A DNA stretch of 41,369 nt from a virus, in the IMG/VR virus record IMGVR_UViG_3300036846_000270, positions 1 through 41,369 of that record; one strand, 5' to 3'. The translations under genes were made by a program, and so were the position numbers. How positions within the stretch are numbered: the first letter of the stretch is position 1; each line of letters starts with the position of its first letter. Shown in pieces: positions 1 through 41,369 of this stretch. The notes below the pieces were generated by a model. It did no database searches. It had not been told where the DNA came from and was given only the letters and a program-made list of their open reading frames with translations.

Positions 1-127
1 TGTACGGTGAAGCTTGGCGGCGATCTCGTCCTGACCGGCTATATCGACCGTTACGACGCCGCGGTAAATGCGCGCGAGCATGTCGTCCACATCAGCGGCC
101 GCTCGAAGTCGGCCGACCTTGTCGATT
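1..127. repeat. Terminal overlap, left copy
   Basis: These 127 bases are identical to 41243..41369. The length equals a common maximum k-mer, and the reading frame of the baseplate hub gene runs straight across the join. The simplest reading is that the contig is a closed circle of 41,242 bp and not that the phage has a 127-bp terminal repeat. Confidence 0.97.
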
Positions 128-1044
128 GCGCCGCCTTTACCGGCGGACAGGGACCGAACGAAGAGCAATACGTCATCCCGGCCGGCTCGATCCTTTCGAT
201 CATCCAGGCGCTCGCCAAGCCTTACGGGATCACCGTCACCTCGCAAGCCGGCGACGGTCCGAACATGCCCGCGCCCATGCCGATCAATCTCGGCGAAACC
301 GCGTGGGAGATTATCGACCGGATGACGAAATACGGCGCAATGGTCGCTTACGACATGCCGGACGGCTCGCTCATGCTCGCCCAGGCCGGCAACGAACAGA
401 TGGCGTCCGGCTTTACCCAAGGCGTCAACGTCGAGCAAGCCGAAGTCAATTTCACGATGGATCAGCGGTTCTCGGTCTATGAAGGCTTCCAGACCGCGAC
501 CCCGATCCTCTCGCTCGGCGGCGGCGGCAACATGCCACCGCAAGCGATCGAGCATGACGAAGGCGTCCCGCGCTTCCGCAAGCGGATCATCGTCTCCGAG
601 CAACCGACACCTGACGGTCCGCTCGTCCAAAAGCGCGTAACCTGGGAGATGAACCGCCGGCTCGGCCGGTCGCAAGCGGTCAACGTGACATGCGATAGCT
701 GGCGCGATACGTCCGGCAACCTCTGGGCCCCCAATCATCTCGCGTCGGTCAGCATTCCCTCGGTCAAGATTCCGAACGTCTCCTGGGTCATCGGACAGGT
801 CGTCTATCAAAAGGACGAGCGCGGCCGACACGCGATCGTGCTGCTCATGCCGAAAGGCGCGTTTCTGCCGGAGCCGCTCGCGATGCCGGGAGCCTATCCG
901 ACCGCGCAATCCGCCGGGATCGGCGGGAACAACCCGGCTTCACAAAGTCCGCCGGATGCGCCGCCGGCGCAAACGCCACTCCAGCCGACCGGGAGTTATT
1001 CGGTCGGCGGCGCGGCCGGCGCGTGGAACCTCGGCAAGCCGTGA
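1..1044 (+). CDS. Mu gp44 (gpP)-like baseplate hub protein, 3' part
   Basis: The frame is open from base 1 and continues the gene that starts at 40967. The joined protein is 439 aa, of which 347 aa are here. It matches the Mu gp44 / late control D type of baseplate hub: in Mu-like phages this protein forms the ring that carries the spike and resembles T4 gp27. The proline- and alanine-rich C-terminal tail (about the last 50 residues) is low complexity. It lies between gp43-like genes and gp45, as in Mu, and its stop overlaps the GTG start of gp45. It appears broken only because the contig is opened here. Confidence 0.85.
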
Positions 1045-2504
1045 GCGACGTTCAAAGTCAGCTCGACCGGCTCTATCGCCGCGTTCTGATGATGGTGACG
1101 CCGGTCCGGATCACGACGACCGACGATACCGGCAACGTCTTAAAGGCGCAAATCGGCGTCTCCAATACACCGGAGGTCATCGATAGCGTCCCGTTGCTCC
1201 AATATTACGGCTTCCACGCCAACCCGCCGCCGAAGACCGACGCGATCGCGATCTTCGGCAACGGCAACCGCTCGAACCCGGTCATTGTCGGGACAAACGA
1301 TATCGCGAGCCGGCCGCGCAACTACAAAGCCGGTGAAATCGGCATGTTCACCAACGAGGGCGACACGCTGAAATTCAACCGCAACAAAGCGGTCGCGCTA
1401 ACCGCCGGTGAAAGTTTCGGTCTCGACACGAAGACGGCCAATCTCAAGGGTAGCCAGAGCGTTACGCTTCAGACGCCGCAGACGACGCACACCGGCAACG
1501 TCCAAACGGACGGCAACCATTACGTCAATGGCCGTGTCGACTCGATGGGCGGGTTTTTCCAAAATGGGATACCGATTGGGGAGGGCGGCGGCGGAACGCC
1601 GGGACCGCCAGGACCGCCTGGGCCTGCCGGTCCGCCTGGGCCTGCCGGCACGGCTGGAATCCCGACGACCGATACACCGCCGTCGTCGCCGCTCGATGGC
1701 GACCTGTGGTGGGATACGGTAAGCGGTCAGCTTTTTGTCTACTACGCCGACCCGACGAGCAGCGCTTGGGTCATCGCCAATAGCGCGATGCAGGGACCCG
1801 CTGGGCCGGCGGGGGCAACCGGCGCAACCGGCGCAACCGGCGCAACCGGCGCAACCGGCGCGGCTTCTAACGTTCCCGGTCCGCCGGGACCGGCCGGAGC
1901 GACCGGACCGACCGGACCGACCGGACCGACCGGCGCTGACAGTACGGTTCCGGGACCAGCGGGACCAGCCGGACCAAAGGGTGACACAGGCGCGGCGGGA
2001 GCAACTGGCTCGGCCGGACCCCAGGGACCGGCGGGACCGACCGGCGCACAGGGACCAACGGGCGCTGATAGTACCGTACCAGGGCCGGCGGGACCGGCGG
2101 GACCGTCCGGGGCGCAAGGTCCGAAGGGCGATACCGGAGCAACGGGAAGCGCGGGACCGACGGGACCCGCCGGCGCACAGGGACCAGCGGGTGCGGATAG
2201 TACGGTTCCGGGACCGACCGGACCATCGGGACCGACCGGATCGCAGGGACCGCAGGGGGTAGCGGGGCCGGCGGGACCGCAGGGGCCAACGGGCGCGACC
2301 GGCGCGGCGAGTACCGTCCCCGGACCGGCGGGACCGACCGGACCGGCGGGACCGGCGGGAGCGGCCGGCGCGATGTTAGTTACCATTTCAGCGGCCGCGC
2401 CCGCTTCACCGCAGATCGGGATGCTGTGGTGGGATAGTACGGGAGGTAAGCTTTATCTCTGGTTTGATGACGGAACGAGCGCGCAATGGGTCAGCGCGAG
2501 CTAA
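1041..2504 (+). CDS. Mu gp45-like baseplate/spike protein fused to collagen-like domain
   Basis: The first ~180 residues have the Mu gp45 (baseplate assembly V) pattern, with an N-terminal helix, an OB-like part ([20 protein letters not shown]) and a beta-rich stalk. After a GGGG linker come Gly-X-Y triplets from about 1590 to 2370, rich in GPAGP and GATGA. Two copies of a small module containing LWWD flank the main collagen tract, near 1704 and 2424, and the second forms the C-terminus. Mu gp45 is a short spike protein, so the extra ~300 residues are an addition, probably trimeric and surface-exposed. I chose the GTG at 1041, which overlaps the upstream stop and gives an MSD start (487 aa). 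A GTG at 1023 is also possible. Confidence 0.85.
1590..2370 (+). repeat. Collagen-type Gly-X-Y coding repeats
   Basis: Gly-X-Y triplets at the protein level are encoded by imperfect 9-bp DNA units such as ggcgcaacc, repeated in tandem near 1816-1860. A non-collagen interruption of the form A-(A/D)-S-(T/N)-V-P-G-P occurs five times, near 1863, 1935, 2064, 2193 and 2304. The third and fourth are each exactly 129 bp after the previous one, so there is also a 43-residue higher-order period. Confidence 0.9.
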
Positions 2505-2515
2505 AGAGGCGCTAG

Positions 2516-3697
2516 ATGGCTCTCGACTTTCCGAATAGTCCGACCAACGGTCAGCAGTTTACCGGCGGTGCCGGTACGTGGCAGTGGGACGGAACGAAGT
2601 GGGTGGCCGTAAGCGCTCCCGGCGGTCCGTATTTGCCGCTAACAGGCGGGTCTTTGGGTGGGCCGGGAAATCTGACGGTCGGCGGCTTATTGACCGCCAG
2701 TGGCACGGTGCTCGGGACAACCCCCGGCAACTCGGGCCAGTTCCGCATGGCCCCGAACGCCAGCGGCACCAGCTACGGCTCGTTCTGGCGCAATGACGGC
2801 AGCAACACGTATCTGCTGCTGACCGCCAACAACGATGCGCTCGGTACGTGGAACGCGTTGCGACCGTTTATGGTCAACAATGCGAATGGCTTGGTGACGC
2901 TGAGCAACGGATTGGCCGTTGCGGGCGCTCCCGCGCAGTCGACAATCACTTCGGTCTTTGGAGCAACTACGTGGAACTTTGCGGTAAACAGCGGCGATGA
3001 CGGCGCCGCTGGCAGTATTTCGTATCGTACCTTCGACACTACTGCCCTCAACATTGTCGGCGCGGGCACCGCCAGCGGTAATCGGGCCGTCCATATTTAT
3101 GATAATCTTTACGTCAGCAGCAATGTACAGGTTTATGGCGGTCTTATTTATTTTGCAAGTTCCGGCGCGTATATATCCGCCGATAGCACTAATTTTTCCT
3201 TTAAACTGGGTTCCGGTAACGGTGCATGGTATTTCTTGGATAGCGGCAGCACGCAGAAAATAATAATAAACAAAAGCGGCATCAACTATTCGTATTTGGG
3301 CAGCGGCACCAATCAGATCGGGTGGAACTGGAACGGCTCGGCGATCGGGATTTATGTCGATGGTGGTTATGTCGGTCAGATTAGCGGTCTGTCCGACCGG
3401 CGGGTCAAACGCAACATCGAGCCTTCCCGCAAGGACGCACTCGCGACGCTGAGAGACATTCCGCTCTTTGCCTTTGACCGTATCGCTCACGGCACGGGGC
3501 GGGATGACATTGTCCACCATGCCGATGTCGGGTTTATCGCGCAGGAACTGGAGCCGCTGATCCCCGAGGCCGTGCATCGCGGGATGCGCGCCGAGGACGA
3601 TCTTCTGTCAATCGATCTCTTGCCGGTCTGCGCCTATCTCTTGCGCGCCGTCCAACAGCTCGCCGACGAAGTGGAGGAACTCAAAAATGGCCGCTAG
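2516..3697 (+). CDS. Tail fibre with C-terminal S74 intramolecular chaperone
   Basis: A 393-aa fibre or tailspike protein. The N-terminus has a short WQWDGTKW-type module followed by a Gly/Ser/Thr/Asn-rich shaft. From Ser293 the sequence reads SDRRVKRNI and later GFIAQELEP, the signature of the S74 peptidase/endosialidase chaperone family. In that family the chaperone trimerises the fibre and then cuts itself off just before the Ser of the SD pair. The released chaperone would be about 101 aa. The middle of the gene, about 3100-3330, is clearly more AT-rich than its neighbours, suggesting a swapped receptor-binding part. It lies between gp45 and gp46, where Mu has no gene. Confidence 0.88.
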   Translation: MALDFPNSPTNGQQFTGGAGTWQWDGTKWVAVSAPGGPYLPLTGGSLGGPGNLTVGGLLTASGTVLGTTPGNSGQFRMAPNASGTSYGSFWRNDGSNTYLLLTANNDALGTWNALRPFMVNNANGLVTLSNGLAVAGAPAQSTITSVFGATTWNFAVNSGDDGAAGSISYRTFDTTALNIVGAGTASGNRAVHIYDNLYVSSNVQVYGGLIYFASSGAYISADSTNFSFKLGSGNGAWYFLDSGSTQKIIINKSGINYSYLGSGTNQIGWNWNGSAIGIYVDGGYVGQISGLSDRRVKRNIEPSRKDALATLRDIPLFAFDRIAHGTGRDDIVHHADVGFIAQELEPLIPEAVHRGMRAEDDLLSIDLLPVCAYLLRAVQQLADEVEELKNGR

Positions 3698-4166
3698 TCA
3701 GGACGAATGCGTTGCACAGTTTCCGCGGCAGGGGGTGTGCAACGACCGGGTCTATTCGCGACTGATCTCTTGGGCCGGCTATATCACGGCACAGCCGATG
3801 CCGCCGACCGACACCGCGCCCGATGTCGAATGGGTGCGCCAGCGTGTTCTTGCCGAGCAACTCCCGGCGCAGGCGACGTATTACGTCCCAATGGTCAGCC
3901 CCTATTTGCTCGAGGTACCGCAGATCAACCAGAACATCCGCTCTCATCTCAACGCGTGGAACGACGAAGCGACCGAGACGACGCTCGTCGCGGATATCGA
4001 CAGCGGCCTTGCCGTCGTCATGCCCAAGCTCGCCGACAGTACGGTCAGCGATGACCAAGTTGCGAACTGGTGTAGAAAGAACGGCTACCCGGTGCCGGAC
4101 GGGATGCCGTCGCAGACTATGCCGTCGATGATGGCAACACCGCCGATCGGCCCTCGGCTAAACTGA
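3687..4166 (+). CDS. Hypothetical protein between fibre and gp46
   Basis: A 159-aa protein that I do not recognise. It has no signal peptide or membrane segment and ends in a Pro/Met-rich tail. The ATG overlaps the fibre stop by 11 bases and has a GGAGGA ribosome site ending 7 bases upstream. Coming directly after an S74 fibre and before gp46, it may be a fibre accessory or attachment protein, but that rests on position only. The central part (about residues 60-120) looks soluble and folded, with QVANWCRKNGYPVPDG near the end. Confidence 0.7.
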   Translation: MAASQDECVAQFPRQGVCNDRVYSRLISWAGYITAQPMPPTDTAPDVEWVRQRVLAEQLPAQATYYVPMVSPYLLEVPQINQNIRSHLNAWNDEATETTLVADIDSGLAVVMPKLADSTVSDDQVANWCRKNGYPVPDGMPSQTMPSMMATPPIGPRLN

Positions 4167-4167
4167 C

Positions 4168-4722
4168 ATGACCGGCTGGATCGAAGACGACGGCTTGCCG
4201 ATTGCGCCGGCAGGATCATTGCCGCCGGCAAATACGGCCGGCGATATCTACATTGCCTGGGACAACACCCAGGCGCTCGGCGATTGGGCGCTCGCGGAGG
4301 GCGATCTCCAAACCGGCCAAGACCTCGAAACCGCTTGTCTCGTTAGTCTCTTTTCCGACGCCTTGGCGACGCCCGACTTTACACCGACCGATGGGACGAC
4401 CGACCGCCGGGGTTGGTGGAGCGACTATTACCAGCCGCGGCCGCTCGGCTCGAACCTCTGGCAGCTCGACCGCGCGAAGACGACCCGCGCCAATCTCGGA
4501 CTCGCGCAGACGACGGCGCAAAACGCGCTGCAATGGCTGATCGATGACGACGTCGTCGCGTCGATTCTCGTCAATACGCAATACCTGTCGCCGACGATGA
4601 TGGGGATCGCCATCGCGCTGACCAAGCCGGACGGGAGCCAGACAAGGTTTATGTTTGGCTGGGCGTGGGCCGGTCTGGCGGTCGTCCCGTCGCCGGTGCG
4701 CATGGTCGCGCCTTTCGGATAA
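4168..4722 (+). CDS. Mu gp46-like baseplate protein
   Basis: A 184-aa protein of the phage GP46 family. The family pattern is clear: LETACLVSLFSDALA followed by DRRGWWSDYYQP, then a helical part ending QWLIDDDVVASI. In Mu-like phages gp46 is a baseplate wedge component comparable to T4 gp25 and lies just before gp47, as here. The next gene starts 6 bases after its stop. Nothing is truncated. Confidence 0.9.
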   Translation: MTGWIEDDGLPIAPAGSLPPANTAGDIYIAWDNTQALGDWALAEGDLQTGQDLETACLVSLFSDALATPDFTPTDGTTDRRGWWSDYYQPRPLGSNLWQLDRAKTTRANLGLAQTTAQNALQWLIDDDVVASILVNTQYLSPTMMGIAIALTKPDGSQTRFMFGWAWAGLAVVPSPVRMVAPFG

Positions 4723-4728
4723 CCGCCG

Positions 4729-5871
4729 ATGCCGTTCGCTCGTCCCTCACTGACCGGGCTGCGCAACCAATCGATTCAAGACATCACGACATCCGGCGTC
4801 CCCGGATTGACCGGGCTACTCCGCAATGCCGTCCTGCGCGTCCTGGCGTGGGTCATGGCCGGTCTCGCCTATGGCGTCTACGGCTACGCCGATTGGATTG
4901 CCCGCATGGGCGTCCCCTTTACCGCGCAGGATGAATATCTCTACGCCTGGGCGGCACTAATCGGCATCTATCCCGAACAGGCGGTCGCGGCGACCGGGAC
5001 GGCTACCTTTACCGGCGCGCCGCTGATCGCGCTCCCGGCCGGGACGCCGCTCACCCGCCAGAGCGACGGCGTACCGTATACGACGACGGCGGACGGCACG
5101 ACCGACGCGACCGGAACGGTGACGGTGCCGATCATCGGTGCGGTGCTAGGGGCCGTAACCGATTGTCCTGCCGGAACGGCAATCTCGATCGCGACGCCGA
5201 TCGCCGGGATCAACTCGCCGGGAACGACAGGGCTATGCACCGGCGGCGCGGATCAAGAGACAAACGACGCGCTGCGGACCCGGATGTTGTTCAAGTATCG
5301 CGAACCGCCGCAGGGCGGCGCGCAAGCGGACTACATCGAATGGGCGCGCGAAGTTCCCGGCTGCACCCGCGCTTGGGTCAACGGGAACGGCTGGGGTCCG
5401 GGGACCGTCGTCGTCTATCCGATGTTCGACGAAACCGAAGCGGCGCATGACGGCTTTCCGCAAGGAACGGACGGCTGCGCGTCGGAGGACAATCGAGGAC
5501 CGACCGCGAGCGGCGATCAAGCGCTCGTCGCCGAGCATATCTGGCCGTTGCAGCCGGTGACGGCGCTAGTCTACGTCGCCGCGCCGCAACCCTATCCGAT
5601 CGACGTTACGCTCGGCGCGCTCAACCCGAATACGCTCGACATCCAGGCTCAGATCGTCGCCGCGCTCAACGACATATTGCTTCAGGTCGGCGAGGTCGGT
5701 GGGACCGTCTGGCCGTCCGATCTCTACGAAGCGATCCTCGCGACGCCGGGTGTCGTTAATTTTGAGATCACCGTTCCGGCGGTCGGCGTCCAAGCGCCGA
5801 TGGGCTATCTCCCGGTTCTCGGAACCTTTACCGCGCCGCCGCTCCCGCCGCCGCCGGTCGTGCCGGGATAA
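4729..5871 (+). CDS. Mu gp47-like baseplate J protein
   Basis: A 380-aa baseplate J-like protein, the family of Mu gp47 and P2 gpJ, which forms the wedge body that opens on contraction. Typical parts are an N-terminal amphipathic region (residues 40-80), the stretch AVTDCPAGTAISIATPIAGI, the strongly conserved GADQETNDALRTRMLFKY, and a later PYPIDVTLGAL beta domain. A Pro-rich tail ends the protein. It lies between gp46 and gp48 homologues in Mu order, 2 bases before the next ATG. Confidence 0.93.
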   Translation: MPFARPSLTGLRNQSIQDITTSGVPGLTGLLRNAVLRVLAWVMAGLAYGVYGYADWIARMGVPFTAQDEYLYAWAALIGIYPEQAVAATGTATFTGAPLIALPAGTPLTRQSDGVPYTTTADGTTDATGTVTVPIIGAVLGAVTDCPAGTAISIATPIAGINSPGTTGLCTGGADQETNDALRTRMLFKYREPPQGGAQADYIEWAREVPGCTRAWVNGNGWGPGTVVVYPMFDETEAAHDGFPQGTDGCASEDNRGPTASGDQALVAEHIWPLQPVTALVYVAAPQPYPIDVTLGALNPNTLDIQAQIVAALNDILLQVGEVGGTVWPSDLYEAILATPGVVNFEITVPAVGVQAPMGYLPVLGTFTAPPLPPPPVVPG

Positions 5872-5873
5872 AA

Positions 5874-6515
5874 ATGTATCCATATCCGCCACCGACACAT
5901 TCGGCGGAAGATTACCTTTCACAGTTTCAACGGCTCCTGCCCCGCGGACGCGTCTGGCATCGCGGCTGGGGCTGGATACAGGACGCCGATCTCCTGACTC
6001 TCATGCCGATCTGGTCGCGGCTTCAGAACGACCTCAACCGGCTCATCGGCGAGATCATCCCCTGTACGACGACGGGATTGTTGCCGGAGTGGGAAGAAAC
6101 GCTCGGCCTCCCCGATCCCTGCACCGGGCCGCTATCGACCACCGACCAGCGCCGGCAAGCGGTTTGCACGAAGTTCACGGCGCGCGGCGGACAGTCGATC
6201 GATTACTTTATCAAGCTGCTGGCCTCATTCGGCTACGACGGGATTGTCATCACCCAATACGCGCCGTTCCGCTGCGGCATCAATACCTGCGGCCAGCCGC
6301 TCTACGGCGAGGCGTGGGCGTTCGCCTGGAAGATCGAAGTCCCGATCTCGGTTACGATCACTTACTTCACGGTCGGCCTATCGACCGCCGGCGACCCGCT
6401 GCGCGCTTGGGGCGATAAGCGGCTCGAATGTCTGATCGAGCGCTACGCGCCATCCCACACGATCCCGATCATCGCTTACACCTCTACGACCGGAGTCGAT
6501 CATGTACCGGATTGA
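5874..6515 (+). CDS. Mu gp48-like protein (DUF2313)
   Basis: A 213-aa protein of the DUF2313/YmfQ family, the homologue of Mu gp48. Family features are the opening with LLPRGRVW, the central EWEETLGLP and the TTDQRRQAVCTKFTARGGQS segment. In Mu this protein is part of the baseplate wedge, where the fibres attach. Consistent with that, the next gene is a tail spike or fibre, and it overlaps this one by 14 bases. Confidence 0.9.
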   Translation: MYPYPPPTHSAEDYLSQFQRLLPRGRVWHRGWGWIQDADLLTLMPIWSRLQNDLNRLIGEIIPCTTTGLLPEWEETLGLPDPCTGPLSTTDQRRQAVCTKFTARGGQSIDYFIKLLASFGYDGIVITQYAPFRCGINTCGQPLYGEAWAFAWKIEVPISVTITYFTVGLSTAGDPLRAWGDKRLECLIERYAPSHTIPIIAYTSTTGVDHVPD

Positions 6516-7557
6516 CAACAGCACCGCCGCGACAAGCATCCCGACGCCGGAAGCGCCGGGACCGATCGAGCCGGGATGGTTCACGAACGGCTCGCCGGAG
6601 AGCGGCGAAGCCGCGACCATCGTCGATGCCGACTGGATGAACGCGGTTCAAGAGGAAATCTCGTATGTCATCGAACAAAATGCGCTGACGCTAAGCAAAA
6701 CCGACCGGACGCAGCTATGGCAAGCGTTGCAGCGGATGACCCGCATCAAAGCGACCGGCGCGGTTACGGTCTACGTCAGCGCCAATAGCGGTAGTGACAC
6801 CAACGACGGACTGACAGCATCAACGCCGTTTCGCAATATCAATACCGGCGTCAATTACATGCTCAACAACATCGATCTCGCGAGCAAGTATCAAGCGACG
6901 GTGATGATCGAGGGCGGCACTTATAACGAAATCGTCACCATCATCGGCAAGCCGATGGGTGTCATCGACGTAACTCAATTTCAGCTACAGACTCATAATG
7001 GTCAGGTCGCCATTAACAGCGTCAACGGCGGCGGGACCATCAATGTCAATGTTGGCGGTTTGATCACGCTCAACGGCAATTTCCTGTTAAGCGCAAATAC
7101 GGGGCCGGACGATGTTCCCTCGGTGATAAATGTCGGCATGGGGTCGCTCGTCAATGTTATGAGCAATATTCAATTCGGCAATTCGCCGGGTTGCTCGCAT
7201 ATAACCGCAGGACTCGGCGGAACGCTCTGGATGACCGGACCAACCGGCTACAGCATCGTCGGGAGCGCCGCGCGCCACGTAAATGCGTCAATGGGCGGGG
7301 CTATTCAGCTTAACTCCGTCTCCGGTTACGGCGGACCGATCACGCTCGTTAATAGCCCCAATTTCACCGACTGTTTTGCCAACGCTGTCGATGGCGGCGC
7401 GTGTATTTTTAACAGTGTGCTGTTCACCGGGACGAGCGCAACCGGGAAAAAATTCAACGCCGCGACCAACGGAGTCATTCAGACCCAGGGGTCCGGCGTG
7501 AGTTTCTTGCCGGGAAACGTAGCGGGGACGACCGCGTCGGGAGGTCAATATGCCTAA
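6502..7557 (+). CDS. Tail fibre/spike with predicted beta-helix
   Basis: A 351-aa protein. Residues 1-85 have the tail-fibre N-terminal pattern found downstream of gp48: PGWFTNGSP, then DADWMNAVQEEI. Residues ~90-330 start with VYVSANSGSDTNDGLT, the opening of many right-handed parallel beta-helix (pectate-lyase-like) domains, and continue with short Asn/Gly/Val-rich turns. Such domains bind or cut surface polysaccharide; no catalytic residues can be assigned by eye. The start has a GGAG site 7 bases upstream. This position is that of Mu gpS, so it is the second candidate receptor-binding protein besides the S74 fibre. Confidence 0.82.
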   Translation: MYRIDNSTAATSIPTPEAPGPIEPGWFTNGSPESGEAATIVDADWMNAVQEEISYVIEQNALTLSKTDRTQLWQALQRMTRIKATGAVTVYVSANSGSDTNDGLTASTPFRNINTGVNYMLNNIDLASKYQATVMIEGGTYNEIVTIIGKPMGVIDVTQFQLQTHNGQVAINSVNGGGTINVNVGGLITLNGNFLLSANTGPDDVPSVINVGMGSLVNVMSNIQFGNSPGCSHITAGLGGTLWMTGPTGYSIVGSAARHVNASMGGAIQLNSVSGYGGPITLVNSPNFTDCFANAVDGGACIFNSVLFTGTSATGKKFNAATNGVIQTQGSGVSFLPGNVAGTTASGGQYA

Positions 7558-8176
7558 TGCGCCTATGGTAGAACCGATGATCTATGAAGGGCGGCCTGTT
7601 CTTGGGCCGCGCGATCTTCCTAGCCTTGATCCGACCGCGTGGTATTGGCTCGTTGAGAACCGGCCCGATCTTGTCTATTCGAGCGCCGCCGCGGCCTATG
7701 TCGCCACCGACGACGCCACTTACACCGATTGGGTCGCTGCGGGGAACGTCGCATCTCCAATCCTCGCCGATGGCGAACTTGCGGACGTTCTCGCCAAGCG
7801 CGGATTGAACGGCCCGACCGTGCTTAATACCGAGCCGACCGAATGGGGCGGGTGTACCGCCGCCGACATCACCGGGGCAATGCAAGCGGCCGGGGTTGAG
7901 ATCACCAGCAACGCGACGCCGGCTCTCAATGGTCATTACCAGCTTGCCGGTCCGTTTGACGCGATGTCGCGGACGGCGATCTATGTCGCGTCTTATGACA
8001 AGCTCCCGAACGATCAGCCGATCGTCTGGCCGTGTTACGACGGTCCGGTCACGCTCGCTTCGCCGGCCGACTTTAACGCCGTCTACCAGGGGCTTCAGGA
8101 CTATTACAACGCTTGGCAAGTCTACGCGCTAAACGGCGGCACGATGCCGACCTGGGGCAGCAAGACGATAGCGTGA
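7550..8176 (+). CDS. Tail fibre accessory/assembly-type protein
   Basis: A 208-aa protein. The N-terminal 70 residues (WYWLVENRPDLVYSS, then YTDWVAAGN) and the C-terminal Trp/Tyr-rich end resemble DUF4376-type proteins that follow fibre genes and are often called fibre assembly proteins. A GGGAGG site precedes the ATG, which overlaps the fibre stop by 8 bases. The position is that of Mu gpU. The family assignment is by pattern and the chaperone role is inferred. Confidence 0.65.
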   Translation: MPNAPMVEPMIYEGRPVLGPRDLPSLDPTAWYWLVENRPDLVYSSAAAAYVATDDATYTDWVAAGNVASPILADGELADVLAKRGLNGPTVLNTEPTEWGGCTAADITGAMQAAGVEITSNATPALNGHYQLAGPFDAMSRTAIYVASYDKLPNDQPIVWPCYDGPVTLASPADFNAVYQGLQDYYNAWQVYALNGGTMPTWGSKTIA

Positions 8177-8439
8177 GCTCCGAACCGACCTCGATCCCCG
8201 GCGCGGTCCTGTTGGCGTGCCTACTGACATTTCATAGTCCGGACGGCGGCGAGCTGCTGATCGGGAGCGACGCCATAAAGGCGATCAAGCCGGCCGAGCC
8301 GCAACATCACAGGCACCTCGCGGAAGGGACAAACACGGTGGTCTACATCGGCGTTCGTTCAACCGGCTTCGCCGTCCGCGAGACGCTCGAAGAGACCATG
8401 CAGCTTATTCGGGATTGCGAGCGGAAACCGCCAAAGTAG
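8173..8439 (+). CDS. Small hypothetical protein
   Basis: An 88-aa protein. The GTG start overlaps the upstream stop (GTGA), which fits the coupling seen throughout this genome. Residues 28-88 contain TNTVVYIGVRSTGFAVRET followed by an acidic helix, a layout common in small phage proteins of unknown function. It lies between the fibre assembly protein and the holin-like peptide, so a role in fibre assembly or lysis is possible but not shown. Confidence 0.6.
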   Translation: MSSEPTSIPGAVLLACLLTFHSPDGGELLIGSDAIKAIKPAEPQHHRHLAEGTNTVVYIGVRSTGFAVRETLEETMQLIRDCERKPPK

Positions 8440-8451
8440 GGAGAGCCGGTT

Positions 8452-8616
8452 ATGGCCGTCATCGAAGTTTTGCTGATCGTCGATTTGTTTTTATGGTTCC
8501 TCGCCTTGCTCCCGGTCCCGGCGATCTCGAACCTTTGGCTGGGGGCGTCATCATGGCTCGCGTGGATCGCCGCCGTCCTACTCGCGGCCTTTCTCTTTGT
8601 CCCCGGTCTGCGCTAG
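8452..8616 (+). CDS. Small two-helix membrane protein, holin candidate
   Basis: A 54-aa ORF. It starts at an ATG 12 bases after the previous stop, with an AGGGAGA site upstream. Residues 3-22 (IEVLLIVDLFLWFLALLPVP) and 34-51 (SWLAWIAAVLLAAFLFVP) form two hydrophobic segments joined by a short Trp-containing loop; the C-terminus is a single Arg. Two short helices at the end of the late operon suit a small class II or III holin. Its last 39 bases overlap the convergent gene at 8578..8796. No endolysin follows it. Confidence 0.65.
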   Translation: MAVIEVLLIVDLFLWFLALLPVPAISNLWLGASSWLAWIAAVLLAAFLFVPGLR

Positions 8617-8796
8617 CGGATCAAATACGGTGACCTCGTTAAACCCGTCGCGCACGTAACGGTTAGCGTTCTCGACGATAGCGGCGGCCTCTTCCAGCGA
8701 GTAGCGACCGGCCTCGCGGATCGAGCGCGTATAGCCCATCCGTCCCGGCTTCCACCATGCGCCGTGTTCTTCGGACCAGACGAGAAACGGCTTCAT
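8578..8796 (-). CDS. Small conserved phage hypothetical
   Basis: A 72-aa protein beginning MKPFLVWSEEHGAWWKPG, a pattern I know from many alphaproteobacterial phages and prophages. The middle has EAGRYSLEEAAAIVENAN, and the role is unknown. Its ATG overlaps the stop of the gene upstream (9086..8793) as ATGA, so the two are translated together. It runs toward the late operon, overlapping the holin candidate tail-to-tail. Confidence 0.75.
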   Translation of the reverse strand: MKPFLVWSEEHGAWWKPGRMGYTRSIREAGRYSLEEAAAIVENANRYVRDGFNEVTVFDPLAQTGDKEKGRE

Positions 8797-9086
8797 AGCG
8801 GATCGAGCCCGAAGCGGTCGACGTCATCTAGCCAGCGATCAATAGCCGCTCGATCCGTCAGCTCGTCGACGCGCCGGCGTAGCTCGGCGAGCGCTTCGCG
8901 GTCGCGCTCGTCGCCGTGGGGGTTCAAGTCCCAGACCGGCGCGCCGATCCATTGCCGGAAATAGGCGCGCAAGGCCGCGATCTGTTCGCCGGTTATCCGC
9001 TCGCCGAGCAGATAGGCTTGCATAGCCGGACGCAGAACGCCGGTCGTCTCGTACATCCAGAAGCCGGGGCCGATCGCGGTCGGCAT
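8793..9086 (-). CDS. Small conserved hypothetical
   Basis: A 97-aa protein starting MPTAIGPGFWMYETTGVLRP, with ITGEQIAALRAYFRQWIGAP in the middle and an acidic, helical C-terminus. This pattern occurs in Rhizobiales genomes and phages; the function is unknown. A strong AAGGGGGGA ribosome site lies upstream of the ATG. It is the first gene of a two-gene minus unit whose promoter must lie in 9087-9244. Confidence 0.75.
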   Translation of the reverse strand: MPTAIGPGFWMYETTGVLRPAMQAYLLGERITGEQIAALRAYFRQWIGAPVWDLNPHGDERDREALAELRRRVDELTDRAAIDRWLDDVDRFGLDPL

Positions 9087-9148
9087 GGTTTGATCCCCCC
9101 TTCGACGCTAAGCCTGTTTTAAAGCCGCTACGGCAGGGTAAGCGGTTC

Positions 9149-9168
9149 CCGGCTATAGGACTAGCCGG
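9149..9168. promoter_or_regulatory. Inverted repeat in the divergent intergenic region
   Basis: CCGGCTA and TAGCCGG form 7-bp perfect arms around a 6-bp spacer (taggac). It lies between the divergent genes starting at 9086 (minus) and 9245 (plus), where an operator would be expected. It also contains one GGACTAG, the motif repeated at 9441-9484. No convincing -35/-10 pair was found around it. Confidence 0.4.
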
Positions 9169-9244
9169 CCAGTCGCTTCCCCCTGGCCTACGCCTAGCGA
9201 GATAGACTGTCGCCCAAGGCAAAGGGAAAAGCGAGAGAGCGAAC

Positions 9245-9469
9245 ATGACCGACCGCCCCAACCGCAATGATTGGCAGATGACCGGCGATCCACCAGGGGG
9301 CTATCTTCTCGACCCCGACATCGGGCGAACCCATGTCCTGGCGCAACGCTGTCCCTGGTGCGGATACGCGATGGATCGGGCCACAGGGGTTGCTAGCGAT
9401 AAAGCCCCGGAACCCGGCGAACCGGACGCGGCCGGCGCGCGGACTAGTCCAAAAGTAGCCCCGGACTAG
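9245..9469 (+). CDS. Small single-knuckle zinc-finger-like protein
   Basis: A 74-aa protein with QRCPWCGYAMDRATGV at residues 36-51, half of a zinc ribbon. Related phage proteins of this shape usually have a second CxxC about 20 residues later, after a PxPGD segment; here the sequence instead goes through PEPGEPDAAG to a short tail with no cysteine. The stop codon lies inside one of the 11-bp iterons. The gene may therefore have lost its second half. A GAGAGAGCG ribosome site precedes the ATG. Confidence 0.55.
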   Translation: MTDRPNRNDWQMTGDPPGGYLLDPDIGRTHVLAQRCPWCGYAMDRATGVASDKAPEPGEPDAAGARTSPKVAPD

Positions 9470-9484
9470 TTTGGGACTAGAATC
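9441..9484 (+). repeat. Four 11-bp direct repeats (GGACTAG iterons)
   Basis: Units begin at 9441, 9452, 9463 and 9474, exactly 11 bp apart. Three share GGACTAG, and the second is degenerate (aaagtag). All are on the same face of the helix, as protein-binding iterons or integrase arm sites would be. They cover the end of the small zinc-finger gene and the start of the intergenic region. Confidence 0.75.
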
Positions 9485-9503
9485 GGAGGAACGTCGCGGG
9501 AAC

Positions 9504-9565
9504 GCGGTTAGACAATTTCGCTCAATAAATCCGGCGTTTGTTCCGGTCGAAAAATGTCTAACCGC
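9504..9565. repeat. Inverted repeat GCGGTTAGACA / TGTCTAACCGC
   Basis: Perfect 11-bp arms at 9504-9514 and 9555-9565 enclose 40 bp. The inner 8 bases (TGTCTAAC) recur in a second inverted pair at 9650-9687, so four copies lie within 185 bp. The region is between convergent genes and close to the integrase, so a recombination site is more likely than a promoter operator. Confidence 0.7.
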
Positions 9566-9589
9566 TTGGTTTCCTACTATTCGTAAGCT

Positions 9590-9623
9590 AGGGCTTGAAT
9601 TCAACGACCAATCGTCAAGCCCT
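9590..9623. repeat. Inverted repeat AGGGCTTGA / TCAAGCCCT
   Basis: Perfect 9-bp arms with a 16-bp loop lie between the two TGTCTAAC inverted pairs. There is no T-run after it on either strand, so a Rho-independent terminator is unlikely. It could be the core of an attachment site or a factor-independent structural element between convergent genes. Confidence 0.5.
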
Positions 9624-9649
9624 TGCTATGCGCCGTTATTCGGGAATTT

Positions 9650-9687
9650 ATGTCTAACGATCGCGGCGCTCAATGAAAGTTAGACAT
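9650..9687. repeat. Inverted repeat ATGTCTAAC / GTTAGACAT
   Basis: Perfect 9-bp arms lie at 9650-9658 and 9679-9687 with 20 bp between. They carry the same TGTCTAAC element as the pair at 9504-9565 but with shorter spacing. Together the two pairs and the 9-bp hairpin between them make 9504-9687 the most repeat-rich short region outside the collagen gene. Confidence 0.7.
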
Positions 9688-9697
9688 TTGCAGCGGC

Positions 9698-10066
9698 TTA
9701 GTCCGGCCGTTGCTCCGGATGAAGCTTCCAGAACTCAAACGGCGACAGGCAGCTAAATGTCGTCGAGGCGTAGGCTCCGGCGCAATGGCGATCGACGAGC
9801 CGTTGATCGATCTTTTGCTCGATCGGATCGGTCGAATTGTAATGGTAGCCGCGCGCGACGCACTCCGGGTCCGCCGGATGGTCCCGGCAATAGAGAATGA
9901 TCCAGTTTGCCGCGCCGGCCTCTTTGTCGACGCAGACTTGATGCGTCGGCGGTTGATTGATTGCGCCGGACGTATCCGGCTCGTCATGGCAAACCATCTT
10001 TGCGGACGCCGGGAAGGCGACGCTCGCGAGAAGCGCCGCCGCGGCGGCGAGGACTTTGATAATCAT
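9698..10066 (-). CDS. Secreted six-cysteine protein, possible lysogenic conversion gene
   Basis: A 122-aa protein with a clear Sec signal peptide: a short basic start, the hydrophobic run VLAAAAALLASVAF, then a PASA|K cleavage site after residue 22. The mature part has six cysteines (26, 45, 60, 69, 95, 106), so three disulfides are possible in the periplasm. A strong GGGAGG site precedes the ATG. It starts 11 bases after the integrase stop and ends the minus operon. Genes next to an integrase are often host-altering cargo. I do not recognise the family. A periplasmic immunity or Rz1-like role cannot be excluded, though there is no lipobox. Confidence 0.75.
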   Translation of the reverse strand: MIIKVLAAAAALLASVAFPASAKMVCHDEPDTSGAINQPPTHQVCVDKEAGAANWIILYCRDHPADPECVARGYHYNSTDPIEQKIDQRLVDRHCAGAYASTTFSCLSPFEFWKLHPEQRPD

Positions 10067-10077
10067 CGCTCGCCTCC

Positions 10078-11160
10078 CTACGCCATGAAGGCGACGATCT
10101 CGCCGGCGTATTCCTCTTGCTCGAAGTCATCGCCGAGATAGACGCGCAGTTGCTTCTCGGTCTTATGACCCGTAAACGCCATCGTCAGCGCGAGCGCGTC
10201 GGTCCGGCCGGCGCGAAGCGCGGCGCGGTACATCCGCTGCGCCGCAAGCTTGCGCGTTCCATGCGTCGAGAGATGCGGCAAGCCGGCCTCGACGCAAGCC
10301 GCATGGAACCAGTTGGTAAAGTAGCTCGGCGAGAACGGCCGCGGCTTCCACTTGCCTTCACCCGGCGTCATTAGGAACGGGAGCGGCCGGAGCGCGACGA
10401 CGTTGTCCCGCGGCGGCAAGACCTCGTCGAGCGACGGCGCAAGCGGAAGCTTCATCTTCCGGCCGGTCTTTTGTTGCTTAAAGACGATCATGTCGCCGAC
10501 AACATCGGCCCAGCCGAAGGTAACGACATCGGATCGGCGTTGGCCGGACCATAGCAAGACCATCAAGGCGCGGTATTGCATGGTTCCTTTCGGCCAGCGC
10601 CGGACGAAGGTCTCGACATCCGTCTCGGTCCATGTCGGGAAGCCTTCGGACTTCTCGACCGCGAGAAGCTTTACGCCTTGCGTCGGATCGATCTCGATCG
10701 CGTACCGCTTCGCCTCGATCGCGAAGCTAAAGAGCGCGCGGACCGCATAGAGCCAGTTATTCGCGGTCGGCGGCGTCGCCTTGCGGTTCTCTAGCCCTTG
10801 CTCGATGTCGGTCTTTTTCATCGTCGCGAGCCGCAAGCCGCCGACATGCTTCGTCCAGCCGTTGAGAAGACTCCGGCGTTGAACTTGCGTCGCCGTCGCG
10901 ATCTTCCCGAAGGTCTCGCTGTCGAGATAGTCGCGGACGATCTTCTCGACGGTTCCGAGCGGCGACGCGACCGGCCGCGGCTTATGGATCAGATCGCCGC
11001 CGCCGCCGACCGCATCCCAATAGGCGCGGTCAAACTTGCGGAAGCCTTCGGCCGGATCGGGAAGTTCCGTTCCGGTCGGTCGGTAGTAGAGATAAAGCTT
11101 GCCTTTCGAGACGTAGCGTTTGACGCCCTTGTAACGGACGCCGTTGGTGGTGAAGGTCAT
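10078..11160 (-). CDS. int: Tyrosine-family site-specific integrase
   Basis: A 360-aa phage integrase. Residues 70-160 look like a core-binding SAM-like domain. The catalytic domain has Arg208 in SGQRRSDV, Lys231 in QQKTGRKM, His300 and Arg303 in STHGTRK, His332 in FTGHKTEKQ and the nucleophile Tyr341 in LRVYLGDD, so the full R-K-H-R-H-Y set is present. It would insert phage DNA at a chromosomal attB and, with or without an excisionase, excise it. The ATG overlaps the stop of the small gene upstream (ATGA), so it is translated with the recombination operon. No Mu transposase exists in this genome although the tail is Mu-like. Confidence 0.95.
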   Translation of the reverse strand: MTFTTNGVRYKGVKRYVSKGKLYLYYRPTGTELPDPAEGFRKFDRAYWDAVGGGGDLIHKPRPVASPLGTVEKIVRDYLDSETFGKIATATQVQRRSLLNGWTKHVGGLRLATMKKTDIEQGLENRKATPPTANNWLYAVRALFSFAIEAKRYAIEIDPTQGVKLLAVEKSEGFPTWTETDVETFVRRWPKGTMQYRALMVLLWSGQRRSDVVTFGWADVVGDMIVFKQQKTGRKMKLPLAPSLDEVLPPRDNVVALRPLPFLMTPGEGKWKPRPFSPSYFTNWFHAACVEAGLPHLSTHGTRKLAAQRMYRAALRAGRTDALALTMAFTGHKTEKQLRVYLGDDFEQEEYAGEIVAFMA

Positions 11161-11363
11161 ATCCGGTCCTTATTTTTCTCCCACTCTGTTTGTTCAGTCT
11201 CCGGCGGCGTCTCGGCGGGAGTAGAAGGCGCGCCAGCGACAATGACGATTTTACCGTCCCGTTCGATATAAATCTCGCGGACCGGGAAACCGCTTTGCAA
11301 GGCCGCGCGCATCGCTGCGGCGAGGTCTCGCTGGCGGTAGGTTAGAGGTCCGTGGGCCGACAT
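11157..11363 (-). CDS. Small conserved hypothetical upstream of integrase
   Basis: A 68-aa protein. The pattern LTYRQRDLAAAMRAALQSG then IYIERDGKIVIVAG is familiar from many small alphaproteobacterial phage proteins of unknown role. A Pro/Glu-rich tail follows. It is coupled to the integrase by a 4-base overlap. A helix followed by two strands could be a small DNA-binding or excisionase-like fold, but no excisionase motif is evident. Confidence 0.7.
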   Translation of the reverse strand: MSAHGPLTYRQRDLAAAMRAALQSGFPVREIYIERDGKIVIVAGAPSTPAETPPETEQTEWEKNKDRI

Positions 11364-11369
11364 AATCGA

Positions 11370-11561
11370 TCATCGCTCCGCGATATGATCTGAGGGCCTG
11401 GGGTTATCCAGCCCTTCCTCTCGCCGCTCCCGGCGTTGGCGGGCGTTCAATTGTCGCCGTTCTGGTCCGCGGAGTAACCGCGTCGAGCCAAAAACGGCGA
11501 TATAGAGCGCGCGGGTAGCCGCGCGGCGCTCCCTATCCTTGCGCCGTCGCTTCTCGGTCAT
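11370..11561 (-). CDS. Small highly basic protein
   Basis: A 63-aa protein rich in Arg and Lys, with MTEKRRRKDRERRAAT at the start and another Arg cluster near residue 45. The ATG overlaps the stop of the ATPase gene (ATGA), which supports it being real and sets this start. Such a charge pattern suggests nucleic-acid binding. No family recognised. Confidence 0.55.
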   Translation of the reverse strand: MTEKRRRKDRERRAATRALYIAVFGSTRLLRGPERRQLNARQRRERREEGLDNPRPSDHIAER

Positions 11562-13231
11562 GCGGCTTTTCTCGCGGCGATCGGCTCGACGACGCCGCCG
11601 GCGAGCCAGTAGGAATTCCCGGCGCCGACCGCGGCAAGGTCCGGGACATGATCGCGCCGGAGCGTCGAACAAACGAGCGCCGGCATCCGGAGCGCCTCGA
11701 TCAGCGCGAAGAGACCGCCGCGCGAAGGCGGATCGAGGATATCGGCCCCGTCGAAGATGACGAGCGCCGAGCCGTCGATCTCAGCCATTGCGGCGGCGAG
11801 CAGCACGCGAACGCGGTATTGCTCCGATGACGACAGGAGATCGTAGGGACGGCCGGCGTAGGTGATCGATCCCGCGGCGTCTAGCCGCACCCCGAGCCAG
11901 CCGGCCGGACCGGCGAGCGCGTCGAGCGTCCCGCCGAAGACATCGAGGACGCGGGCAAGCTTGGCCGCGCGCAGACCTTCCGGGCCCAGGAGATCGATCA
12001 CGATCTCGTTCCCGGTTATGAGCGCGTGGAGCCGGTCCGCTTCGGCCTTGGTGTTGTAGTCCGCGAGACGCTTCTCGGCGTCGGCGAGCCGCGCCTCGAT
12101 CGCTTCGCGGTTTAGCCCGGTCTCGACCGCGCGCGGCCACTGGTCGAGCCGATGGCGCGCGTCGAGCGAATCGCGGACCGCGATCTCGGCTTGCGCCATC
12201 TCGCGTCGCGCTTGGCTCAGGTCGGCGTTCGCGCGCGATAGCTTCCCGTCCGCTTCGGCGATCGCGTCCCGACGCTTGTTCAGCTCCGCATTGTTGACAC
12301 CGACCGCCGGCGCTTTCTCGACGCGGGTCTCGACGAGCGACACGCGATCGAAGACGAGCGGTCCGCCGCAATGCGGACAAGGGAACGAGACGACCTTGTC
12401 GGCCGGCGGAAGCTTGGCGCGCAACTCCTGCACCTGGTGGTAGGCTCCGGCGTATTCATTGACCCGCGCCGTCAGGCGTTCGAGCGCGCCTTGCCGCGCG
12501 TCGTAGAGATCGGCTTCCTCTTCGAGCCGGCTGCGCTCCGCGGCCGAGACCGCCGCCGCCGAGACCGCGCGATCGCGCTCGGCCTTCGCATTGCCGACAT
12601 CGCGGATCAGCTCGTCGCGATCGAGGTCCGCGAGATCGGGACGCCAGGATGACGCGACGCGGCTTCCCCAATTCGCGCCGGTCGCTTGCCGCCACGCGCC
12701 TTTGTATTGCTGGCCGCGCTCGCGCCGGGACGCGACGGTCGCATCCCATCCCGACGCCTCGATCGTCGGCCAGACGGTGTCGAGGACTTGCGCGCCGGGA
12801 AGACCGGCGTCGTCGAGCGCCGCGCCGAGATCCTCGCGCGTCGGCTCGGCGTGGAGATACTCGCTCAACACCCGGAGCCGGTCCTTTGGCGGCATGGCAA
12901 CAAGCGACCGCAAGCCGGTCGCATATTCGCTTGCTTGCGGCGGACGACCGGTCGTCTGGCTCCGCGCCGCCGGCCACTCGACACGGACGGTCCCGTCGGC
13001 GCTCGTCACCTCGACGCTCCCGCTATTGGCTCCGGTCCGGACGAGCGCGCCGGCCGCGGTCGGCCGAAGACCGGCGACCGGAAGCGCGTTCCCGGTGAGC
13101 GCCGCGGCGACCGCGAGCGCGACCGACGACTTGCCGGCGGCGTTGAGACCGCAGAGAAGCGCGACCGGCGCGGCCTCGAGGTCGGCGCGCGCACAGCCGC
13201 GGAAGTCGCGGACGCTAATCGTCATCGTCAT
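11558..13231 (-). CDS. SbcC/Rad50/RecF-like ABC ATPase
   Basis: A 557-aa SMC-type ATPase. Walker A is GLNAAGKSS at residues 28-36; the ABC signature region is LLSSSEQYRVR around 465-475; Walker B is LVIFDGADI around 490-497. The middle is coiled-coil-like (210-270 and 315-405) around CPHCGG at 285-290, which resembles one CxxC of a Rad50 zinc hook. It is about half the length of SbcC. Phage proteins of this type usually work with a nuclease in DNA end processing or replication. The ATG at 13231 overlaps the upstream stop; the longer ORF reaching 13495 has an Arg-rich, non-protein-like N-terminus. It sits in one operon with a PD-(D/E)XK nuclease and a candidate annealing protein. Confidence 0.85.
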   Translation of the reverse strand: MTMTISVRDFRGCARADLEAAPVALLCGLNAAGKSSVALAVAAALTGNALPVAGLRPTAAGALVRTGANSGSVEVTSADGTVRVEWPAARSQTTGRPPQASEYATGLRSLVAMPPKDRLRVLSEYLHAEPTREDLGAALDDAGLPGAQVLDTVWPTIEASGWDATVASRRERGQQYKGAWRQATGANWGSRVASSWRPDLADLDRDELIRDVGNAKAERDRAVSAAAVSAAERSRLEEEADLYDARQGALERLTARVNEYAGAYHQVQELRAKLPPADKVVSFPCPHCGGPLVFDRVSLVETRVEKAPAVGVNNAELNKRRDAIAEADGKLSRANADLSQARREMAQAEIAVRDSLDARHRLDQWPRAVETGLNREAIEARLADAEKRLADYNTKAEADRLHALITGNEIVIDLLGPEGLRAAKLARVLDVFGGTLDALAGPAGWLGVRLDAAGSITYAGRPYDLLSSSEQYRVRVLLAAAMAEIDGSALVIFDGADILDPPSRGGLFALIEALRMPALVCSTLRRDHVPDLAAVGAGNSYWLAGGVVEPIAARKAA

Positions 13232-13422
13232 TGGTGGTGGTCCCGTAGCCAGAGAAGCGTGTCGAGAACCGCGGTCATCGCGGCGATCTGCTTGTCGGCG
13301 TTCGCTTGCGTCATCTTCCGGTCCGCGACGCGCCGCGGATAAACGCGCTTGCGGAAGCCGATCTCGCGCTCGACGCAGACGATCTGCTCGGCGAGCGGTA
13401 TCGGGAAGAGTTCGCCGCTCAT
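13228..13422 (-). CDS. Small conserved phage hypothetical
   Basis: A 64-aa protein starting MSGELFPIPLAEQIVCVERE, followed by FRKRVYPRRVADRKMTQ and a helical end. This pattern is common in phages next to recombination or nuclease genes; the function is unknown. The start at 13422 overlaps the stop of the upstream gene and its own stop overlaps the ATPase start, both as ATGA, so it is part of a tightly coupled set. Confidence 0.75.
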   Translation of the reverse strand: MSGELFPIPLAEQIVCVEREIGFRKRVYPRRVADRKMTQANADKQIAAMTAVLDTLLWLRDHHQ

Positions 13423-13760
13423 GTCCAGATGATCCGGTCGAAGACGATCGCGGTTCCGGCGATCCACGGCAGGTCGTCCGGCTCGCCGCCCTCATGCTGC
13501 AACCAGTTGTGCCGATAGATCGCGGTTGCCGCTTCGTTGCGGGGCCGCGGACCGCCTTGCCGCATATGCCCTAGCTCGTCGACGAACATATCGCGGTATT
13601 CGTCGGACTTCGGATCGAGCACCCGGACGTGTTCCATCGGCTCGCCGACGATCGGCTCGACGAGCCGTCTTATCTGGTCGAGCGTCGGCGATTCCGGCCA
13701 GTCGATTATCTCGCCCTGAAGCGATCCATCGGCCCAGTAAATCGTGAATCTAGTCAACAT
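13419..13760 (-). CDS. DUF3846-like hypothetical protein
   Basis: A 113-aa protein. The layout MFVDELGHMR, then RNEAATAIYRHNW, then a C-terminal WIAGTAIVFDR matches the DUF3846 pattern (conserved Asn-x-x-Ala-Thr and a final G-x-A/V-V-h-h), which occurs in phages and plasmids without known function. It starts 4 bases after the stop of the candidate annealing protein. Confidence 0.7.
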   Translation of the reverse strand: MLTRFTIYWADGSLQGEIIDWPESPTLDQIRRLVEPIVGEPMEHVRVLDPKSDEYRDMFVDELGHMRQGGPRPRNEAATAIYRHNWLQHEGGEPDDLPWIAGTAIVFDRIIWT

Positions 13761-13764
13761 CGCC

Positions 13765-14751
13765 CTATGCCTCGAAGGTTATCCGGCCGGTCGGTCCCGG
13801 CGGCGGCGGCTCCGGAGTTTCCCGGTTTTCCGGCTCGGTTTCCCGGCTTTCCCGGCTTTCCCGGTTTTCCGGCGCGGCGGTTTCCCGGCGCGGCCGACCG
13901 CGGCGCGCCGCTGCCGGCTTCTCGGCGCTCGGCTCGGCCGGCACAGGCTCCGGGACCGCGGCGAACCAATCGGCCGGGTCGCTCATGCCGTCTTTCAGGC
14001 TGTTGTAAATCTTTTCGAGCATGACGACCTGCGCGGGCCGGATCGCGTCGAGCCGCCGCTGAATGCGCGCCTCAATTTGAGGCTGGGTGACGTTAAATTC
14101 CGCGAACGCCGCGAGCATCTGCTTGATGCCCTCCGGGCTAGTATCGGCCTTGGCCGTCATCGTCCGTTCGCAGGCTTGTAGCGCGGCCTCGGTGACGTCG
14201 CCGGGAATGACCGTCAACAGGACCGCACGCTTGCGGCGCTGGCCGAAATTGGCGATCAGTTCGTAAATGTCGCGCTCGTCCCGAAGCTGATATCCACCCT
14301 GCTTCGTGTCGCGCCAATGCCGGACCTGAAATTGCCGCTCGTCATAAAACCCGGTTTCCAAATCCCAGGCATAGGCGACGCACTCGCTATATTCGCCGTG
14401 CCGCGCAATTTCCTTGATTCCGCTCGCGATGTTCCCCCACCGCTGCGCGATCGCCTCGGCGAGCCGGATCGAGGGGCCGCGGATGTCGGTCCCGCCGCGC
14501 GCATATTGGTAGATCGCGGACTTGGCGAGCGTCGGCCGCGTGCAGTCGTTCAGGATCGTTTCCATTGCGCGGATTTGGTCCCGCGGGTTGGCGCGGGCGA
14601 TCAGCATCCGCGCCTGAACCTCGGCAACGGCACGCTGGCTCTCGACCGACACAAGGCCGCCGCCGGCCGGTTGCGCGTTCGTGGCAACCTCGCCGGCGGA
14701 AAACGGATTGGCCTCGCGCGGCGGGACGAGTTTCGGAAGCGGTGCAGCCAT
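13765..14751 (-). CDS. Phage recombination-associated protein, possible ssDNA annealing protein
   Basis: A 328-aa protein with the pattern QRAVAEVQARMLIA, then IYQYARGGTDIRGPSIRLAE, SECVAYAWDLETG and AVLLTVIPGD, which I recognise from many phages next to PD-(D/E)XK nucleases. These are often thought to be RecT/Erf-like annealing proteins; the role is inferred from pairing with the nuclease gene upstream. The C-terminal 80 residues are low complexity, with RRGRPRR (AT-hook-like) and an Arg/Glu repeat. The ATG at 14751 has an AAAGG site; an in-frame GTG at 14841, overlapping the upstream stop, is an alternative start adding 30 residues. Confidence 0.75.
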   Translation of the reverse strand: MAAPLPKLVPPREANPFSAGEVATNAQPAGGGLVSVESQRAVAEVQARMLIARANPRDQIRAMETILNDCTRPTLAKSAIYQYARGGTDIRGPSIRLAEAIAQRWGNIASGIKEIARHGEYSECVAYAWDLETGFYDERQFQVRHWRDTKQGGYQLRDERDIYELIANFGQRRKRAVLLTVIPGDVTEAALQACERTMTAKADTSPEGIKQMLAAFAEFNVTQPQIEARIQRRLDAIRPAQVVMLEKIYNSLKDGMSDPADWFAAVPEPVPAEPSAEKPAAARRGRPRRETAAPENRESRESRETEPENRETPEPPPPGPTGRITFEA

Positions 14752-14840
14752 CGGTGTTGCCTTTCGTTGGATAATGTCGAGCGCCGACCAGAACCGGCCG
14801 GCTTTGATCGGTCGCCGGACGCGCGGCGTAAGCTTCGCCA

Positions 14841-15713
14841 CTAAACCTCCCGCGGCGAATGGTGGCGTTTGCCTTCGTGACAGAACTCCGTCCCGAACGC
14901 CGGACAGTATTTCGGCGAGCAAAGCGTCGAGGACGGGTTCGCCAGAAACGCCCACGGCTCGCGACGCTTGATCCCGCGGCGCTCGTCGCCTTTGCGGAAG
15001 ACCTCGAGATCGCGGGCAATGTGGTCGATGATCGCCGTCGCCGCGACTTCGGCTTGCACGATGACCGCGGTGTTTGATGTCGGCTTCGGCTGCGGCTTGT
15101 CGCGCCGGACGCGTTGGACAAAGTCGATCGACGCGCGCTCGATCGGGAGACCATGCGTCCGCGCGAGCAAGGAATAGCCGCCGAGCTGCGGCGCGAACGA
15201 TGCCGGCATCCTGACGCCGGTCTTCAGATCGCGGACCGCTCCCGGCTCGCGCGCGACAAGGTCGGGCTGGCCGGAAAGAATGAGACCCGGCGCGATCTCC
15301 GCTTCGAGCCGTTCCTCGACGATGATCGGCTCGATCGCCGGCGCGACGACGGCATGATAGGCGATCGTCATCGCGATAGTCTGATCGACCGCGTCGCGCA
15401 TGTTGTGCGTCGGGCCATTGGGGCCGTCGAATGTGACCTCGGCAAAGTCGAGCGCGTTGTCGAGACCGTCGCGGCTCGCGGCGACCGCAAAGTCGCGCGA
15501 CGGCAGCTTGCCGGTCCGCGCCTTTTCATCGAGCGAGACCGCCGCGCCGCGGTGCACAGCCGTCCCGACGATCGCGGCGATCGAGCGCGGGAGATAGCGC
15601 AAGCGGAAGCCGGCCTCGGCGATCTCGGCCCAGATAAGCCGGGTCGCACCGCGCCGCGGACAGTCGGGATAACCGGAGAGTGACGAAACGCGAAGCGTCG
15701 TGGTGTAGTTCAT
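14841..15713 (-). CDS. Cas4/RecB-like PD-(D/E)XK exonuclease with Fe-S cysteines
   Basis: A 290-aa nuclease. The core is AVHRG (His54), SGQPDLV (Asp151), RDLKTG (Asp162 and Lys164) and the QLGGYSLLA helix (Gln176), the usual RecB-family order. Four cysteines, C18 near the N-terminus and C265, C270 and C278 near the C-terminus, match the split 4Fe-4S arrangement of Cas4 and AddB. It probably resects DNA ends for recombination by the putative annealing protein encoded just downstream. A GAGGA site precedes the ATG. Confidence 0.85.
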   Translation of the reverse strand: MNYTTTLRVSSLSGYPDCPRRGATRLIWAEIAEAGFRLRYLPRSIAAIVGTAVHRGAAVSLDEKARTGKLPSRDFAVAASRDGLDNALDFAEVTFDGPNGPTHNMRDAVDQTIAMTIAYHAVVAPAIEPIIVEERLEAEIAPGLILSGQPDLVAREPGAVRDLKTGVRMPASFAPQLGGYSLLARTHGLPIERASIDFVQRVRRDKPQPKPTSNTAVIVQAEVAATAIIDHIARDLEVFRKGDERRGIKRREPWAFLANPSSTLCSPKYCPAFGTEFCHEGKRHHSPREV

Positions 15714-15732
15714 GGCTTGGTCCTCGCTTTGG

Positions 15733-15936
15733 TTATTGTGGTCGTCCTACCAACTCTTCGAGCCGCGCGATCGCTTGCGCGAGCCGCTCTTCACTATTCC
15801 GCCGCTCATGCCAGATGAGGATCGCGTCGCGCGCCGCGGTAATCAGCTCGTCGCCGAGCCGCCGGCCGATGGTCTCGGTCGAGGCGCTCGCGGCGATCGC
15901 TTCGCGGATCAAGGCGCGCTCGTATGGGTCCGCCAT
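15733..15936 (-). CDS. Small helical hypothetical protein
   Basis: A 67-aa protein that appears all-helical: DPYERALIREAIAASAS, then GDELITAARDAILIWHERR and a Glu/Arg/Leu-rich last helix. No family recognised. Its ATG shares one base with the stop of the membrane protein upstream (TGATG). It is the gene before the nuclease in the minus operon. Confidence 0.65.
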   Translation of the reverse strand: MADPYERALIREAIAASASTETIGRRLGDELITAARDAILIWHERRNSEERLAQAIARLEELVGRPQ

Positions 15937-16091
15937 CAGAAGACCGCGCGGACCAAGAGGTAAACGCCGAGCCAGAGAAGCGCGGAGACTCCATAGGAGA
16001 GAAGCCAGCCGCCGCGAAGCTTGCGGTCCGGCGGCGGCGGATACTCGCTTTCGCCGAGACCGTTGCGGATGTTCGTCCAGCCGGGGGTCAT
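15936..16091 (-). CDS. Small single-span membrane protein
   Basis: A 51-aa protein with a soluble Pro-rich N-terminal half (MTPGWTNIRNGLGESEYPPP) and one hydrophobic segment, GWLLSYGVSALLWLGVYLLV, near the C-terminus. The ATG overlaps the regulator stop as ATGA. Early membrane peptides of this size can act in superinfection exclusion or inhibit host membrane enzymes; nothing here decides which. Confidence 0.65.
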   Translation of the reverse strand: MTPGWTNIRNGLGESEYPPPPDRKLRGGWLLSYGVSALLWLGVYLLVRAVF

Positions 16092-16378
16092 GGCGTCCGC
16101 CACGTAGTCGTGCCGGTGAAGCGCGCGACGGGACCGCTCGATCCGGCTTCCGAGATATCGATCCCGGTCCGCTCGCGGATAATCCCGATAGACTTCCAGT
16201 TGGGTTTCCGGTCGTCGCGGAACCAATATTTGAAAATCGTCTGGCGGCTAATGCCGCAATAGTCGGCGAAGCGCTCTTCGCTACAGTTCATCTCGCGGTA
16301 GCGTTTCCATAGCTTGCGGAAACCCGCTCGCCGCGGCGCGGCAACACTCCGGCGCTTAGACGCAACTTCCCTGTTCAT
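16088..16378 (-). CDS. Small HTH regulator, first gene of the leftward operon
   Basis: A 96-aa protein. Residues 35-55 (EERFADYCGISRQTIFKYWF) form a good helix-turn-helix, followed by RKPNWKSIGIIRERTGIDIS, the layout of small Cro/CII-type regulators. I chose the ATG at 16378, which has GGAG 8 bases upstream; ATG 16390 and TTG 16399 in frame are alternatives. As the first gene of the nuclease-integrase operon it may regulate that operon or the opposing one. Confidence 0.75.
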   Translation of the reverse strand: MNREVASKRRSVAAPRRAGFRKLWKRYREMNCSEERFADYCGISRQTIFKYWFRDDRKPNWKSIGIIRERTGIDISEAGSSGPVARFTGTTTWRTP

Positions 16379-16529
16379 GGCCGACTCCATTCGGTCCAAG
16401 CGGTTATTCGGTTTTGCCGGATGTCGCGCGGACTTGGTCTCGTCCGGGTGGAGTCGTCAACCGGCCGTCTGCCCATCACTCGGTCGTCGCGATCGTCCCG
16501 ATCGGACGCCATCTGTCAGCGGCGGTTGA

Positions 16530-16558
16530 ATTTTTTTTTGTACGGCTCCGTAAGTCAA
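16530..16558 (-). promoter_or_regulatory. Candidate leftward promoter
   Basis: On the minus strand TTGACT (5 of 6 to the -35 consensus) is followed after 17 bases by AAAAAT (4 of 6 to the -10). It would drive the HTH-nuclease-integrase operon with a leader of about 150 bases. Located by eye in the AT-rich stretch. Confidence 0.4.
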
Positions 16559-16594
16559 TAGGAGATTACAACCGGATGACGGTTTGTAAAATCT

Positions 16595-16604
16595 TTGTTA
16601 ACAA
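16595..16604. promoter_or_regulatory. Palindrome TTGTTAACAA, copy 1
   Basis: A perfect 10-bp palindrome, repeated at 16651-16660, 56 bp away. Both lie upstream of the candidate leftward promoter. A repeated perfect palindrome in a phage switch region is most likely an operator; which regulator binds is not known. Confidence 0.55.
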
Positions 16605-16650
16605 TTGGGTTGCGAAAAACCGATGGCGGATCAATAGCTTTGACGCATTC

Positions 16651-16660
16651 TTGTTAACAA
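16651..16660. promoter_or_regulatory. Palindrome TTGTTAACAA, copy 2
   Basis: The second identical copy; the match with copy 1 extends to TTGTTAACAAT on the plus strand. No further copy was seen in the window. Confidence 0.55.
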
Positions 16661-16701
16661 TCGAATTTCGGAAAATATTTTATCTATAACTCGCGCCGGC
16701 G

Positions 16702-16731
16702 GCTTAGATAGGTCTAAGCGCTTGACCTATC
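16702..16731. promoter_or_regulatory. Two overlapping inverted repeats
   Basis: GCTTAGA (16702-16708) pairs with TCTAAGC (16713-16719), spacer 4. GATAGGTC (16707-16714) pairs with GACCTATC (16724-16731), spacer 9 with AAGCGCTT across the centre. The two dyads share bases, as in an operator that two proteins or two states compete for, or in alternative RNA hairpins. Confidence 0.5.
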
Positions 16732-16997
16732 CCGATGATTACTTGCGTAAGGGGTCTTGACCGCGGCGCATAGCTTGGGAAAGCTTGCGTCAATACCGCG
16801 CTAATGGGTAGCTCACGGCTACCTTCTGAGCCGCACAATCCGCCGAGGGACCGGGCGATGGGGGAACGTCATAAGCTGTCCTTACGATTTAAGCGCCCAA
16901 ATGCCGCATTGACAAGAGGGGCGTGGTCAACTTCGGACACGCCATCGTGAGCGGACCGTCGCCGCTGGCCTCATTGCGTCGCATTTTGGACGGAAAG

Positions 16998-17711
16998 CTA
17001 ATCTTCGATCCCGGCTTTCCACTCGGCGAGCGTGTGAAAACAACCGCACGCCCGTTGTTCAAGGGCCGCGGGATCGTCGATTACCAAACCATTAGTGTGG
17101 AATGTAACGATGCCGCCCAGGTTAGCGGAGATGTCAAACGAGCGGCTGCGCGAGATCGCGACGATCCGGGCCATCGCGCTGCGCCTCACCGGAATGACGG
17201 GACCCATCGCGCGATAAAAGATCATCAATTGCCGGCAATAGCGTTGCTCGACGGTATGGACGCCGCGGCAGGCGGCGCGGTCCGCAATCGCGGCATGAAC
17301 GATATGAGCAAGCCGCTGCATCTCTTCGCCAAAAACGGGATCGCGCGATATCGCGGCGTGGATCGCGTCCCGGTGGATCGTCCAGCCGCGAAGCAAGGTC
17401 AGCGCGTTCTGGTCGTAAAGGCTCGGAGCGGGGTGCATCAGCGTATGCAGCCCGAGGATGCTACTCGGTCCGCCGGCCGCCGAAACAATGACCGGACGCT
17501 GGCCGTTCTCGATCCGCCGCGCCATCGTGAACAAGCCGCGATCCACAAAGATCAAGTGGCTAATCGGTTCATTCGTTCGATAGACGGCAGTCCCGGCGCG
17601 GTACGTTACCGGCTCGATCGGTCCCAGCATGTCGAGCTGGCGAAGTGTAAACGAGCGCAAAACTTGGTTAAGGATTTCTCCCGGCAACGCTCGGTCTCCG
17701 CGGTCGTACAA
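16998..17711 (-). CDS. Crp/Fnr-family regulator, probable lysogeny repressor
   Basis: A 237-aa protein. Residues ~15-130 fit the cyclic-nucleotide-binding-like fold of Crp/Fnr proteins (IEPVTYRAGTAVYRTNEPIS, then GLHTLM), followed by a long dimer helix with ERYCRQLMIFYRA and a C-terminal part ending VIDDPAALEQRACGCF, the usual end of rhizobial Crp/Fnr regulators. The recognition helix should be in SRSRSFDISANLGG. It lies where a cI repressor would lie, divergent from the early operon. The TTG at 17711 is the longest start. A TTG at 17687 has GGAG 8 bases upstream and is perhaps better; an ATG at 17630 would cut into the fold. Confidence 0.75.
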   Translation of the reverse strand: MYDRGDRALPGEILNQVLRSFTLRQLDMLGPIEPVTYRAGTAVYRTNEPISHLIFVDRGLFTMARRIENGQRPVIVSAAGGPSSILGLHTLMHPAPSLYDQNALTLLRGWTIHRDAIHAAISRDPVFGEEMQRLAHIVHAAIADRAACRGVHTVEQRYCRQLMIFYRAMGPVIPVRRSAMARIVAISRSRSFDISANLGGIVTFHTNGLVIDDPAALEQRACGCFHTLAEWKAGIED

Positions 17712-17728
17712 ATACGAGAGTTATATTT

Positions 17729-17950
17729 ATGACCGCGCCGCAAGCGAAACCTTGCTGCAATTGCGGCTCGCGGCACTACGCAAAAGAGGTATGCCCGCCG
17801 CATCTCGAAGCGCGGATCGCCGGCCGGAGCGACGGCATCAAAGGCGAGCCGTCCGCCGCCGCCGAGCGCTGGCCGAGCGGAACCTACGGACATGCGGACT
17901 ACTGGATCGGTTTTTACGCCGGCCAAGCCGGTGAAGCTGGGGTCGAATAA
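17729..17950 (+). CDS. Small cysteine-rich (zinc-binding-like) protein
   Basis: A 73-aa protein, first gene of the rightward early operon. CCNCG, then a Cys-Pro-Pro-His at residues 22-25, could form one zinc site; the C-terminal half is Trp/Tyr/Gly-rich. Its ATG is only 17 bases from the longest start of the divergent Crp/Fnr gene. The next gene's ATG overlaps the end of this one. No family recognised. Confidence 0.65.
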   Translation: MTAPQAKPCCNCGSRHYAKEVCPPHLEARIAGRSDGIKGEPSAAAERWPSGTYGHADYWIGFYAGQAGEAGVE

Positions 17951-18567
17951 TGACGGCGCCATTGGTGCCGGCCGATGTCGATATTCCGCGGTTGCCGTGG
18001 GTGCCGGTTTATGCGGATCGCTTATGGGAAAGTACGTTTTTCGCTGTCGCCAGCGACGCTGAATTCAAGGCCGCATTCTGTCTCTGGCTGAAATCGTGGA
18101 CACAAAAGCCACCGGGATCGCTACCGACTGACGACCGCATCCTGTGCCGGCTCGCCGAACTTGGCGGGAACTTGGGCAAGTGGAAAAAGGTCAAGCGGAT
18201 GGCGTTGCGGCACTGGATCGAGTGCGACGATGGTCGGCTCTACCATCCGGTCGTCGCCGAACTCGTGATTCAAGCGGCAAATAAATTAAACGCACAAAAA
18301 GAACGTACTTCCGCCGCGACGGCAAACCGTTGGAAATCCTCAAACACGAATGAGCGTAACGGACTCCGTAACGGACACGACCTTAACAGTACAGAGATTC
18401 CATCCCCTAAATCCCCTTCCGGGACGGAAGGGGACTTGTTTGCAAAAAATGGGGGAGGGGAGCGTAGCCGGCCGGCTCCGATCAATCCCAAAATCCTTCA
18501 ACACGCCGAGCCGTGCCACTGCGACAACTGCGTCCGGTGGGCGGCGCAACAAAGAGCGACCGCATGA
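17950..18567 (+). CDS. DUF1376-type replication-associated protein
   Basis: A 205-aa protein. Residues 15-110 match the DUF1376/YdaU pattern: a conserved Trp-x-Pro opening (PWVPVYADRLWEST), then FCLWLKSWTQKPPGSLPTDD and LCRLAELGG. Phages carry this domain, apparently winged-helix-like, in place of replication initiator O. The linker (about residues 115-170) is Asn/Ser-rich and AT-rich. The C-terminus has CHCDNC, a possible metal-binding tail. No helicase or primase was seen, so replication probably depends on host proteins loaded by this one. Confidence 0.75.
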   Translation: MTAPLVPADVDIPRLPWVPVYADRLWESTFFAVASDAEFKAAFCLWLKSWTQKPPGSLPTDDRILCRLAELGGNLGKWKKVKRMALRHWIECDDGRLYHPVVAELVIQAANKLNAQKERTSAATANRWKSSNTNERNGLRNGHDLNSTEIPSPKSPSGTEGDLFAKNGGGERSRPAPINPKILQHAEPCHCDNCVRWAAQQRATA

Positions 18568-19208
18568 GCCAAGTTCACGAAATCCGCTTTCACGGCGCGC
18601 GGCTATTCGGGGTCAGAACCGATGACGCGATTATGATCCCAATCAAGCCGATCTGCGAGGCAATGGCGATCGATTGGAACGGTCAGTTTCAACGCATAAA
18701 CCGTGACCGCATTCTGGCTGAAGGTATGTGTGTGACACATATCCCTTTCGGAGCTGGCGGCGCGCAGGATGCCGCGTGTTTGCCACTTCACTTGCTGAAC
18801 TATTGGCTCGCGACGGTCGATGCTAACCGCATCCGGGATGACGCCATCCGCGAGCGGGTGTGGCTCTACAAACGAGAATGCGCCGCCGTTCTTGCCGCCT
18901 ATTTCATCACCGGCAAGGTTCCCGACCGACCGGATGTCACAGCTACACTATTGCAGGACGATCTATTCGCGGAACCGTCGCCGCGGCATGGCTCGCTGAC
19001 TGAACGGGTAGATCGGCTCGAAGGCGACTTCGGTGAAGTCAAGAAAGCCGCGACCGAAGCCAACGTTAATTCCATGCTCGCGGTCAAACTCGCCCAAGCA
19101 CCGCCGATGCGCTATCCGCAATCTCCGGCGGATCATGGTCCCGGCCGTTCGACTGCATCCGGTTTACCACCACTTGCTAAACCAAGGGGAATGAACGATG
19201 GACGCTAG
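18564..19208 (+). CDS. Antirepressor with P22_AR_N-type domain
   Basis: A 214-aa protein. Residues 20-115 match the phage antirepressor N-terminal (P22 Ant) pattern: PIKPICEAMAIDWNGQFQRI, then CLPLHLLNYWLATVDANRI and a Tyr/Cys/Val-Leu helix. The C-terminal half has a short coiled coil (LTERVDRLEGDFGEVKKA) and a Pro-rich tail instead of a KilA-C domain. Such proteins inactivate a repressor. Here the likely target is the Crp/Fnr protein encoded divergently. The ATG overlaps the previous stop (ATGA), which fixes the start. Confidence 0.8.
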   Translation: MSQVHEIRFHGARLFGVRTDDAIMIPIKPICEAMAIDWNGQFQRINRDRILAEGMCVTHIPFGAGGAQDAACLPLHLLNYWLATVDANRIRDDAIRERVWLYKRECAAVLAAYFITGKVPDRPDVTATLLQDDLFAEPSPRHGSLTERVDRLEGDFGEVKKAATEANVNSMLAVKLAQAPPMRYPQSPADHGPGRSTASGLPPLAKPRGMNDGR

Positions 19209-19635
19209 CAACTACACCGACCCGGCACTCCGCGGCTTCATGGAAGAACTCGACGTAAAGTACGACGCCCGCACCGACCTCAATGGTGACATCGGCGAGA
19301 TTTACACCCGCATCAAGGAGGCCGGTTACGAGGTCGGCATGGTCCGCGCCTTGGTGAAGGAATGGCGCATGGACGCCGACGCCCGGAACGCGCTGTACGA
19401 AAAGCAGGCGGAATATCGCGGCAAGCTGGGGATGCTCGTCGGGACGCCGCTAGGCGAGGCGGCGATGCCGGAGCATTTGCGCCGGACTGCCGTCGCCGTC
19501 GAGCGCCCGACGCCGTTCGCCGAGCAACCGGTACACCAGCCCCGGCCGCGGGGCCGACCGCGCAAGAACGCCGAGCAGGCGCTCGACAGCGCCCGGACCC
19601 ACCTGGGCGGCAGCAAACCGATGTTCGACGCATGA
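19198..19635 (+). CDS. GapR-like (DUF2312) protein with AT-hook tail
   Basis: A 145-aa protein. Residues 10-80 follow the DUF2312/GapR pattern: LNGDIGEIYTRIKEAGYEVG, then ALVKEWRMDADARNALYEK and YRGKLGML. Caulobacter GapR binds over-twisted DNA ahead of forks and stimulates topoisomerases. This copy has about 60 extra residues containing RPRGRPRK, an AT-hook. It may help phage replication by handling DNA torsion; inferred. An AGGGGA site precedes the ATG, which lies inside the antirepressor end. Confidence 0.75.
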   Translation: MDASNYTDPALRGFMEELDVKYDARTDLNGDIGEIYTRIKEAGYEVGMVRALVKEWRMDADARNALYEKQAEYRGKLGMLVGTPLGEAAMPEHLRRTAVAVERPTPFAEQPVHQPRPRGRPRKNAEQALDSARTHLGGSKPMFDA

Positions 19636-19811
19636 GGCGACGCCACGGCTACGGCCGCGATGTCTGCCGCGAACTGTGCCGGTCGATCCCGGCGCTCGCG
19701 GCGCTAACCGGAGCTGAGCGCTACCGGGCCGAGGAACTCATCGAGCGCGTAGTCGAGAACGCCATCGCCGATTGGCATGACGAATGGATGGCATGGCGAA
19801 TGGATGATTGA
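19632..19811 (+). CDS. Small hypothetical protein
   Basis: A 59-aa protein beginning MRRRHGYGRDVCRELCRSIP, with a long acidic helix ending in EWMAWRMDD. The ATG overlaps the GapR-like stop as ATGA, and the next gene overlaps or touches its end. The longer ORF from 19362 is a GC-rich shadow of the GapR-like gene. Function unknown. Confidence 0.55.
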   Translation: MRRRHGYGRDVCRELCRSIPALAALTGAERYRAEELIERVVENAIADWHDEWMAWRMDD

Positions 19812-19821
19812 GGCTGAGGGA

Positions 19822-20331
19822 ATGCCAACGACGCCTGACCAACTTCACCTCGGCGGCGCTTTCGAGCCGCGAAAGCTCAAGCGTCAAAAGCGCTGGGTCG
19901 GCTTAACTTCACCTAAGCCGAGCGAGCGTGACATTCACGAAGCCGTCGCCGCGGTGCTCGACGAAAAGCGCGGACTATTATGCCCGCCGGCGTTGGCGGT
20001 CTGCTATCCCGCCGGGATCGTCGAACTGTCACCACAACAAGCGGCGCGCTATGTCCGCTGCGGTCTCAAAGCCGGGATGCCGGATTGGCTAATCTTCTAT
20101 CGCGGCGTTTATCTGATCGAGCTAAAGGCGCGCGGCGGTCGGCTCTCGACGACGCGGATCGTCCGGACCAAGCACGGCGCGCTCCGCGAGATCGTCGGCC
20201 AGAAAGAGCGTTTCGAGCAACTCCGCGCGACCGGCGCGGTCATCGATGGCGCGATCTGCTACTCGGTCGATGGTGTCGTCGAGCAACTCGCCCGCTGGGA
20301 GATACCGCTCCGCGGACGGATCGCGGCGTGA
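19822..20331 (+). CDS. VRR-NUC domain nuclease
   Basis: A 169-aa protein. The VRR-NUC core is visible: ERDIHEAV (Glu40), KAGMPDWL (Asp88), YLIELKA (Glu100, Lys102), then QKERFEQLRATGA. Stand-alone phage VRR-NUC proteins are predicted Holliday-junction or structure-specific nucleases. It follows replication-type genes. The ATG at 19822 has GAGG upstream at good spacing; an ATG at 19804 overlapping the previous stop is an alternative that adds six residues. Confidence 0.85.
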   Translation: MPTTPDQLHLGGAFEPRKLKRQKRWVGLTSPKPSERDIHEAVAAVLDEKRGLLCPPALAVCYPAGIVELSPQQAARYVRCGLKAGMPDWLIFYRGVYLIELKARGGRLSTTRIVRTKHGALREIVGQKERFEQLRATGAVIDGAICYSVDGVVEQLARWEIPLRGRIAA

Positions 20332-20804
20332 TGATCGACAATGCCGGCCAGCCGTCCAAGTTCTATCGGAACCATGTCGCGCTCGACGCGCCGGCGATCG
20401 ACGACGAGTCGTTTCGTCCCTATTGGCGCGTCCGGACGCGGCTCGATCAGCTCTTGCTCGACCGCGCGATCTCGGTCGTCGTCTGGCGCGCCGCGGCGTC
20501 GTTCCGCTCGCTCGGCGAAATTGTTCTCGCCGAAGCTTGGCAAACCCGCTGGCTCGATCAGCGCGCCTCCGGCTTCGATTACGGGATGGCGCTCGCGCGC
20601 CGCGCCGACGCGCTCGATCGGCTCCGCGATATCCGTCGCGATCTCGGCGATTTCGCGTTCGATCTGCTCGAAGCGCATCTCGTCGATAATGAAACGTGGA
20701 CCGCGCTCGGCCGGCGCTATCGCGTCCACCCGAAGACGGTCCGCTCATGGACGATCGTCGCGCTAAAGGCGCTCGCCGCGGTTATCTGGAAGGGGAAGGT
20801 ATGA
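20331..20804 (+). CDS. HTH protein, candidate late-gene regulator
   Basis: A 157-aa helical protein. The C-terminus has TWTALGRRYRVHPKTVRSWT, a clear sigma-region-4-like helix-turn-helix, followed by a last hydrophobic helix. The N-terminal part has a conserved-looking RPYWRVRTRLDQLL segment. Proteins like this at the end of early operons often regulate late genes; inferred. Its ATG shares a base with the VRR-NUC stop (TGATG). Confidence 0.65.
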   Translation: MIDNAGQPSKFYRNHVALDAPAIDDESFRPYWRVRTRLDQLLLDRAISVVVWRAAASFRSLGEIVLAEAWQTRWLDQRASGFDYGMALARRADALDRLRDIRRDLGDFAFDLLEAHLVDNETWTALGRRYRVHPKTVRSWTIVALKALAAVIWKGKV

Positions 20805-21064
20805 CATCCGCCGAGCATCTCGCGCCGGAGTGGCTCGTGGTCCGCTATGAAACCGAGCCGCGGAAAAATAGTCACGAGCGATGGGCCGGCGTCGGCTGGT
20901 ACGTCGTCCGCATTTGTCCCTGCCATTGGGGCCATTGTGTAACGAGGTTCCCCTATCCCGATCGTGAGCGCGCCGAGCAAGCGCGCGAGGTCATCCTCTC
21001 GGTTAAGCCATCGGGTATTCGGCTTGCGCCCGATGCCGGACAAGACGGCGAGTGTCCGCAATAA
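20801..21064 (+). CDS. Small hypothetical protein at end of early operon
   Basis: An 87-aa protein with VVRYETEPRKN, GVGWYVVRICPCHWGHC, then AEQAREVIL. Cys and His residues (CPCHWGHC) could bind a metal. The ATG overlaps the previous stop, with AAGGGGAAGG upstream. No family recognised. It is the last gene before a 364-bp non-coding stretch. Confidence 0.65.
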   Translation: MTSAEHLAPEWLVVRYETEPRKNSHERWAGVGWYVVRICPCHWGHCVTRFPYPDRERAEQAREVILSVKPSGIRLAPDAGQDGECPQ

Positions 21065-21121
21065 CCCCGTCAGCCGGTGGAATCCGTGATCACCTGGGTT
21101 CGCGACCGGCATCATAAGAAA

Positions 21122-21157
21122 CGCCGCGCTTCATAGTTGGGGACCAAAAGCGCGGCG
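21122..21157. repeat. Perfect 10-bp inverted repeat
   Basis: CGCCGCGCTT and AAGCGCGGCG with a 16-base loop. There is no T-run on either side, so it is not an ordinary intrinsic terminator. Confidence 0.65.
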
Positions 21158-21237
21158 CTCCCTTCGGCCGATCGGTCTCTGGGGGAAACCAACTGGATAT
21201 ATACCGATCGTCCCGCCGCTACACAAGATATGGTCGG

Positions 21238-21268
21238 AAAAAACCCGGCGCAGATCGCTACGCCGGGT
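21238..21268 (-). terminator. Intrinsic-terminator-like hairpin, minus strand
   Basis: Read on the minus strand, ACCCGGCG and CGCCGGGT form an 8-bp stem with a 10-base loop, followed by a run of T (six, the first being part of the stem). No minus-strand gene lies upstream of it for more than 2.8 kb, so what transcript it ends is unclear. Confidence 0.65.
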
Positions 21269-21356
21269 CAAGTGAGGACCATTATCGAGCCGGGAGACGC
21301 TACGACTCCTGACCCAGAGGCAAATAGTGGGAACGCCGATCGCTATCCACAAGATA

Positions 21357-21386
21357 TTGACAAGCCGCGCGGGATAACTGTATCAG
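21357..21386 (+). promoter_or_regulatory. Candidate promoter for HNH-ParB-methyltransferase genes
   Basis: TTGACA (6 of 6) at 21357-21362, 18-base spacer, TATCAG (4 of 6) at 21381-21386. It lies 42 bases before the HNH start. Confidence 0.5.
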
Positions 21387-21397
21387 CGAAACCATTG

Positions 21398-21416
21398 TTG
21401 CGGAGTCTTTCCGCAA
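21398..21416. repeat. 7-bp hairpin before the HNH gene
   Basis: TTGCGGA and TCCGCAA around a 5-base loop, ending 12 bases before the HNH ATG, which lacks a clear ribosome site. It could influence translation of the HNH gene. Confidence 0.4.
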
Positions 21417-21428
21417 TTCCCCCACGAC

Positions 21429-21761
21429 ATGGCAAACCAACGACCCCGACACCAATCGCTCGGCGTTCAGAGCTATGCTGACCGCCGCTCGCAGCGCGAC
21501 CGTAACCGCTCGGCAGGACGGATATACGGCTGGCGCTGGCAGAAGCTACGCGCCGCCTATCTCGTCCAATATCCACTTTGCTCATGCGGCTGCGGTTATC
21601 CCGCGACCGTCGTCGATCACAAGAAACCACACAACGGCGATCCGGCGCTCATGTACGATTGGGACAATCTCCAATCGATGACCAAGCAATGTCACGATCG
21701 CAAGACCGCGACCTATGACGGCGGCTTTGGCAATCCGATCAGCAACGGAGGAAGTCGATGA
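21429..21761 (+). CDS. HNH endonuclease
   Basis: A 110-aa HNH nuclease. The core is VVDHKKPHNGDP (His64), WDNLQSM (Asn80) and KQCHDRKTA (His89), with LCSCGCG cysteines at 51, 53 and 55 and C88 probably binding structural zinc. In HK97-like phages such small HNH proteins assist the terminase in cutting at cos. Here the gene is separated from terS by about 3.7 kb of methylation-type genes, so it may have that role or be a homing-type nuclease. The start is as listed, although no ribosome site is evident. Confidence 0.88.
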   Translation: MANQRPRHQSLGVQSYADRRSQRDRNRSAGRIYGWRWQKLRAAYLVQYPLCSCGCGYPATVVDHKKPHNGDPALMYDWDNLQSMTKQCHDRKTATYDGGFGNPISNGGSR

Positions 21762-21892
21762 ACACACCCGATCCCAAGCCCGAAGAACCCGGCCATGATC
21801 CCGCGCCGTTTACTGATCCGGACGGGACGACCGAAGCCGACTCCGACGAAGAGCAGCAGGAGGACGGCAGCGACGAGAGCGAGACCGGGTAG
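21758..21892 (+). CDS. Small acidic protein
   Basis: A 44-aa ORF whose ATG overlaps the HNH stop (ATGA). It is Pro-rich at the N-terminus and strongly acidic after residue 25 (DSDEEQQEDGSDESE). The GGAGGAAG ribosome site upstream is strong. Such a peptide could be a DNA mimic or an unfolded partner of the HNH protein; neither is shown. Confidence 0.55.
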   Translation: MNTPDPKPEEPGHDPAPFTDPDGTTEADSDEEQQEDGSDESETG

Positions 21893-21951
21893 GGCGGGTC
21901 AAAATAAATGCCCTGCCAGCGCCTTAACCGCGTTCCAATCGATTTTCCGTA

Positions 21952-22491
21952 ATGTCGAAACTCCCTGTTTGGCCGGCTGACAAGGTCGAGCGCCGGCCGC
22001 TCGCCGGTCTCATCCCCTATGCGCGGAACGCGCGGACGCATAGCGAAGCGCAGATCGCGGCGATCGCGGCGTCGATCCGCGAGTGGGGTTGGACGATGCC
22101 GCTTCTCATCAAGCCGGACGGCGAGCTAATCGCCGGCCACGGCCGCGTTCTCGCCGCCGAGCTGCTGAAGCTGACGGAAGTCCCGGTGATGGTCGCGAAG
22201 GGTTGGAGCGCGACAAAAGTCCGCGCGTACCGGCTCGCTGACAACAAGCTAGCGCTTCTCTCCGGCTGGGACGAAGAGATGCTCGGCCTCGAACTCGCCG
22301 ACCTTCGCGAGTTTGGGATCGATCTCGGCTTGACCGGCTTCAGCGCGGCGGACATCGACAGCTTGATCGCCGGCCAGCAACCGCCGGACGGCTTCACGTC
22401 CTACGACGAGACGATCGAGACCGAACACGAATGCCCGAAGTGTCATTTCAAGTGGAGTGGAACGGTTAGTGTCAAACGCGAAGCCGCCTAA
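21952..22491 (+). CDS. ParB-like nuclease-domain protein
   Basis: A 179-aa protein with the ParB N-terminal fold: LIPYARNARTHS, then LIKPDGELIAGHGRVLAA (GHGR at residues 62-65) and YRLADNKLALL. In phages this domain is commonly fused to or placed before DNA methyltransferases; it may bind DNA or NTP and direct modification. The C-terminus ends with CPKCHFKW, a small zinc knuckle. The methyltransferase gene overlaps its end by 23 bases. Confidence 0.88.
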   Translation: MSKLPVWPADKVERRPLAGLIPYARNARTHSEAQIAAIAASIREWGWTMPLLIKPDGELIAGHGRVLAAELLKLTEVPVMVAKGWSATKVRAYRLADNKLALLSGWDEEMLGLELADLREFGIDLGLTGFSAADIDSLIAGQQPPDGFTSYDETIETEHECPKCHFKWSGTVSVKREAA

Positions 22492-23929
22492 GCCGCCCTA
22501 TGCGATCCCGTCGATGCGGGAGATCAAGCGCCGGCGGTTTAATGGTGTTCGTGTCGTTTCGCTCTTCTCCGGCTGCGGCGGATCGAGCCTCGGCTATCGC
22601 ATGGCCGGCTGCAAGGTCGTTTGGGCGAACGAGTTTATTCCCGCGGCGCGTGACAGCTACCGGGCCAATTTCCCGCAAACGACGATCGATCCGCGCGATA
22701 TCCGGGAGATCACCGGTGCGGAGATCATGCAGGCGACCGGCCTCGAGGTCGGCGAACTCGACATCCTCGACGGCTCGCCGCCGTGCGCCTCGTTCTCGAC
22801 CGCCGGGAAGCGGTCCCGCGATTGGGGCAAGGTCAAGGCGTACAGCGAGACCAAGCAGCGGACCGACGATCTCTTTCTTGAATATGTCCGGCTTGTCCGC
22901 GAGCTGCGGCCGAAGCGGTTTATCGCCGAGAACGTCGCCGGTCTCGTAAAGGGCGTCGGCAAGGGTTGGTTTCTCGATATCTACGGCGCGCTCCAAGAGG
23001 CCGGCTATCGCGTCGGTGCACAGCTTCTCGATGCCCAATGGCTCGGCGTCCCGCAGGCGCGGCAGCGGCTTTTCTTTGTCGGCGTCCGCAACGATCTCGA
23101 CGCCGCGCCGGCGTTCCCGAAGCCGCTCCCGTACCGCTACAGCGTCCGCGATGCGCTGCCGTGGATCACCGCTACCGGCGGTATCCGATCGACCGGCTTC
23201 GGCGGCGACCAACTGCAGCCGTCTTCTTTGCCGGCGCAAACTATTATGGCCGGCGGCGGTCACGGTATGAATACGTCGCAGTTTGGCGTTGTCGCAACTA
23301 TCGAGCACGCAAACGGCTGGAACGGCCACGCGCCGCAATCGATCGAGAAGCCGGCGCTAACGATCCAGGCGGACCGGCCGGTCGCGGTTATGACGAAGCG
23401 CGGACCGCGCTCGGCCGAGAAGCCGGCTCCGACCGTGATGACGCATAACCGGCGCTACACCCACGGCGAGCTAAGTCTCACCGTCGAGCCGGAAGCCGAC
23501 ATGACCGGCTACGCGGTCGGCGACGAGCTACGGAAGCTAGCACCTGGTGCGCAGTCCGATCGCTACTTCCAGCTTGTCCGCGCGCCGCTCAACGGACCGT
23601 CGCCGACGATCACCGTCGAAGGCAAGAAAGCGCACGCGGCGTCGGTCGCGCATCCGATCGAGCGGCGCAAATTCTCGATCGCCGAGCTGCGCCGGATATG
23701 CGGCTTCCCGGACGACTTCGTTCTAACGGGAACGTATCAGCAGCAATGGGAGCGGCTCGGCCGCGCGGTCCCGCCGCCGATGATGGCGGCGCTCGTCGCG
23801 GCGAATATCGCGATCGACGCTAGGCCCGCTAGGACAGGCCGTAGCAGGGCGAAGCCGGTTCCGGCTACTACGATAGCGGCGGCGCTCGTTCCCCCTGCTA
23901 GCGCGCCGCCGGAGCCGGCCGCCGCATGA
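22469..23929 (+). CDS. DNA (cytosine-5) methyltransferase
   Basis: A 486-aa C5 methyltransferase. Motif I is SLFSGCGGSSLG (residues 31-42), the catalytic loop is DGSPPCASFS with Cys106, motif VI is AENVAG, motif VIII is PQARQRLFFVG, and the variable target-recognition part is about 205-390, followed by SIAELRRICGFPDDF and a final motif X helix. It would modify phage DNA against host restriction. The target sequence cannot be read by eye. GTG at 22469 is chosen, with GGAG 11 bases upstream; GTG at 22457 is also in frame. An Ala/Pro-rich tail ends it. Confidence 0.92.
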   Translation: MSNAKPPKPPYAIPSMREIKRRRFNGVRVVSLFSGCGGSSLGYRMAGCKVVWANEFIPAARDSYRANFPQTTIDPRDIREITGAEIMQATGLEVGELDILDGSPPCASFSTAGKRSRDWGKVKAYSETKQRTDDLFLEYVRLVRELRPKRFIAENVAGLVKGVGKGWFLDIYGALQEAGYRVGAQLLDAQWLGVPQARQRLFFVGVRNDLDAAPAFPKPLPYRYSVRDALPWITATGGIRSTGFGGDQLQPSSLPAQTIMAGGGHGMNTSQFGVVATIEHANGWNGHAPQSIEKPALTIQADRPVAVMTKRGPRSAEKPAPTVMTHNRRYTHGELSLTVEPEADMTGYAVGDELRKLAPGAQSDRYFQLVRAPLNGPSPTITVEGKKAHAASVAHPIERRKFSIAELRRICGFPDDFVLTGTYQQQWERLGRAVPPPMMAALVAANIAIDARPARTGRSRAKPVPATTIAAALVPPASAPPEPAAA

Positions 23930-23938
23930 TCCGCGCAC

Positions 23939-23963
23939 AAAAAAAGACCGGCTCGAAAGCCGG
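23939..23963 (-). terminator. Rho-independent terminator, minus strand
   Basis: On the minus strand CCGGCT-TTCG-AGCCGG is followed by TCTTTTTTT. The TTCG tetraloop and T-run make it a textbook terminator. It lies downstream of the minus gene at 24115..24681. Confidence 0.85.
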
Positions 23964-24114
23964 CCCTCAGGTTGGGGATATTGCGGTTTACGATCTCGAA
24001 ACGGCGGTCCCGACCGCGAGCGGACAGTCGCCGATAATGACGCCGCAAGGGACGGAGATCGTCGCGACGACCGCACAAAGGACGATCGCCGCGAACCGAT
24101 ACCAATATCCCATA

Positions 24115-24681
24115 TCAGACCCGGAAGTACCGCGTCCGACCGCCGTCCTTTTCCTTGCGAACGCCGAAGTCCGCGGCTTTGATCGCGCGGCCGATCGTTG
24201 CGCCGGCCTTTTTCCAGCCGCCGAGCGCTTCGCAGACTTCCCGCTCGGTCGCGCCTTCCGGCCGCGAGATCAGCGCCCAGATGCGTTCCTTGACGGTCGG
24301 ACCGCGCTCGGTCTTCGCGTCGGCCTTGCGCGCGGCTTTGAGACCGTCCGCCAATTCGCCGTTGACCGGCTCGGCCGGCTTCGCGGCCTTGGCGACGCGC
24401 TTCGCGATCGCTTGGTCGACCCGACGACCGCGGCCGGCGCGCGGCGGCTTCTCGACCGGCGCGGCCGGCTTGGCGACCTTGCGAACGCGAACCGAACCGT
24501 CGCCCGCCTTGACGCCGCTAGCGGCGCGCGCCTTGCGGATCGGCTCGTTGAGCATCTCCGCAAGGATGGCGGGACCGGGATCGCCGACCGCCGGCATGGC
24601 CGGCTCGACGCGAGCGCGGAAGACGGCGGGAAGTTCTTTTGGCGCGCGCGGCTGGCGCGTCGGTTTCAAAGTCTTAGTCAT
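24115..24681 (-). CDS. Basic protein with C-terminal winged-helix-like (DUF3489-like) domain
   Basis: A 188-aa protein. The N-terminal 120 residues are Lys/Arg/Ala/Pro-rich and probably unfolded. The C-terminal 60, KERIWALISRPEGATEREVC then GGWKKAGATIGRAI and a final GGRTRYFRV, resemble the DUF3489 winged-helix pattern. It is probably DNA-binding. It is the only minus gene among rightward genes from 17.7 kb on, with its own terminator (23939-23963) and a GAGGA ribosome site, so it may be expressed in the lysogen. Confidence 0.7.
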   Translation of the reverse strand: MTKTLKPTRQPRAPKELPAVFRARVEPAMPAVGDPGPAILAEMLNEPIRKARAASGVKAGDGSVRVRKVAKPAAPVEKPPRAGRGRRVDQAIAKRVAKAAKPAEPVNGELADGLKAARKADAKTERGPTVKERIWALISRPEGATEREVCEALGGWKKAGATIGRAIKAADFGVRKEKDGGRTRYFRV

Positions 24682-24766
24682 GGTCCTCAGTTCCTTGTTT
24701 TTGCAGGCGGATTTGCCCGCGCCGTTTATTTGGCGGGTTGCCAGCCGGCGTTCCAGGGTCAACCCT

Positions 24767-25441
24767 ATGCCCGATAGCAGCTTTGCAATACCGCAGGTTT
24801 GGACGTTTGAGGATGGCGGCGTCGCCGCCGGCTTCGAGCAGCATGTCCGCGAGCAGCTCCCCTGGTACGATCTCGCGACCGGCGCGGTCTGCCATGTCGC
24901 GCGGCATTATCTCGGCGAGCGCGGGACGGTTTACGACCTTGGCGCGGCGACCGGCAATATCGGCCGCGCACTCGCGCCGACGCTCTCCGCGCGGCTCGCG
25001 AAGCTAATCCCGATCGAGCCGTCGCGCGAAATGGCCGACGCCTATACGGGGCCGCATCCGAAAAATCTCCTGCTGACGCGCGCCGAAGAGATCGAGGTCT
25101 TCGACGAATTCGATGTCGCGGTCGCGTTCCTGACGCTGATGTTTGTCCCGCCGCGCTCCCGGCGAATCCTACTCCGGCGGCTCTGCGCGGCGGCGAACCC
25201 CGGCGGCGCGATCATCATCTTCGATAAGGTCGAGGCCGCGGCCGGCTACGCCGCGACCGTTCTCTGGCGGCTGACGCTCGCCGGCAAAGTCGCGACCGGC
25301 GTCCCGGCCGACGAGATCATCGCAAAAGAGCTATCGCTGATGGGCGTTCAACGGCCGCTCGATCCGGCGTTGCTCGACGATTTCAACCCGATCGAATTCT
25401 TCCGCTTTGGCGAATTCGCCGGCTGGGTCATCGAGACATGA
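24767..25441 (+). CDS. SAM-dependent methyltransferase (class I)
   Basis: A 224-aa protein. Motif I is VYDLGAATGNIGRAL, followed by LIPIEPSREMADAY and the FDVAVAFLTLMFVPP strand-helix, similar in layout to CmoA-type methyltransferases. The substrate is unknown: protein, nucleotide or small molecule. Its ATG lies 86 bases from the divergent basic-protein gene and its stop overlaps the TerS start (ATGA), so it is translated with the packaging genes. The longer ORF reaching back to 24155 is antisense shadow. Confidence 0.8.
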   Translation: MPDSSFAIPQVWTFEDGGVAAGFEQHVREQLPWYDLATGAVCHVARHYLGERGTVYDLGAATGNIGRALAPTLSARLAKLIPIEPSREMADAYTGPHPKNLLLTRAEEIEVFDEFDVAVAFLTLMFVPPRSRRILLRRLCAAANPGGAIIIFDKVEAAAGYAATVLWRLTLAGKVATGVPADEIIAKELSLMGVQRPLDPALLDDFNPIEFFRFGEFAGWVIET

Positions 25442-25944
25442 AAGGCAACCGCGGCGGGCGTCCGGCCAAGCCGACGGCATTGCACAAATTGCACAACACC
25501 AAAACGCGGACCGATCGCCGCGCCGAGCCGCTCGCCGAGGGCGATCTCTCGACCGCGCCGGAGTGGCTCAACGCGAGCCAGCGCCAAGGCTGGGACTACG
25601 CGCTCGACCACGCACCGAAGCATCTCCTAAAGATGATCGACCGCGGCGCGCTCGCGCTCTGGGTCATCGCCGAGGACAATCTCCGGCTCGCGACCGTCAC
25701 CCAGAACCAGCTTAACGAGCGGTCGCGCGATCTCCCGATGCTGATTAAGTCGCCGCTCGGGATGACGACCTCGCCGTATATCGACATCGTCGATCGCTGC
25801 GCGAAGATCATGTTCCGCGCGATCGCCGAACTCGGCTTCTCGCCGGCGGCGCGGCCGCGGCTCAAACTCGACCCGGCCGACATGCCGGCGGAAGCCGAGA
25901 ACCCTTGGTCGCAGTTCAAGGTGATCTCCGGTGGCCGCGACTAG
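25438..25944 (+). CDS. terS: Terminase small subunit (P27 family)
   Basis: A 168-aa protein. GNRGGRPAKPTALHKLHN at the start, then PEWLNASQRQGWDYAL, a central helix with LALWVIAEDNLRLAT and the C-terminal PYIDIVDRCAKIM segment match the P27-type small terminase family. It recognises phage DNA and regulates TerL. TerL starts inside its last codons. Confidence 0.88.
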   Translation: MKGNRGGRPAKPTALHKLHNTKTRTDRRAEPLAEGDLSTAPEWLNASQRQGWDYALDHAPKHLLKMIDRGALALWVIAEDNLRLATVTQNQLNERSRDLPMLIKSPLGMTTSPYIDIVDRCAKIMFRAIAELGFSPAARPRLKLDPADMPAEAENPWSQFKVISGGRD

Positions 25945-27601
25945 CTTCGTTCGCGACGCGATCCGCTACGCCGAAGCTTGCGCCGCCGGCCGGCAGATCG
26001 TCAGTCACCACGCGCGGCTCGCGGCGAAGCGGTTTCTCGGCGATCTCGAACGGGACGAGTGGGAGTTCCGCGATGATCTCGCCGAAAAGGCGATGCTCTT
26101 CGCCTCGATGCTCCCGAATATCAAGGGACCGGACGCCGGCCGCGACATCGAGTTGATGGATTGGCAGAAGTTCGTCTTCGCGAACGTCTTCGGCTTTGTC
26201 GAGCGCGGGACGACGACGCGGCGCTTCCGCCAGGGCGTCGTCTATGTCCCGAAGGGCAACGGGAAGACGACGATCGCCGCGCCGATGGCGCTCTACATCA
26301 CCTTTGGCGAAGGTGAAGGCGGCGCGGAAGGCTACGCCGCCGCGGTCACACGCGACCAAGCGCGGATCCTCTTCGAGACCGCCCAGAACATGGTCCGCCG
26401 CTCGGAGGGGATGCGCCGTGAGCTCGGCGTCGGTGTTCTCGTCAACTCGATACACCAGCAAGCGACCGCGTCGCGCTTTGTCCCGATCAGCTCCGACGCG
26501 AAGGCGCTCGACGGTCTCAATGTCGCCTGTGCGGTTTGCGACGAGATCGGCTCCCACCGGACGAGTGAGGTCTACGATGCGCTCATCACGGCAACCGGGA
26601 AGCGGCGTCAGCCCTTCCTACTTAGCATCTCGACCGCGACCGGCAACAACGCCGGGATCGGCAAACAGCTCTGGGACTACCTCCTGCGGGTTCTGCAAGC
26701 GGGCGCGCAAGATGATCGGCTATTCGGTGTCATCTATTCGGTCGATGACGACGACGATCCGTGGGACGAGGCGACCTGGGTAAAGGCTAATCCCGGCTGG
26801 GGACGCTCGGTTCAGCCGGACGCGATCCGCGCGATCATGCGACAGGCGCGCAACAACCCGGCGCAGGAAGCCGCGGCGCGGACCCGTCACCTCAACGTCT
26901 GGATCGGCGCGGACGAGGCGCTTTTCTCGATGCGCGCGTGGCTCGCTTGCGGCAACCGCGAACTGCAGCTCGACGACTTCGCCGGCCAACGCTGCCACAT
27001 GGCGCTCGATCTCGCCTCGAAGACCGACCTTGCCTCGCTCGCGATCGTTTTCCCGGAGTACCGCGGGAGCGAATTGCATTACACCGTCTTCGTCCGCAAC
27101 TACCTCAACGAAGGCGCGGTGCTGGAAGCGCGCAACGCCTCCTATCCCGGCTGGGCCGCGGACGGCGAGCTAACCGTCACTCCCGGCGACGAGACCGATT
27201 ATGCGACGATCGAGGCCGACGTTCTCGATCTCGCGCGACGCTTCCGCGTCGAGAGCCTCGGCTACGATCCGTGGGGTTCAACGCAGATGGCGCAGCGGCT
27301 CCAAGGCGAGCAGATCAACTGCGTCGAGTTCCGCGCGACGACGGCAAACTTCAGCGAGGCGACCAAGGAACTTGACGCCGCGATGCGCTCCGGCCGGATC
27401 GCGCATGACGGCAACGGTCCGCTGACATGGTGCATCGGGAACGTCGTCGGCCACTACGACGCGCGCTCAAACGTCTATCCGCGCAAGGCGCGGCCGGAGA
27501 ATAAGATCGACGCCGCGACCGCAACGATTATGGCGATTGCGCGCTGCATGACCGGACCGGGACCGTCCGTCTACACGACGCGAGGTCTTCTCTCGATCTG
27601 A
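25931..27601 (+). CDS. terL: Terminase large subunit (HK97 type)
   Basis: A 556-aa packaging motor. The ATPase has Walker A VVYVPKGNGKTT (residues ~103-114) and Walker B NVACAVCDEIGS (~197-208); the RNase H-like nuclease has Asp360 in MALDLASKTD, YDPWGS near 435 and the closing NKIDAATATIMA. Full length for the family. The GTG at 25931 overlaps TerS by 14 bases. Confidence 0.95.
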   Translation: MAATSFVRDAIRYAEACAAGRQIVSHHARLAAKRFLGDLERDEWEFRDDLAEKAMLFASMLPNIKGPDAGRDIELMDWQKFVFANVFGFVERGTTTRRFRQGVVYVPKGNGKTTIAAPMALYITFGEGEGGAEGYAAAVTRDQARILFETAQNMVRRSEGMRRELGVGVLVNSIHQQATASRFVPISSDAKALDGLNVACAVCDEIGSHRTSEVYDALITATGKRRQPFLLSISTATGNNAGIGKQLWDYLLRVLQAGAQDDRLFGVIYSVDDDDDPWDEATWVKANPGWGRSVQPDAIRAIMRQARNNPAQEAAARTRHLNVWIGADEALFSMRAWLACGNRELQLDDFAGQRCHMALDLASKTDLASLAIVFPEYRGSELHYTVFVRNYLNEGAVLEARNASYPGWAADGELTVTPGDETDYATIEADVLDLARRFRVESLGYDPWGSTQMAQRLQGEQINCVEFRATTANFSEATKELDAAMRSGRIAHDGNGPLTWCIGNVVGHYDARSNVYPRKARPENKIDAATATIMAIARCMTGPGPSVYTTRGLLSI

Positions 27602-28956
27602 TGTCCCTCTGGACATGGCTGACGGGCGAGCCGTCATCTTCCCCCACCCGCGTTGAGCCGGCGATCGTCGCTGCGATCGGAGCGCCAGCCGAGAAGCAGC
27701 CAGGGGACATCGTCGGCTCTTTGAACTCGATGGCGTTCCCGCAACCGCTGCTCTATGCGGCGCTCGGCGGCTACGCCTCGAACACCGGCGTCCCGGTGAC
27801 GCCGTTTACCGCGCTCCAATCCGCCGCGGTTTACGGCTGCATAAAGTGCATTTCGGAAGATATCGCCGGCTTGCCGCTCCAAATCCGCCGGCGGACACCC
27901 GGCGGCGGCTGGGTCATCGACGGCGCGCATCCGTTGAACCGGCTTTTCCGCCGGCCCAACCGCTGGATGTCGGCGCAGCAATTCTGGTCGTATGCGCTAA
28001 CCGCGTTTTGTCTCCGCGGGAACTCCTACATCGTCATCAATCGCGACAAGACCGGCACGCCGGTCGAGCTGATCCCGGTAACGCCGGACCGCGTGACGGT
28101 GAAGCTTTCGGCGGTTGACGGGATGCCCTGGTATCTCGTCAACGCGCGCCAGATCGGGATCGGCGTCTGGGTGCCGCCGGAAGACATGATCCACATGAAG
28201 AATATGTCGGTCGATGGCTATCTCGGCCTATCGCCGATCGCTTGCGCGCAAGATGTCGTCGGCTTGGCGCTCGCGGCGCAGCAGCACGGCGCGATTCTCT
28301 TCCGCCAAGGCGCGCAGCTCGGCGGCGTCTTGAAGCATCCCGGCCGGCTCGGCAAAGAGGCGTCGGACAATCTCGCCGAAAGCTGGCGCGATACCCACTC
28401 CGGCGTCCAGAACGCGCATAAGGTGGCGATACTCGAAGAGGGGATGTCGTTCGAGAAAATCGCGATCACCAACGAAGACGCGCAGTTTCTTCAGACGCGG
28501 CAATTTCAGGTTCTCGACATCTGCCGGATATACCGCGTCCCGCCGCATAAGCTGGCGGACTACGGTCGCGCGACCTTCAACAACATCGAGCAACAGCAAC
28601 AGTCGTATGTGGACGATGCGCTCGGACCTTGCACCGAGCAGCTCGAAGGGCTGATGGACGACCAACTGTTATTCGACGACGAGCGCGAAACCTACGGGAC
28701 GCATTTCGACTACACCGGCTTGCTCCGCGGCGACACGATTCGCCGCTATCAGAGCTACGTCCTCGGCCTGACCAACGGCTTTCTCAACGCGAACGAAGTC
28801 CGCGCCCAGGAGGGTCTCAATCCGATCCCCGGCGGCGACGAGTATCGCATCCCGCTCAATACCGGGAGCGCCGACGACGCGATCGGCGGGATCGGCGTCC
28901 CGAAGCCGCCCGGTCTCAATGTCGATGAAGGCGGCGATAGCGAGGGGGGCGCATGA
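27601..28956 (+). CDS. Portal protein (HK97 family)
   Basis: A 451-aa portal protein. ALQSAAVYGCIKCISEDIAG, then LLYAALGG and a later TRQFQVLDICRIYRVPPHKL are family hallmarks. It forms the dodecameric ring at the head vertex through which DNA passes. The C-terminal ~20 residues are Gly/Pro-rich. The ATG shares a base with the TerL stop. Confidence 0.95.
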   Translation: MSLWTWLTGEPSSSPTRVEPAIVAAIGAPAEKQPGDIVGSLNSMAFPQPLLYAALGGYASNTGVPVTPFTALQSAAVYGCIKCISEDIAGLPLQIRRRTPGGGWVIDGAHPLNRLFRRPNRWMSAQQFWSYALTAFCLRGNSYIVINRDKTGTPVELIPVTPDRVTVKLSAVDGMPWYLVNARQIGIGVWVPPEDMIHMKNMSVDGYLGLSPIACAQDVVGLALAAQQHGAILFRQGAQLGGVLKHPGRLGKEASDNLAESWRDTHSGVQNAHKVAILEEGMSFEKIAITNEDAQFLQTRQFQVLDICRIYRVPPHKLADYGRATFNNIEQQQQSYVDDALGPCTEQLEGLMDDQLLFDDERETYGTHFDYTGLLRGDTIRRYQSYVLGLTNGFLNANEVRAQEGLNPIPGGDEYRIPLNTGSADDAIGGIGVPKPPGLNVDEGGDSEGGA

Positions 28957-29651
28957 ACTTCGTTACCGCGCAAGGCTTCAAGAGTTTTCACGTGAAATCC
29001 TCGCCGCTCGGCGCTCCACTCCGGACCAAAGACCCGGCAATTTTCGCCGGCGTCCGCAAGATGGCGACCGAGCCGATCGCCGCCGCCGGCGAGCGGACCT
29101 TGCGCTTCACCATCTCGACCGGCGCGGTCGATCGCGACCAAGATACGATCAGCGTCGCCGGCTGGCAGCTCGACCATTTCGTCCGCAATCCGGTCGTTCT
29201 CTGGTCGCACCGCGCCGAGGACTTGCCGATCGGGAAGGTCGTCGATATCGGCCGCGACGACAGCCGGCTCTTCGCCGCGGTCAAGTTCCTTCCCGGCGGC
29301 TATGGCGCGGCGAGCGATCTCGCCGACGTCGTCTACCGGATGGCGAACGACGGCTTTCTCGCCGCGACGAGCGTCGGCTTCCGGCCGATGGCGTGGGACT
29401 TTACCGACGACGAGACCCGCGGCGCGGATAGCTGGTTTCCCGGTATCGACTTTCACGAACAGGAACTGGTCGAGCTATCGATCTGCACCGTTCCGTCCAA
29501 TCCGGAAGCGCTGATCGATGGCGCGATCCCGATCGAGCCGGGAGGCGGGAGCAATGATGCCGCTCCGGTCATCTCGCCGGCTCCTGTCCAGCTTCTCAAC
29601 ACCGACCGTTATCGCCGGCGCGCTCGGGCCGCGCTCGTCGGGGTCTTTTGA
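28953..29651 (+). CDS. Prohead protease (U35/HK97 gp4 family)
   Basis: A 232-aa protease. His86 in VVLWSHR, Ser140 in LAATSVGF and Glu174 in ELVELSICTVPSNPEA match the conserved residues of this family. It cuts the scaffold part off the capsid protein and then itself. The order portal-protease-capsid is the HK97 order. The start overlaps the portal stop (ATGA). Confidence 0.93.
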   Translation: MNFVTAQGFKSFHVKSSPLGAPLRTKDPAIFAGVRKMATEPIAAAGERTLRFTISTGAVDRDQDTISVAGWQLDHFVRNPVVLWSHRAEDLPIGKVVDIGRDDSRLFAAVKFLPGGYGAASDLADVVYRMANDGFLAATSVGFRPMAWDFTDDETRGADSWFPGIDFHEQELVELSICTVPSNPEALIDGAIPIEPGGGSNDAAPVISPAPVQLLNTDRYRRRARAALVGVF

Positions 29652-29678
29652 TCGCCCGCCCATGAAAGGGGACTACCG

Positions 29679-31430
29679 ATGAAGCAGTTTCGCGAAAAGC
29701 TTCACGAGCTACAGCGGAAGCGGACGCTAAAGCGCGCCGAACTCTCGGAGTGGATGGCAAAGCAGGACGAAGGCGAAGAGCCGACCTCGGACGACGAGAA
29801 AAACCGCTTCGACCAGATCATGGCCGAGCTGCAGGAGCTGGAAGACCGGATCGGCCGTTGCGAAGAGGCGATCGCCGGTTCCGCGCCGGACGAAGAGGAA
29901 GAGGAAGGCGCGAAGGCCGAGGATGACGAAGACGACGAAGACGACGAAGACGATGAGGAAAAGCGCTTCCGCCGCGGCGGTCGCGGGAAAGGGATGGCGT
30001 CCGTGACCGGACTTGTCGCGAAAGGCGGGATGCGCGTCTGGGCCAAGCCGAAAGGCCGCGGCGTCCGCGGGCAAGGGTTCCAAGTCGCGCGCTTTATGAT
30101 CGGCCTCGCTCATGCCAAGTGGAACGGCAAGGCGGCGGCGATGGAATTCATCGAGAACCGCTTCGGCGATTCCGATGTCGCGAAGGCGCTGAACTACACC
30201 GTCGTCGCGGAGGGTGGCGCTTTGATTCCGCAAGATTTCATGGCGGAAATGATCGAGCTGCTCCGCGCGAATGTCGTCGTTCGCGGCGCGTCGCCGATGA
30301 CGGTTCAAATGCCGATGGGCAACCTGACGCTGCCGCGGCTCGCCGCCGGTGCGACCTCGCTCTATCAAGGCGAACTCGACGACATCTCGGTGACGGAAGA
30401 GCAATTCGACGACCTGAACCTCATCGCCAAAAAGCTAACGGCGATGGTCCCGGTCTCGAATGACCTTATCCGCCGCGCGCCGATCGGCGTCGAGGCGATC
30501 GTCCGTGACGATCTGATCCAATCGATCGCGCGCAAGGAAGACGTTCAGTTTCTCCGCTCGGACGGGACCAATAAAGGCCCGGTCGGCTTTCGGAGCCTCG
30601 TCCTCCCGGCGAACCTCCTGACGGTTCCGGCGCTCGGCGCGACGCCGCCGGCGGGAGCCGATCTCAACGCGGTCGTTCAAGCGCTCGCGGCGATGAAGCT
30701 GGTTCTCGTCAACGGCATGTCGCGGATGATCCGGCCGGCGTGGTTCTTTGCGCCGACGCTGATCGAATACATCCGGACCCGGCGCGACTCGGTCGGCGGC
30801 TTCTACTACAAAGATGAGGTTGCGGGCGGGACGCTCGACGGCATCCCGTTCTACACTTCGCAGCAGATTCCGACCAATCTCGGGACCGGCAACGGGAGCG
30901 AGTTCTATCTCGTCGATATGGCGGACGTCGTCATCGGCGATACGCTGAACGTGATGGTCGATGCGTCGGACGTTGCGGCGTACTACGGGACGGACGGGAA
31001 GGTCGTCTCGACGTTCCAGCGGGATCAGTCGCTCTTCCGTGTCATCACCGAGCATGACATGAACATGCGACACCTTCAGTCGCTCGCGGTCGCGACAACG
31101 ACGGACTGGATGTTCGCCGGTCTACCGGGCGTTCCCGGCGCGGCGTGGTCGACCCAGGCGCTCAATCCGCATTGGGCACAGGCTCCGGCGGCTTGGCCGG
31201 CGTCGCAGACGCACGATCCGGCTCCGACGATCTATGACCCGGCCGTTGTGGCTAGCTCGGCCTTTGCCGGGACGCTTACCGCGCACCCGGGCGGCGGTCC
31301 GTATCCGCTGACGCCGGCGGGGCCGATCCCGACCGAAGCACAGGCCGAGGGAGAGGCCGCGCCGCCGCCGCCAGCGCCGCCGCCGACCGAGCCGCCCGGT
31401 AACGGCGGACGCACCGGAGGTCGTCGATGA
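29679..31430 (+). CDS. Major capsid protein (HK97 fold) with scaffold and extended tail
   Basis: A 583-aa protein. Residues 1-115 are a coiled-coil scaffold (delta) domain ending in a dense acidic run (DDEDDEDDEDDEE), followed by a basic RRGGRGKG stretch that may hold the cleavage site. The HK97 core is typical: EGGALIPQDFMAEMIELLRA, then TAMVPVSNDLIRRAP and the late TEHDMNMRHLQSLAV. The last ~100 residues after MFAGLPG form a Pro/Ala-rich tail not usual for the family, which may reach the outside of the head. Its ribosome site is AAGGGGA. Confidence 0.93.
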   Translation: MKQFREKLHELQRKRTLKRAELSEWMAKQDEGEEPTSDDEKNRFDQIMAELQELEDRIGRCEEAIAGSAPDEEEEEGAKAEDDEDDEDDEDDEEKRFRRGGRGKGMASVTGLVAKGGMRVWAKPKGRGVRGQGFQVARFMIGLAHAKWNGKAAAMEFIENRFGDSDVAKALNYTVVAEGGALIPQDFMAEMIELLRANVVVRGASPMTVQMPMGNLTLPRLAAGATSLYQGELDDISVTEEQFDDLNLIAKKLTAMVPVSNDLIRRAPIGVEAIVRDDLIQSIARKEDVQFLRSDGTNKGPVGFRSLVLPANLLTVPALGATPPAGADLNAVVQALAAMKLVLVNGMSRMIRPAWFFAPTLIEYIRTRRDSVGGFYYKDEVAGGTLDGIPFYTSQQIPTNLGTGNGSEFYLVDMADVVIGDTLNVMVDASDVAAYYGTDGKVVSTFQRDQSLFRVITEHDMNMRHLQSLAVATTTDWMFAGLPGVPGAAWSTQALNPHWAQAPAAWPASQTHDPAPTIYDPAVVASSAFAGTLTAHPGGGPYPLTPAGPIPTEAQAEGEAAPPPPAPPPTEPPGNGGRTGGRR

Positions 31431-31696
31431 TCGGCAATAGCCAGCCGATCCACACCAACAGCGGACCCCGATTGGCGGTCCGCTTTTTGGTTCAGTGGCA
31501 AAACTACTTCCGCGGCGACGTTGCGGCGTTCCCGGCGCGGATGGCGCGCGGCCTTGTCCAACGCGGCAAGGCCGAGCCGGTCAATATCGCCGGATCGGAC
31601 GCCGAGCCGCCGGAAGGCGCGGAGTGGACGATCCGCGCCGCCGCCGCGCCGCCGTTCCGCCAACGCGCGGCCGGAGACGATCTCGAAGACCTCTAG
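31427..31696 (+). CDS. Small head-region protein
   Basis: An 89-aa protein. The segment LAVRFLVQWQNYFRGDVAAF recurs in many phages just after the capsid gene (there usually YN-x-GE-x-A-x-F); the function is not known, although a head-completion or decoration role is commonly assumed. It overlaps the capsid stop as ATGA. Confidence 0.75.
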   Translation: MIGNSQPIHTNSGPRLAVRFLVQWQNYFRGDVAAFPARMARGLVQRGKAEPVNIAGSDAEPPEGAEWTIRAAAAPPFRQRAAGDDLEDL

Positions 31697-32326
31697 ATGT
31701 TCGCTTCGCTCCGGGTAAAGACGCCGCCGGCGATCGAGCCGGTCGATATCGACACGGTCCGCCGCCATTGCCGTGTCGATAGCGACTACGACGACGATTT
31801 GCTGACGATGTACGCGACGACCGCGCGCGAACTCGTCGAATCGTGGCTCAACCGCGCCTGCATCGCCCAGGAACTCATCTTCACCATTACCAACTCGCCG
31901 CCGCCGACCGCGTCACCCCTGGTGCCGCAAAGCTTGATCGTCTTTCCGCTCAACTGGCCGCCGGTGATCCGCAAGCCGATCTCGATCCCGCGCGCGCCGT
32001 GTATCAACGTAAGCGAAGTCCTCTGGGGCCAAGTCGAAGACCTGACGGTCGCCGATCCGGACGATTACATCCTCAATCTCGGTGCCGATCCGGGGCAGAT
32101 CATGCTGAAAGCGCCGCTCGTCCCGATGATCCCGGCCTATTCCATGCAGATGACCTATACCGCCGGTTACGGCGACGCCGAGACCGATGTTCCGGGACCG
32201 ATCCGCCACGGAATTCTCATGGTGACGGCGGCGCTCTATGAAAGCCGCGGCGATATCGACAACACGCTCCCGGCGACCGCGTGGTCTATCATGACACCCT
32301 ACCGGCTCTGGCAATTCGCAGGATAA
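31697..32326 (+). CDS. Head-tail connector (HK97 gp6 / phiE125 gp8-like)
   Basis: A 209-aa protein. The N-terminus DIDTVRRHCRVDSDYDDDLL and the next helix ATTARELVESWLNRAC are the usual start of gp6-type connectors; MQMTYTAGYGD and IRHGILMVTAALYESRGD complete the pattern. It binds below the portal and forms a ring of the head neck. It directly abuts the previous stop. Confidence 0.88.
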   Translation: MFASLRVKTPPAIEPVDIDTVRRHCRVDSDYDDDLLTMYATTARELVESWLNRACIAQELIFTITNSPPPTASPLVPQSLIVFPLNWPPVIRKPISIPRAPCINVSEVLWGQVEDLTVADPDDYILNLGADPGQIMLKAPLVPMIPAYSMQMTYTAGYGDAETDVPGPIRHGILMVTAALYESRGDIDNTLPATAWSIMTPYRLWQFAG

Positions 32327-32330
32327 ACCG

Positions 32331-32723
32331 ATGCCCGCAACATGGAACACCGCGCCGCTCTCACAGGTGCCGCCGACCGCCGGCGGTCCCGTCTTCGGCG
32401 GCATCCTCGACAACGGGAATGTTTCATGGCTCGCTGTGCCGCCCGTCAACGAGGACGTTCCTCACGTTTTGGTCAATGGCGCGGTCGCTTCGTCCGCCGC
32501 GGTCGGAGCCGCACTAACGTGTACGATGGGAAACTGGCTCGGGACGCCGACCGGCTACGCCTACCAGTGGAAGAGCGGCGCGACCAACGTCGGGACGAAT
32601 AGCAACACCTACACGGTCGTCGCGGGCGATATCGGGAACAACGTAACCTGCACCGTGACGGCGACAAACGCGAGCGGCTCGACCGTCGCGCCTCCGAGCA
32701 ACGCCATCTCCTGCCATGCGTGA
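32331..32723 (+). CDS. Ig-like protein, probable head decoration
   Basis: A 130-aa protein. Residues 45-125 form an Ig-like domain with YQWKSGATNVG, then YTVVAGDIGNNVTCTVTATN, the pattern of Ig-like modules on capsid and tail proteins. It probably binds the virion surface and carbohydrates. Within a head operon a decoration role is most likely. Confidence 0.75.
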   Translation: MPATWNTAPLSQVPPTAGGPVFGGILDNGNVSWLAVPPVNEDVPHVLVNGAVASSAAVGAALTCTMGNWLGTPTGYAYQWKSGATNVGTNSNTYTVVAGDIGNNVTCTVTATNASGSTVAPPSNAISCHA

Positions 32724-32814
32724 CAATCCTTTGAGCCGCGTTGAATCGCTCGCCGCCGCTGTCCTGTTGCTGCTAACAGCCAGCGCCGTCGCTTGGTGCT
32801 TTTTTGGCCGATAA
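32716..32814 (+). CDS. Membrane micro-ORF in head operon (32 aa)
   Basis: ATG-started ORF with a short charged N-terminus (MRDNPLSRVES) and one hydrophobic segment (LAAAVLLLLTASAVAWCFF). It overlaps the Ig-like gene stop by 8 bases, and its own stop overlaps the TTG start of the head closure gene, exactly filling an otherwise empty 80-base gap. There is no obvious ribosome site, so it would rely on coupling. Likely but unproven. Confidence 0.5.
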   Translation: MRDNPLSRVESLAAAVLLLLTASAVAWCFFGR

Positions 32815-33268
32815 TCCGACCGGCCAGATCGGTCTCGTCAACGGGATCGGCGCGCTCCGCTGGCGCGTCATGCTCTACCGCCGCGACCAGTTCCCCGGCG
32901 CGAATAGCGCGCTTGAAGACAGCTACACCAAGATTGCGACGGTCCAGGCCGACGTACAGCCGACCTATCCCTCGACCTTCTACAATTCCGTCGCGATCGA
33001 TATCCCGATCTCGCACCTCATCCGGACCCGCTGGCTCGACTATATCGAGAACACCAACGTCATATTCCGGACAACGAAGAGACCGAGCGATGGCACCTTC
33101 CGGACCGAACTCTTCCGCGTCCGCCGGCTCAAAGAAGTCGCCGGACGAAAACGCTTCGCCGAATTCGAGGTCGAACTCGAAGCCAGCCGAACCACCCAAG
33201 GCGACACCGACGCGGAACGCGAGCAGCTTTTCGCTGAGGGCGCTAATTCCGCAGGCTTGGTTCATTAA
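32804..33268 (+). CDS. Head closure / head-tail adaptor protein
   Basis: A 154-aa protein in the place of HK97 gp7-type adaptors. GALRWRVMLYRRDQ, then IATVQADVQPTYPSTFYNS and the late VFRTTKR-like beta hairpin and FAEFEVELEAS match the beta-barrel adaptor pattern. It uses a TTG start inside the membrane micro-ORF. No ATG occurs early enough to keep the barrel. Confidence 0.75.
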   Translation: MADNPTGQIGLVNGIGALRWRVMLYRRDQFPGANSALEDSYTKIATVQADVQPTYPSTFYNSVAIDIPISHLIRTRWLDYIENTNVIFRTTKRPSDGTFRTELFRVRRLKEVAGRKRFAEFEVELEASRTTQGDTDAEREQLFAEGANSAGLVH

Positions 33269-33271
33269 GAA

Positions 33272-33376
33272 GTGAAAGAGCCGCTCGTCTATCTCATGTT
33301 CGCGGTTCTAATCGCTCTCGCCGCCGTCGCGATAATTGTCGTTGCCTTTCAGCTCGCGGGCGATGGCGGCTCTTAA
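33272..33376 (+). CDS. Second membrane micro-ORF in head operon (34 aa)
   Basis: GTG-started ORF with KEPLVYLMF, a hydrophobic run (AVLIALAAVAIIVVAFQLA) and a GDGGS tail. It begins 3 bases after the head closure stop and ends 14 bases into the next gene, filling a 94-base gap. Together with the micro-ORF at 32716 it brackets the head closure gene. The ribosome site is weak. Confidence 0.5.
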   Translation: MKEPLVYLMFAVLIALAAVAIIVVAFQLAGDGGS

Positions 33377-33866
33377 GCTGAAGATCACAAGCTGGGGCGA
33401 GATCGCGCTCGACAAGAAAGAGCTGCGCGCGCTCATGCGGTCCGCCGGGAACGATGTCAAAAAGAAGACCGCACAGTTGATAAGCCGGACCGCCGGCGGC
33501 GGGCGAAGCTACAGCTACGGGACCGCGTCGGCTCCCGGCGAGCCACCGATCGCGCGGACCGGCGCGCTCAAAGGATCGCTGCGCGTCTACACCTATAAGG
33601 AGGGTGCCGGCTTCGCCGTCCGCGAGCGCCAATTCTACAGCCTCTTTCTCGAAGCCGGCGCGCATGGCGGCGGCAATCCCGGCAAGCGCGCGACGGCGCG
33701 GCAGCGCGCGGACGGCCGGCGGCACCGCGCCCGCGGCGTCTACAATGTCCGCGTCCTCGAGCCGCGGCCGCATCTCGACCGCGTCATCGAGCAGGAACAG
33801 GCCAAGCTCGACGAGCGCGTCCGCAAAGCCTTCACCGAAGGCTTAACGTGGAAGCAAACGAAGTGA
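33363..33866 (+). CDS. HK97 gp10-like neck/tail completion protein
   Basis: A 167-aa protein. PGEPPIARTGALKGSLRVY and FYSLFLEAGAHG are the signature of the HK97 gp10 family, followed by a basic C-terminus with EPRPHLDRVI. It acts in head-tail joining. The ATG at 33363 is chosen; the ORF could open at 33336 but that start lies within the micro-ORF without a ribosome site. Confidence 0.85.
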   Translation: MAALKLKITSWGEIALDKKELRALMRSAGNDVKKKTAQLISRTAGGGRSYSYGTASAPGEPPIARTGALKGSLRVYTYKEGAGFAVRERQFYSLFLEAGAHGGGNPGKRATARQRADGRRHRARGVYNVRVLEPRPHLDRVIEQEQAKLDERVRKAFTEGLTWKQTK

Positions 33867-34492
33867 TCATCGGTCCGACGATCGATCACTTGCGGACCTA
33901 TTGCCCACCCTTCGCCGGCCGCGTCGCCGGCGCGGCGGACTTCCGCCAGGGCTTGCAAAACTACAACACCAGCATGGTGCTTCCCGCCGCCTATGTCGTC
34001 GCGCTCGGCCAGGAAGCGCCGCCCAACGCGAACATGATCGGCTATTGGCAGATCGTGCAAAAGACGCTCGGCGTCATCGTCGAACTCGACGCGACCGCGG
34101 ACCGCCGCGGCCAAAACCCGGCCATGTCCTATGACGCGATCGAGGCCGCGCTCTTCTCGTCGCTCATCAACTGGGCCCCGGAAGATTGTCGCGTTCCAAA
34201 CCGGCAAGGCTACCAGTTCGCCGGCGGTCACTTTCTCGATCTCGATCGCGCGCGGCTCTTCTACCAATGGGAATTCTTGCTCCCCTGGCAGCTTACCGAA
34301 GACGACGGCTGGCATGATCCGGCCGAGCCGATCGACCTACTCGGGATCGAGGTCGATCTCTACACCGCGCCGCCGTTCGACATGCCGCCGCCGCCTCCGG
34401 GCCGACCGCCGGGAGCGATCATCATAATTCCGACGACCGACGCGCCCGTTTCCCCGCCACCTGTTCCCACGGAGCTAGAGGAGCAGCCATGA
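33848..34492 (+). CDS. Tail terminator-like protein (Mu gp37 position)
   Basis: A 214-aa protein. IDHLRTYCPPFAGRVAGAAD, then YWQIVQKTLGVIVELDATADRRGQ and LFSSLINWAPE fit the family found just before gp38/DUF2635 in Mu-like tails. It would cap the tail tube and sheath. The last 40 residues are Pro-rich. The GTG start overlaps gp10 by 19 bases. This is where the HK97-like head meets the Mu-like tail. Confidence 0.75.
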   Translation: MEANEVIIGPTIDHLRTYCPPFAGRVAGAADFRQGLQNYNTSMVLPAAYVVALGQEAPPNANMIGYWQIVQKTLGVIVELDATADRRGQNPAMSYDAIEAALFSSLINWAPEDCRVPNRQGYQFAGGHFLDLDRARLFYQWEFLLPWQLTEDDGWHDPAEPIDLLGIEVDLYTAPPFDMPPPPPGRPPGAIIIIPTTDAPVSPPPVPTELEEQP

Positions 34493-34689
34493 AAGTCCGC
34501 ATCGCCGAGGGCCGCGCAATCCGCGATCCCGTCACCCACACGCTCTACCAAGCGGGCGAAACCCGCGAGGTTCCCGAAAGCATGTTCTGGCATCGCCGGC
34601 TGCGCGACGGCGACGCGACCGCCGTCCGGGAGCGGCATCCGCAGCAAGACCACGAACGCCACGGTCGCGCCGCGGCGAAGGGGGAGTAA
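34489..34689 (+). CDS. DUF2635 protein (Mu gp38-like)
   Basis: A 66-aa protein. AIRDPVTHTLYQAGETREVP then WHRRLRDGDAT is the DUF2635 pattern seen directly before the sheath gene in Mu-like phages. The function is not known. ATGA overlap with the previous gene. Confidence 0.88.
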   Translation: MKVRIAEGRAIRDPVTHTLYQAGETREVPESMFWHRRLRDGDATAVRERHPQQDHERHGRAAAKGE

Positions 34690-34695
34690 CGAGCG

Positions 34696-36174
34696 ATGGC
34701 GATCAATTTCACCTATTACCCGGAGTCGAACCGGGTTCCCGGCGTCTATGTCGAAATGGACCCGTCGCAAGCCAATACTGCGACGACCTTTCAACGCTCG
34801 CTCATGCTCGGCCAGATCCTCTCGACCGGGACCGCTACGCCGCTCGAACCCGTCGAGGTCGAGTCGCTGACGCAAGTCCAAAACCTTTGCGGCCGCGGCT
34901 CGATGCTGACGCAGATGGTGCAAGCCTATCTCGCCGGCGACAATTTCGGCGATCTGTGGATTTTGCCGTTCGCCGACAGCGTCGCGAGTCAGGCGTCGGC
35001 GGGCGAGATCGACTTCGCCGGCGTCTGCACGACACCCGGCACGCTGAACGTCTATCTCGGCGGCATCCGGGTACAGGTCGGCGTCAATCTCAACGACGAC
35101 GCCGCGGCGGTCGCCTCAAACCTCGCCGCCGTCATTGCCGCGAATCCCGATCTCGCCGTTACCGGGACATCGACCGCCGGCAGTTCGAGCGTCCAGATCA
35201 CCGCAAAGAACAAGGGCGAGACCGGCGACGATATCGACATCCGGGTCAATTATCTCGGCCAGCTTGGCGGCGAGATGATGCCGGCCGGCATTACCGCGAC
35301 GATCACGGCGATGACCGGCGGGACCGCCAATCCCGACGTTACACCCGGTCTCGCGAACCTCTCCGACCAGACCTATGACTTCATCGTCTCGCCCTATACC
35401 GACACCGCGAATCTCAACGCGGTCGAGGTCTTCCTCTCGGACTATCAAGGCCGGTGGTCGTGGGAGCAAATGCTCTACGGCGGCGCGTTCTCGGCCTATC
35501 GCGGGACACTCGGCGAGCTGACCGCCTTCGGGACCGCGCGCAACGACCAACACATGGCGGTCATGGGCTTCAACGACTCGCCCGATCCCGCGTGGATATG
35601 GGCGGCGATGGTCGGCGGCTATTGCGCCGCGAGCCTTCGCGTCGATCCCGGTCTTCCGCTGCAATACATCGGGACGCAGCTCAAAGCGCCGCCGGTGCAA
35701 AGCCGGCTCGATATCGGCGAGCGGAACACGCTGCTTTACGACGGGATATCAACCTTCCGCGTCAACGACGCCGGACAGGTCGTCATCGAGCGGATGCGGA
35801 CGACTTACCAGAAGTCGATGAGCGGCGCGGACGACGACAGCTATCTCGATGTCGAAACCATGTACGGGCTGATGTTTGTCGCGCGCGACCTGACGAACTA
35901 TCTCCTGACGCGCTACGCCCGCAAGAAACTCGTCCAGAACGGGACGCCGGTCCTGCCGGGAAGCAACTGCGTGACGCCGGCGATGATCCAGGCGTCGGTC
36001 GTCGCCGAATATCGCGTCCTCGAGGCCAACGGCTACGTTCAGAACTCGGCGACCTTCGCGCGCAACATCGTCACCGAAGACGCCGGCCACGGTCTCGTGA
36101 AGATTTTGGCTCCGGTCGATCTGGTCAACCAACTGCGCCAGATAGCTATTCTGCTTCAGTTCCGCAAATCGTAG
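34696..36174 (+). CDS. Contractile tail sheath protein (Mu gpL-like)
   Basis: A 492-aa sheath protein. NRVPGVYVEMDPSQANT at the start, then FVDPYTD-like FIVSPYTDTANLNAVEVFL, QYIGTQLKAPPVQSRLD and a C-terminal YVQNSATFARNIVTEDAGHG are the Mu-type sheath pattern. The presence of sheath, tube and baseplate J proteins shows a myovirus-like contractile tail. Its ribosome site is GGGGAG. Confidence 0.95.
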   Translation: MAINFTYYPESNRVPGVYVEMDPSQANTATTFQRSLMLGQILSTGTATPLEPVEVESLTQVQNLCGRGSMLTQMVQAYLAGDNFGDLWILPFADSVASQASAGEIDFAGVCTTPGTLNVYLGGIRVQVGVNLNDDAAAVASNLAAVIAANPDLAVTGTSTAGSSSVQITAKNKGETGDDIDIRVNYLGQLGGEMMPAGITATITAMTGGTANPDVTPGLANLSDQTYDFIVSPYTDTANLNAVEVFLSDYQGRWSWEQMLYGGAFSAYRGTLGELTAFGTARNDQHMAVMGFNDSPDPAWIWAAMVGGYCAASLRVDPGLPLQYIGTQLKAPPVQSRLDIGERNTLLYDGISTFRVNDAGQVVIERMRTTYQKSMSGADDDSYLDVETMYGLMFVARDLTNYLLTRYARKKLVQNGTPVLPGSNCVTPAMIQASVVAEYRVLEANGYVQNSATFARNIVTEDAGHGLVKILAPVDLVNQLRQIAILLQFRKS

Positions 36175-36177
36175 TCG

Positions 36178-36200
36178 TCCGGACGCCCGGAAGAATTTTT
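36178..36200 (+). terminator. Weak terminator-like hairpin between sheath and tube genes
   Basis: TCCGG-ACGC-CCGGA followed 4 bases later by TTTTT. The short stem and gap make it weak; it may reduce rather than stop transcription. Confidence 0.3.
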
Positions 36201-36216
36201 AGACGGGAGTGCTGAA

Positions 36217-36591
36217 ATGGCAAACTGCGAACGGCTCGCCGGCATTACCGGCGTTACGATCGACGGCTCGGCCTATATGGTCGTGTCGGATGTTACGTGG
36301 TCGCCGGCGAAGTGGAAGCGCGAGACGCTCGTCGGTCTCGACAGCGTCCACGGCTTCTCGGAAGTCCCGATCCAGGGCTATATCGAGGCGACGCTCCGCG
36401 ATAGCGGCTCGATCATGGTCGGCGACTTTAACGATATGCGCTGCGTCGAGGTTCAGATTCAGCTCGCAAACGGGAAGATCGTCGCCGGCTCGAATATGTG
36501 GAACACATCCGCGCTCGAAGTCCGCGCCGCGGAAGGGACGTTTCAGGTCCGTTTCGACGGTGTCGATGTTGCCGAACAGGCCGCCCAATGA
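36217..36591 (+). CDS. Tail tube protein (Mu gpM-like)
   Basis: A 124-aa tube protein. GVTIDGSAYMVVSDVTWSPA, then VHGFSEVPIQGYIEATLRD and a C-terminal EGTFQVRFDGVDV match the Mu/FluMu tube family. It follows the sheath as in Mu. Its ribosome site is GGGAG. The stop overlaps the gp41-like start. Confidence 0.92.
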   Translation: MANCERLAGITGVTIDGSAYMVVSDVTWSPAKWKRETLVGLDSVHGFSEVPIQGYIEATLRDSGSIMVGDFNDMRCVEVQIQLANGKIVAGSNMWNTSALEVRAAEGTFQVRFDGVDVAEQAAQ

Positions 36592-36944
36592 GCGCGACGC
36601 TAAACGGGTCCGGACTTCATCCCGGTATGGCTGAGCCGACGACCGCCGCCGATCTCCCGCGCTCGCTGACGATCGAGATCGATCCGCCGATCGAGTGGAA
36701 CGGTCGGACCTTCAGCGAAATGCGCCTTGAAGAGCCGAAAGGAAAACAGGTTCGCCGCGCCGAACAGGAACTCGCGACCGGGGCCAATTTCGCGACGCTC
36801 CGCGCCTACCAGTTCGCGCTCGTCTCGCAATGTTCCGGAATCCCGGTGCAGGTGATCGACGAAATGTGGATCGGCGACATACAAAAGGCCGCCGATTTTT
36901 TAGCGCGCTTCATGCCCGGTGGCCTGGGAACTGGCGGGATTTGA
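36588..36944 (+). CDS. Tail assembly chaperone, Mu gp41-like
   Basis: A 118-aa protein. IEWNGRTFSEMRLEEPKGKQ and TLRAYQFALVSQCSGIPVQV are the pattern of Mu gp41-type assembly chaperones, which coat the tape measure during tail assembly. A slippery TTTTTTA at 36896-36902, near the end, allows a -1 shift to give a longer product of 162 aa. The start is fixed by the overlap with the tube stop. Confidence 0.9.
   Translation: MSATLNGSGLHPGMAEPTTAADLPRSLTIEIDPPIEWNGRTFSEMRLEEPKGKQVRRAEQELATGANFATLRAYQFALVSQCSGIPVQVIDEMWIGDIQKAADFLARFMPGGLGTGGI
36896..36902 (+). promoter_or_regulatory. Slippery heptamer for -1 ribosomal frameshift
   Basis: T-TTT-TTA in the gp41 frame is a perfect X-XXY-YYZ heptamer. 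It lies 39 bases before the gp41 stop, and the -1 frame is open from there to 37075. GC-rich sequence follows that can form a stimulatory structure. Confidence 0.85.
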
Positions 36945-37075
36945 TCGCCGACCTTGCCCGGTATTGGCATTGGTCGCCGCAAGACGCTTGGGAGCTGACC
37001 GGGAGCGAACTGGTCTGGTGGCTCGACCAAGCAAACCGCATCGTCCGCCGCGAGCAGACGCCGGCCGAGGAATAG
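36902..37075 (+). CDS. -1 frameshift extension of gp41 (gp41')
   Basis: This is the second part of a fused product, join(36588..36902, 36902..37075). After the shift the protein continues SALHARWPGNWRDLIADLAR, then WHWSPQDAWELTGSELVWWL, the pattern of the downstream frame of tail-chaperone frameshift genes. There is no good independent start. The stop abuts the tape measure ATG. In long-tailed phages the ratio of short to long product matters for tail assembly. Confidence 0.85.
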   Translation, partial: SALHARWPGNWRDLIADLARYWHWSPQDAWELTGSELVWWLDQANRIVRREQTPAEE

Positions 37076-39514
37076 ATGGCCGGCTATAGCGTCACCTACA
37101 CCGTCGTCGATCAAGCGACGGCGCAGATCAACGCGATAAACAAGCGGATACAGCAGCTCCGCGCGCCGCTCGAAAAGCAAGCGGCGTCGATGCAGAAATT
37201 TATGAACGTGACCGGCCTAAAGGGGGTCGCGACCGGCTTCGAGAAGATCGCCGGGAGCGCGCTATCCGCCGCCAACGCGATCGGCCGCATGGTCCCGGCG
37301 CTCGGCGCGATTACCGGCGCGGCGTCGATCGCCGGCCTCGGGAGGCTCGTCACCGATTTTGCCGATATGGCAGTCGAGCTGACGAAAACCGGGATGATCC
37401 TCGACGAGACGCCCGAAAAGCTGTCCGGCGTCGCCCAGGCGATGCGCTCGCTCGGCGGCGACGCGAAGACCGCGATCGATGCGCTCGTCGAACTAAAGAA
37501 CACCACCTACGACGCCGCGATCGGCCTTAACGCGACCGCCGCCTATGCCTTCGCCCGGGCGAATATTCCGCTGAAGGACTTCAACGGGAATATGCGCGAC
37601 GTAATCGACATCGAGGGAGATGTCTTAAAGCATCTCGACGCGATCCCGAATAGCATGGACCGCCAGCGCGAAGCGTTGCGAATGGGCGGTCAGGCGCTCG
37701 CCGACACCTACAATCAGTACCACGCGCTAGGTATCTCGACGGAAGACTTCATCAAACGCCAGAAGACTATGCAAACGCTCGACGCCGAGCGGACCCGGTC
37801 ATTGCGGCAACTCGATCTCGCGATGGGCGGTCTCAACGCGTCGTTTTACGATCTCGGCGCGACGATCGCCGGCGCTGTCGCTCCCGCGCTGACCGGCATC
37901 TTTAAAGAGATCGGCGGCTATCTCGAAGCTCACAAAGGCGAGATCAGCGCCGAGATCGAGCGGATGGGCAAGGCGTTCGAGCAATGGGTCAAGAGCGGTG
38001 CCGCAAAGCAGATGGCGCAGGACTTCGGCGCGGTTCTCGGCGTCGTTCTCAAACTGGTCGAGGCGCTCGCGAGTGTTATCCGCTATCTCGGCGATCTCCG
38101 GACGCGGCTCAACGGGATGCCGACCGCGGAAGATATCCTCAACGAGTCGCCGCTCGCCAAGGGGCTAAGCGACGAGGAAAAGAAACGCATCCTCGAAGCG
38201 TCGCCGGGAGCGCACGCGACCCCAAATCTATTTCCGGGGCTTTTACCGGGAGAGACGCCCGAACAGCGCGAGCAACGCATCCGCACGCAGCTCGGTGTGC
38301 CGAGCGAGAGGCCCGCGGGTGTCGCACCGGGACAACCATACGGGACCGGGACGATCCCGCCGGTCGGAGCGCCGGCGCCGGCTCCGGCTCCGGCCGCGAC
38401 ACCGACACCGGCTCCGGGACCGCAGGGAGCCGCGGGAGGGCCGCCCGCCGCCTTCGGACAGGCGATCGAGGATGTCGAAAGCAGCGGCGGGACCAATTAC
38501 AACCCGTCGCCGATCCCCGGTCACTCGGCGAGCGGTCCGCGCCAGATGGAACCGTCAACGTTCGCGGAGTATGCCAAGCCGGGAGAGGACATCTCTAATC
38601 CGGCAGACAATCGCCGCGCTAGTGACCGCTACATCAACGCGCTCTGGAAGAAATACGGCGGCGATCCGGAGAAAGTCGCCTACGCCTACGCCAACGGCTC
38701 GATCAGCTCGCCGGACCGCAACCCCGGCTATGTGAAAAAGTTCATGGCGGCTTACAACACCCGCGCAGCTTCCGCGCCTCCGCGGATGCCATCACCCGCA
38801 ACCGTTCCCGGTCCGGCCGGACCAACGCCGGATTCGTCCGTTCCTCGCGCACCAAACACGCCGGGAGGCAGCATCGGGCCGGTCATGGACCAGATGTTCG
38901 CGATGGCTGGCACCCGCGGGAAAGACGTTCGCGAATTTCTCCGCGACCCACAAGGCAAGCTTCAACACGACCCGGAACTCGGCAACTGGTGCGCGGAATA
39001 CGTCAACGCCTATTTGCAACACGTTGGCGTCCCCGGCACGACCGGGCCGGATCATTTGATGGCGGCGTCGTTCCTGCGTTGGGGACAACAGGTCGAGCAA
39101 GGCGAGGTCCGCCAGGGCGACATCCTGTTGAACAAAAACCTCGCGCCGGGAAAGGCTCATGTCGGCGTCGCGACGGGGCGGTCGTGGCTCAATACGCCGG
39201 GACACAAGCCGGGTGAGGTCGAGGAATACTCGTCGAACTCCATCGATCCCGTCACCGGCCAATTGCTGAACCTTCCCGGCTTCCGCTGGCGCAGCGATGT
39301 CAATGTCCGGCGTTCCGCGGAATTGGCGGCGCTTCAAGCGCAGGGCGCGCCCGGAACGCTTCTCGCCGGCGGCGGGATGCCCAACGGCGGGGTCAATATC
39401 AGTGTGACGCATAAAAACGCGCCGTCCGATGTCTCGGTCGCCGCGACAAGCTTCGGGACCGGCCTCAATCTCGCCGCGCCGCGCGTCGAGCATCAGCAAT
39501 TCGGGCAGATATGA
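37076..39514 (+). CDS. Tape measure protein with two cell-wall-lytic domains
   Basis: An 812-aa protein. The N-terminal ~380 residues are the helical tape part, with a hydrophobic stretch near 70-90 (ALGAITGAASIAGLG). A Pro-rich linker (about 395-455) leads to an SLT-type lytic transglycosylase domain (460-555): FGQAIEDVESSGG with Glu468 as likely catalytic acid, then HSASGPRQMEPSTFAEYA. A second linker leads to a CHAP/NlpC-P60-like amidase domain (600-725): GNWCAEYVNAYL with Cys639 and AHVGVATG with His695. Both would open the wall during DNA entry. The length suits a fairly short contractile tail. Confidence 0.88.
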   Translation: MAGYSVTYTVVDQATAQINAINKRIQQLRAPLEKQAASMQKFMNVTGLKGVATGFEKIAGSALSAANAIGRMVPALGAITGAASIAGLGRLVTDFADMAVELTKTGMILDETPEKLSGVAQAMRSLGGDAKTAIDALVELKNTTYDAAIGLNATAAYAFARANIPLKDFNGNMRDVIDIEGDVLKHLDAIPNSMDRQREALRMGGQALADTYNQYHALGISTEDFIKRQKTMQTLDAERTRSLRQLDLAMGGLNASFYDLGATIAGAVAPALTGIFKEIGGYLEAHKGEISAEIERMGKAFEQWVKSGAAKQMAQDFGAVLGVVLKLVEALASVIRYLGDLRTRLNGMPTAEDILNESPLAKGLSDEEKKRILEASPGAHATPNLFPGLLPGETPEQREQRIRTQLGVPSERPAGVAPGQPYGTGTIPPVGAPAPAPAPAATPTPAPGPQGAAGGPPAAFGQAIEDVESSGGTNYNPSPIPGHSASGPRQMEPSTFAEYAKPGEDISNPADNRRASDRYINALWKKYGGDPEKVAYAYANGSISSPDRNPGYVKKFMAAYNTRAASAPPRMPSPATVPGPAGPTPDSSVPRAPNTPGGSIGPVMDQMFAMAGTRGKDVREFLRDPQGKLQHDPELGNWCAEYVNAYLQHVGVPGTTGPDHLMAASFLRWGQQVEQGEVRQGDILLNKNLAPGKAHVGVATGRSWLNTPGHKPGEVEEYSSNSIDPVTGQLLNLPGFRWRSDVNVRRSAELAALQAQGAPGTLLAGGGMPNGGVNISVTHKNAPSDVSVAATSFGTGLNLAAPRVEHQQFGQI

Positions 39515-40323
39515 GCGCCGCGCCGCCGCTCAATCCGATCGGTACGGCCGCGCAGACGCCGGCCGACACTTCGGGAACGTCCTGGCTCGGCGGCTCATGG
39601 TGGCAGCAGCTACAGCCGGGATCGTGGCGCGGCGTCGGCTTTGTTCTCGACGCGGCTCCGACCAAAGCCGGCCGGCGGGTCGCGCTTCACGAATACCCCT
39701 ATCGCGACACCATCTGGCCGGAAGACCTGGGCAAGCTGCCGCGCCGGTTCCAAGTCAGCGCGTTTCTCGTCGGCGATGATTGCTACCAGCAGAAAAAGCG
39801 GATGATCGCCGCCTGTGAGCAAGCCGGAGCCGGGACGCTCGTTCATCCGACGCTCGGCTCTGTGCAATGCGTCTTGATGGACTTTACGACGACCGACCGG
39901 CGCGATCGCGGCCGTTATGTCGAGGTCGAATTCGAGTTCATCGACGCCAGCACCGCGACGCTCTCGCCGGCCGCGAGCGCGGCGACCGGGAACGCGGTCA
40001 AATCGATGGCGACGTCCCTCAATACCGTCGCCTCGACCGCGCTCGGCCAGAACCTCGCCGGTCTCCGGCCGACGCCGACCGCGCCGACCCAGTTCATCAG
40101 CAATTTCGCCAGCGTCGCGGTTGACGCGGTCAACGATCCGGCGCGCGCGCTTAACGCCGTCGTCGGCCTTCCCGGTCTCTTCGGTCGGTATAGCAACGGC
40201 CGGCTTTCGACGTTGCTCCCGGCGACCGCGACGGTCGCCTCGACGCTCGCCCAGGCGACGACGACCCGGCAAGCGGTTATCGATGCGGCAAGCGCGCTTG
40301 TCGCCGCGGGAAACCGGCTCTAG
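39511..40323 (+). CDS. Mu gp43 (gpN)-like protein, N-terminal half
   Basis: A 270-aa protein. SWWQQLQPGSWRGVGFVLDA, then EYPYRDTIWPEDLGKLPRRF and YVEVEFEFID are the DNA-circularisation N-terminal (DNA_circ_N) pattern of Mu gpN-type tail proteins. In related phages this domain and the region encoded at 40400-40966 form one protein of about 450-490 aa; here a TAG ends the first half. It probably belongs to the baseplate hub end. It overlaps the tape measure stop as ATGA. Confidence 0.85.
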   Translation: MSAAPPLNPIGTAAQTPADTSGTSWLGGSWWQQLQPGSWRGVGFVLDAAPTKAGRRVALHEYPYRDTIWPEDLGKLPRRFQVSAFLVGDDCYQQKKRMIAACEQAGAGTLVHPTLGSVQCVLMDFTTTDRRDRGRYVEVEFEFIDASTATLSPAASAATGNAVKSMATSLNTVASTALGQNLAGLRPTPTAPTQFISNFASVAVDAVNDPARALNAVVGLPGLFGRYSNGRLSTLLPATATVASTLAQATTTRQAVIDAASALVAAGNRL

Positions 40324-40328
40324 GCGCG

Positions 40329-40362
40329 ATGACGCTTCTTTTGGCTAGCGTCATAGCCAAAA
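40329..40362 (+). repeat. Two interlocked inverted repeats in the gp43 gap
   Basis: Stem A: ATGACGCT (40329-40336) with AGCGTCAT (40347-40354). Stem B: TTTTGGCT (40339-40346) with AGCCAAAA (40355-40362). Both are perfect 8-bp stems; the 5' arm of B lies in the loop of A and the loop of B is the 3' arm of A, so the two hairpins exclude each other or form a strained pseudoknot. The ATG of the 24-codon ORF opens stem A. Confidence 0.8.
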
Positions 40363-40403
40363 CCCTTTTCCCCCTGCTACGGGCCGCGAGCCGCGACCTA
40401 TGA
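40329..40403 (+). CDS. 24-aa coupling micro-ORF between gp43 halves
   Basis: ATG to TGA, 24 residues, starting MTLLLASVIAKTLFPLL. Its stop overlaps the next ATG as ATGA, the coupling form used throughout this genome, and it begins 5 bases after the upstream stop. It may carry ribosomes across the gap, with access to its ATG set by the interlocked hairpins. No ribosome site is evident. Confidence 0.4.
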   Translation: MTLLLASVIAKTLFPLLRAASRDL

Positions 40404-40966
40404 GCGGCGCAACCGACGCCTTCGCCGAAGCTTCGGCCGCGCTCGCCGACGCGGTCGTCGCGGCGACCAATGATCCCGCCGACGCGGTCCGGCTTCTCTT
40501 GCCGCTCTGCCACTGGCAACCGACGTCGGTCTTCGGGAGCGGACCGCTCGCCGGCGTTATGACCGCGTGGCAAACCGCGATCGTCCGGAACCTCCACTGC
40601 GCGGCGCTCGCGGCGCTCGCGGTCGCGGCGACCGCCTATCAGCCGATCAGCTATCAAGACGCGCAATCGCTCCGCTCGATGGTCTGCGCCGCGATCGACG
40701 CCGAAGCGACGCTCGCGGCCGACGCCGGCGACGACGCGACCTATGGCGCGCTCCGCAATCTCCGCGTCGCCGTCGCGATCGATCTCGCGATCCGCGGCGC
40801 GAATCTCCCGGCGCTCGTCGAGGTTACGACCCTCGTCTCGATGCCGTCGCTCGCCGAAGCTTGGGCGCTCTACCAAGACACCAGCCGCGAGCCGCAGCTC
40901 GTCGCTTCGGCCGACGCGCCGCATCCGCTTTTTCTCCCGCTCAGCTTCCCGGCGCTGTCGCAATAG
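40400..40966 (+). CDS. Mu gp43-like protein, C-terminal half
   Basis: A 188-aa helical protein. VRNLHCAALAALAVAATAYQ, then SMVCAAIDAEATLAADAGDD, LRNLRVAVAIDLAIRGANLP and a final PLFLPLSFPALSQ match the C-terminal part of Mu-type gp43/DNA-circularisation proteins of alpha- and betaproteobacterial phages. Here it is a separate gene in another frame (the first half is in frame 1, this one in frame 2). The two products presumably act together. Confidence 0.7.
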   Translation: MSGATDAFAEASAALADAVVAATNDPADAVRLLLPLCHWQPTSVFGSGPLAGVMTAWQTAIVRNLHCAALAALAVAATAYQPISYQDAQSLRSMVCAAIDAEATLAADAGDDATYGALRNLRVAVAIDLAIRGANLPALVEVTTLVSMPSLAEAWALYQDTSREPQLVASADAPHPLFLPLSFPALSQ

Positions 40967-41369
40967 ATGGCCGACGATATCCCCGCGACGACACTCGACG
41001 ATGTCGATGTCAACGCGCCGGCGGTCCCGGCGAACAACAACCCGACCGCCTCGACCACCTACAAAGCGCCGACGCCGGCCGGCGGCGACGACCTGACGCT
41101 GACGATCGGCGACGTTAGCTGGGTCGGCTGGCAACGGGTCCAACTGACGCGCTCGATGGATACCGTCCCGGCCAATTTTGAAATTCAGGTCACGGAGCGA
41201 TACCCCAACCAGCCGGATATCGACATCAAACCCGGCGCGCCATGTACGGTGAAGCTTGGCGGCGATCTCGTCCTGACCGGCTATATCGACCGTTACGACG
41301 CCGCGGTAAATGCGCGCGAGCATGTCGTCCACATCAGCGGCCGCTCGAAGTCGGCCGACCTTGTCGATT
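40967..41369 (+). CDS. Mu gp44-like baseplate hub protein, 5' part
   Basis: The first 92 codons, before the overlap, plus the repeated start of the window. The gene continues at base 1. An N-terminal ~35-residue Pro/Asn-rich stretch precedes DDLTLTIGDVSWVGWQRV, where the conserved Mu gp44 fold begins. The ATG directly follows the previous stop. Confidence 0.85.
   Translation, partial: MADDIPATTLDDVDVNAPAVPANNNPTASTTYKAPTPAGGDDLTLTIGDVSWVGWQRVQLTRSMDTVPANFEIQVTERYPNQPDIDIKPGAPCTVKLGGDLVLTGYIDRYDAAVNAREHVVHISGRSKSADLVD
41243..41369. repeat. Terminal overlap, right copy
   Basis: Identical to bases 1-127. See the left copy: the contig closes into a circle here. Confidence 0.97.

Follow-up and report, generated by a model that had tools for sequence, protein, structure and literature searches.

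A small ORF that probably relays ribosomes between the two halves of a split tube-initiator gene in a soil phage

How is the second half of a split gene translated when it stands 76 nt behind the first? The question is raised by a soil phage represented by IMG/VR record IMGVR_UViG_3300036846_000270, analysed here over its whole stretch of 41,369 nt (the window). The preliminary description of this locus reported that a protein that is usually single, gp43, is encoded as two ORFs in different frames, and this is the case, with ORF A in frame 1, ORF B in frame 2 and a 76-nt gap between them (Table 1). The unusual feature in this phage is an insert of 80 nt at the overlap of A and B. The small ORF carried by the insert most likely relays ribosomes from A to B, rather than acting as a switch of the ratio between the two products.

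ORF A overlaps the stop codon of the tape-measure gene with its start (ATGA at 39511) and carries a DNA_circ_N domain (PF07157, E 3.5e-30, 104.8 bits against a cut-off of 21). It matches positions 4-228 of phrog_184 and residues 26-252 of Mu gp43 (9ki1, E 2.3e-20), and its low-confidence predicted model finds the same structure with Foldseek (E 1.2e-9). ORF B matches positions 272-401 of phrog_184 (E 1.5e-23), the phage 7-7-1 hub (9rku, E 2.4e-6) and Milano gp25 (8fqc, E 4e-4); its predicted model is all-helical, with the latter two structures again the top Foldseek matches. A and B thus match, in order, the two parts of Mu gp43 (DNA circularization protein N, PDB 9ki1) and of the Milano and 7-7-1 proteins, but these are single proteins and the window phage has two polypeptides. 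The single chain of the phrog_184/PF07157 family is replaced by two ORFs here and in at least 67 junctions, and, judged by similarity of sequence, A and B together are a split variant of the gp43-type family, homologous in both parts. The gp43 of Mu is hexameric, and a flexible loop links its tube-like domain to the helix-rich one (PMC11915804). In the predicted models a helix closes A and another opens B, which places the cut between helices. A, with the tube-like domain and some of the helices, and B, with the remaining helical domain, presumably re-associate in the baseplate. Pam3, XM1 and E217 have BH1a, a small separate protein, next to the tube initiator (PMC11915804); B differs from BH1a in being, by sequence, part of the helical domain of gp43. 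For studies of baseplate assembly, the division of a tube initiator of known structure into two subunits is a ready case.

Across the wider family this is a single protein, while two ORFs are the usual state in the window phage's own clade. Among 169 distinct junctions, 82 are fused and 67 are split with a 4-nt ATGA or GTGA overlap; Komagataeibacter phage phiKM1 is annotated with two overlapping CDS, and phiAP1 with one. A sequencing error, which the preliminary description named as a ground for refutation, is excluded by the recurrence of the split in dozens of independent contigs and in phiKM1, an isolated and annotated phage. A programmed frameshift or bypass rejoining A and B is not favoured, given the clean stop/start overlap in relatives and, by eye, no obvious slippery heptamer at the stop of A. 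The start of B is without a Shine-Dalgarno-like motif in 59 of the 67 loci with the 4-nt overlap. In this clade of temperate phages the tube initiator has become two proteins whose genes are normally joined through a 4-nt overlap, where B, lacking a Shine-Dalgarno motif, would be taken up by ribosomes as soon as they have completed A. Termination-reinitiation at ATGA/TGATG overlaps is a known system (PMC6728339, PMC10666635) and would be the ordinary state of the A/B pair in relatives; gene overlaps are also enriched in subunits of complexes (PMC10666635).

Table 1. Position and nature of the features discussed
Feature	Position	Strand	Sequence or structure	Remark
Element copy 1	9151-9184	+		Intergenic, between the end of the late genes and the integrase
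Element copy 2	23863-23896	+		3' end of a C5 methyltransferase gene, just before an ATGA junction (23926)
ORF A	39511-40323	+	Frame 1, 270 aa, TAG stop	N-terminal part of gp43-type tube initiator (DNA_circ_N)
80-nt insert	40321-40400	+	TAG ... CCTA	At the ancestral A-stop/B-start overlap; 76-nt gap is 40324-40399
Stem 1	40329-40354	+	ATGACGCT (40329-40336) with AGCGTCAT (40347-40354)	Covers the start codon of the small ORF
24-codon bridging ORF	40329-40403	+	MTLLLASVIAKTLFPLLRAASRDL	Start 5 nt past the TAG of A; stop within the ATGA of B
Stem 2	40339-40362	+	TTTTGGCT (40339-40346) with AGCCAAAA (40355-40362)
Element copy 3	40343-40375	+	Core GGCTA-N6-TAGC-N10-TTCCCCCT	Holds most of stem 2
ORF B	40400-40966	+	Frame 2, 188 aa	C-terminal helical part, separately encoded; start without Shine-Dalgarno

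Besides the window, inserts at this junction are found in loci L035, L039, L042 and L054, giving five distinct sequences that fall in two related groups, with gaps of 76-90 nt; that of L035 is an 80-nt counterpart of the window insert. Sister loci L096, L033 and L004 have empty sites, and L096, with an A 86% identical to that of the window, is insert-free exactly at ctg|TGA. The boundaries are clean, with no target duplication seen at them, and the insert ends are partly complementary (1.4% of shuffles equally good). No substantial match to the insert DNA was found in annotated phages or in 397 related host-family genomes, where the single match spans the B-proximal 30 bases only. The L035 insert shares 14 nt with a gp44 coding sequence by coincidence.

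The preliminary description had a 24-aa ORF whose ATG opens the first stem and whose stop overlaps the start of B, and it is confirmed in that position. All five distinct inserts have such a bridging ORF, starting 4-5 nt past the stop of A and running into B, though their gap lengths differ; since the inserts belong to two related groups, this count does not amount to five independent events. The architecture has a probability of 0.053-0.103 per insert in shuffles. The stop of the small ORF overlaps the start of B by 4 nt in the window, L035 and L042. As the insert has its own stop, start and open frame to the start of B, the small ORF most likely works as a relay. In this mechanism the insert would supply a new stop for A (TAG), a start codon 5 nt on and a frame ending at the old stop over the start of B; ribosomes ending A would restart on the small ORF, and those ending the small ORF would restart on B. 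Both the translation of the small ORF and the reinitiation are what we infer from this arrangement; it would be the act of translation that matters, and not the peptide or the hairpins.

The relay is favoured because the start of B in the window, L035, L039 and L042 is without a Shine-Dalgarno-like motif and because published reinitiation is nearly abolished at gaps of 20-38 nt: it is down by 80-100% at 38 nt in Escherichia coli and gone at 22 nt in H. volcanii (PMC10666635). A 76-nt gap without a relay should therefore uncouple B. Short ORFs are known that hand ribosomes on to the gene behind them (PMC12548453), and in the bicistronic design of expression vectors (PMC5995908, PMC12548453) a short translated leader likewise delivers ribosomes to the next start, although the window case is natural, lies inside an operon and has no Shine-Dalgarno before the leader. 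The mini-ORF of the window keeps the 4-nt overlap with B of ordinary termination-reinitiation junctions (PMC6728339, PMC10666635), but differs from them in that a third, 24-codon cistron is interposed. The same gene pair occurs fused, overlapping by 4 nt and separated by a mini-ORF, and so provides a natural test case for translational coupling within a phylogenetic frame. Should the relay prove real, it would show how an operon can accommodate an insertion at a coupled junction, and very small ORFs missed by annotation would be seen to influence expression even where their peptide has no function.

Several observations point away from the relay. The small ORF's own start is without Shine-Dalgarno, L054 has a weak Shine-Dalgarno-like motif ahead of B, the small ORF ends about 20 nt (L039) or 11 nt (L054) inside B and not at a 4-nt overlap, and the peptide signal is weak (frame-0 BLOSUM score best of the forward frames, column shuffle 0.047). 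A conserved peptide product is weak at best, the window/L035 pair of small ORFs being most alike at third codon positions. B could, alternatively, be transcribed or initiated independently.

The preliminary description took the gap for a translational switch, and the part of this that stands is that the gap probably acts on translation through the small ORF, present in every insert ahead of a B that mostly is without Shine-Dalgarno. The part that gave the hairpins the setting of the A:B ratio is unsupported. Two perfect 8-bp stems are indeed in the gap and exclude each other, as their arms overlap; they are energetically balanced (-10.7 kcal/mol for stem 1, -10.9 for stem 2, which extends to 9-bp arms, 40339-40347 and 40354-40362, around a 6-nt loop GCGTCA), with probabilities of about 0.90 and 0.10, respectively, in 200-nt context. 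An interlocked 8-bp pair was found in 0 of 20,000 shuffles of the gap and, anywhere, in 1 of 30 shuffled 41-kb windows, which is unusual, yet not overwhelming after the look at the whole window; the number of 8-bp hairpins in the window is ordinary (54 against 47 expected). That competing hairpins toggle the small ORF on and off, stem 1 hiding its ATG, is nevertheless very improbable. Neither stem is present in the inserts of L035, L039, L042 and L054, which is the lack of conservation that the preliminary description named as refuting it and leaves the compensatory changes proposed as a check with nothing to covary in; the gap folds no better than z -1.45 against shuffles, stem 2 is part of an element repeated elsewhere, and no ligand or regulator is suggested. 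Since the Mu counterparts of A and B are parts of a single hexameric tube initiator, the two are expected to be supplied 1:1 and not in a variable ratio. A neutral spacer, a chance insertion or remnant tolerated as long as a start, an open frame and ATGA happen to survive, is also unlikely, if less so. The inserts change quickly in sequence, their presence varies along the tree through gain or loss, and a short frame fairly often stays open in random G+C-rich sequence. But every one of the five inserts has a bridging ORF, where shuffles of each have one in 5-10%, and this and the conserved position of the start codon argue against a neutral spacer.

Other RNA structures were set aside. An H-type pseudoknot is precluded by the 0 nt between the 3' arms of stems 1 and 2, which leave no loop 3 and make the stems alternatives. 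An RNA structure conserved across the inserts is rejected, since their folds differ and only those of the window and L035 beat most shuffles. A long-range stem between the stop of A and the start of B (1.4, 0.6 and 4.3% of shuffles equally good in the window, L035 and L042) is not relied on, being absent in L039 and L054 and having a probability of 0.02 in 200-nt context. The only intrinsic terminator candidate is marginal, near chance level, and Rfam 15 gave no match above gathering score in the window.

The element that holds most of stem 2, GCTA-N6-TAGC-N10/11-TTCCCC, also lies at places in the genome without the hairpin and small-ORF arrangement. GCTA-N6-TAGC occurs three times in the window (0.16 expected), each time with TTCCCC, a combination absent from 100 shuffles; copies 1 and 2 align with a score of 53, against at most 44 for the best in shuffled whole windows. 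The related phage L380 has the element at the same place as copy 2 and the L033 phage at a place comparable to copy 1, both with different central six bases. Among the viral contigs in which the full pattern was found, L380 alone is a true relative, and the others (L381-L385) appear unrelated. Judged from its sequence, the element may be an operator or promoter site. A possible, though not probable, alternative to the relay is that the insert represents a copy of a regulatory site of the phage (the dyad followed by TTCCCCC), serving B and the baseplate genes behind it as operator or internal promoter, with the small ORF incidental. Besides the recurrence of the element, the four-base half-sites are invariant while the outer pairs vary, as in a protein-binding dyad, and two copies stand 32-37 nt ahead of a start codon. 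The C-activator site of Mu, directly upstream of late promoters, is a short dyad whose halves stand 6 bp apart (TTAT-N6-ATAA). The window element likewise has a 6-bp spacer, but its half-sites differ, and the likeness is a lead only. In the Mu late promoters lys, I, P and mom the activator site is upstream of -35 (PMC4461284). However, no sigma-70-like promoter was found at any of the three copies (in a scan for that promoter type), the dyad is missing from the other four inserts, the near-complete L042 genome has no second copy of its insert, and no matching activator gene was identified, with no Mor/C Pfam match among the subset of window ORFs scanned. The transcriptional and the relay readings can both be true.

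The architecture resembles that of the mycobacterial interspersed repetitive units (MIRU; Supply et al. 1997, as summarised in PMC12548453), in which a short segment is inserted at a start codon and its small ORF couples to the next gene. As far as that summary goes, an interspersed segment at a start codon, a small ORF coupled downstream at -4 nt (window, L035 and L042; L039 and L054 overlap more), and insert-free sites in close relatives (L096, L033 and L004) are shared features. The diverged copies elsewhere in the window genome may be a further likeness. The likeness is one of architecture as described. Unlike MIRU as summarised there, the insert is in a phage, its link to A is TAG, 5 nt and ATG and not an overlap, and only one of the three strongly diverged copies in the window holds a bridging ORF. 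A tentative and rather doubtful suggestion is that phages of this lineage carry a family of interspersed elements of about 80-100 nt (GCTA-N6-TAGC ... TTCCCCC) that would come to lie at ATGA stop/start junctions within operons. In the gp43 case such an element would bring its own stop, start and bridging frame and thereby keep translation coupled. The family would be a phage counterpart of MIRU, and its DNA-binding dyad may also regulate transcription. A second copy of the insert in its own genome was not found for the L035 and L054 inserts either, whereas the L039 phage has a weak second copy (1 of 40 shuffles equally good).

The gp43-type tube initiator of this phage is encoded separately as an N-terminal part (ORF A) and a C-terminal part (ORF B). 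PF07157 (DNA_circ_N) is present in A, and phrog_184 is matched by A over positions 4-228 and by B over positions 272-401. The solved structures matched are Mu gp43 for A (9ki1, residues 26-252) and, for B, the hubs of phage 7-7-1 (9rku, 258-376) and Milano (8fqc, 230-379). The predicted model of B is an all-helical fold with a helix first; that of A combines a beta domain with helices and ends in a helix; its confidence is low (mean pLDDT 62), and its gross layout alone was used. Foldseek with both models returns the same baseplate proteins as the structure-sequence matches. Mu gp43 is a hexamer in which a flexible loop joins tube-like and helix-rich domains (PMC11915804). Thus, by these matches and the Mu gp43 architecture, A and B each make up part of a single known subunit.

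The virus record (41,369 bases) carries a 127 bp direct terminal repeat (1-127 = 41243-41369), and is therefore probably a complete genome whose ends fall within the hub gene. It encodes a minus-strand integrase, terminase, portal, head genes and a Mu/SfV-like contractile tail. In the baseplate operon, the tape measure/A junction is an ATGA overlap, and the hub ATG directly follows B's stop. The ORFs, gap, stems and small ORF are all as the preliminary description had them.

Features of the baseplate operon and copies of the repeated element
Feature	Position	Context
Tape measure	37076-39514	baseplate operon
ORF A	39511-40323	after tape measure
Gap	40324-40399	between A and B
Small ORF (24 codons)	40329-40403	A's stop to B's start
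Stem 1	40329-40336/40347-40354	inside gap
Stem 2	40339-40347/40354-40362	inside gap
ORF B	40400-40966	after gap
gp44-like hub	from 40967, continues at window start	after ORF B
Element copy 1	9151-9184	
Element copy 2	23863-23896	
Element copy 3	40343-40375	

Among 169 distinct A/B junctions, A and B are fused in 82; in another 67 they are split with an ATGA/GTGA overlap, B's start preceding A's stop codon by one base, and the spacing differs in the remainder. Fused forms are mostly distant relatives (about 30-40% identity), and above 50% identity almost every locus is split, L008 being the single fused exception. Split is the normal state in this phage's clade; a sequencing error, which had been proposed as one refuting case, is excluded by this recurrence. 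The deposited record of Komagataeibacter phage phiKM1 has two overlapping CDS and that of Acetobacter phage phiAP1 one; Acetobacteraceae genomes also contain split forms. L008 and L088 are fused within an otherwise split clade (60-64% identity), which may have come about by refusion or by exchange with a phage of the fused type.

An insert of 76-90 nt replaces the overlap in the window, L035, L039/L040, L042/L043 and L052/L054. In L035, alignment with its insert-free sister L096 shows an insert of exactly 80 nt, bounded by ctg and TGA; the window insert is likewise 80 nt. Junctions reading TAGggcacATGAGC (L005) and TAGggggcATGAGC (L006) appear to have arisen by deletion between the two ATGs. 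In the A+B tree, the loci with an insert do not form a single clade: the window groups with L004 (insert-free) and L007, L035 with L096, and L039, L042 and L054 together. This distribution may reflect repeated gain, repeated loss or exchange between phages. The insert ends are inverted repeats in L035 (2922-3001; TAGGGCGC / GCGCCCTA) and in the window (40321-40400; TAGGCGCG / CGCGACCTA), suggestive of a tiny mobile element. L053 (about 392-630) has a different insert, with a 54-aa ORF (MDLIPIFTHEQAWRVFELRRRIVEGQAVEMRWPVAIEIDNPKDPELVVAAVLGAG) starting at A's stop (TGATG), and L335 has a 206-nt insert with an ORF of ~48 aa (MKSVHLIAICLCVAGVMATPAQASCWYDGYYWHCWHHHYWQHRDYRRR) that looks like a secreted His/Tyr/Trp-rich peptide.

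The two stems are balanced and mutually exclusive, and were previously read as a switch setting the ratio of A to B. Interlocked stems arose by chance in 0/20,000 trials for the gap alone, and would be expected in about 1 in 30 window-sized sequences. The switch is not supported, as the stems occur in none of the other inserts. What recurs is the small ORF: in 5/5 inserts A's TAG is followed 4-5 nt later by a start codon, with the frame open into B's start. Shuffled gaps give such a bridging ORF in 5-10% of cases each; the joint product (2e-6) overstates the case, since the five inserts are related. In the window, L035 and L042, its stop forms ATGA/GTGA with B's start. Conservation of the peptide is poor (window versus L035 64% identical, ungapped over the ORF), with identity highest at the third codon position (56/56/80%); across the five inserts, frame 0 scores highest of the forward frames (column-shuffle fraction 0.047). 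B starts without a Shine-Dalgarno motif in 59 of the 67 overlap loci, and none is seen at the B start in the window, L035, L039 or L042. In published measurements, reinitiation is lost or down 80-100% at a stop-start separation of 22-38 nt (PMC10666635), so a 76-nt gap would uncouple B unless a short ORF carried ribosomes across it from A. Ribosome-delivering short ORFs are named in a review, which gives mycobacterial MIRUs as naturally occurring insertions of this kind, with coupling at -4 nt (PMC12548453). The small ORF is best explained as a translational relay; a repeated, possibly regulatory element overlaps it.

Copies of this element were found by an alignment search with the inserts (23.85 kb) and then by inspection of the few TTCCCCC sites (9.15 kb). 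The window has three copies of GCTA-N6-TAGC (0.16 expected), each with TTCCCCCT 10-11 nt downstream; dyad and box, a pattern noticed before it was tested, occur jointly in none of 100 shuffles. Copies 1 and 2 align over about 100 nt (score 53; shuffled queries reach at most 44 over the whole window). Independent support comes from relatives: in L380 the element lies, as copy 2 does in the window, at the 3' end of the methyltransferase gene, with a different central hexamer, and the L033 phage has a further copy, GCTATGACCATAGC-N10-TTCCGCC (model search, E 0.15; exact dyad fit), at a similar position where the late genes end. Six dyads are present in about 390 kb of phage sequence, and five of them have the downstream box. 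As the copies are read in different frames or none, it is a nucleic-acid element, a protein-binding site being the likeliest of its possible roles; no sigma-70 promoter was seen at the copies. The window's junction insert is related to the element (score 40 with copy 2, null maximum 33; 48 with L380), and for the L039, L042 and L054 inserts the relation is at the edge of significance. The L039 phage has a candidate second, diverged copy of its own insert (CCGCCACTACCCTACCAG...; L392 648-582) about 9.5 kb downstream, just past a gene end. Three occurrences of CGCACAAAAAA followed by a G+C-rich hairpin, with the shape of a minus-strand terminator, are present in about 390 kb (window 23934, L380 1778 and the L033 contig L396 12254). 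They represent two unrelated loci, and each has a GCTA-N6-TAGC element a short way upstream.
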